Source: a virus. Taken from it: a DNA stretch of 36,478 nucleotides. The first letter of the stretch is position 1, and every line of letters starts with the position of its first letter. The stretch spans positions 1 through 36,478 of IMG/VR virus record IMGVR_UViG_3300025645_000197; one strand, given 5' to 3'. A program made the position numbers and the translations under genes. This document shows, one piece after another, positions 1 through 36,478 of the stretch. Below the pieces are notes generated by a model that was given only the letters and a program-made list of their open reading frames with translations, was not told where the DNA came from and did not search any database.

Positions 1-1
1 T

Positions 2-121
2 GTTAGCATGGATGACTTTGAAGTCGAGAATGTAGACCAGATTGTATACAATAGCCTGAATGCTGTTGAAAGTGAAATGATTGACAAGAAACTACTAGTG
101 GACATTTATAACACATTATGA
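2..121 (+). CDS. 47: gp47-like recombination nuclease subunit, C-terminal end (partial)
   Basis: This is an open frame entering from the left window edge and ending at TGA 119-121, leaving only 39 C-terminal residues (ending VDIYNTL). The fragment is acidic and shows no diagnostic motif. The assignment is positional: in T4-like phages gene 47 (SbcD/Mre11-type nuclease) lies directly upstream of gene 46 (SbcC/Rad50-type ATPase), and gp46 is the next non-mobile gene here. gp47 and gp46 form the complex that resects DNA ends during recombination-dependent replication. The start and catalytic domain lie outside the window. It could be another gene, but the frame, strand and position fit gp47. Confidence 0.6.
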   Translation, partial: VSMDDFEVENVDQIVYNSLNAVESEMIDKKLLVDIYNTL

Positions 122-130
122 TTATTAACG

Positions 131-138
131 CATAAATA
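131..138 (+). promoter_or_regulatory. Late-promoter box CATAAATA
   Basis: CATAAATA lies 38 nt before the ATG of the HNH gene and just after the end of the gp47 frame. It matches the T4-type late promoter core (TATAAATA) in seven of eight positions, and the same NATAAATA box recurs ahead of structural genes elsewhere in the window. It may give the homing endonuclease its own late transcription. No -35 element is expected for this class. Confidence 0.5.
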
Positions 139-176
139 ACATTACCGACTGACAGTGTTGTTGGGGAAAGTGACTT

Positions 177-1004
177 ATGAAGATTATAGATGAATACTTA
201 AATAGAAAATCAATCCGACAAAAGATTGATTCGGTCAGTCCGGATCAATACGAAGGATTACGTCAACTAGTTGAATACCACGGAGACTATGTATTCAACA
301 GAACAAAATCACCATTATCTATAAGAACAATAAATGACACCATTCCGCTTATGATTCGGAATGGTGTCCATGATTATGTCAACAACCTATCAGCCATTGG
401 CAGTGTTGTGAGAAACTCATTAGAGCATTATATTCTACTGTATGGCGATAATGCCAATACAGCATGGGAAAAAAGAAACAAACTATCGATTCAGAACGAA
501 GAAACCTATATATTGCGCCATGGCGAAGTGGAAGGCAAGAGGATCTGGGATGCTGGAAAACAGAAAAGATCCGACCGAAACACATTAGTAGGTTATTGTG
601 AACGGTTCGGAGACGAGGTTGGACTAGAAAAGTATACTAAGATGGCCGAGAGACAGCGGTATACAAATACTGTAGAATACTATATAGAAAAATATGGCGA
701 AGATCAAGGTCCAGTTCTATACCGCGAAAGATATCCCTCCGATTATGACCTAGATGAATATAAAGACTATAAGAAAATGGTTTACAAGATGAGTAATATA
801 GTGTATAATAATAATATAGATGTCATCAATCCAGACAACCACACCAGAACTCGTATGGGAGTAGAAAATGGATGGCAACTAGATCATATTAAGCCAGTCA
901 CCGAATGCTTCAGCAAGGGAATCAGTATTGCCGAAGCATCATCAATAGAAAATCTAAGAATGTTACCTTGGAAAGAAAACCTTATGAGAAACTTTGACAA
1001 ATGA
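177..1004 (+). CDS. HNH homing endonuclease inserted between genes 47 and 46
   Basis: 275 aa. The C-terminal part (about 230-272) reads as an HNH nuclease core: GWQLDHI with Asp236-His237 as the metal/catalytic pair, then ENLRMLPWKENLMRN with Asn259 and Asn268 as the following conserved Asn positions. The N-terminal two thirds contain repeated short segments of the type YGE-x-G-x-x-Y (for example around 112-150 and 160-180), typical of DNA-contacting helices in free-standing phage homing endonucleases. Such enzymes cut unoccupied alleles in co-infecting relatives and spread by repair. The stop overlaps the gp46 start (ATGA at 1001-1004), so it is neatly fitted into the 47-46 operon, and a late-type box precedes it. 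The endonuclease family is clear; the cleavage site is not known. Confidence 0.85.
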   Translation: MKIIDEYLNRKSIRQKIDSVSPDQYEGLRQLVEYHGDYVFNRTKSPLSIRTINDTIPLMIRNGVHDYVNNLSAIGSVVRNSLEHYILLYGDNANTAWEKRNKLSIQNEETYILRHGEVEGKRIWDAGKQKRSDRNTLVGYCERFGDEVGLEKYTKMAERQRYTNTVEYYIEKYGEDQGPVLYRERYPSDYDLDEYKDYKKMVYKMSNIVYNNNIDVINPDNHTRTRMGVENGWQLDHIKPVTECFSKGISIAEASSIENLRMLPWKENLMRNFDK

Positions 1005-2782
1005 TTATTATTAAAGACCTAACAATAAAGAACTTTATGAGTTGTGGCAATATCACCCAAGCCGTAAGATTCTCCGATAGCGGACTAACTCTGGTTATGG
1101 GCAACAATGTTGACCTTGGCGGAGATGGCAGCCGCAATGGTACCGGCAAAACAACTATTGTTAACGCTCTGAGCTATGCTATGTATGGCAATGCGTTAAC
1201 TAATATTCGCAAGGATAACTTGGTAAACAAGACAAATGCTAAGGGAATGATTGTAACACTTGATTTTGAAAAAGATGGTGTTAGTTATCGTATCGAACGC
1301 GGACGGAAGCCTAATATATTTCGCTTCTTGGTAGACGAAAAAGATGTTAACAGCAACGAAGACTCCAACGAAGCACAAGGCGAAAATCGTCAAACTCAAG
1401 CAGTTGTCGAAAAATTATTTGGCATGAGCCATGACATGTTTAAGCACATTGTTGCGTTAAACACCTATACAGAACCATTTCTTAGTATGCGGTCAAATGA
1501 TCAGCGTACTATTATTGAGCAATTACTTGGTATCACTATGTTAAGTGAGAAGGCAGAAGTTCTCAAGGAACAACATAAGAGAACAAAAGATGCTATTAAA
1601 GAAGAAGAATATAGAATTAAAGCAGTTGAAGATTCAAATGCTACCATCGGTAAGAGTATCAGTGATCTGGAGAGACGACAGAGAATATGGTCTAGAAAGA
1701 AACAAGAAAATCTCCAAGAAATTGAAAATGCCCTAACTCTGTTATCAAAAATTGACATCAGCGTTGAACTCGAGGCACACAAGCAGTTGTCCGAGTATCT
1801 AACACGAAAATCGCAAATTCATAGTCTTGACGCTGAAGTTCTAAAACTATCTAGCGGCATTACAAGAGAACAAAAACGACTAGATAAAGCTAAGACCGAC
1901 CTTAAAGCAACAGAAGACCATAAGTGTTATGCGTGTGGTCAAGAAATTCACGACGATGCGCACGAAAAGATTTTAGAAACTAAACGTGCTGCCGTTGCTG
2001 AAAGTGAAGAGCTTATCAAGACCGATATTGAGTCCAAAGAAGAATATTCTGCCGCTCTCGTAGAGCTTGGCGAACTTGGCTCACAGCCAGTAACCAACTA
2101 TAACACCGAAAAGCAAGCATACGAGCACCAAAGCCAGGTAGATGGACTACAGAAGGAACATGCCAATAAAGAACTAGAGGAAGATACCTATCAAAGCCAA
2201 ATCGATAGTCTGAATGAAACAGCGATGCACGTTGTTGACTGGAACATTATGAATGAACTGGTAAAGACAAAAGAGCATCAGGACTTTCTATATAAACTAT
2301 TGACCAACAAAGATAGCTTTATCCGTAAACGTATTATTGAGCAGAACCTCTCATATCTTAATAGCAGGCTTGCTTATTATCTTACCAAGCTTGGATTGCC
2401 CCACGATGTACAATTCCAGTCTGATCTTAATGTAGAAATCACAGAACTAGGCAGAGAGTTGGATTTTGACAATCTAAGTCGTGGCGAACGTAACAGACTT
2501 ATTCTTGGCCTAAGCTGGAGCTTCCGTGATGTATTTGAGACTATGAATACACCTATTAACTTCCTAGCCATCGACGAACTTGTTGATAGCGGTATGGATA
2601 CAAACGGAGTTGATGCCTCGCTTAGTGTGTTAAAGAAGATGGAACGTGAGAGAAATAAAAACATTTTCCTTATTAGTCACCGTGACGAACTTCAGGGTCG
2701 TGTTAACACTATCCTACATGTGACTAAAGAGAATGGATTTACTACCTTTAGTGTTGATACGGAGGTATCTGACCATGCCTAA
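1001..2782 (+). CDS. 46: gp46-like recombination endonuclease subunit (SbcC/Rad50 family ATPase)
   Basis: 593 aa, close to T4 gp46 (560 aa). The N-terminal ABC half carries Walker A GSRNGTGKT at 43-51. Long charged coiled-coil arms follow (about 180-300 and 320-440), separated by a zinc hook CYAC (Cys309, Cys312). The C-terminal half has the ABC signature LSRGE starting at Leu492, Walker B FLAIDE with Asp525-Glu526, and the H-loop in LISHRDE near 559. Together with gp47 it would form the end-processing nuclease complex that supplies 3' single strands to the phage recombinase. The ATG overlaps the HNH stop codon (ATGA), which implies translational coupling. All catalytic motifs are intact. Confidence 0.95.
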   Translation: MIIIKDLTIKNFMSCGNITQAVRFSDSGLTLVMGNNVDLGGDGSRNGTGKTTIVNALSYAMYGNALTNIRKDNLVNKTNAKGMIVTLDFEKDGVSYRIERGRKPNIFRFLVDEKDVNSNEDSNEAQGENRQTQAVVEKLFGMSHDMFKHIVALNTYTEPFLSMRSNDQRTIIEQLLGITMLSEKAEVLKEQHKRTKDAIKEEEYRIKAVEDSNATIGKSISDLERRQRIWSRKKQENLQEIENALTLLSKIDISVELEAHKQLSEYLTRKSQIHSLDAEVLKLSSGITREQKRLDKAKTDLKATEDHKCYACGQEIHDDAHEKILETKRAAVAESEELIKTDIESKEEYSAALVELGELGSQPVTNYNTEKQAYEHQSQVDGLQKEHANKELEEDTYQSQIDSLNETAMHVVDWNIMNELVKTKEHQDFLYKLLTNKDSFIRKRIIEQNLSYLNSRLAYYLTKLGLPHDVQFQSDLNVEITELGRELDFDNLSRGERNRLILGLSWSFRDVFETMNTPINFLAIDELVDSGMDTNGVDASLSVLKKMERERNKNIFLISHRDELQGRVNTILHVTKENGFTTFSVDTEVSDHA

Positions 2783-2972
2783 TGAACTAGAAGATTCAGT
2801 TTGGGATCACTTTTGTTTTTCATCAGGCGATGTAGTACGATTGCGCAAGAAAACAGATTGTGAAAGATGTGGAAAATCATATATTCACCCAGCAGAATTA
2901 GAAATAAAAAATAAATTTCCGTACGCGGTATGGAATAATATGTTTATGGTAAATATTACTGTTGACAAGTGA
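2775..2972 (+). CDS. Small CxxC protein of unknown function
   Basis: 65 aa. The start is set at ATG 2775 because GGAGG lies about 10 nt upstream; a longer in-frame reading exists but lies wholly inside gp46. It overlaps the gp46 end by 8 nt, so the two are probably co-translated. The protein contains one CERCGKS motif (Cys-x-x-Cys) in its middle, which could bind half of a zinc site or sit in a redox pair, and is otherwise acidic and hydrophilic. No family is recognised. Its stop codon overlaps the early promoter that follows. Confidence 0.6.
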   Translation: MPNELEDSVWDHFCFSSGDVVRLRKKTDCERCGKSYIHPAELEIKNKFPYAVWNNMFMVNITVDK

Positions 2973-2990
2973 TTAACTATATGCTATAGT
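2962..2990 (+). promoter_or_regulatory. Sigma70-type promoter for the HAD gene
   Basis: A perfect TTGACA (2962-2967), a 17-nt spacer and TATAGT (2985-2990). The TGC directly before the -10 hexamer makes an extended -10. It sits over the stop codon of the CxxC ORF and 27 nt before the TTG start at 3017. It is most simply read as a host-RNA-polymerase early promoter. Confidence 0.8.
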
Positions 2991-3016
2991 AGTATATATA
3001 AGATAAAGGAAAAGAA

Positions 3017-3712
3017 TTGACAAGTTTTGTATTTGATGTAGACGGTACCCTAACGGACTCTCGGCAACCTATTCACCCAGAATTTGAACAATTTATTCAC
3101 AAATTTACAGGTGTGCACGCCTGTTACTTGTGTACAGGCTCAGACAGACCCAAAACAATAGAACAAATTGGCAAAAAACTAACAAACAGATTTATTAAGG
3201 CATATCATTGTAGTGGCAACCACGTATACCAAGGCAACAAAGAGATACACAAATCATCATGGCACATATCATCGGCAGAATATTCATTTTTAGAACAGGC
3301 ACTTGACCATCTAAATTACATAGAACCCACAGGCAACCATATAGAAGAACGCACAGGCACAGCAAATTTTAGTATCGTAGGCAGAAACAGTAACACAGAA
3401 CAACGCAAAAGATTTGTCCGCTGGGACATCGAGCATAACGCAAGAGATACCGTCGCTATACAGTTTAACATGTTATTTCCAGAATCACATGCGGTAATAG
3501 GTGGCGACACAAGTATTGATATTTTTAAATTAGGCAACGATAAAGCACAAATTAAAAACTTAATCGACGATGATATTATTTACTTTGGTGACAAATGTTT
3601 TTCTGGAGGAAACGATTTTTCACTAAGCGAGTTAGCAGAGAAATATTATCAGATTGACCACGGCTGGGAACAAACTTTTGAAATATTGAGAAAATACACC
3701 AATAACCAGTAG
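3017..3712 (+). CDS. HAD-superfamily protein resembling eukaryotic-type phosphomannomutase
   Basis: 231 aa, starting at TTG 3017 with AAGGA six nt upstream; the DVDGT motif lies only six residues in, so no later start is possible. Motif I is FDVDGTLTD with nucleophile Asp7 and acid/base Asp9. The second half matches the PMM1/PMM2 cap and C-terminal pattern: SIVGRNSN followed by a basic stretch, IGGDTSIDIFKLGNDKAQ, and YFGDKCFSGGND with Asp192 and Asp200 as metal/phosphate-site acids. Eukaryotic-type phosphomannomutases interconvert mannose-6-P and mannose-1-P and are about 250 aa, close to this length. It may act in sugar-nucleotide supply or be a related sugar phosphatase. A sigma70-type promoter lies directly upstream. 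HAD family certain, PMM subfamily likely, substrate inferred. Confidence 0.8.
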   Translation: MTSFVFDVDGTLTDSRQPIHPEFEQFIHKFTGVHACYLCTGSDRPKTIEQIGKKLTNRFIKAYHCSGNHVYQGNKEIHKSSWHISSAEYSFLEQALDHLNYIEPTGNHIEERTGTANFSIVGRNSNTEQRKRFVRWDIEHNARDTVAIQFNMLFPESHAVIGGDTSIDIFKLGNDKAQIKNLIDDDIIYFGDKCFSGGNDFSLSELAEKYYQIDHGWEQTFEILRKYTNNQ

Positions 3713-3744
3713 GTTTTTGCCAAAAAGAGATATATACTTATTTA

Positions 3745-4188
3745 ATGGAATGGACTTACCAAGAAGCACTCGTTGACGAGATGCCAGAAGGCGTGATTGG
3801 ATTTGTATATCTTATCACCAATTTACAGAACAATAAAAAATATATTGGCAAAAAATTGGCGCAGTTTAAAAAAACTAGGCCACCTTTAAAAGGCAAAAAA
3901 AGAAAAAGACGCTCAACTGTTGAGAGTGATTGGAGAACCTATTGGGGTTCATCCGATAATCTAAACAATGACGTTGCCGAATTTGGCAAAGAAAATTTTA
4001 CTAGAGAAATTCTGTATTATTGCACAGCAAGATCAGAATTAAGTTACATGGAATTAATTGAACAAGTGAACAGAGGAGTTCTAGAAACAGACGAATACTA
4101 TAATGGCATCATAAATGTAAGAATCGGAGCATCCGAAACTCTTAAAAAAGGTTTAAGCGAACAACGAAAATCAGGAAATTTACTTTAA
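3745..4188 (+). CDS. GIY-YIG endonuclease (SegE-like)
   Basis: 147 aa. The GIY-YIG core is visible as GFVYLIT (FVY at 20-22) and KKYIGKK (YIG at 33-35), followed by a highly basic linker (KGKKRKRRS) and a segment around 55-62 (SDWRTYWGS) like that of SegE-type phage nucleases. Glu in YMELIEQ is a candidate metal ligand. Proteins of this kind are free-standing homing endonucleases of T4-like phages. Its 3' end overlaps the convergent gene on the other strand by 9 nt. There is no strong ribosome site: only AAGAGA about 18 nt upstream of the ATG. Confidence 0.8.
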   Translation: MEWTYQEALVDEMPEGVIGFVYLITNLQNNKKYIGKKLAQFKKTRPPLKGKKRKRRSTVESDWRTYWGSSDNLNNDVAEFGKENFTREILYYCTARSELSYMELIEQVNRGVLETDEYYNGIINVRIGASETLKKGLSEQRKSGNLL

Positions 4189-4776
4189 TTTTTTTAATTT
4201 TCCAGGAGAATAGTTCTCAGGAATATCTACTAAGCGATAATTTCTATTGCCGTCATTGCACCACTTGAGTGTTGATATTGTTTTTGAAGTTTTTTCGTAG
4301 TTAGAATTCTGACGTAATCTTTTATTATGTTCTGCTCGAATATCAGGATCTGACAAATGCTCTTTCATTCTTTCGGAAGCTTCTTTTGCCACTCTCTGCT
4401 GTGCTGCTGACATATTTTTCTTCGCTTCCTCTGTGGCTTTGACTCCAACGGTTGCTGCGCTTAATTTTTTTCTGGATTCTTCTGTCCAAGATTGAGCGCC
4501 GCCATCACCAGTTTCGGGCATTAAATTAGCAAAAGATTTTGATTCTACTATATTCCACAAATTTGAATAATGAATACCTGCCTCTTTTAACTCTAACTTA
4601 TCGTCTGTTACTAAAAGAATTTCTGTGATAACGTCATATCCATGCTTAGCAATATGTCGTTTCCAAAGTTTGCCTGAACCCTGATATGTATGGGGATCAT
4701 CGCTTACTGTTTTACCTAGATACTTTAACCCTGTTTTATTATGGGTTTTTACGTATAAATATATTTTGCTGGACAT
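4180..4776 (-). CDS. GIY-YIG homing endonuclease
   Basis: 198 aa. The N-terminus has the GIY-YIG signature in the form IYLYVKT (6-9) and KYLGKT (YLG at 19-21), then YQGSGKLWKRHIAKHG, a spacing and motif common in Seg-type phage endonucleases. The middle (about 95-150) is a run of Lys/Ala-rich helices with SEES/ATEEAKKNMS-like elements resembling nuclease-associated DNA-binding modules, and the end contains LKWCNDGNRNYRL, a terminal motif seen in such enzymes. AAGGAGG sits seven nt before the ATG. It is convergent with the preceding GIY-YIG gene and distinct from it in sequence, so it is not a simple duplicate. Confidence 0.8.
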   Translation of the reverse strand: MSSKIYLYVKTHNKTGLKYLGKTVSDDPHTYQGSGKLWKRHIAKHGYDVITEILLVTDDKLELKEAGIHYSNLWNIVESKSFANLMPETGDGGAQSWTEESRKKLSAATVGVKATEEAKKNMSAAQQRVAKEASERMKEHLSDPDIRAEHNKRLRQNSNYEKTSKTISTLKWCNDGNRNYRLVDIPENYSPGKLKKLK

Positions 4777-4835
4777 TTAATCCTCCTTGGGTTGTCTAGA
4801 GTAGTTGGGAACTGTCATTCCGTGAACTACATTAC

Positions 4836-4843
4836 TATTTATT
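4836..4843 (-). promoter_or_regulatory. Possible late-promoter box AATAAATA (minus strand)
   Basis: Reading on the minus strand, AATAAATA lies 60 nt before the ATG of the GIY-YIG gene at 4776. The core ATAAATA is complete, but the leader would be longer than at the other late boxes, so this is less certain. Confidence 0.35.
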
Positions 4844-4883
4844 AAAAGTTTTGAACTTTTTTAAGAATTGGCAAAAGAATCAC

Positions 4884-4912
4884 TTGACACTGCGGTAAAT
4901 TTACTGTATGCT
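4884..4912 (+). promoter_or_regulatory. Sigma70-type promoter with a palindrome in the spacer
   Basis: TTGACA (4884-4889), a 17-nt spacer and TATGCT (4907-4912). The spacer contains the perfect 10-bp palindrome GTAAATTTAC at 4895-4904. It would transcribe the small ORF at 4952 and possibly the gene-free region behind it. The same -10 hexamer TATGCT is used at 33801. Confidence 0.65.
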
Positions 4913-4951
4913 GATAGTATAGGCACAAACAATAATACACTAGAGAATATA

Positions 4952-5137
4952 ATGGCAAAATTAAACTGGCAAAAACTATATACACAAAGCAAAGAACAAT
5001 CAAAACGTGAGCGTTCTTATGACCCAACTCATTCAATGACGCGGCAATGCGACACAAAACTGGCAGACAAACAGGCAAAACAAGACAGGCTGATTAGAAA
5101 TAAAGCAATGGCATCAATTAAGGCAAACAAAAGCTAA
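4952..5137 (+). CDS. Small basic hypothetical protein
   Basis: 61 aa. The reading frame is open further upstream to a TTG at 4868, but that lies before the promoter at 4884-4912, so the ATG at 4952 is the likely start. The protein is hydrophilic and rich in Lys, Gln and Arg (QSKEQSKRERS, KQAKQDRLIRNKAMAS), probably helical, with one cysteine. No family is recognised. The expected early transcription and small basic nature fit the many host-directed early phage proteins, but no function can be read. Confidence 0.55.
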   Translation: MAKLNWQKLYTQSKEQSKRERSYDPTHSMTRQCDTKLADKQAKQDRLIRNKAMASIKANKS

Positions 5138-5736
5138 AATATCTAACACCTAAGGTTGGCGGGCCAGTTTAAATTACCGCTGTGGAAAAGGCTCTCGTAA
5201 CAGAAGCACACGTAACATACTGATCGACTCCCCTCGGGAGGAAGCCATCAAACAAATTGGGCACATAGGTTGGTATAGAATGACTGTTAGCATTCGGAAA
5301 ACACAACATAGTTCATAAAAACCCTTTGCATTAGGAACGAAGCAGGGGAATATTGTATACTATAATGTACATTAACCCAGTTGATGTATAATATATTGTA
5401 CATAATGTCGATGTAGGTTGGGAAAGATCAGAGCCCATTGAACTTGTGTATAAACAAACACCTATTTCCAAGTCTTGGCTGACGCATCTCAGATGAAGCT
5501 CATTCAGACGGAACCTTTGAGTAGGTTCCGTCTGACTAACACATTCTAGATGAAACTATTATTATATTATAGGTAATATGATTGGAACAATTATATATGG
5601 TTTATAATATTAGATTGAAAGAAAATTCAACTGAGTGATAACGAAGTTGATGGTGAGCTTTAGCTCAACAGATAATGATAGATAACACTATTGTATTAGT
5701 AACTTGCGATAATAGATAATAGATAACATTATTGTA
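5138..5736 (+). ncRNA. Gene-free region with several hairpins, candidate structured RNA
   Basis: No plausible coding frame is present in about 600 nt of an otherwise dense genome. Visible structure: a CTCCC/GGGAG hairpin at 5228-5240; a CCC-TGC/GCA-GGG bulged hairpin at 5322-5347; and a perfect 12-bp stem at 5505-5534 (CAGACGGAACCT with its complement, six-nt loop) that lacks a following U-tract. The heptamer AGGTTGG occurs three times (5153, 5267, 5415). The middle (5350-5405) is AT-rich with short palindromes. No tRNA or tmRNA could be folded by eye. The strand is assumed from the upstream promoter at 4884. It could be a large phage RNA or a regulatory/replication region; no known family is identified. 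Confidence 0.4.
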
Positions 5737-5747
5737 TTAGTAACTTG
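5681..5747. repeat. 26-bp direct repeat overlapping the end of the frameshift ORF
   Basis: Two copies at 5681-5706 and 5722-5747 differ at one base and have a 41-nt period. The second copy contains the stop codon (5737-5739) of the minus-strand reading frame; the first is its non-coding echo. This looks like a local tandem duplication of the 3' end of that gene. Confidence 0.75.
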
Positions 5748-5964
5748 TGGTATTAGCTGAGTTCATTGCTTCTTGCTCTCGTTCATTCTTATCGATTATT
5801 CCCTGATATATTTCGGTGACATAATATCCTGGCATTGCCCATAAATCTCTAACTTGATATGCTCCTTCAGTGAACAAAGCAATATCGCTGATTAATTTGC
5901 GGATATTCTTCCGCTCATTGTCATAACGTATTATTAATTTCTTCAGAGACTTATTTACAGACAA
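5737..5964 (-). CDS. -1-frame extension of gp26 (candidate frameshift product)
   Basis: 75 codons from the first possible start, which is a TTG at 5964, to the stop at 5737-5739. No ATG or GTG start with a ribosome site is present, and that TTG lies in the 3' arm of a stem-loop. The frame is -1 relative to gp26 and stays open upstream through the U9 run at 5994-5986 into gp26. The simplest reading is that it is made as a fusion: 279 residues of gp26 plus about 83 from this frame, 362 in total. The sequence is helical and charged (KKLIIRYDNERKNIRKLIS) with an aromatic middle (DLWAMPGYYVTEIYQG). No family is recognised. By analogy with lambda gpGT it would be the T-like domain that contacts tail tube or tape measure. 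Confidence 0.6.
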   Translation of the reverse strand: MSVNKSLKKLIIRYDNERKNIRKLISDIALFTEGAYQVRDLWAMPGYYVTEIYQGIIDKNEREQEAMNSANTTSY

Positions 5965-5994
5965 TTCTCTAATTACTTGTCTGTGAAAAAAAAA
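5957..5994 (-). promoter_or_regulatory. Candidate programmed -1 ribosomal frameshift signal
   Basis: On the minus strand nine U residues (5994-5986) contain the heptamer U UUU UUU in the gp26 frame (zero-frame codons 5993-5991 and 5990-5988). Three nt after that heptamer begins a perfect 8-bp stem, ACAGACAA (5984-5977) with UUGUCUGU (5964-5957), closing a 12-nt loop that includes the gp26 stop (5975-5973). Slippery run, close stem-loop and a stop codon just past the shift site are the standard parts of -1 frameshift sites. Confidence 0.7.
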
Positions 5995-6824
5995 GTTGGA
6001 TTTAAGTCTAGCGTTGTATCAAAAGTTTTCCCGCATTCTTCGTCGTCACGGCATTGTAGGTTTACAGTTTGAGGAAGACCATTCTTATTCTGCTCACTAG
6101 CAAATTTTCTTATTTTACTAATATTATTGCTATTAGAGTTAGTAAGCCATGCCATAATTTGGCTAAAGTCTTCTACTACTGTACCATCAGGCAATCTGAC
6201 ATTGTCAATACCATCTGCTATAATCGCTAGATCACAGGCTGCTACTTCGTTTAGACTGTCATCAAACATTTTTCTAATTTCGGGTGTTACTCCCTGATTA
6301 TCATTGTCTTTGTTGATTTCCATAGCAATTTGGTGTGATTTGATTTGGGATATGCCCATAGCAGTCACTACTTTAACTGTGTTTGGTTTAACCTTGACTA
6401 ATAAATCACCTAGTTGTATTTCCTTGTCTGCGCTAACAGAGATAATTTGAGACAATAAGGTTGTTAGGTCTATTTCATATTCGGCTTGCTTGCTACAATG
6501 TGGACACACTGCCATTAATGGCATTAGTCCGCCGTATGTTGCTGATCTAGTGGCCAACAGTATAACGTCAAGGTCAGGTATGGTTATTTCATAAGGATCT
6601 TTAATATCAGGAGCAATGCTCTTGACGATGTTATATATCGCCTCGCCATTAAAAAGAGTATCTGGAATCTTCAATAGAGTTTCGTCCTTGAGATTCATCG
6701 GCATAATACCAATTTCGCCATCTGCTGTAAATTCTGGCTTTTCAGTGAAATACTCACCGCCAGTTGGCAACGTGATATAAATTTCTTTGGTTCTATAAAA
6801 CTGTTCTAGTGGATTATCTGACAT
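5973..6824 (-). CDS. 26: gp26-like baseplate hub / tail-assembly protein
   Basis: 283 aa (T4 gp26 is 208). The N-terminal IYITLPTGGEYF, the central ITIPDLDVILLATRSATYGG followed by CPHC (Cys107, Cys110), and the end CRDDEEC (Cys258, Cys264) with FDTTLDLNPTFFF match the T4-type gp26 base-plate family as I know it; the two cysteine pairs probably bind zinc. In T4 gp26 is needed for the baseplate hub. The last codons run through U9 and a stem-loop that look like a -1 frameshift site, giving a longer second product. It is transcribed divergently from the tape-measure-like gene, with a minus-strand CATAAATA late box 35 nt upstream. Family call good; role as tape-measure chaperone is inference. Confidence 0.8.
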   Translation of the reverse strand: MSDNPLEQFYRTKEIYITLPTGGEYFTEKPEFTADGEIGIMPMNLKDETLLKIPDTLFNGEAIYNIVKSIAPDIKDPYEITIPDLDVILLATRSATYGGLMPLMAVCPHCSKQAEYEIDLTTLLSQIISVSADKEIQLGDLLVKVKPNTVKVVTAMGISQIKSHQIAMEINKDNDNQGVTPEIRKMFDDSLNEVAACDLAIIADGIDNVRLPDGTVVEDFSQIMAWLTNSNSNNISKIRKFASEQNKNGLPQTVNLQCRDDEECGKTFDTTLDLNPTFFFTDK

Positions 6825-6836
6825 ATTATTACCTTG

Positions 6837-6844
6837 TATAAATA
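6837..6844 (+). promoter_or_regulatory. Late-promoter box TATAAATA
   Basis: A perfect T4-type late box lies 42 nt before the ATG at 6887. It is paired with a divergent minus-strand box 15 nt away. Confidence 0.7.
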
Positions 6845-6858
6845 CTGTAGTATAATAG

Positions 6859-6866
6859 TATTTATG
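6859..6866 (-). promoter_or_regulatory. Divergent late-promoter box CATAAATA (minus strand)
   Basis: CATAAATA read on the minus strand starts 42 nt before the gp26 ATG (6824). With the plus-strand box at 6837-6844 it makes a face-to-face late promoter pair whose transcripts overlap across the boxes. Confidence 0.6.
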
Positions 6867-6886
6867 ACATTAAGTGAGTAGTTAAC

Positions 6887-8719
6887 ATGCCAACAATTCA
6901 AATACCAATCGGCGGACAGATGGTTGCAGTTGATGTAGGTGATTTGGCGAGTGAAAGCACTCTTCAGGGCATACAAAACTACAGCAGACAGAATACCGAA
7001 ATTCTAAATACTATTGCCCGAGCCGTTGAGAGAACAGGCACAAATACACAACAACTCGAAGATGTAATGAGATCATCGTTGAATAATCAAAGCCAACAGG
7101 CTGGAGCCGTAGCGAAACTTTCTAGTCAAACGATAAAAGACCAACAGGCAGCGTCGAAGTCAAGCATTGCCCGACAAGAGAATGCTGCAAAGAGCCTATT
7201 CGCTAATTTGGAAAGCATGACAGCAGCTAAACTTGCTCAAACACTTGGTAGCCTTATACCTGGAGCTATTGGTGCAGCCATCGGTGGCGCTCTTGGGACA
7301 ACTGTTGGACTATTGGAGAAATTTGGCGCTGCTCTAAATACAAGTAGAAGAGTTGGTGTAGGCTTTGGAGATTCTCTTATGGATCTAAGAGCGGCATCTG
7401 GCAACGCTGGTATGCAGTTCGATGGCTTTACTGCTATGTTGGTTCAGAACGGCAAAACTATTAAAAGTCTAGGAGACAGTACTAGTGCCGGTGCTATGGC
7501 ATTCGCCCAGCTTAGTTTAAAAACACAAGAAGTCTTTAGAGAATTCGGCAACTTCGGCATGGGAATGACTGAAATCAATCAGATGATTCTTATGGAAGTA
7601 GAAGCAAGACGTACATCGGTAGGTGTCACTCTTCGTGGTGATGCTGCGTACCGTAAATTGGCAGAAAGTGTTGCTGATAACGTTAGACAGCAAGAGGCTA
7701 TGGCAACAGTAACTGGACAAGATGTTAGAGAACGCCTAGCGGCTCAACAGTCTGGTTTAAGCGAAAGCAATGTTCGTGCTAAATTAGCCGGCGCAAGCGA
7801 AGATATGTATCGTAACTTTAATAGTGTTTCTGGAGCACTTAGTAGATTTGATCCTAGTGGAGATATAACTAATGCGTTTGGTCAAGCAATAGCGACAGGA
7901 TTTGATCCAATGGCATTTGCACCTGAAATGCTTAGCCTTCTTGGACCAGGCGTAACCGGTCTATTAGACGAAGCAAAAAATAATATGAAGACAATGGACC
8001 CCGGAGCATTCGCTCAATGGTTCGAGACATCAATGCAAGACCAATTCTCGACTATTAAAGCTGACGATGCTAGAATGAATCAATTAATACTATTAACGCA
8101 GAGTTCTAATGCTGCTGTTGCTAACAGCGCCAAGGCAATTCTTGATAGTGTTAATACTCAAGTACAGTTTACAGACGAAAACTACATAAAAGCATTGGAA
8201 AAAGCAGGAATCAGCGACTCAAACGAGGCATCTATGTTATCTTCCACGTTAGATAGAATGACAGCCCAAATATCTAGTACATTATCTACTGGAGCAATGG
8301 CATCATTGAAGGGAATAATGTCACAACTAAATTTAAGTCCGGGAGATGGATCAGGTAGTGTGAACAATTTAGTTGATGCGGTAACTACTGGATTCCGTAA
8401 CGCACAATACAAAACAGACGCTAACGGCAATGCTACAGAAGAGATGAACAATTATCTTGGCATAATAGCACAAATGACTGGACTTAATACACATGAAATT
8501 GAGACTCAGGCTAATATAGACCGAAATACCAAGCAAACTGCGGACGCAACTACCAACTTATCTACTAAAATTAGTAACTTACCATCTGACATCGCTGCTG
8601 CTTTGGCGACTTTGCTTGGCAATCAAGGACCTCCAGGACCTCAATCCGTTAGTACTACTAACAGCTACAGCTATATAAAACCAGGTGACAGAGCGTCCGG
8701 AGAACCCACCCAGGTTTAA
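6887..8719 (+). CDS. Tape-measure-like virion protein (possible gp29 equivalent)
   Basis: 610 aa; T4 gp29, the tail-length determinant, is 590. The N-terminal 90 residues are polar and coiled-coil-like (TILNTIARAVERTGTNTQQLEDVMRSS). A Gly/Ala-rich hydrophobic segment follows near 115-150 (SLIPGAIGAAIGGALGTTVGLL), typical of tape-measure proteins, then a long Ala/Gln/Met-rich helical body. A short collagen-like GPPGPQ stretch occurs near the C-terminus (about 586-591). Weak identity prevents a firm gene assignment; size, composition and adjacency to gp26 support tape measure or hub. It has its own late box, and no strong ribosome site beyond GTGAG about 13 nt upstream. It may instead be a different large virion protein. 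Confidence 0.5.
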   Translation: MPTIQIPIGGQMVAVDVGDLASESTLQGIQNYSRQNTEILNTIARAVERTGTNTQQLEDVMRSSLNNQSQQAGAVAKLSSQTIKDQQAASKSSIARQENAAKSLFANLESMTAAKLAQTLGSLIPGAIGAAIGGALGTTVGLLEKFGAALNTSRRVGVGFGDSLMDLRAASGNAGMQFDGFTAMLVQNGKTIKSLGDSTSAGAMAFAQLSLKTQEVFREFGNFGMGMTEINQMILMEVEARRTSVGVTLRGDAAYRKLAESVADNVRQQEAMATVTGQDVRERLAAQQSGLSESNVRAKLAGASEDMYRNFNSVSGALSRFDPSGDITNAFGQAIATGFDPMAFAPEMLSLLGPGVTGLLDEAKNNMKTMDPGAFAQWFETSMQDQFSTIKADDARMNQLILLTQSSNAAVANSAKAILDSVNTQVQFTDENYIKALEKAGISDSNEASMLSSTLDRMTAQISSTLSTGAMASLKGIMSQLNLSPGDGSGSVNNLVDAVTTGFRNAQYKTDANGNATEEMNNYLGIIAQMTGLNTHEIETQANIDRNTKQTADATTNLSTKISNLPSDIAAALATLLGNQGPPGPQSVSTTNSYSYIKPGDRASGEPTQV

Positions 8720-8745
8720 CGCCACCAGACCGCCGAATAAATCCA

Positions 8746-8753
8746 TATAAATA
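8746..8753 (+). promoter_or_regulatory. Late-promoter box TATAAATA (portal gene)
   Basis: A perfect TATAAATA, 35 nt before the gp20 ATG. It lies in the 69-nt gap after the tape-measure-like gene and would drive the head cassette. Confidence 0.75.
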
Positions 8754-8788
8754 TACTTAATAATAGAGAAAAAGAGAGAAAAAACAAC

Positions 8789-10468
8789 ATGGGATGGAAA
8801 AAACATTTTACCGTCTATCAGGGCGACAACACTGGAGCCGGCGCAGCTAAGCCGACTAGTTCTAGTCGTTTTCAGTCTTGGCTACCAGAAGTTTATGCCG
8901 GAATGCCAAACAGGACTGAGCGTTATGCTCAGTATGACCAGATGGATATGGATTCCGAGATCAACGCAGCACTAGATATCATTAGTGAATTTAGCACACA
9001 AAAAGATGAGACCTCAGGTCTCCAGTTTTCATTTAACTATTCAGAAGACCCTACAGAGAGCGAATCAAGAATCTTAGAGCAATCACTGCGTCAGTGGTGT
9101 AATCTACAGGACTGGGACAAGCGCCTATTCAAAACATTCCGCAACTGCGCAAAATACGGCGACCAGTTCTTTATTCGTGATCCAGAAACATGGGAACTAT
9201 TTTACGTAAACCCCAATGACGTTAGTAAAGTTATTGTGGATGAATCAAAGGGCAAAGAACCAGCCCAGTACGTAGTTAAGAATATTAATCTTAATATGCA
9301 AAACAAGACAGTATCTGCACCATTGAACCACTCTGACAACCAGGGCGGAATGAATAGTATGATGCGCGGACAGACACTTAATAGTGCTGGAGGCTATGGT
9401 GGCGGCGGTGGCGGTAATGCCGGTGCTGGCACTCTTCAAGAAAATACGGTTGATGCTGCTCACATGGTACACGCAGCGTTAAGTGACGGAATGGACAGTA
9501 ATTATCCATTCGGTAGTAGTATTCTTGATCCAATCTTTAAAACATACAAGCAAAAAGAACTGCTTGAAGACAGTATCATTATCTATCGTGTACAACGAGC
9601 ACCAGAACGCCGTGTATTTTACGTTGACGTTGGTAACATGCCAGCAAACAAAGCCATGGGTTTTGTGGAGCGTGTTAAAAATGAAATTCATCAGAAACGT
9701 ATTCCGAGCAAAACTGGCGGCGGCACAAGTATGATGGACGCAGCATATAATCCACTATCAATCATGGAAGACTATTTCTTTGCTCAAACAGCAGAGGGTC
9801 GTGGATCTAAGGTTGAAGTATTGCCAGGCGGCGACAACCTAGGTCAGATTGATGACTTGCGTTACTTTACAAACAAAATGCTAAGAGCATTGCGAGTGCC
9901 CAGCAGTTATTTGCCAACAGGACCAGACGATGGTACTGCTACACACGTAGATGGCAGAGTAGGCACAGCATTCATTCAAGAATATAGATTTAATCAATAT
10001 TGCCAAAGACTTCAGAGCATTATTGGTTCAGTATTCAACAAAGAGTTTAAATTATTCTTGAAAAATAGAGGCATTACTATTGACACCAGTGTTTTTGATC
10101 TACAATTCGTAGAGCCACAAAGCTTTAGTCAATATAAAGAAATTGAGATACATGCTGCTCGTGCTAATGTATTTGGATCTCTTGAAGGATCACCATATCT
10201 GAGTAAACGTTTTGTACTAGAAAAATACCTAGGACTAACTGAAGACGAGATCCTTAAAAACGAAAGACTATGGTCAGAAGAAAACGAATCTAATCCAACA
10301 ACAGATCCTGATGCCGCTCCAGGCTTGGGCAGTGTTGGAGTTAGAGGATTTGATATGCCAGATTCCGGTGAAATGGATATGGATGGCATGGACGATATGG
10401 GAGGTTCAGACGAATCGCCTATCAGCGGTGCCGAAGGTGACGCACCAGCACCAGGAGGAGAAATCTAA
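8789..10468 (+). CDS. 20: gp20 portal vertex protein
   Basis: 559 aa (T4 gp20 524). The N-terminal region has the portal signature YDQMDMDSEINAALDIISEFST, followed by LRQWCNLQDWDKRLFKTFRNCAKYGDQFF, VQRAPERRVFYVDVGNMPANKA and MLRALRVPSSYLP, all typical of T4-like portals. The ring forms the DNA entry/exit vertex, nucleates prohead assembly and binds the terminase. A Gly-rich insertion (about 205-215) and an acidic C-terminal tail rich in Asp, Gly and Met set it apart from T4. The following gene starts on its stop codon (TAATG), suggesting coupled translation. Confidence 0.95.
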   Translation: MGWKKHFTVYQGDNTGAGAAKPTSSSRFQSWLPEVYAGMPNRTERYAQYDQMDMDSEINAALDIISEFSTQKDETSGLQFSFNYSEDPTESESRILEQSLRQWCNLQDWDKRLFKTFRNCAKYGDQFFIRDPETWELFYVNPNDVSKVIVDESKGKEPAQYVVKNINLNMQNKTVSAPLNHSDNQGGMNSMMRGQTLNSAGGYGGGGGGNAGAGTLQENTVDAAHMVHAALSDGMDSNYPFGSSILDPIFKTYKQKELLEDSIIIYRVQRAPERRVFYVDVGNMPANKAMGFVERVKNEIHQKRIPSKTGGGTSMMDAAYNPLSIMEDYFFAQTAEGRGSKVEVLPGGDNLGQIDDLRYFTNKMLRALRVPSSYLPTGPDDGTATHVDGRVGTAFIQEYRFNQYCQRLQSIIGSVFNKEFKLFLKNRGITIDTSVFDLQFVEPQSFSQYKEIEIHAARANVFGSLEGSPYLSKRFVLEKYLGLTEDEILKNERLWSEENESNPTTDPDAAPGLGSVGVRGFDMPDSGEMDMDGMDDMGGSDESPISGAEGDAPAPGGEI

Positions 10469-10668
10469 TGCGTAGTACAGAATTTGTGACCGAAAACTAT
10501 GATGCCGAGGAAGACGATTATCACAATCGTGACAAGGATGATGTTAGACGAACAAGATTGACATTGAAGCATATTAATAGATTGCGTAAACAGCGTGCTA
10601 TTCGTAAAGTTGAAGACTCGACACGAGCGGTCAGAGTTCGTAATATTTACGCTGCTTCTCCGGAATAA
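10468..10668 (+). CDS. Small basic protein of the head cassette
   Basis: 66 aa. ATG 10468 overlaps the gp20 stop (TAATG), and GGAGGAG lies seven nt upstream, so expression is linked to the portal. The protein has an acidic stretch (DAEEDDYHNRDKDD) followed by a basic helix (RLTLKHINRLRKQRAIRKVEDSTRAVRVRNIY). T4 has the small prohead core genes 67 and 68 between 20 and 21, and this ORF occupies the first of those positions, but composition does not match gp67, which is acidic throughout. It is therefore left unnamed; prohead or core function is inferred from position only. Confidence 0.65.
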   Translation: MRSTEFVTENYDAEEDDYHNRDKDDVRRTRLTLKHINRLRKQRAIRKVEDSTRAVRVRNIYAASPE

Positions 10669-10686
10669 ACTACAATATTTGCCTAT

Positions 10687-10725
10687 TTAGACAAGAAGTC
10701 TAAAAAAGTGGTGTTTTTACCACCA
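10687..10725 (+). terminator. Tandem hairpins, possible weak terminator
   Basis: TTAGAC/GTCTAA (10687-10703, five-nt loop) is followed at once by A-rich sequence and a GTGGT/ACCAC hairpin (10708-10723), ending in ATTTCTC. The stems are short and the U-tract is broken, so partial termination or RNA end-protection is more likely than a strong stop. Confidence 0.4.
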
Positions 10726-10743
10726 TTTCTCAGAGTAATGCGC

Positions 10744-10790
10744 TTTGGTTACTAAATACCTATGTAGACTAAATACCTATGTAAACCAAA
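10744..10790. repeat. Tandem 16-bp repeat enclosed by an inverted repeat
   Basis: ACTAAATACCTATGTA occurs at 10751-10766 and again exactly at 10768-10783. The pair is flanked by TTTGGTT (10744-10750) and AACCAAA (10784-10790), so the whole element can fold with the repeats in the loop. Each repeat carries CTAAATA, which is one base off the late-promoter core. It lies 37 nt before the ATG at 10827. Confidence 0.65.
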
Positions 10791-10826
10791 CGGTAAGCCT
10801 GTAAAAATTTTTAAGGAGATTTACAA

Positions 10827-11630
10827 ATGAATAAACTAGTAAAAGTCCTTGAATATCTTGTGAATGAAGAGCGCGACAAAGCAAGCGACCTTCTCCATGA
10901 CGTTTTTGTTGAAAAAGCAAAAGCACAGTGGTCAGCACTAAGCGAGAGCGACGAAAGTGTTGAAGAAGATATCCAAGAAGAAGACCTAGATGAGACGTAT
11001 GACGCTGATCTAGAAGAAGGTTTTGGCGGAGACATGGAATCAGATTTTACTGACGACATCGAATCCGACGAAGACGAAATCGAAGCTGAAGCAATCTATG
11101 ACGATGAAGACATGGATGACGAAGAATCATTGGACGACGGCGAAATGGACATGTCAGTTGATATGGGCGAAATCGGCGGCGACGAAATGGACGCAGCAGA
11201 ACCAGAAGAAGCACTAGCAAACGTTGAAGATGCAATCGCAGAACTTCGTTCAGCATTTGCTGATCTAATGGGTGACGACGAAGCAGAAGACGAAATGGAC
11301 ATGGACGCTGAAGAAGGCGAAATGGACATGGACTCTGAAGAGCCAGAAATGGAAGCATTCGGTGAAGCAGCAGTGCTTAAACCAGTAAGTGTAACTATGG
11401 CACGCGACGAAGATGGTAAAAAATCACCAGTCGCAAAAGCAGTCACCAAAGGCCCAACAGGCGCAAAAGCACATGCCACTGACACAAAAGTCGGTACAGA
11501 AGCAAAAGCACCAACTGCAGCAGACATGGGTGTTACTGGTCCACAAGACCACGACATCAAACTTAAAGCAGTAGCAAAACCAGCTAAGCCTGATACAAAA
11601 GGCAACAGCTTGCTAAAGGCGGCAAAGTAA
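10827..11630 (+). CDS. Acidic prohead core protein (gp67/gp68-like)
   Basis: 267 aa. Start fixed by AAGGAG eight nt upstream. The N-terminal 40 residues form an amphipathic helix (LVKVLEYLVNEERDKASDLLHDVFVEKAKAQW) comparable to the start of T4 gp67. They are followed by about 140 residues of Asp/Glu/Met-rich repeats (EMDMD, DDGEMDM, EDEMDMD) and a basic Lys/Ala/Pro/Thr-rich C-terminal third. T4 gp67 has the same helix-then-acidic layout but is only 80 aa. Prohead core proteins fill the scaffold and are degraded by gp21; the position directly before gp21 supports this role. The basic tail could contact DNA or partner scaffold. Family assignment is by layout and position. Confidence 0.65.
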   Translation: MNKLVKVLEYLVNEERDKASDLLHDVFVEKAKAQWSALSESDESVEEDIQEEDLDETYDADLEEGFGGDMESDFTDDIESDEDEIEAEAIYDDEDMDDEESLDDGEMDMSVDMGEIGGDEMDAAEPEEALANVEDAIAELRSAFADLMGDDEAEDEMDMDAEEGEMDMDSEEPEMEAFGEAAVLKPVSVTMARDEDGKKSPVAKAVTKGPTGAKAHATDTKVGTEAKAPTAADMGVTGPQDHDIKLKAVAKPAKPDTKGNSLLKAAK

Positions 11631-11631
11631 T

Positions 11632-12273
11632 ATGTACACGCCATTAAACGAACATCTATCATTTAATCAAGCTAACATTGTTACCGAAACTCTCGACGAG
11701 GGCAACGGTGGCAAGAGCCTGTATATGAAAGGTATATTCATTGAAGGCGAAGTACGCAACCAGAACGGACGTATCTACGAAGCTGATCAAATCAAGAGTG
11801 CTGTAAAAGCAATTCGTGAAAAGATCAAGGGTGGATACAGCGTGTTAGGTGAAGCCGATCATCCAGACGACTTAAACATCAACCTTGATCGTGTAAGTCA
11901 TGTTATTGTTTCCATGGACACAGATGGCAATAACGGTATCGGCAAACTTAAAATTCTACCTACTCCAATGGGAAATATATGTAAAACCCTATTGGAAAGT
12001 GGAGTTAAATTAGGCGTGTCAAGCAGAGGTAGTGGCAACGTTAATGACAATGGTTATGTTTCAGATTTTGAAATCATCACGGTCGATATCGTTGCTAATC
12101 CAAGTGCTCCAGATGCATATCCTGATCCTATCTATGAAAGAATTATGAATCATGGTAGAGGAAATGTATTGATGGATGTTGCCGATGCAGCTAGACACGA
12201 CGCAAAAGCCCAACGTTATCTCAAAGAAGAGATGACTACGTTTATAAATGACCTAAGGTATAGGAGAGATTAA
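11632..12273 (+). CDS. 21: gp21 prohead maturation protease
   Basis: 213 aa (T4 gp21 is 212). The serine-protease motifs of T4-type prohead proteases are present: GRIYE near 41-45, GEADHPDD with the catalytic His at about 82, and LGVSSRGSG with the catalytic Ser near 131, followed by FEIITVDIVANPSAPDA, the conserved strand before the C-terminal region. It cleaves the core, the scaffold and the capsid protein N-terminus during prohead maturation and then itself. It begins one base after the stop of the core protein. Confidence 0.93.
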   Translation: MYTPLNEHLSFNQANIVTETLDEGNGGKSLYMKGIFIEGEVRNQNGRIYEADQIKSAVKAIREKIKGGYSVLGEADHPDDLNINLDRVSHVIVSMDTDGNNGIGKLKILPTPMGNICKTLLESGVKLGVSSRGSGNVNDNGYVSDFEIITVDIVANPSAPDAYPDPIYERIMNHGRGNVLMDVADAARHDAKAQRYLKEEMTTFINDLRYRRD

Positions 12274-12274
12274 A

Positions 12275-13369
12275 ATGGCTCATAAATCAATTGATGAACT
12301 ATTAAAATCGGGTATGCTCTCCGAGGAGGTTAGAACTTCTATCAGTGAAGCTTGGGAAACTAAGTTAACTGAAGCTAGGGAAGAAATTGCCAGTGAACTA
12401 CGTGAAGAATTTGCAGGACGTTATGAAAATGACAAAACAAATATCGTAGAAGCAATGGATACAATGATTGGTGAAGTAATTGCGAAAGAACTCAATGAGT
12501 TCCAAGCAGATAAGCGCCAGCTAGCAGAAGATCGTGTTTCATATCGCAAACATATGAAGGAACATTCTATTGTTCTTGATGAGTTCGTGATGGAAACACT
12601 TCGCAAAGAAATTTCTGAACTGCGCGAAGACCGTGCTGCTCAAGATAAGAATATGATCCAATTAGAGGGTTTTGTTCTAGAGCAGCTAACTAAAGAGCTT
12701 AACGAATTTCACGATGACAAGCGCTCACTAGTTGAAGCAAAAGTCAAAATGATTAAAGAAGGCAAGAAAGCTATCGCCGAAACTAAGCGTAAGTTTGTAG
12801 AAACTGCCGCAAATAAAGTTGAAGCAGTCCTTGAATCAACAATCAAGACTGAATTAACTACTCTAAGAGAAGACATCCAAGTTGCTAAAGAAAACACATT
12901 TGGACGTAAAATCTTTGAAACGTTTGCTGCGGAATTCATGGGAAGTATGTTGAATGAGGGTACAGAAGTATCCAAAATGAACAAAACCATGAGCGAACTT
13001 CGTTCTAAGTTAGACGAAGCCAACAACGCCGTTGCTAAAAAGGACGTAATGTTAAAAGAATCAGCACGCAAATCTCGCATCGCTGAGGACACAGCATCAC
13101 GTAAAAGCATCATGAATGAAATGATGTCTCCTCTAAGCAAACAACAAAAGGAAATTATGAATGCTTTACTTGAGAGTACCACTACTGGTAATCTTCAAGC
13201 AACATTTAATAAGTATCTACCGTCAGTTTTGAAGGAAGATATCAAAAAACCACAAACCAAGAAGGTAATCAGTGAATCTACGAGAGTAGTCACTGGGGAT
13301 AAAGCAGTGTCAACAGAAGTTGATAACTCCGCTGACATTGTAAACCTTCGAAAACTAGCCGGTATTTAA
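12275..13369 (+). CDS. 22: gp22 prohead scaffold protein
   Basis: 364 aa (T4 gp22 269). Almost entirely charged helix: alternating Glu/Lys/Arg heptads from about 15 to 290 predict a long coiled coil, with internal repeats of the type KELNEFxxDKRxLxE (about 72-90 and 138-152). AGGAGAG lies seven nt before the ATG. The C-terminal 90 residues (MNEMMSPLSKQQKEIMNALLESTTTGNLQATFNKYLPSVL) resemble the end of T4-like scaffolds that contact the shell. It is assembled inside the prohead and removed by gp21. Position between 21 and 23 and coiled-coil nature make the call secure despite low-complexity sequence. Confidence 0.88.
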   Translation: MAHKSIDELLKSGMLSEEVRTSISEAWETKLTEAREEIASELREEFAGRYENDKTNIVEAMDTMIGEVIAKELNEFQADKRQLAEDRVSYRKHMKEHSIVLDEFVMETLRKEISELREDRAAQDKNMIQLEGFVLEQLTKELNEFHDDKRSLVEAKVKMIKEGKKAIAETKRKFVETAANKVEAVLESTIKTELTTLREDIQVAKENTFGRKIFETFAAEFMGSMLNEGTEVSKMNKTMSELRSKLDEANNAVAKKDVMLKESARKSRIAEDTASRKSIMNEMMSPLSKQQKEIMNALLESTTTGNLQATFNKYLPSVLKEDIKKPQTKKVISESTRVVTGDKAVSTEVDNSADIVNLRKLAGI

Positions 13370-13385
13370 TTTAAGGAGACCGAAA

Positions 13386-14540
13386 ATGGCAAATCTATTT
13401 GAAAATTGGTCAGCAACCAAAGAAGCATTAACAGATGGTCTATCTGGAACAAAGAAAAAAGTAATGGAACAAGTTCTTCAGAATACGAAGACATACATGA
13501 CAGAATCCGCCTCAGCAGGCGCAACTTCTGCAGGTAACATTGCCTCACTTAACAAAGTGATTCTTCCAGTTATTCGTCGTGTTATGCCTACTGTTATTGC
13601 TAACGAAATCATTGGTGTACAACCAATGAGTGGTCCTGTTGGACAGATTCACACACTACGTGTACGTTATGCTGAAACTTTTGACTCAGCAACAGCAGGC
13701 GATGAGGCTCTAAGCCCGTTCGCTATCGCTACTGGATATTCCGGTAACGCTGGTACTAACCGCGCAGACTCAACTGCTGCCCTAGAAGGTAACGCTGGAC
13801 GTAAGCTCAGTATTCAAGTTCTAAAGCAGACTGTTGAAGCTAAAACTCGTAAGCTCAGCGCACGTTGGACTTTCGAATCAGCTCAAGACGCGCAAAGTAT
13901 GCACGGTCTAGACGTTGAAGCAGAAATCATGCAAGCTCTTGCTCAAGAGATTACTGCTGAAATCGACCAAGAAGTCATCTCAAGCCTAAACGCACTAGCT
14001 GGCGGCACAGATGTATACAACCAAGCAAACGTAAGTGGCACAGCTACTTTTGTTGGTGATGAGCACGCAGCACTTGCAGTTCTAATCAACAAGAATGCTA
14101 ACACTATCGCAGCACGCACTCGTCGTGGCGCTGGTAACTGGGCTGTTGTTAGTCCAACAATGCTAACTGTTCTTCAGTCAGCAACTACTAGTGCTTTTGC
14201 TCGCACAACTGAAGGTCCTTTCGAGGCGCCTACAAACACTAAATTCGTTGGTACACTAAACGGTACTATGCGCATTTATGTTAACCAGTATGCAGCAAAT
14301 GATGATGTTCTAGTTGGCTATAAAGGCACAACTGAAACAGACGCAGCAGCATTCTATTGCCCATACATCCCTCTAATGTCTTCAGGAACAGTTCTTGATC
14401 CAAACACATTTGAGCCAGTTGTATCATTCATGACTCGTTATGGTTATGTTGAACTAAGCAATCAAGCTTCTTCGCTTGGTAATGCTGGTGATTATTTGTC
14501 TAAGATTACGACACAATCAGCTCAACTTAGCTTCACATAA
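13386..14540 (+). CDS. 23: gp23 major capsid protein
   Basis: 384 aa. Recognised by LPVIRRVMPTVIANEIIGVQPMSGPVGQIHTLRVRY and by RKLSARWTFESAQDAQSMHGLDVEAEIMQALAQEITAEIDQEVI, both hallmark segments of T4-like major capsid proteins, and by the C-terminal FMTRYGYVELSNQASSLGNAGDYL. AAGGAG precedes the ATG. T4 gp23 is 521 aa, so this copy is about a quarter shorter; the region corresponding to the T4 insertion domain appears much reduced. A gp21-type cleavage after Glu in YMTESASAG (about 37-40) is plausible, which would give a short delta peptide. A strong terminator follows. Confidence 0.95.
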   Translation: MANLFENWSATKEALTDGLSGTKKKVMEQVLQNTKTYMTESASAGATSAGNIASLNKVILPVIRRVMPTVIANEIIGVQPMSGPVGQIHTLRVRYAETFDSATAGDEALSPFAIATGYSGNAGTNRADSTAALEGNAGRKLSIQVLKQTVEAKTRKLSARWTFESAQDAQSMHGLDVEAEIMQALAQEITAEIDQEVISSLNALAGGTDVYNQANVSGTATFVGDEHAALAVLINKNANTIAARTRRGAGNWAVVSPTMLTVLQSATTSAFARTTEGPFEAPTNTKFVGTLNGTMRIYVNQYAANDDVLVGYKGTTETDAAAFYCPYIPLMSSGTVLDPNTFEPVVSFMTRYGYVELSNQASSLGNAGDYLSKITTQSAQLSFT

Positions 14541-14562
14541 TAGATATCTGATATCTAAATTT

Positions 14563-14589
14563 AGCAGGGCCTTCGGGCCCTGCTTTTTT
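14563..14589 (+). terminator. Strong intrinsic terminator after gp23
   Basis: A perfect 9-bp GC-rich stem, AGCAGGGCC (14563-14571) with GGCCCTGCT (14576-14584), closed by a UUCG tetraloop and followed by a T6 run. It ends the head operon. Confidence 0.95.
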
Positions 14590-14599
14590 GTGTGGATTC

Positions 14600-14607
14600 A
14601 ATAAATA
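14600..14607 (+). promoter_or_regulatory. Late-promoter box AATAAATA
   Basis: It lies 33 nt before the ATG at 14641 and 11 nt after the gp23 terminator T-run, where a fresh promoter is needed. The core ATAAATA is complete. Confidence 0.55.
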
Positions 14608-14640
14608 TGTATATAGAATTTAGCAAAGTGAGAAATAAAA

Positions 14641-15303
14641 ATGCCAATCGTACTCCGCAGTAATAAAGGTAGTCCTCTGACACACCCAGAGATGGACACC
14701 AATATAAATGAATTAGATACCAGACTGAATATAGTCGAAAACTGGAATCTCACGGATCTTAACAACGTTGATACAACTGGCAAAGTCGATGGTAGTATAT
14801 TGAAATATGATGGTACTGACTGGCTAGTCAGTGGTGTTAATATCGTTGAGGATTTAAATCCTCAATTAGGCGGTGACCTCGACGCAAATTTATTTAATAT
14901 TGATATGGGCACGAATATCATCACTGACCCAAAGGTTGGAGAATGGGATATTGCTTACAGCTGGGGCGACCATAATTTAGTTGGTTATATTATCGGAGAT
15001 GCTGGATTATCGTATGATGCGAACAGTAGTACATTAACTAGTGTTAATGTCACCGTGACTGGAACTATTACAGCAGATATAATACAGTCATCAGGAACAG
15101 GTACTCCTGTCATTGAAGCTGCTGTAAATTTAGAGTTGACTGCTGGAAATGCGGTACACATTACTAGTAGTGTATTAAGATTAGCAAGTTTCACAACTAC
15201 TGAACGCAATGCTCTTGCCGCACAAAACGGCGATATGATTTACAATACAACTGATAACAAATTCCAAGGCTATGAAAATGGTGCTTGGGCCAACTTGATC
15301 TAA
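14641..15303 (+). CDS. Phage structural protein, fibre/whisker-like
   Basis: 220 aa. N-terminal IVLRSNKGSPLTHPEMDTNINELDTR is the type of leader found in T4-like marine phage structural proteins. It continues with a module LNPQLGGDLDANLFNI and the ending RNALAAQNGDMIYNTTDNKFQGYENGAWANL. The final motif (MIYNTTDNKFQGYENGAW) is a short form of the one repeated in the large proteins downstream (RYNTTDATFEGFDGANW). Thr/Asn/Val-rich, beta-strand-like, no signal peptide. It is probably a small decoration or fibre-linked protein; exact role unknown. GTGAG occurs about 13 nt before the ATG. Confidence 0.6.
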   Translation: MPIVLRSNKGSPLTHPEMDTNINELDTRLNIVENWNLTDLNNVDTTGKVDGSILKYDGTDWLVSGVNIVEDLNPQLGGDLDANLFNIDMGTNIITDPKVGEWDIAYSWGDHNLVGYIIGDAGLSYDANSSTLTSVNVTVTGTITADIIQSSGTGTPVIEAAVNLELTAGNAVHITSSVLRLASFTTTERNALAAQNGDMIYNTTDNKFQGYENGAWANLI

Positions 15304-15313
15304 GGACTAAATC

Positions 15314-16909
15314 ATGGCTGAAAAAGAATATATTGTAAGTCTCAAAAAAGGTGTAGACTGTGAGGCATTTTGTGATGAAATGACTACTACATTTGGATTA
15401 GGAACTATTCCTGCTCGTGTGGTTGATATTGCTGACACAAGACCTGGCAGTATGCGTAATACACATTATAGTTTAACGGATGATGAAGCAGAGAAATTAG
15501 CGACCGACCCAAGAGTACACAGTGTAGAAATTCCGCCTGATCAACGTGACGATATTGAGATCGGTCCTGCTGCCGTACAGAATGGCACCTGGGATAAAAA
15601 TGCTTCAATATCAAGTTCGGACCTAAACTGGGGAATGGTCAGAGGGTCTAATGGTCCCGACCTATGGGGATCAGGCAATAATATTATTACGGCTGATTAT
15701 CCATACACGCTTGCTGGCAAAGGAGTGGATGTTGTTATTCAGGATTCAGGACTAAGCGTAAGTCATCCCGAGTTTACTAATGCCGATGGTGTCAGTAGAG
15801 TTGTGGAACTAGATTGGTATAACGCCAGTGGTTTATCTGGTACAATGAACGCTAATCATTATAGGGACAATCATGGCCATGGATCTCATTGCGCTGGCAC
15901 GGTAGCCGGCAGGACAATGGGCTGGGCCAAAGATGCTGCTATATACAGTGTAAAAGTTAGAGGATTAGAAGGTTCAGGAGACGGCGGTACCGGCATAAGC
16001 ATCACTGACGTATTTGATGTTATTAAATTATGGCACAGAAATAAACCTATAGATCCTATAACTGGATTCAAGCGTCCTACGGTTGTTAATATGAGTTGGG
16101 GATACAGTGGTTCGAGAAGTAGCTTATTGTCTGGCATATATAGAGAAACTCCTTGGACATATGGCGACCCTGGCTTTAGTACATCAACTGAAGTTTGGAC
16201 AAACGCAGGAATTATTCCTTTCCTTGGATCTTCGAGAAAAATAAACGTGCGTGTTGGTTCAGTTGATACTGACCTAGAAGAATTAATCGACGAAGGAGTA
16301 CATGTATGTATTGCCGCTGGCAATAGTTATTATTATATTTCTGCTGAAGGCGATCAGGATTACAATAACTCGGCTAATTTTGGTTCTGGACAATCATTTT
16401 ATCATAGAGGAGCCAGTCCTTATAGTGCTGATGCATTTAGTGTGGGCAATCAAGATACTACATACGAGAACGGTATAGAACACAAGGCAGAATCAAGCTG
16501 TAGTGGATCAGGCGTTGACATATATGCTCCTGGCACGTACATCACTAGTGTGGCAAGTACTGACAAAAATGGCGGTTGCGATTTAACAGATGGAACTGAC
16601 GCTAATGTCTCGACTGCTGATAGTCCTCTCGACAGCGCATACAAGATAATGAAGATAAGTGGTACCAGTATGGCATCCCCTAATGTGGCTGGCATGATTG
16701 CTACGATATTAGAGGCTAATCCGGGCATGACACCCGCTCAAATGAAAACATTTATTCACAATAATGCTACATCTGGGATATTATATGATGGTCCAACTGA
16801 TTCGTGGTCTGACCAAAAAAGTATCCAGGGTGGACATAATAGAATATTCAAAACACCCTTTGTGAATCCGGTAAAAGTTTCATATGGCGGCGGCGTAATC
16901 ATTGATTAA
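15314..16909 (+). CDS. Subtilisin-family (S8) serine protease
   Basis: 531 aa. All four subtilase positions are visible: Asp144 in VVIQDSGL, His189 in HGHGSHCAGT, the oxyanion Asn337 in IAAGNS, and Ser452 in SGTSMASPNVAG. The first 95 residues resemble an inhibitor-like propeptide (YIVSLKKGVDCEAFCDEM, then SLTDDEAEKLATDPRVHSVE). Five or more cysteines are present and no signal peptide or membrane segment, so it probably acts in the cell at assembly or in the virion. AAGGA precedes the ATG, and it follows the 14641 gene by 10 nt in the same operon. Its siting among fibre genes suggests processing of, or attachment to, surface proteins; substrate is unknown. Family certain, role inferred. Confidence 0.9.
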   Translation: MAEKEYIVSLKKGVDCEAFCDEMTTTFGLGTIPARVVDIADTRPGSMRNTHYSLTDDEAEKLATDPRVHSVEIPPDQRDDIEIGPAAVQNGTWDKNASISSSDLNWGMVRGSNGPDLWGSGNNIITADYPYTLAGKGVDVVIQDSGLSVSHPEFTNADGVSRVVELDWYNASGLSGTMNANHYRDNHGHGSHCAGTVAGRTMGWAKDAAIYSVKVRGLEGSGDGGTGISITDVFDVIKLWHRNKPIDPITGFKRPTVVNMSWGYSGSRSSLLSGIYRETPWTYGDPGFSTSTEVWTNAGIIPFLGSSRKINVRVGSVDTDLEELIDEGVHVCIAAGNSYYYISAEGDQDYNNSANFGSGQSFYHRGASPYSADAFSVGNQDTTYENGIEHKAESSCSGSGVDIYAPGTYITSVASTDKNGGCDLTDGTDANVSTADSPLDSAYKIMKISGTSMASPNVAGMIATILEANPGMTPAQMKTFIHNNATSGILYDGPTDSWSDQKSIQGGHNRIFKTPFVNPVKVSYGGGVIID

Positions 16910-16962
16910 CATAATATAAGGTTATTACTAATATATAATAATGTTACTTCTTTAATAAATAC

Positions 16963-16970
16963 TATAAATA
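16963..16970 (+). promoter_or_regulatory. Late-promoter box TATAAATA
   Basis: A perfect box, 16 nt before the ATG at 16987. This leader is shorter than for the other boxes, leaving room only for an AAGGA at 16970-16974. Confidence 0.6.
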
Positions 16971-16986
16971 AGGACACCAGTGTTAA

Positions 16987-19900
16987 ATGGCTATTAATTT
17001 CAATCACCAAACCGACCAAATTAGTGTGTTGGAAAACATTACTATTAATGCGCCGGGAGCATTAAAACTTCCGTCTGGCACAACATTACAACGACCTACT
17101 GTTCCGTTGTCAGGTCAATTAAGATTCAACATAACCGATAACATATTTGAGGGTTACGACGGTACAGCCTGGGGTTCACTTGGCGGCGTTAAAGACGGTG
17201 ACCAAGATACATACATCAGTGCTGAGTCAACACCAGGTGACGACAACGACGAATTAAGATTCTTCACTGCTGGCACAGAACGCATGATAATCGGCAATAC
17301 TGGCGACTTTGGATTTGGTGATAATCTTACTGAGTTTACTATTGAAGGCGCAACTGGTGATACTGTAATTGCTGGTAAATTACGAGTTGATGGCGATGTT
17401 ACAGTTAATGGCACTACAACCACGGTTAATAGTACAACGGTTACTATCGATGATCCAATATTTACACTTGGCGGAGACACAGCCCCAACTCTAGACGACA
17501 ACAAAGATCGTGGTATTGAGTTCAATTACTTTGATACAACTGCTAAAGCTGGCTTCTTTGGTTATGATGATAGCGCACACGCATTTACATTCATTCCAGA
17601 TGCGATAAACACAAACGAAGCGTTTAGTGGCACAGCTGGAGATGCTATATTTGGTAATATGGGTCTAGGCAGTGCTACTATTAATAGTATACGCCTTGGA
17701 GTAACCGCAGCTAATGAGATTGATACAACAGCAGGAAATTTAGTTCTAGATAGTACAGGCGGCACTGTTGAAATAGACGATGATGCTACAATCTCTGGCA
17801 CACTCGGAGTAACTGGCAAAACTACATTAGCGAGCGCTATTGTGAGTGACTTAACTGATAACCGCATTGTTATTGCTGGCACAGATGGTGCGCTAGAAGA
17901 TGACGCAAACTTTAAATTTAACGGAACCATTTTTCAAGTAGGCACAGCATTTGATGTAACTACAGCAACTGGTGCAGTTAATACGGGCGCATTAGACGCA
18001 GGCGAAACAATACTAACAAGTGCTACTATTAGTGACCTAACTGATAATAGAGTTGTACTTGCTGGCACAGACGGAGCAATTGAAGATAGTGCTAACTTAA
18101 CATTCGATGGTACTTTATTAAATTTAACTGGTAATTTTGATGTTTCTGGAAATGTAACTATCAGTAGTACTGGTGCCATTGTATTGCCAGTTGGCACAGT
18201 TGCTCAGCGCCCAACACCAAATGCGCAAGGCATGATGCGTTACAACAGTGACGATACTACTTTTGAAGGTTATGATGGTACAGCCTGGGGATCACTTGGT
18301 GGAGTTAAAGACGTTGACCAAGATACATACATCAGTGCTGAGACAACACCAGGCGACGACAATGACGAATTAAATTTTTATACTGCTGGCACAGAACGCA
18401 TGGTAATTGGAGACACTGGTCAAATTACAGCCGCGGCAACGTATACGCCAATTGCTGATCAAGATTTACTTACAAAAACATACGCAGAGAATAGCCTAGT
18501 AGTAACTGCTGGTACGCCAACAGACGGTACATGGACTGATGGAGCATACTTGGGATTTACTGATACGGATAAAGTAGTAGACATACTAGATGAATTAAAC
18601 GAATCATTAGAAAATGTACGTAACAACACATTTGTACGTAGTGTATCATTTATTGGCGCACCACTTAGTGGCGGACAAGGAACTACAGTAACACTTAACT
18701 TAACAGTAGATGGAAATTCAAATCGTTATGATATTGATTGGGGTGATGGCAGTAATACAAACGGTACAGCAGATAGCACACCAACTCACACATATACATC
18801 AATCGCAAATAGTCCTTTTACGGTAATAGTAAGAGCATATCATAATGGCGCAACTGTCGGAAGTGCTGGCAGTGAAGCATTATCTACACAAACAAACTAT
18901 ATTATTATCTACACAGCAGATCCAGTACCATCTTACGACTTGTATCGTGACTTGGCAACAGGCACTGCGCTAACTGGAAACAATCTGTATGTTATTGAGG
19001 GCGATTCATTATACCTAGAAAATAACACTACAAACACGCTTATGGCGGATGTTACTTACAGTGTTGATTGGGCAGACGGATCCGTTGATGATGCCGTTGC
19101 GAATGATGCGGTAGCAGGCGGCGTAACTGGAGCAAGATTACAACACACATGGGCACCAGGCACTAATACTGGAAATGGATTAGACACGACATCATTGACA
19201 CTAGATTCACATACGACTGCTGACCCAGCAGTTATCCCAACAGCGTTGACAAAACAGATTAAGGTATATGATCCTAACATTGCTACTCCAGACGGATTAA
19301 ACACTAAAACTATTGCGTTTGCTAACGATGAAGGAGCCAATCCAAGACTAGCAAGTGGAGCCACAGATTTGACAGCTGGTACAACTTTAGTAGCTGGTGA
19401 CGATGTTGACCTAAACAACAATATATCTTCCCCATTTTTCCAACTAGAAACTTCAGATATGAGCACATATGCGTATGACGCAAATAATGGAACACTTGAA
19501 GCCAAAATAAACGGATTGGGAGCAGGATCAAGAACACTGACTGGTGGCAATGATGCTGGTACATATGGTAATCTTGTAATCACAGACGAAGAAGATTATA
19601 ATTTATTAAACGCGGACGGCAGTGCTACTAGCTTTAATAATAGTATATACCATCCTGGACTATATTCAGGATTTAAAGCAAAACTAAGTATTGATCCTGG
19701 AGACATTGCAATAGGTATTAACAGTTTTCAACTTAGTCATAGTACAACAGGTGACACTAACTTAGTTGAGTTTGTTAAAGACGATATCTTTGGCGGGCCT
19801 ATAGCTACAGCAGGTACAGTATCAGAAAACAACGCAGGAACATACAGATATATCTCGGGCATACCTTACTATAATAGTGGTAACCCATCGCTTACACTAA

Positions 19901-20910
19901 GTGGTGTAACAGTAGATCGCTTTATTGGACAAGCATACAGAAATATGACACAAGTTCTCGGTATTACTCACGGTCCTAATTTAGAAGGTACAACACAAGC
20001 TTCGGTTAGTAATCAAAGTTATACATACGCTCAAATTGATGGAGCCACATCGTTCTTAACAGGCGGCATTCCAAATGCCAATACTGGTAACGGAACTCCT
20101 TATACACTTGGTGACTTAACTGTAAACATTACTAGCAGCAGTGTTAGAACTGTTGAAAATATTAGACACAGAATGCACAATATCTATAACTCAAGTTCAT
20201 ATGTAACACCATCAGAAATTATACAAGTACACAGGTCTGCCCAAAGTGGAATTAGTGAAATAGCTATTGCTGTAAGTGATGCTCTAGGGGCAACTTATAA
20301 TGATGACGCAGTACGTGTATTCGACTTTAGTGCTGATACAACAAACAATCCTACAATTCCTGGAGCAACGAATTTCTACACAAACAGTGTATATACTGAA
20401 GCGGCTGATCCTGGTGTAGTAGGCACAAAAGAAGCAACAATAAGACTAGGCGTGTTAGAGCATAATGTTACCAACTACAGTACTGGTTATCTTCCAGTAG
20501 GTCCAAACAGAAGTGCTGATACTGGAACACAGTATCTTACATTCGCATTTCGCAGAACAGTTGTTGCTAACTTTACTATTAACATCACAAGCGCCTCGGG
20601 AGTTGCTGGTGTATGGATAGCAGCACCCGGCACCACGATTGATGATTCGAGTACAATAAATGGCTGGCTAGATTGCGGCATTCAGTATAACGGCGCGGGT
20701 GTTCCTGGCGCTAATACCGGTAACGGCGGCAACGGCAGTAATGGGTGTGCGGTAACAGGCGCAGATATTATTTCAGCAAGCACTCCATTAACAGGAGGAT
20801 ACAGTATGACACTCGGAACAGAGAATATGACAAACGCGACTAACAATGTGGCACTAATAAGAATAGCACTTGATACGAATCAGACAATAACGGGCTTGAG
20901 TATAACATAA
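16987..20910 (+). CDS. Large modular surface protein with PKD-like domains
   Basis: 1307 aa. The N-terminal part has two copies of a module ending FEGYDGTAWGSLGG (about 23-62 and 400-439). The first is followed by a KLRVDGDVTVNG/TIDDPIFTLGG segment (about 131-163) nearly identical to one in the next two genes. Repeated NLVLDSTGGTVEIDD and SDLTDNR.V.AGTDGA elements follow. From about 551 it changes to a PKD-like immunoglobulin fold (IDWGDGS, Asp584, and HTYTS), with a second at about 680-770 (VDWADGS, Asp694). The C-terminal 500 residues are Thr/Gly/Asn-rich beta-type. Probably an extended adhesin or fibre. It shares TAATG with the next gene. Modular layout seen directly; adhesin role inferred. 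Confidence 0.7.
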   Translation: MAINFNHQTDQISVLENITINAPGALKLPSGTTLQRPTVPLSGQLRFNITDNIFEGYDGTAWGSLGGVKDGDQDTYISAESTPGDDNDELRFFTAGTERMIIGNTGDFGFGDNLTEFTIEGATGDTVIAGKLRVDGDVTVNGTTTTVNSTTVTIDDPIFTLGGDTAPTLDDNKDRGIEFNYFDTTAKAGFFGYDDSAHAFTFIPDAINTNEAFSGTAGDAIFGNMGLGSATINSIRLGVTAANEIDTTAGNLVLDSTGGTVEIDDDATISGTLGVTGKTTLASAIVSDLTDNRIVIAGTDGALEDDANFKFNGTIFQVGTAFDVTTATGAVNTGALDAGETILTSATISDLTDNRVVLAGTDGAIEDSANLTFDGTLLNLTGNFDVSGNVTISSTGAIVLPVGTVAQRPTPNAQGMMRYNSDDTTFEGYDGTAWGSLGGVKDVDQDTYISAETTPGDDNDELNFYTAGTERMVIGDTGQITAAATYTPIADQDLLTKTYAENSLVVTAGTPTDGTWTDGAYLGFTDTDKVVDILDELNESLENVRNNTFVRSVSFIGAPLSGGQGTTVTLNLTVDGNSNRYDIDWGDGSNTNGTADSTPTHTYTSIANSPFTVIVRAYHNGATVGSAGSEALSTQTNYIIIYTADPVPSYDLYRDLATGTALTGNNLYVIEGDSLYLENNTTNTLMADVTYSVDWADGSVDDAVANDAVAGGVTGARLQHTWAPGTNTGNGLDTTSLTLDSHTTADPAVIPTALTKQIKVYDPNIATPDGLNTKTIAFANDEGANPRLASGATDLTAGTTLVAGDDVDLNNNISSPFFQLETSDMSTYAYDANNGTLEAKINGLGAGSRTLTGGNDAGTYGNLVITDEEDYNLLNADGSATSFNNSIYHPGLYSGFKAKLSIDPGDIAIGINSFQLSHSTTGDTNLVEFVKDDIFGGPIATAGTVSENNAGTYRYISGIPYYNSGNPSLTLSGVTVDRFIGQAYRNMTQVLGITHGPNLEGTTQASVSNQSYTYAQIDGATSFLTGGIPNANTGNGTPYTLGDLTVNITSSSVRTVENIRHRMHNIYNSSSYVTPSEIIQVHRSAQSGISEIAIAVSDALGATYNDDAVRVFDFSADTTNNPTIPGATNFYTNSVYTEAADPGVVGTKEATIRLGVLEHNVTNYSTGYLPVGPNRSADTGTQYLTFAFRRTVVANFTINITSASGVAGVWIAAPGTTIDDSSTINGWLDCGIQYNGAGVPGANTGNGGNGSNGCAVTGADIISASTPLTGGYSMTLGTENMTNATNNVALIRIALDTNQTITGLSIT

Positions 20911-23333
20911 TGGCAATTAATGACACACAAAAGATTGACTTTCTCTTTAAGAAGTTAGGTTACGGCGTAACGAAGACTGATGTTGGGAGTGTAAAGAATG
21001 CTACAAATGAAAGCATCGCTAGTCCATTATTAAATCGAGGCGACACTATATGGACAGATGCGGGCCAAATTCCTACTCTCAGACCAGGAGCATCAACCGC
21101 GTATGTTGAGCTTTATGATGACATTGGTAACTCGACCATCGAATGTTCTCCAGATTTAACAGCTACTCCTAATAGAACGTGGAAAACAGATTTAACAGAC
21201 TGGATTCCTGCCGAGTTCGGATCAACATATCTTGTAAAAGTTTATATTGATAACGCCTCCGCAGCAGCTCCGCAAACTACTGGCACACAGTTATTTCCAG
21301 CAGGTAGTGGTAATAATGATGAATGGTTCTTTGATTGTCAGAGTGGCGTATTAAACTTTATTGGTGACAATCTTCCAGCTGGTATCAACGGGAAAATAGT
21401 TTATATCGTTGGCGCACGGTATGTTGGCTTAATTGGTAGTAACTTTGAAGAACTAAATCTTGGCAACTTTTTAATCCAAGGAAATACAATATCTACGACA
21501 AATATAAATGGCGATATTATACTTGATCCAAACGGCACTGGTAATTTAACAGTAATAACTGACAATATGATAATTGATGGATCTGGTGCTCTAGTTATTC
21601 CAGTTGGCACTACTGCCCAACGCCCAACACCAAATGCGCAAGGCATGATCCGCTATAACACAACAGATGCTACATTCGAAGGTTTTGATGGAGCCAATTG
21701 GGGATCACTTGGTGGAGTTAAAGACGTTGATGGTGATACATATATTGTTGCTGAAGCAGGCGCTGGCACAGATAATGACCAACTAGACTTTTATACTGCT
21801 GGCACCCAACGTTTTCAAATTGGAGCAACTGGTGATTTTAAGTTTGGTGACACCCTCACTGAAGTAACTATTGCTGGAGCAACTGGTGATACTGTAATTG
21901 CTGGTAAATTACGAGTTGATGGCGATGTTACAGTTAATGGTACTACAACTACCGTTAATAGTACAACGGTTACTATTGATGATCCAATATTTACACTAGG
22001 CGGTGATACTGCTCCGACCACTGATGACAACAAAGACCGCGGCATTGAGTTCAATTACTTTGACACGACTGCCAAGGTTGGCTTCTTCGGATTCGACGAC
22101 AGCACGGGTAAGTTTACATTCATTCCAGATTCGACAAACACAAACGAAGTGTTTAGTGGCACAACTGGCGAAATAGATGCGAAACTTGACTGGAGCAACT
22201 TGGTCAATATTCCAGCCGGTGGCGGCAGCGATACAACTTATAGTATTAGTGCCGAAACAGGAACAGGTGGTGCCAATCTGAGATTATCTGGCAGTGACGC
22301 GGTAGTAGACGATGTTCTTATTGCTGCTGGAGATAACGTAACTGTTGTTAGGACTGATGCTAATACTATCACTATTTCTGGTGATGCTGCGCCAACAAAC
22401 GCATTTGATGAGTTTACTGTAACTGACACCGACGTTGGATTTACATGGACTGAAACAGGAACAGCGACCGCAGATAATACAACAGGCGAATTGAAATTTG
22501 TCAGTGGATATGGTATTAACATTAATGTAGATGCCGCTAGTGACGCGATTCGTATAGAAAATGCATTTAATAATGTAAGTACATCCTTCACTGGCGATGA
22601 TACGACAACCGTATTTGACACCGGCAACACAACAGCAGCTTTTGCTGTCATGTTCCTGAATGGTGTTCTTCAAAAAGAAATATTGGATTATACATTTAGC
22701 GCAGGAATACTTACATTCTCGGTGGCACCAGAAATTGGTGACGAAATTGAGATATTTGAAGGTCTTTCTTTTGGTGGCGAAAGTAAAGACTTTGGTCAGT
22801 TTACGGTATCAGACACGGACGCTGGATTCACTTGGGCACAAACGGGAACAGTAGCGGCAAGTAGTATTAGAGATGTTCTCACTCTTGTTAGTGGCGAAGG
22901 AATCGACATTGACGTAGACGCTACATCCGGCGCAATCAAAATTGCCAATACCGCAGTGCTATCGCTCGCTGATAATATTAATGTTGATTCCGTGACTATT
23001 GATACAAGCTACATAATGGATAGTGGCTCTGCGGTCATCGCTACTACTAATGAGACCGCGCTTGTATTATATGATACGGCGATATATGGTGCCGCCAAGA
23101 TTCTTATACAAGCATATGATACGGTGAGTGGTGAAAGACAAATGAGTGAACTATTAATCACACATGACGGCACGACTGCCAGCGCAACTGAATACGGTAT
23201 TGTTTATACCGGCATTGCGGCACTAGCTTCCTTTAACGTTGATGTAAACACTGGCAATGTCAGAGTATTAATCACGGGAACTAGCTCAAACAGCACAGAA
23301 TACAAGATTGCGGAAACAGTTATGTTATCATAA
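20910..23333 (+). CDS. Modular virion surface protein
   Basis: 807 aa, ATG overlapping the preceding stop (TAATG). The first 60 residues (LFKKLGYGVTKTD) resemble an attachment region. The shared module follows at about 228-269 and 333-365. Two further internal copies of an F.V.DTD.GFTW..TG...L.LVSG.GI.I.VDA segment are present at about 499-550 and 629-680. Between them lies AVMFLNGVLQKEILDYTFS, a short phage fibre motif. The C-terminal 130 residues (ILIQAYDTVSGERQMSELLITHDG, TEYGIVYTG) match a conserved terminal domain of marine T4-like virion proteins. Part of the host-contact apparatus by context; the exact partner is unknown. Confidence 0.7.
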   Translation: MAINDTQKIDFLFKKLGYGVTKTDVGSVKNATNESIASPLLNRGDTIWTDAGQIPTLRPGASTAYVELYDDIGNSTIECSPDLTATPNRTWKTDLTDWIPAEFGSTYLVKVYIDNASAAAPQTTGTQLFPAGSGNNDEWFFDCQSGVLNFIGDNLPAGINGKIVYIVGARYVGLIGSNFEELNLGNFLIQGNTISTTNINGDIILDPNGTGNLTVITDNMIIDGSGALVIPVGTTAQRPTPNAQGMIRYNTTDATFEGFDGANWGSLGGVKDVDGDTYIVAEAGAGTDNDQLDFYTAGTQRFQIGATGDFKFGDTLTEVTIAGATGDTVIAGKLRVDGDVTVNGTTTTVNSTTVTIDDPIFTLGGDTAPTTDDNKDRGIEFNYFDTTAKVGFFGFDDSTGKFTFIPDSTNTNEVFSGTTGEIDAKLDWSNLVNIPAGGGSDTTYSISAETGTGGANLRLSGSDAVVDDVLIAAGDNVTVVRTDANTITISGDAAPTNAFDEFTVTDTDVGFTWTETGTATADNTTGELKFVSGYGININVDAASDAIRIENAFNNVSTSFTGDDTTTVFDTGNTTAAFAVMFLNGVLQKEILDYTFSAGILTFSVAPEIGDEIEIFEGLSFGGESKDFGQFTVSDTDAGFTWAQTGTVAASSIRDVLTLVSGEGIDIDVDATSGAIKIANTAVLSLADNINVDSVTIDTSYIMDSGSAVIATTNETALVLYDTAIYGAAKILIQAYDTVSGERQMSELLITHDGTTASATEYGIVYTGIAALASFNVDVNTGNVRVLITGTSSNSTEYKIAETVMLS

Positions 23334-23351
23334 AGATAATGTATCATATTA

Positions 23352-23359
23352 TATAAATA
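23352..23359 (+). promoter_or_regulatory. Late-promoter box TATAAATA
   Basis: A perfect box 33 nt before the ATG of the 1664-aa fibre gene, in a 59-nt intergenic gap. A GGGGAGAG ribosome site follows closer to the start. Confidence 0.75.
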
Positions 23360-23392
23360 TACATAACAGCTTAATCAGGGGAGAGTGAACCG

Positions 23393-26300
23393 ATGGCAAA
23401 CGATAAGAAATTTGTAGTAAAAAATGGACTACATTCGACTGGTGACATTACAGTTACCGGCACAGTAGACGGACGTGACGTAGCGACAGATGGCACAAAA
23501 CTAGACAACATTGAAGCAGGCGCGGCAGCAGACCAAACAGGCGCTGAAATCAAAGCTGCCTACGAGGCAGAAACAAGCGCATTCACCGACGCTCAGTTTA
23601 CTAAACTAGGCGGTATCGAAGCAAGTGCGACAGCAGACCAAACAGGCGCTGAAATCAAAGCAGCCTACGAAGCAGAGACAAGCGCATTTACTGATGCTCA
23701 GTTTACTAAGTTGGACGGAATTGAAGCAAGTGCGACAGCAGACCAAACAGGCGCTGAAATCAAGGCAGCTTACGAGGCAGAAACAAGCGCATTTACAGAT
23801 GCTCAGTTTACTAAGTTGGACGGAATTGAAACCGCTGCGACAGCAGACCAAACAGGCGCTGAAATCAAGGCTGCCTATGAAGCAGAGACAAGCGCATTTA
23901 CTGATGCTCAGTTTACTAAGTTGGACGGAATTGAAACCGCTGCGACAGCAGACCAAACTGGCGCAGAAATCAAAGCAGCCTACGAAGCAGAGACAAGTGC
24001 CTTTACAGATGCTCAGTTTACTAAGTTGGACGGAATTGAAACCGCTGCGACAGCAGACCAAACAGGCGCTGAAATCAAGGCTGCCTATGAAGCAGAGACA
24101 AGCGCATTTACTGATGCTCAGTTTACTAAGTTGGACGGAATTGAAGCAGGCGCAGATGTAACAGATACCACTAATGTAGTCGCTGCGCTAACTGGCGGTA
24201 CAAATGTAACTATTGCCGCTAACGGCACTATTTCGTCAACCGATACTAATACCACATACTCTGTCGGCGATGGCGGATTAACACAAGTAAACTTCACTAC
24301 TGCTGATAATACAAAGCTAGATGGTATCGAAGCACTTGCTACCGCAGACCAAACTGGCGCTGAAATCAAAGCTGCCTACGAGGCAGAAACAAGCGCATTT
24401 ACTGATGCTCAGTTTACTAAACTAGGCGGAATTGAAGCAAGTGCTGATGTAACAGATACCACTAATGTAGTCGCTGCGCTAACTGGCGGTACAAATGTAA
24501 CTATTGCCGCTAACGGCACTATCTCATCAACTGATACAAACACTGACACACTACAATCCATCACCGCAAATGCGACGGACGCGACTCAATACATCACATT
24601 TGTTCCTAACACAACTGGTGCTCAAGCAGGACGAGTAGATGCTGGTTTGACTTATAATCCAAGCACTAATAACTTAATAATTGGCAATGACCTTACTGTT
24701 GGCGGCAACTTACTCATTAATGGTGAAACCACCACTGTTAATAGTACAACAGTTACGATTGACGATCCAACATTTACACTAGGTGGCGATACTGCTCCGT
24801 CTACTGACGACAACAAAGACCGCGGCATTGAGTTCAACTACTTTGACACGACTGCTAAAGTTGGCTTCTTCGGACTTGACGACAGTACTGGCAAGTTTAC
24901 ATTTATTCCAGACGCAACAAATACGGGCGAAGTATTCACTGGCACAACTGGCGAAATAGATGCGAAGGTTGACTGGACTAACGTTATCAATGCTCCGGTC
25001 AGTGCTGATGGAACTAATCTTAGCAATACAGCAAATGGCACTTCTCTCACAGTAGAAAGTTCAACAGGCACAAACACCGCATTGCCAGCCGCCACCACGA
25101 GTGCCTGGGGTGTTATGACAGACGAGATGTTCGATGAACTCGCCGCAAATACTCTAAAAGAAACAAATGTAAGCACTAATCTTGGCTACACAACAGCAGC
25201 ATCGAACGGTACAGTTACATCATCCGATGGAACAAACGCCACGTTGCCAGCAGCAACTATATCACTAGCTGGTCTATTAACGGGCACTGACAAGACTAAA
25301 CTAGATGGCATTGAAGCAGCCGCCACAGCAGACCAAACAGGCGCTGAAATCAAGGCTGCCTATGAAGCAGAGACAAGCGCATTCACCGACGCTCAGTTTA
25401 CTAAACTAGGCGGTATCGAAGCAGCCGCCACAGCAGACCAGACAGGCGCTGAAATCAAGGCAGCTTACGAGGCAGAAACAAGTGCCTTTACAGATGCTCA
25501 GTTTACTAAGTTGGACGGAATTGAAGCAAGTGCGACAGCAGACCAGACAGGCGCTGAAATCAAGGCTGCCTATGAAGCAGAAACAAGCGCATTCACCGAC
25601 GCTCAGTTTACTAAACTAGGCGGTATCGAAGCAAGTGCTGATGTCACTGATACTACTAATGTAGTCGCTGCGCTAACTGGCGGTACAAATGTAACTATTG
25701 CTGCCAATGGCACTATTTCGTCAGTAGATACTAATACCACATACTCTGTCGGCGATGGCGGATTAACACAAGTAAACTTCACTACTGCTGATAATACAAA
25801 GCTAGATGGTATCGAAGCAAGTGCGACAGCAGACCAGACAGGCGCAGAAATCAAGGCTGCTTATGAGGCAGAAACAAGCGCATTTACTGATGCTCAGTTT
25901 ACTAAACTAGGCGGAATTGAAACCGCTGCGACAGCAGACCAGACAGGCGCTGAAATCAAAGCTGCCTACGAGGCAGAAACAAGCGCATTTACTGATGCTC
26001 AGTTTACTAAACTAGGCGGAATTGAAACCGCTGCGACGGCAGACCAGACAGGCGCAGAAATCAAGGCTGCTTATGAGGCAGAAACAAGCGCATTTACAGA
26101 TGCTCAGTTTACTAAACTAGGCGGAATTGAAGCAAGTGCTGATGTCACAGATACCACTAATGTGGTTGCCGCGCTAACTGGTGGTACAAATGTAACTATT
26201 GCCGCTAACGGCACTATTTCGTCAGTAGATACTAACACTACGTATGTATCTGGTGACTTCGACCATGATGATTTAACTGGCTTTGTGGCGGCTGAACATG

Positions 26301-28387
26301 TTAACTGGGCTGCTTCGAGCGCAGGCACTATTCACTTGACAAACCTTCCAGCAACCGCGTTGACTTCGGTCCAGACTGCTAGTAGCCAGGTAGCTATGCT
26401 TGCCTTAGACACACAGGAGGGCGATGTTGTAGTTCGTTCAGATGAACTTAAAACGTATATGCATAACGGCGGCACAGCGAATAATATGAATGATTTCACA
26501 TTATTGGCCACTCCCACAGACGCGGTTACTTCTGTTGACGGAGCTACGGGTGTTGTTACCCTTAACCACGACACATTATCTGGCTTCGTAGCTAATGAAC
26601 ATATCGATTGGACTCTGAATAACGCATCTGATATCAACGCAGGCAACTATACAAACACAACATATTCTGTAGGTGACGGCGGATTAACACAAATAAACTT
26701 CACTACTGCTGATAATTCAAAGCTAGATGGTATCGAAGCAGGCGCAGATGTAACAGATACTACTAATGTAGTAGCCTCATTGACTGGTGGCACGAATGTA
26801 ACTATTGCCGCTAACGGCACTATTTCGTCAGTAGATACAAACACAACATATTCTGTAGGTGACGGCGGATTAACACAAATAAACTTCACTACTGCTGATA
26901 ATTCAAAGCTAGATGGTATCGAAGCAGGCGCAGATGTAACAGATACTACTAATGTAGTCGCTGCGCTAACTGGCGGTACAAATGTAACTATTGCCGCTAA
27001 CGGCACTATTTCGTCAGTAGACACAAACACAACATATTCTGTAGGTGACGGCGGATTAACACAAGTAAACTTCACTACTGCTGATAATACAAAGCTAGAT
27101 GGTATCGAAGCACTTGCTGATGTAACAGATACTACTAATGTAGTCGCTGCGCTAACTGCCGGTACAAATGTAACTATTGCCGCTAACGGCACTATTTCGT
27201 CAGTAGATACAAACACAGTTTATACACACCCAACTCATCCGGGCGATGATGCTGCTATTGATACAGGTCCATTATCTGGTGCTACTGTTATCAGTGATTT
27301 AGATTTAAATATTACAACAGACACACTAGGACATGTTACTGATGCGAATGCCACAGTAGCTACTAGAACATTAACTCTTGCTAACCTCGGTTACACTGGT
27401 GCGACTGACGCTAACAACTACTCCTTGCCGTTAGCAACCAGCACCGTGCGTGGTGGTATTGAGCTATTCAGCACTACAGACCAGGCAACTGCTCCTAATG
27501 CCGTTACAGCAACAGCAAGCAGAACTTATGGGCTTCAACTAAACGCGGCTAATCAAGCCATGGTTAACGTTCCTTGGACAGACACTAACACTACATACTC
27601 CGATGGTACTGGCATTACTCAAGTTGGTACTGTATTCAGTGTCGTGGGTGGTACTGGCATAACTGCTGACGCCGGGGGTGTGTCTTTGACAGCGAACGGT
27701 GTGACTGCTTCTCAGCTAAATGTCGTTGGAAATGGTACAACCGCACAATTTCTCCGTGCAGATGGTGATGGTTCCTTTACTTGGGCTACTCCGACAGATA
27801 CTAACACTACATACTCCGATGGTACTGGCATTACTCAAGTTGGTACTGTATTCAGTGTCGTGGGTGGTACTGGCATAACTGCTGACGCCGGCGGCGTGTC
27901 TTTGTCACCAGACAGTCGTTTTGGTAATGTCGATGTGACTCAAGGAAATAGCAACGACTATACTTTCTATGATGCTGATATTGGTATTCGCTGGTATACA
28001 GCTACTCTTGAAGAAATGAGACTAACAGACGCAGGAGATTTACACGTTGATGGCGATGTAACAGCATATTCTGCTACTGTATCGGATATTCGCATGAAGT
28101 CAGATATTGTTAAGATTGATAATGCGTTAGATAAAATATCACAACTAAACGGTTATACATTTACATATACTCACGACGGTCGTAAATCTGCTGGTGTTAT
28201 CGCTCAGGAAGTAGAGATGGTTCTTCCAAGTGCTATTAAAGAGTCTACCTTGCCGTTGATTAATGGTGATGACGATGATACAAAATACAAAACAGTAAAC
28301 TATGACCAACTTCACGGTGTGATGATTGAGGCAATCAAGGAACTAAAAGCAGAAATCGACGAATTAAAACGAAGATTAGATAATTAA
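23393..28387 (+). CDS. Giant repeat-rich tail fibre with S74 chaperone domain
   Basis: 1664 aa. It starts with a short adhesin head (VDGRDVATDGTKLDNIEAG), then 13 copies of a 35-residue unit (ATADQTGAEIKAAYEAETSA and on to TKLDGIE) in blocks of 6, 1, 3 and 3. They are interspersed with seven copies of ADVTDTTNVVAALTGGTNVT plus TYSVGDGGLTQ spacers. A copy of the shared DDPTFTLGG/GIEFNYFDTTAK module lies at about 440-500, and a duplicated DGTGITQVGTVFSVVGG pair at about 1397-1505. The end is an S74 intramolecular chaperone: SDIRMKSDI with Ser1564 as predicted autocleavage residue, YTHDGRKSAGVIAQEV, and a final coiled coil. The S74 domain trims itself off after trimerisation. Probably a long side fibre. 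Confidence 0.88.
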   Translation: MANDKKFVVKNGLHSTGDITVTGTVDGRDVATDGTKLDNIEAGAAADQTGAEIKAAYEAETSAFTDAQFTKLGGIEASATADQTGAEIKAAYEAETSAFTDAQFTKLDGIEASATADQTGAEIKAAYEAETSAFTDAQFTKLDGIETAATADQTGAEIKAAYEAETSAFTDAQFTKLDGIETAATADQTGAEIKAAYEAETSAFTDAQFTKLDGIETAATADQTGAEIKAAYEAETSAFTDAQFTKLDGIEAGADVTDTTNVVAALTGGTNVTIAANGTISSTDTNTTYSVGDGGLTQVNFTTADNTKLDGIEALATADQTGAEIKAAYEAETSAFTDAQFTKLGGIEASADVTDTTNVVAALTGGTNVTIAANGTISSTDTNTDTLQSITANATDATQYITFVPNTTGAQAGRVDAGLTYNPSTNNLIIGNDLTVGGNLLINGETTTVNSTTVTIDDPTFTLGGDTAPSTDDNKDRGIEFNYFDTTAKVGFFGLDDSTGKFTFIPDATNTGEVFTGTTGEIDAKVDWTNVINAPVSADGTNLSNTANGTSLTVESSTGTNTALPAATTSAWGVMTDEMFDELAANTLKETNVSTNLGYTTAASNGTVTSSDGTNATLPAATISLAGLLTGTDKTKLDGIEAAATADQTGAEIKAAYEAETSAFTDAQFTKLGGIEAAATADQTGAEIKAAYEAETSAFTDAQFTKLDGIEASATADQTGAEIKAAYEAETSAFTDAQFTKLGGIEASADVTDTTNVVAALTGGTNVTIAANGTISSVDTNTTYSVGDGGLTQVNFTTADNTKLDGIEASATADQTGAEIKAAYEAETSAFTDAQFTKLGGIETAATADQTGAEIKAAYEAETSAFTDAQFTKLGGIETAATADQTGAEIKAAYEAETSAFTDAQFTKLGGIEASADVTDTTNVVAALTGGTNVTIAANGTISSVDTNTTYVSGDFDHDDLTGFVAAEHVNWAASSAGTIHLTNLPATALTSVQTASSQVAMLALDTQEGDVVVRSDELKTYMHNGGTANNMNDFTLLATPTDAVTSVDGATGVVTLNHDTLSGFVANEHIDWTLNNASDINAGNYTNTTYSVGDGGLTQINFTTADNSKLDGIEAGADVTDTTNVVASLTGGTNVTIAANGTISSVDTNTTYSVGDGGLTQINFTTADNSKLDGIEAGADVTDTTNVVAALTGGTNVTIAANGTISSVDTNTTYSVGDGGLTQVNFTTADNTKLDGIEALADVTDTTNVVAALTAGTNVTIAANGTISSVDTNTVYTHPTHPGDDAAIDTGPLSGATVISDLDLNITTDTLGHVTDANATVATRTLTLANLGYTGATDANNYSLPLATSTVRGGIELFSTTDQATAPNAVTATASRTYGLQLNAANQAMVNVPWTDTNTTYSDGTGITQVGTVFSVVGGTGITADAGGVSLTANGVTASQLNVVGNGTTAQFLRADGDGSFTWATPTDTNTTYSDGTGITQVGTVFSVVGGTGITADAGGVSLSPDSRFGNVDVTQGNSNDYTFYDADIGIRWYTATLEEMRLTDAGDLHVDGDVTAYSATVSDIRMKSDIVKIDNALDKISQLNGYTFTYTHDGRKSAGVIAQEVEMVLPSAIKESTLPLINGDDDDTKYKTVNYDQLHGVMIEAIKELKAEIDELKRRLDN
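23516..26140 (+). repeat. 105-bp repeat array inside the fibre gene
   Basis: Thirteen 105-bp (35-codon) units in four clusters: 6 at 23516-24143, 1 at about 24335-24440, 3 at about 25316-25636 and 3 at about 25824-26140. Units are nearly identical in protein but carry scattered synonymous changes. Some neighbours are almost base-identical, so recent recombination between units is likely. Confidence 0.9.
27578..27904 (+). repeat. Direct duplication of about 111 bp in the fibre gene
   Basis: Copies at 27578-27688 and 27794-27904 have an offset of 216 bp and only a few base differences. They encode two copies of the DGTGITQVGTVFSVVGGTG segment shortly before the S74 region. Confidence 0.85.
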
Positions 28388-28391
28388 TATC

Positions 28392-28420
28392 TTGACAACG
28401 CTAAATAAATATAGTATAAT
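28392..28420 (+). promoter_or_regulatory. Overlapping early (sigma70) and late promoter elements
   Basis: TTGACA (28392-28397), a 17-nt spacer and TATAAT (28415-28420) form a consensus sigma70 promoter. Within the spacer lies AATAAATA (28404-28411), a late-type box 33 nt before the ATG at 28444. The small gene could therefore be transcribed in both phases. Confidence 0.75.
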
Positions 28421-28443
28421 ATAACTAATAACTAGGACAAAGA

Positions 28444-28611
28444 ATGGCACTACCAGCAACAGGCAGTTTACTCAGTATAAACCAAATACAAATCCATTAT
28501 GGGTACACCAGTGGCACGCAACGCACACTGGCAAACTTAGGATTCGCAGAATTGAGTATTACTATTGGACAGCCTGTTAGCATCAGTGCCAGCTTTGGCG
28601 GACAACCATAA
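28444..28611 (+). CDS. Short virion-type protein (55 aa)
   Basis: 55 aa. ATG 28444 lies 24 nt after a consensus -10. The start MALPATGSLLSIN and the end SISASFGGQP resemble the short MALP-x-SG-type proteins of tailed phages, which carry one SGxISLxxI-like unit and are found near fibre genes. No cysteine, no membrane segment. The exact role is unknown, but position directly behind the fibre gene suggests a fibre-tip or structural accessory. A strong promoter of its own is unusual for a late structural gene. Confidence 0.65.
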   Translation: MALPATGSLLSINQIQIHYGYTSGTQRTLANLGFAELSITIGQPVSISASFGGQP

Positions 28612-28628
28612 ACTCATAGGAGAAAATA

Positions 28629-29069
28629 ATGACGAAGTTTGAATATGTTCAATTTACATTGGGCAGATTGCCTACACCTGCCGGCAAGTATACACAAATC
28701 CAAGAAGACATTTACAATGAAAAACGCAAGACATTTTGGAATCGTGATCGTAAACTGATCGCTATGCTAAAATCAGTAAAGCACGATATTGAAATGAAGC
28801 ATTCAAGTGACCAATTGTCATTTGCTAATGAAGAAGTAGAACTTGAATATTGGGCAAAGCGCTTAGCGAAACAAAGTGCAATTGAATTACTTACTATTGG
28901 TAAATTAGATCCAGAAACCCTAATGCGGGTTAGTTGCTTGGATGATAAGCACTTTGTCGCTTGTGTACGTGACACTACTATTCTGGCAACCGAACTAAAC
29001 CTAGTAGTACAAGACGCGGAAAAGAGCGTAAACTCAGCAGATATAGTGCCCATTGACATGATGAAATGA
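28629..29069 (+). CDS. Hypothetical protein (146 aa)
   Basis: 146 aa, with AGGAGA six nt before the ATG. Mixed alpha-helical and basic in the middle (EKRKTFWNRDRKLIAMLKSVKHDIEMKH), acidic later (FANEEVELEYWAKR). Two cysteines sit far apart (SCLDDKHFVACVRD), too spaced for a clear zinc finger. No family is recognised. Its stop overlaps the start of the glycosyltransferase-like gene (ATGA at 29066), so the two are likely translated together. Confidence 0.65.
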   Translation: MTKFEYVQFTLGRLPTPAGKYTQIQEDIYNEKRKTFWNRDRKLIAMLKSVKHDIEMKHSSDQLSFANEEVELEYWAKRLAKQSAIELLTIGKLDPETLMRVSCLDDKHFVACVRDTTILATELNLVVQDAEKSVNSADIVPIDMMK

Positions 29070-29665
29070 AGGTAGGGGTATGCGTTCCTACCCGTGATTC
29101 CGTCAGTAATAGATTTGCTTATTGTTTAAGCCAACTGACAGCACGATTGGCGTCTACCAATACAGAATATGAATTATTTTTTGAAGAAGGCAGTATCCTG
29201 CCTCAACAAAGAATTACTCTTGTTCAGATTGCGTTGGATAGACAATGTTCTCATATTTTATTTTTAGACAGTGATATGGTATTTCCTGCTAATATAGTTC
29301 ATGAATTACTAAAGCACGACCAGGATATGGTAGCCTGTAACTACAGTACAAGAACACAGCCATATCGTAGTGTTGCTTTCTTAGAAACAGATACGTATGA
29401 GAACACACTTGAAAAAACCGAAGGCTTACATACGGTAGCTGCTGTTGGCCTTGGTATCTCACTAATAAAAGCTGATATTTTTGAAAATATTGATACTCCC
29501 TACTTCAAATTCGAATGGAGCGACGAGTATAATAGTTACGTCGGAGAAGATATTTACTTTTGTCAACAGCTTACATCTGCTGGATATAATATATATGTTG
29601 ACGCAAGTTTAAGCAATCGCTGTGCTCATATTGGAGCGATAGCATGTAAAATGGATATGATATAA
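29066..29665 (+). CDS. GT-A-fold glycosyltransferase-like protein
   Basis: 199 aa. Begins KVGVCVPTRDSVSNRFAYCLSQL, the first strand and loop of a GT2-like nucleotide-sugar fold. The metal-binding DxD motif is present as ILFLDSDMVFP (Asp68, Asp70), and YVGEDIYFCQQL near 175-185 is the usual acidic/catalytic segment. At 199 aa it is a minimal single-domain enzyme. It could modify phage surface proteins, DNA or host glycans; acceptor unknown. ATG overlaps the preceding stop (ATGA) and its own stop overlaps the next start (TAATG), so the three are one translational unit. Confidence 0.8.
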   Translation: MKVGVCVPTRDSVSNRFAYCLSQLTARLASTNTEYELFFEEGSILPQQRITLVQIALDRQCSHILFLDSDMVFPANIVHELLKHDQDMVACNYSTRTQPYRSVAFLETDTYENTLEKTEGLHTVAAVGLGISLIKADIFENIDTPYFKFEWSDEYNSYVGEDIYFCQQLTSAGYNIYVDASLSNRCAHIGAIACKMDMI

Positions 29666-30765
29666 TGTTTGAATTAACTAAAAGAAAACTAGGAGCCAAC
29701 ACGTTTCCTATTGTGCGGACATCTGATATGTCAGACTTGTCGGTAGTAGACCAATATGCTGACAAATCAACTCATGTATGGTTGGTAGATGATAAGAATA
29801 ATTTATCAGATACATTTAACTGGAACTGGCGCCCACCAAGAGAACAATTTCATAATATTCATAGTTTTCCACGATGTAGTAAGAAAAATAATCGTCCTAA
29901 AAGTTGGACTAGTGTGTTACTAGTACCAACGGACGTGAGTCGTCGTGGCGACATCGTCCGGCAGAATATTATATCCAGTTACGGCAGAAGTTCATCATAT
30001 CCTATATATTTTTATTCTTTTGGTAAAACATATCCTGATATGAAATTTCGCCGCTATCAGGAACAATATTCTAGTGTAAATCTGATTAAAAATAAAAACA
30101 ACTTGGATGAGGTATTATACGAAATAAATGAATCAGAATCTCATTACTTCTTGATCGATATATCGATGAATTTGACAGAAGATATATTAACTCATGTAGA
30201 TACTATTTTAAATAATAACGAGATGATGATTTTTCCATCTACTCGGCGGTCGACTGATCATGAAATTTATAATTTCTCAGCAATGTTGGTCCCCAGCAAT
30301 ATCAGATCGCTCAATAAATTATTAGATTGTGATGTAGTTCATTACAGTGGAGAATCTATTGGAGAGATTAATGATATAATCACACCGGAAAAGTCATGGA
30401 CTTCTGCTTATCAGTTGACATACGTATTACATCAAAATATTTTTACTAAAAACAATAAATTAAAAAATAAAATTATATCTGATCTAATCAGCAAAAATCA
30501 GACTGAAAATTCTAGATTGTATGAATATGTATATGATGGAAGTGTGACTGCTACCATGGATTTACAAGACGATAATGATATTACATTATCTAACTGCTTA
30601 GATTTTGATTATATGAGAGAAAAATTTGTTAAAAGACAGCCTGCCAGAGTTGTTCTAACTGAAAATCAGAAATCAATAAGAGATAAGATGATACAAAAAA
30701 CTTATGGAATATCTGATATTTCTGACAAAACGATTATTAAACATTACAATAAGTCGTCGACCTAG
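29665..30765 (+). CDS. Hypothetical protein paired with the glycosyltransferase
   Basis: 366 aa, ATG overlapping the preceding stop (TAATG). The N-terminal segment THVWLVDDKNNLSDTFNWNWRPP resembles a domain seen next to glycosyltransferases in marine T4-like phages. No DxD or other catalytic motif is clear. The C-terminal third is Lys/Asn-rich and helical. It may be an accessory or acceptor-binding partner of the GT-like protein. It ends convergently with the Nudix gene, with a 4-nt overlap of the two 3' ends. Confidence 0.55.
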   Translation: MFELTKRKLGANTFPIVRTSDMSDLSVVDQYADKSTHVWLVDDKNNLSDTFNWNWRPPREQFHNIHSFPRCSKKNNRPKSWTSVLLVPTDVSRRGDIVRQNIISSYGRSSSYPIYFYSFGKTYPDMKFRRYQEQYSSVNLIKNKNNLDEVLYEINESESHYFLIDISMNLTEDILTHVDTILNNNEMMIFPSTRRSTDHEIYNFSAMLVPSNIRSLNKLLDCDVVHYSGESIGEINDIITPEKSWTSAYQLTYVLHQNIFTKNNKLKNKIISDLISKNQTENSRLYEYVYDGSVTATMDLQDDNDITLSNCLDFDYMREKFVKRQPARVVLTENQKSIRDKMIQKTYGISDISDKTIIKHYNKSST

Positions 30766-31220
30766 AAACTATCTAGCCAGTTTGGCAAATCAAGTTGGTT
30801 CCGCTTACTTTCCCAGATTGTTTTAATCTTGTCGGTCATATCTGGCTTACGCAGTACTATTTTTGCTCCTCTGTGTAAAGGATTGGGCCATGCGCCCATC
30901 TTAGTCCATGCGTATCCGGCTGTTTCGTTGTTGGTCACTGGAATAAATTCTTCAAAGACGGTAACACAAAACGTATGATATGTGAAATTATTATCCTCAC
31001 TTAGAAACGTATGAATTGGATAAATCTTTTCAATATCTGGCAGTGGACCTATTTCTTCTCTACATTCACGCAATAATGTTTCGATTGGTCGTTCACGTTT
31101 TTCTGCCTTGCCTCCCCAAAAACTCCATGTAAGCGGATGGCTTACGGTTTCGCTTCGTTGTTGTAGCATTATTCGTCCAGTATCGAGTGCCAAGAAACAG
31201 CAGCCGCTTGCGATTAACAT
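30762..31220 (-). CDS. Nudix hydrolase
   Basis: 152 aa. The start is ATG 31220, which overlaps the gp15 stop (TAATG on the minus strand); the frame extends to a TTG six codons earlier, but the overlap favours the ATG. A complete Nudix box is present: Gly37, Glu43, Arg51, Glu52, Glu55, Glu56 and Gly58 in the GX5EX7REUXEEXG pattern. Nudix enzymes cleave nucleoside diphosphates linked to other groups (for example ADP-ribose, NAD, capped RNA ends or oxidised nucleotides). A SHPLTWSFWGG region precedes the box. Substrate not predictable from sequence. Linkage to tail genes is unusual but is common packing in this genome. Confidence 0.92.
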   Translation of the reverse strand: MLIASGCCFLALDTGRIMLQQRSETVSHPLTWSFWGGKAEKRERPIETLLRECREEIGPLPDIEKIYPIHTFLSEDNNFTYHTFCVTVFEEFIPVTNNETAGYAWTKMGAWPNPLHRGAKIVLRKPDMTDKIKTIWESKRNQLDLPNWLDSF

Positions 31221-32605
31221 TATAGGTATACTCTCCAATAGCCAGCGTTATATGTGCCCTCATAAGCATTTATCCATTGTTCGCCTGTCCATTTTAGTTT
31301 GTCTAGCGTAGTCAGATTGGTTGTATAGTGAACACTTTCCGAATTTACACTGGCATCAAACGTTGTGGACCATGTGGCACCATTATATTCAACAATGTCA
31401 TTGGTGACTGCTGGATATCCTGCTTGACCAACTGGAATATCTCCTAATAATAGATATCTAGAACCTGTGACCGCTGCGCCTGTTATTACAGCCCAGTCAG
31501 TGCCATTCTGCGGATCAACGATTGTGGTAATAGGATTTTGAGTATTTCCTGGCAAGGTATCAGTATCAATCGTGACATTCAATAAGGCACCGTTGGTTAG
31601 ATGAGTATCTAATGTTCCAATAATATCTGTTGAGATATCTCCTGGATCAGTAGTTTTGCGCAGTCTTATTTGGCTAAGATTTGGTCTAAATTCGCCATAA
31701 TTGGCTAATACATGGCTCCATGTTAATGGATTGCCTGTATCGTCAGTTGATCCACCGGCACTATTTAAAATCTCAGCCGTGGTGTTATCAGCATTATCGG
31801 TGACAATTCTCATTTTATAATTGCCAAGAGTAATAATCTGGTATGTCGCATAATTTACATTAGATAAATCATCCACACTGAAATCGTCGGCGGTGCCTGT
31901 ATCCACGGCATGAATATTATTAATAATAGTTTGAATAAGTGTGTTCTTCTGGACTTTAGCAGGAGGATTAACCAGTATTGGCATTTGAAATTGTAAACTG
32001 GCAATATCGATTATATCATCTACACCTTGTGGAATAGCTCTGTTGGTCCATAGAACTTGCATTAACTCAACATAACTAAGTGTACTCCAGTCAAGACTGT
32101 TGTTGTTAGTATGAATATTGACACTTGGGTTAAACAACACCAAAATCTGTTCTAATATTTGTAACTTTTGTTCAGTATTACTTGTCCAGATATCACAATT
32201 CATTTGTAAACGATACGGAACAGGCTGATGTCTTGTTACTGTGTAACTATCGCCAACTTCGTTTTCGTACTCTTTTGTTTCATCATTGAATTTCTTTTCG
32301 TATACCGTAGTTTTATCTTCGTGCTGCGGGAATGTTCTCCATTCTGAATCTTGTGCTAGATTGGTAATATAGCAACTAATCATAGGAACAGTCAGGACTT
32401 TATTCTCGCTGTTTTGCTTGAGAATATGATTAGCCATTCTTGATGTGTCGCCGTAGCGAACAGGAACAGTTTGGTATATTGGATTGCCGTCATTATCAGT
32501 ACTGATTAGAAATTGAAAGCCAGAAAACAATCGCATAAATTGTTGAATATAGCGCCTAAATTGCTTGTCGTAAAAGTACGGTACGGTGGTGATATTATTC
32601 GCCAT
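31220..32605 (-). CDS. 15: gp15-like tail sheath stabiliser and completion protein
   Basis: 461 aa. The first 265 residues match cyanophage-type gp15: PYFYDKQFRRYIQQFMRLFSGFQFL, VPVRYGDTSRMANHILKQNSENK, VPYRLQMNCDIWTSNTEQKLQILEQIL and DIASLQFQMPILVNPPAKVQK. gp15 forms the ring at the top of the contractile tail, stabilises the sheath and joins the tail to the head. T4 gp15 is 272 aa; the extra 190 C-terminal residues (Asp/Thr/Gly-rich, beta-type) are a lineage-specific extension. It lies 9 nt downstream of gp14 on the same strand and overlaps the Nudix start. Confidence 0.93.
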   Translation of the reverse strand: MANNITTVPYFYDKQFRRYIQQFMRLFSGFQFLISTDNDGNPIYQTVPVRYGDTSRMANHILKQNSENKVLTVPMISCYITNLAQDSEWRTFPQHEDKTTVYEKKFNDETKEYENEVGDSYTVTRHQPVPYRLQMNCDIWTSNTEQKLQILEQILVLFNPSVNIHTNNNSLDWSTLSYVELMQVLWTNRAIPQGVDDIIDIASLQFQMPILVNPPAKVQKNTLIQTIINNIHAVDTGTADDFSVDDLSNVNYATYQIITLGNYKMRIVTDNADNTTAEILNSAGGSTDDTGNPLTWSHVLANYGEFRPNLSQIRLRKTTDPGDISTDIIGTLDTHLTNGALLNVTIDTDTLPGNTQNPITTIVDPQNGTDWAVITGAAVTGSRYLLLGDIPVGQAGYPAVTNDIVEYNGATWSTTFDASVNSESVHYTTNLTTLDKLKWTGEQWINAYEGTYNAGYWRVYL

Positions 32606-32614
32606 TTGTTATCT

Positions 32615-33712
32615 TTATCCTGTGTTATCTGCTTTAGGAAGTATTACATCACTAATCGCTTGTTTTTCGTCAAATTCTTGATTATTTACGACAGTAGTAT
32701 TTTCTTCATTGAAGACGTATGTACTAGCATTGTATGTTCTGTCGCTCCATGTTTTGTCAGCAACATTATCATACAGTCTATGCCAGCGTGATCCACGTCG
32801 GGCAAACAATCTATTTGGTTCAAAATCAGTACGGATGAAATGATCACCCTCATTTGGTTCAGATGGAAATTCACTGCCGCTCGGAATAGCTTCACCGTAA
32901 TCCCATGTGCCTGTATCGTTTTTCGTGCCGCCGGAGGTTGCGTGATTATAATCATACAAATGATCGGTTAGCATGGTGCCGTCTGGATCCTCTTGTGCCG
33001 CACTAGCAACGATAGCGTCACTGATGTTGAACTCGCTCTTATATGTACTTAGATCATTTTTAAGTGATTCGGTATTGTTAGCATTACCCAGGATATCATA
33101 GTATTCTTGGCTATCACTAATCGGTTGTAGTTTTACACGCCAGATGTGTGAGTACCAGGTTTGACTAAATCCTTCAGCACCACGGCTAGCATCGGCGACT
33201 ACATAATATTTCTTGATTGGAGTTGCTCCGGCATCAAGCATTAAATCGTCACGTAAATGTGGTAACTCTAGAACATCGCCTGCTAGGAGCTTTCTTCCTA
33301 TGATTTCTACCATCTCATTGATATGAAAAGTCATATAAAACTGGTCGTTAGACATAAACATACCAAACTGTGATAGGTCAAAGTCATTATCTTGTACATT
33401 GTATATACCACGCATATCATAGATATCTGGATCATACTTGCGGTCTCTATTTTCTAAGAACAGCAAATCTTGAATATTTGTTTCGTTGATAATGCCATCT
33501 GTGTTGGTAAACTCGCCCGTTAATGGATCAACTTCTCTTCCGTCGTAGTATGTTGGTTGAGTAGGATCGTTTTGGTCAGATTGTGCTGCTGGACCGACAT
33601 ATTTGTGAATATTTACGCCCGTGCCTCCAATACTAAACTGCTCACGAATCGTTCGATCCATAAAGTTAAAGTCGTTAGTTTTTGTGGGCTTCCAGAGTGT
33701 CAAGCGTGGCAT
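32615..33712 (-). CDS. 14: gp14-like neck protein
   Basis: 365 aa (T4 gp14 is 256). Matches marine T4-like gp14 in FWKPTK-like start (LTLWKPTKTNDFNFMDRTIREQF), GGTGVNIHKYVG, IQDLLFLENRDRKYDPDIYDMRGIYNVQDNDFDLSQFG, GRKLLAGDVLELPHLRDD and the KKYYVVADASRGAEGFSQTWYSHIWRVKL segment. gp14 joins gp13 in the head-completion neck on which tails attach. A C-terminal 140-residue region, Asp/Asn-rich, is longer than T4. AGGAAT lies seven nt before the ATG and a minus-strand GATAAATA lies 24 nt ahead. Confidence 0.93.
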   Translation of the reverse strand: MPRLTLWKPTKTNDFNFMDRTIREQFSIGGTGVNIHKYVGPAAQSDQNDPTQPTYYDGREVDPLTGEFTNTDGIINETNIQDLLFLENRDRKYDPDIYDMRGIYNVQDNDFDLSQFGMFMSNDQFYMTFHINEMVEIIGRKLLAGDVLELPHLRDDLMLDAGATPIKKYYVVADASRGAEGFSQTWYSHIWRVKLQPISDSQEYYDILGNANNTESLKNDLSTYKSEFNISDAIVASAAQEDPDGTMLTDHLYDYNHATSGGTKNDTGTWDYGEAIPSGSEFPSEPNEGDHFIRTDFEPNRLFARRGSRWHRLYDNVADKTWSDRTYNASTYVFNEENTTVVNNQEFDEKQAISDVILPKADNTG

Positions 33713-33735
33713 TTATTATTCCTCGTACATATTAA

Positions 33736-33743
33736 TATTTATC
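33736..33743 (-). promoter_or_regulatory. Late-promoter box GATAAATA (minus strand)
   Basis: On the minus strand GATAAATA lies 24 nt before the gp14 ATG (33712). The core ATAAATA is complete. It would transcribe gp14, gp15 and the Nudix gene. Confidence 0.5.
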
Positions 33744-33777
33744 GTTAAATAAAAATTAAAAAAAAGTAATTTTTTAC

Positions 33778-33806
33778 TTGACAATAAGGCACCTTACTGC
33801 TATGCT
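33778..33806 (+). promoter_or_regulatory. Sigma70-type promoter with an inverted repeat in the spacer
   Basis: TTGACA (33778-33783), a 17-nt spacer and TATGCT (33801-33806). The spacer contains TAAGG-CA-CCTTA at 33785-33796. It serves the 95-aa gene 51 nt downstream. Confidence 0.65.
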
Positions 33807-33856
33807 AAGTGAGTAAGTAACAACAAACAGTCTTAAACATAGGTAAAGAGAATCAA

Positions 33857-34144
33857 ATGAGAGCCCAATTATACGAAGATGGCGTAAAACGAATCAACGC
33901 TAAAATCCATGTCCCAATGTCCCACGTTGATGTGTCTAACTATATAGTTAGCGCAGTCATGAACGAGGTTATTACTGTGGACTCAATGCAAAAGCTTAAC
34001 AAGCGTCAACTGCTACAGGTAGCTAAAGGAGAGATTTACACATACGGTGTTGAGGCTCCTCTAGAAAAAGTGCCTTCGGCAGATGACCACACGAGTATTA
34101 TTGTAAGAAACCATGTTAAGCAAATGTTTCCAGAACTTATGTAA
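33857..34144 (+). CDS. Hypothetical early protein (95 aa)
   Basis: 95 aa. Lies behind a sigma70-type promoter with AAAGAG about 10 nt before the ATG. Mixed alpha/beta, hydrophilic, with a repeated VDVSNYIVSAVMNEVITVDS segment and a basic patch (KLNKRQLLQVAKGEIY). No cysteines or motifs. No family is recognised. The separate promoter implies expression independent of the late neck genes on either side. It is followed by another early promoter only 7 nt after its stop. Confidence 0.65.
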   Translation: MRAQLYEDGVKRINAKIHVPMSHVDVSNYIVSAVMNEVITVDSMQKLNKRQLLQVAKGEIYTYGVEAPLEKVPSADDHTSIIVRNHVKQMFPELM

Positions 34145-34150
34145 TAAAGC

Positions 34151-34179
34151 TTGACAACCAAGATACCTTGGTGTATAAT
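34151..34179 (+). promoter_or_regulatory. Consensus sigma70 promoter with inverted repeat in the spacer
   Basis: TTGACA (34151-34156), a 17-nt spacer and TATAAT (34174-34179), with no mismatches. The spacer holds ACCAAG-ATAC-CTTGGT (34157-34172), filling almost the whole of it. The downstream ATG is at 34210. Confidence 0.9.
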
Positions 34180-34209
34180 ACATGTATAGCAACAGAGAAA
34201 GAGAATCAG

Positions 34210-35373
34210 ATGGCAGTTAAGAAATCAGTAGCGGCTAAGCCGAAGAAGAAAACAGTTCGGGCGACTCGCCGCACAACTGGAATGTCGGCAATGCCCATCA
34301 AGAAAGGCTGGGACACTGTCAAATATTATGTTCACTATATGGTAGAAAGCCGTGAGTGGGGAACCGTACTAGCAGGTCACATTAGTAAGAATTATGGCAA
34401 AGAGACTCTGACTGCTGTCAGCAAATTGCCAAGCTGGAAACTAACTACGTATAGTCACTGGGCAACTACTGCTTGGTTGCTTGACAACGAGCACGATAGC
34501 ATTATTCCAGATGGCTATGTCGCTGGATTATCCAAATACATTGAGACTTTGATTGTCGAAAGTAAGACTGTCGTAGCGGCAAAATCAACTGACAAGAAGA
34601 AAAACGTTTATGTTCCCAATATCCAAGAACGGTTAATGGAAGCAGCAGAAGAAAAAACTGGAGAACTTGATGAATGGATTGACGATTTTATTCGTAATCC
34701 AAAAGCAAATTCACTCAAGGACAAAATGCCTCTTGACTGTTTTCGCAAAAACGAAATCAATCTAGGACATGTTCGCTGGATCGTTAAGTGGTACCAGGGA
34801 CAGGTGAATGAACTAGAAGAATTGTTCAATCTTCCTAAGAAAAACTTGACTGACATGGAAGAGCAGTTGGTCGAAGGCTACAATCATCTTACCAAAGCAC
34901 AGCAGAAGGAACTGTATGAATTCCACAAGCGGATTATTCAAGCAACAGAGATTCTTCGTGCTGAAAAGAACCAGGCTCGTCCTGCTCGTAAGGTAAAACA
35001 AAAGTCGGCAGCAGATATCGTTAAGAAAATGAAGTTTAAGCCAAGTGATCCAGAACATGGTATCGCTAGTGTTAATCCAGCAGATGTGGTTGGTGCGACG
35101 ACTGTTGTAGTATTCAACTGTAAAAATCGCAAGCTGGGTGTATATCATGCTGAGGATCATCAAACGATCCAGGTTAAAGGCACCACTCTACAATTCTTTG
35201 ACGAGAAGCGCAGTTTACAGAAAACAATCCGTAAGCCAGACGAGGTATTACCAAACTGGAAGAAGGTCACTAAGCACAAACTACCTACCCTGTTTGGCTT
35301 CCTGACAACCACGGAGACCAAGATGAATGGCAGAATGAATGAAGACATTATCATCCTAAAAGTCTTTAAGTAA
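34210..35373 (+). CDS. Hypothetical early protein (387 aa)
   Basis: 387 aa. The frame is open upstream from 34168, but that start lies in the promoter spacer, so ATG 34210 (30 nt after the -10, with AGAGAAAGAG upstream) is chosen. The N-terminal 30 residues are Lys/Arg-rich (VAAKPKKKTVRATRRTT), which could contact nucleic acid. A helical body follows (VKYYVHYMVESREWGTVLAGHISKNYG), then a charged segment about 225-280, and a C-terminal 100-residue beta-rich domain (ADVVGATTVVVFNCKNRKLGVYHAEDHQ). No catalytic motif is recognised. It is one of the better-promoted genes of the window, so it may be an abundant early host-takeover or replication factor; function not assignable. Confidence 0.7.
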   Translation: MAVKKSVAAKPKKKTVRATRRTTGMSAMPIKKGWDTVKYYVHYMVESREWGTVLAGHISKNYGKETLTAVSKLPSWKLTTYSHWATTAWLLDNEHDSIIPDGYVAGLSKYIETLIVESKTVVAAKSTDKKKNVYVPNIQERLMEAAEEKTGELDEWIDDFIRNPKANSLKDKMPLDCFRKNEINLGHVRWIVKWYQGQVNELEELFNLPKKNLTDMEEQLVEGYNHLTKAQQKELYEFHKRIIQATEILRAEKNQARPARKVKQKSAADIVKKMKFKPSDPEHGIASVNPADVVGATTVVVFNCKNRKLGVYHAEDHQTIQVKGTTLQFFDEKRSLQKTIRKPDEVLPNWKKVTKHKLPTLFGFLTTTETKMNGRMNEDIIILKVFK

Positions 35374-35380
35374 TATTATC

Positions 35381-36058
35381 ATGGCTCGTATTAGTCCAGA
35401 CAATGATTTCCTCGGTCAAGTTGAGGAAATCATTGACGACAGCTTAACCGAATATCAGGAGTTCTTGAAGCAGCACAATGATGTTGATGATATCGATGAA
35501 CTTGAGGAGATTCTGAATAGCAACAACTATGACGATTTGCCCATCGACTTTATCACGGACCATAACCCACGGAAAGACCCAAATGAGTGGGTCAGCGCCG
35601 CAGCAGATTGGGACGCTAAAGAAGGCAAGAGTGTACGAGTATTCTTACATGCCAAGAATCTAGAAACAGTATATGGCCCGAAAACATTCAAAAAAATACT
35701 AATGCAGATGCTAGCACATGAAACTATTCACTGGGGGCAGTATGACCGAATGGGCGGGGATGTGCTGGACGGTTACCGCAGTGGCTACATGAAAGGCGTT
35801 GAAAAAAAGAAGAATGGCGGCACAGATCGGGATCTCATGCGCATGTATCTGCGGGACCCCCACGAGTTGATGGCATATGCTAGTGATTTAGCCCATGAGA
35901 TTACTGACAACACCGAGCATCCACAGGTCACTCTGCGGAATCCAGAGAAATTTGCTGATGCGTTACCGGCTTATCAAAGATACAGAGAATCATTTCCTTC
36001 TGACAGCAAACAGATCCGGCAATTGTTACGGTATACGGCAAATTACTTTGTAGCATGA
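35381..36058 (+). CDS. HExxH zinc-dependent peptidase-like protein
   Basis: 225 aa. Contains MLAHETIHWGQYD with His113, Glu114 and His117 forming the HExxH zinc motif, and RDPHELMAYASDLAHEI, whose Glu162 fits the third ligand of a gluzincin-like fold about 45 residues later. The N-terminal 70 residues are very acidic (EEIIDDSLTEYQEF, DDIDELEEILNS). At 225 aa it is a small single-domain protein with no signal peptide. It follows the 387-aa gene by 7 nt, so the same promoter probably serves both. Substrate unknown; it could process phage or host proteins. The zinc motif is clear, the family placement less so. Confidence 0.7.
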   Translation: MARISPDNDFLGQVEEIIDDSLTEYQEFLKQHNDVDDIDELEEILNSNNYDDLPIDFITDHNPRKDPNEWVSAAADWDAKEGKSVRVFLHAKNLETVYGPKTFKKILMQMLAHETIHWGQYDRMGGDVLDGYRSGYMKGVEKKKNGGTDRDLMRMYLRDPHELMAYASDLAHEITDNTEHPQVTLRNPEKFADALPAYQRYRESFPSDSKQIRQLLRYTANYFVA

Positions 36059-36089
36059 AATCCAAAGCGGAATTGGTCAAGCAATATCG

Positions 36090-36097
36090 CATAAATA
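36090..36097 (+). promoter_or_regulatory. Late-promoter box CATAAATA (gp13)
   Basis: Lies 26 nt before the gp13 ATG, with AAGGA between them. It fits late expression of the neck protein. Confidence 0.55.
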
Positions 36098-36123
36098 TTA
36101 GTATACAATATAAGGACTTCATC

Positions 36124-36478
36124 ATGGCGAAAAAAGACGAACTTATCAGAGAAATATATCTTCGATTAGGCGGTGACATGGTGGATGTCGAATTAGATCC
36201 TGACCATATGGATCTGGCTATCAGGAAGTCGTTTGAAAAATATCGTCAACGCAGTGAAAACGCAGTGGAAGAAGCGTTTATCTCCCTCCAAGTAATCGAG
36301 GGTCAGAGCGAGTACGATCTTCCAGAAGAAATAATTGAAGTGCGAGATGTTTATCGTCGTGGTGCTGGTACAATGAATGGTGCTGGTGGCGCGGACATAG
36401 AGCCGTTCGAAGCTGCATATTTGAATTCATTCCTCTTGAATAGTGGCAGAGCAGGCGGCGCAGCAACATATGACTTCC
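36124..36478 (+). CDS. 13: gp13-like neck protein (N-terminal part)
   Basis: Reading continues past the window edge; 118 residues are visible. They match marine T4-like gp13: MAKKDELIREIYLRLGGDMVDVELDPDHMDLAIRKSFEKYRQRSENAVEEAF, then EYDLPEEIIEVRDVYRRG and IEPFEAAYLNSFLL. T4 gp13 (309 aa) forms the neck with gp14 at the portal after packaging. AAGGA lies about nine nt before the ATG, and a CATAAATA box is close upstream. It is on the opposite strand to gp14 and gp15, unlike in T4 where 13, 14 and 15 run together. Confidence 0.9.
   Translation, partial: MAKKDELIREIYLRLGGDMVDVELDPDHMDLAIRKSFEKYRQRSENAVEEAFISLQVIEGQSEYDLPEEIIEVRDVYRRGAGTMNGAGGADIEPFEAAYLNSFLLNSGRAGGAATYDF

Follow-up and report, generated by a model that had tools for sequence, protein, structure and literature searches.

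A gp26-like, probable tail assembly chaperone in a large T4-like phage, very probably made in two forms by −1 slippage on a U run

How many proteins are made from the gp26-like gene of a large T4-like phage? In the window (the whole stretch of viral DNA analyzed here, 36,478 nt, IMG/VR record IMGVR_UViG_3300025645_000197), this gene ends just after a run of nine U's, and a second frame continues past its stop codon in the −1 phase (Table 1). The arrangement recalls the two-form chaperones that act in phage tail assembly, and we consider it very probable that the locus encodes such a chaperone, with a long form produced by a −1 slip on the U run.

Table 1. Positions of the features of the putative chaperone locus in the window
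Feature	Positions	Strand	Basis or details
gp26-like short form, 283 aa (putative tail assembly chaperone, TAC-N; G-like)	5973..6824	minus	PF12322, phrog_150, AlphaFold model
Slippery site: U9 run (5986-5994) followed by C	5985..5994	minus	U UUU UUU at 5988-5994 and U UUU UUC at 5985-5991
Exact 8-bp stem-loop enclosing the gp26 stop	5957..5984	minus	ACAGACAA (5977-5984) / TTGTCTGT (5957-5964), 12-nt loop
Predicted −1 frame extension, 82 codons + stop (TAC-C / T-like domain)	5737..5985	minus	Cross-clade and T4 gp51 tail alignment; helical model
Divergent neighbor, 610 aa, candidate tape-measure protein	6887..8719	plus	Position, weak similarities

The product of the first frame matches PF12322 (T4_baseplate) over residues 31–279 with 55.7 bits (E = 7e-15), and a profile search assigns it to phrog_150 (E = 1.2e-16). 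The score exceeds the curated PF12322 cut-off of 24.5 bits and the match spans the full domain, which places the window gp26 in the PF12322/phrog_150 family. Its relatives in phage records show 21–30% identity to it and for the most part correspond to gp26-like genes from very large T4-like phages (PA5oct, Atu_ph07, Phosso, 121Q, GAP32, CBB, BF, Munch, SCTP-2, and others). In the window, gp26 is adjoined by T4-type genes for the portal, the prohead protease, and gp23. The region also contains a subtilisin-like protease (PF00082, E = 6e-31) at 15314–16909, shortly after the major capsid gene, and a SegE-type GIY-YIG homing endonuclease (PF19835, E = 1e-34) at 3745–4188, near a gp46-like gene. 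A subtilisin-like protease close to the major capsid gene is not known from T4 itself.

When the short form is modeled with AlphaFold (pLDDT 80.5, pTM 0.78), the top match among solved structures is the tail assembly chaperone of HK97, gp13 (2ob9; rmsd 3.5), with a Z of 7.2, which is in the middling range of the tool, where values under 8 may reflect a common arrangement. The match covers 89 of 107 residues and residues 131–247 of the model, at 8% identity, and the next unrelated match has a Z of 5.9. The window gp26 is 2.6 times longer than HK97 gp13 and differs from it by an extra N-terminal part and by paired-cysteine motifs. A Foldseek search of the model against the PDB gave no significant match, and a sequence-profile search of the PDB found no phage relative. 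Among predicted viral structures, the model matches T4-type baseplate hub proteins. The resemblance of the model to the HK97 chaperone fold is thus suggestive. Structure search with the same model also returned uncharacterized jumbo-phage proteins of 450–690 aa (E from 1e-6 to 2e-3), such as those of Ralstonia phages RSF1 and RP12, Erwinia phages Special G and phiEaH2, and Klebsiella phage Eowyn, which on the basis of these models are possible unrecognized chaperones.

At its end, the gp26 frame reads ACT TTT TTT TTC ACA GAC AAG TAA (the T9 is an A9 on the plus strand), with the stop codon at 5973–5975, and both U UUU UUU and U UUU UUC are in the X XXY YYZ phase. Because the T9 is the longest homopolymer of the window and holds the single U-type in-frame slippery site, U UUU UU(U/C), among the 10,539 codons of the 23 larger ORFs, the slip site goes beyond what is expected by chance. 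In the −1 frame, no stop codon occurs between 6018 and the one at 5737–5739, and the predicted fusion has 280 + 82 = 362 aa. Near its beginning, the second ORF has no ATG or GTG and a single start, a TTG at 5964 without a clear ribosome site; its first ATG lies 50 codons in. The first-pass annotation had described gp26 as ending four codons past a U9 with an in-frame U UUU UUU, and the next ORF as lying in the −1 frame, open through the U9, lacking an ATG or GTG start, and having its TTG inside a stem; the sequence agrees on each of these points.

The extension is modeled as helical by structure prediction. Two matches in this region were set aside: a similarity between the second ORF and GNAT acetyltransferases (PF13420; E = 0.004, which does not reach the cut-off) is attributed to chance in a short helical stretch, and bHLH-like matches of the extension model (Z up to 6.7) are read as a common helix-loop-helix arrangement. 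Directly after the end of the extension, and slightly overlapping it, there are two tandem 41-nt copies, 88% alike, at 5675–5756. Downstream of the chaperone gene, a perfect 13-bp inverted repeat with a 6-nt loop (TCAGACGGAACCT/AGGTTCCGTCTGA, at 5504–5535) without a T run has no match in Rfam and is possibly a terminator or another element.

In the sequences compared, the two-frame organization, the slip site, and the extension are conserved. All seven distinct environmental sequences of the clade (the window included, the other six being 40–45% identical to it) share the exact U9 and the −1 phase, and their extensions span 80–86 codons from the slip site. In isolate jumbo phages, U UUU UUC is followed by a −1 frame open for 72–79 codons at 13 of 13 loci. 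The scan of viral contigs used a three-sequence alignment, and U UUU UUC is present in all 80 marine T4-like contigs, where two short extensions reach the contig ends. Profile searches with phrog_150 and phrog_634 on named T4-like genomes locate phrog_634, the family of the T4 gp51 tail, in the −1 phase and immediately downstream of gp26 in S-PM2, P-SSM2, HTVC008M, KVP40, phiM12, Cr30, and Vi01. An in-frame U UUU UUY is found in six of seven other T4-like phages (KVP40, S-PM2, P-SSM2, HTVC008M, Cr30, and phiM12). Salmonella phage Vi01 (Ackermannviridae; L034) has the −1-phase frame resembling the gp51 tail but no U UUU UUY; it was left out of the slip-site count and may use a different slip sequence or reinitiation.

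The codons at the slip site are themselves constrained. In all 26 representatives, a T precedes the two Phe codons and the first of these is TTT (U UUU UUY), even though both pyrimidines are found at other codons of these genes. The naive product for this pattern is 4e-10, a value that overstates the constraint because the sequences are related. In the marine set, pN/pS is 0.12 in the −1 frame, the two remaining frames giving 0.98 and 4.7, and it is about 0.25 in the −1 frame for the pair L057/L058; these values indicate that the −1 frame is under purifying selection, as measured in relatives of the window.

T4 provides a different distribution of what look like the same two forms. In a 2016 review, T4 was reported as the exception to G/GT frameshifting (PMC5009743). 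Its gp26 and gp51 appear among the hub assembly chaperones, gp51 being absent from the particle and reported as essential with an unknown function (PMC3004832). Both proteins match PF12322 and phrog_150 and are paralogs; gp51 is longer by ~48 residues. The tail of gp51 aligns with the −1 extensions at the same position and with a similar pattern. The match is strong with the extensions of marine T4-like phages (phrog_634) and weak with that of the window clade (hhalign E = 0.0012, probability 19%, one comparison). From the shared families and the alignment of the gp51 tail to the −1 extensions, it seems that T4 divides the short and long forms between two genes, 26 and 51, where the other phages examined have one gene and a −1 site. 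A single PF12322 gene was found by profile search in 11 of 12 large phages; in the twelfth, SCTP-2, PF12322 finds none, yet the gene is present by tblastn. The window in turn has a U9 where other T4-like groups have shorter runs, and its extension is longer, an additional helical segment being predicted in it.

The stem-loop that follows the slip site is the part of the first-pass proposal that fared least well. The stem is exact over 8 bp, has the stop codon in its loop, and begins 3 nt after U UUU UUU, but it begins directly after U UUU UUC, which is the heptamer conserved elsewhere, and this is too close for stimulation to be assumed. Among shuffled versions of the downstream 45 nt, 2.4% contain a perfect stem of at least 8 bp. 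When six relatives were folded individually, no shared structure emerged, and the 8-bp stem is absent from all six. Hence, of the features that were to be sought by aligning relatives, the U-rich slip site and the −1 phase recur and the stem does not. Because of this lack of sharing, the shuffle frequency, and the distance of 0–3 nt from the slip site, the stem was left out of the mechanism; it is probably not a conserved frameshift stimulator, a role for which it has no support. Neither a conserved stimulatory structure nor a Shine-Dalgarno element was identified.

In the proposed mechanism, most ribosomes would stop at the end of the gp26 frame and yield the 283-aa short form, and a minority would slip back one base on the U run and read 82 more codons, yielding a long form of 362 aa whose C-terminal domain is predicted to be helical. 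In most relatives the heptamer ends in C, which favors tandem tRNA slippage. In the lambda model, the short form coats the tape measure and the long form recruits the tube protein (PMC5009743). By analogy with lambda gpG/gpGT, many short forms may coat the tape-measure protein, probably the divergent 610-aa neighbor, and the long form may recruit the tail-tube protein, both forms leaving before the virion is completed. The sequences show the two-frame organization, the conserved slip site and extension, and the relation to gp26/gp51; the slippage itself, its mainly ribosomal nature, its efficiency and the ratio of the two forms, and the chaperone role are inferred. The view of gp26 as a tail assembly chaperone in 283-aa and 362-aa forms, already present in the first-pass annotation, gains strong support from the conservation of the locus, the lack of usable starts, the purifying selection on the −1 frame in relatives, the likeness to the gp51 tail, and the suggestive match to HK97 gp13.

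Two differences separate the window from lambda: the slip sequence is not the same, the likeness being claimed without sequence similarity, and the candidate tape-measure gene is divergently transcribed in the window, whereas in lambda it lies downstream of gpG/gpGT. Homologs of the 610-aa ORF occupy the same divergent place in environmental relatives. The homolog in L057 is weakly similar to a "virion structural protein" found between gp26 and the portal in GAP32, Munch, and XaC1, and one of these structural proteins matches the tape-measure family phrog_167 at an E of only 0.03. The ORF also has a glycine-zipper segment (E = 0.33 in a profile search). From its position and composition, the neighbor is a reasonable but unproven candidate for the tape measure. 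In S-PM2 and P-SSM2, a large ORF directly follows the chaperone gene and is plausibly the tape measure.

The shift of frame might be made in the transcript rather than on the ribosome. RNA polymerase could slip on the nine T/A pairs, and the mRNAs that received a U10 would be read into the −1 frame, which would replace the ribosomal slip or add to it. The U9 is exact in all seven distinct clade members and is longer than the 7-nt site that is sufficient elsewhere, and productive slippage of transcription is documented in bacteria, in mxiE of Shigella and dnaX of Thermus (PMC5009743). However, runs in related phages comprise six to eight U's, and the U9 itself still contains the U UUU UUC. We therefore hold transcriptional slippage to be rather unlikely, and it is with the same reserve that we mention its consequence, namely that the U9 clade would make the long chaperone wholly or partly by polymerase slippage, the ratio of short to long being set at transcription. 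If this were true, a single phage superfamily would contain three solutions for the ratio: transcription, translation (with the shorter U runs), and, in T4, gene duplication.

Far less credible is a reading of the downstream ORF as a separate small protein with its own start, translated by termination and reinitiation. It is annotated as such in many records (121Q 595, GAP32 242, and SCTP-2 87), and an ATG does occur three to five codons past the slip site in 121Q, Atu_ph07, Phosso, P-SSM2, S-PM2, and KVP40. Yet the window offers for this purpose only the TTG in the stem, the extension of PA5oct contains no ATG, GTG, or TTG at all, and the first possible starts in L054 and L061 come at codons 48 and 60. 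A separate protein would also leave the conservation of the heptamer without a reason, and in T4 the extension domain is fused to a gp26-like protein. Finally, an error in the run (homopolymers being prone to them), with a true A10 at 5986–5994 and one continuous ORF, or else a broken gene, is almost certainly not the explanation: exactly T9 is present in a second, identical contig and in six more distinct sequences, and isolate genomes from many groups break the frame at this same point.

The preferred reading, ribosomal −1 slippage giving a two-form chaperone, has precedents. Vladimirov, Gautam, and Davidson (Virology 2022, 566:9–15) had identified the tail assembly chaperones of T4-like phages, as cited in PMC10885494 and PMC12846349. 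The PRFect paper (PMC10885494) cites that work for the occurrence, in some T4-like phages, of a short gene together with a long fusion gene; PMC12846349 cites it for poly-T slip sites in T4-like TAC-N genes. These citing papers give no gene names; gp26 (short) and gp51 (long) are presumably the genes meant. Given the short and long genes and the poly-T slip sites mentioned in the two citing papers, the arrangement in the window is not new in kind, and the initial impression that a two-form gp26 chaperone was undescribed does not stand. As far as these citations go, the −1-slip two-form chaperone is already known for T4-like phages, and the window is a further, well-supported example. The TAC-N/TAC-NC of Vandenendeviridae and Andersonviridae (GTTTTT; PMC12846349), which are different phage families, likewise combine a conserved poly-T −1 site with a downstream frame that lacks annotation.

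Annotation of this part of the long chaperone is heterogeneous among large phages. Its C-terminal part is recorded as a separate hypothetical protein in some genomes (121Q 595, GAP32 242, and CBB FDG95_gp249, among L007–L018 and the isolate records) and has no annotation in PA5oct. The annotations of the long-form tail in large-phage records are therefore correctable.

In conclusion, the T4-like phages sampled here, among them large Rak2-like, PA5oct-like, and rhizobial jumbo phages, usually have one gene for a tail chaperone that is very probably made in two forms through a −1 slip. T4, the reported exception, is now set among relatives that very probably use the slip, which is consistent with its two forms being split between genes 26 and 51; part of this argument was probably already made by Vladimirov et al. 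in 2022, to judge from the papers that cite them. Together, these phages offer a clean natural comparison of ribosomal slippage, possible transcriptional slippage, and duplication.
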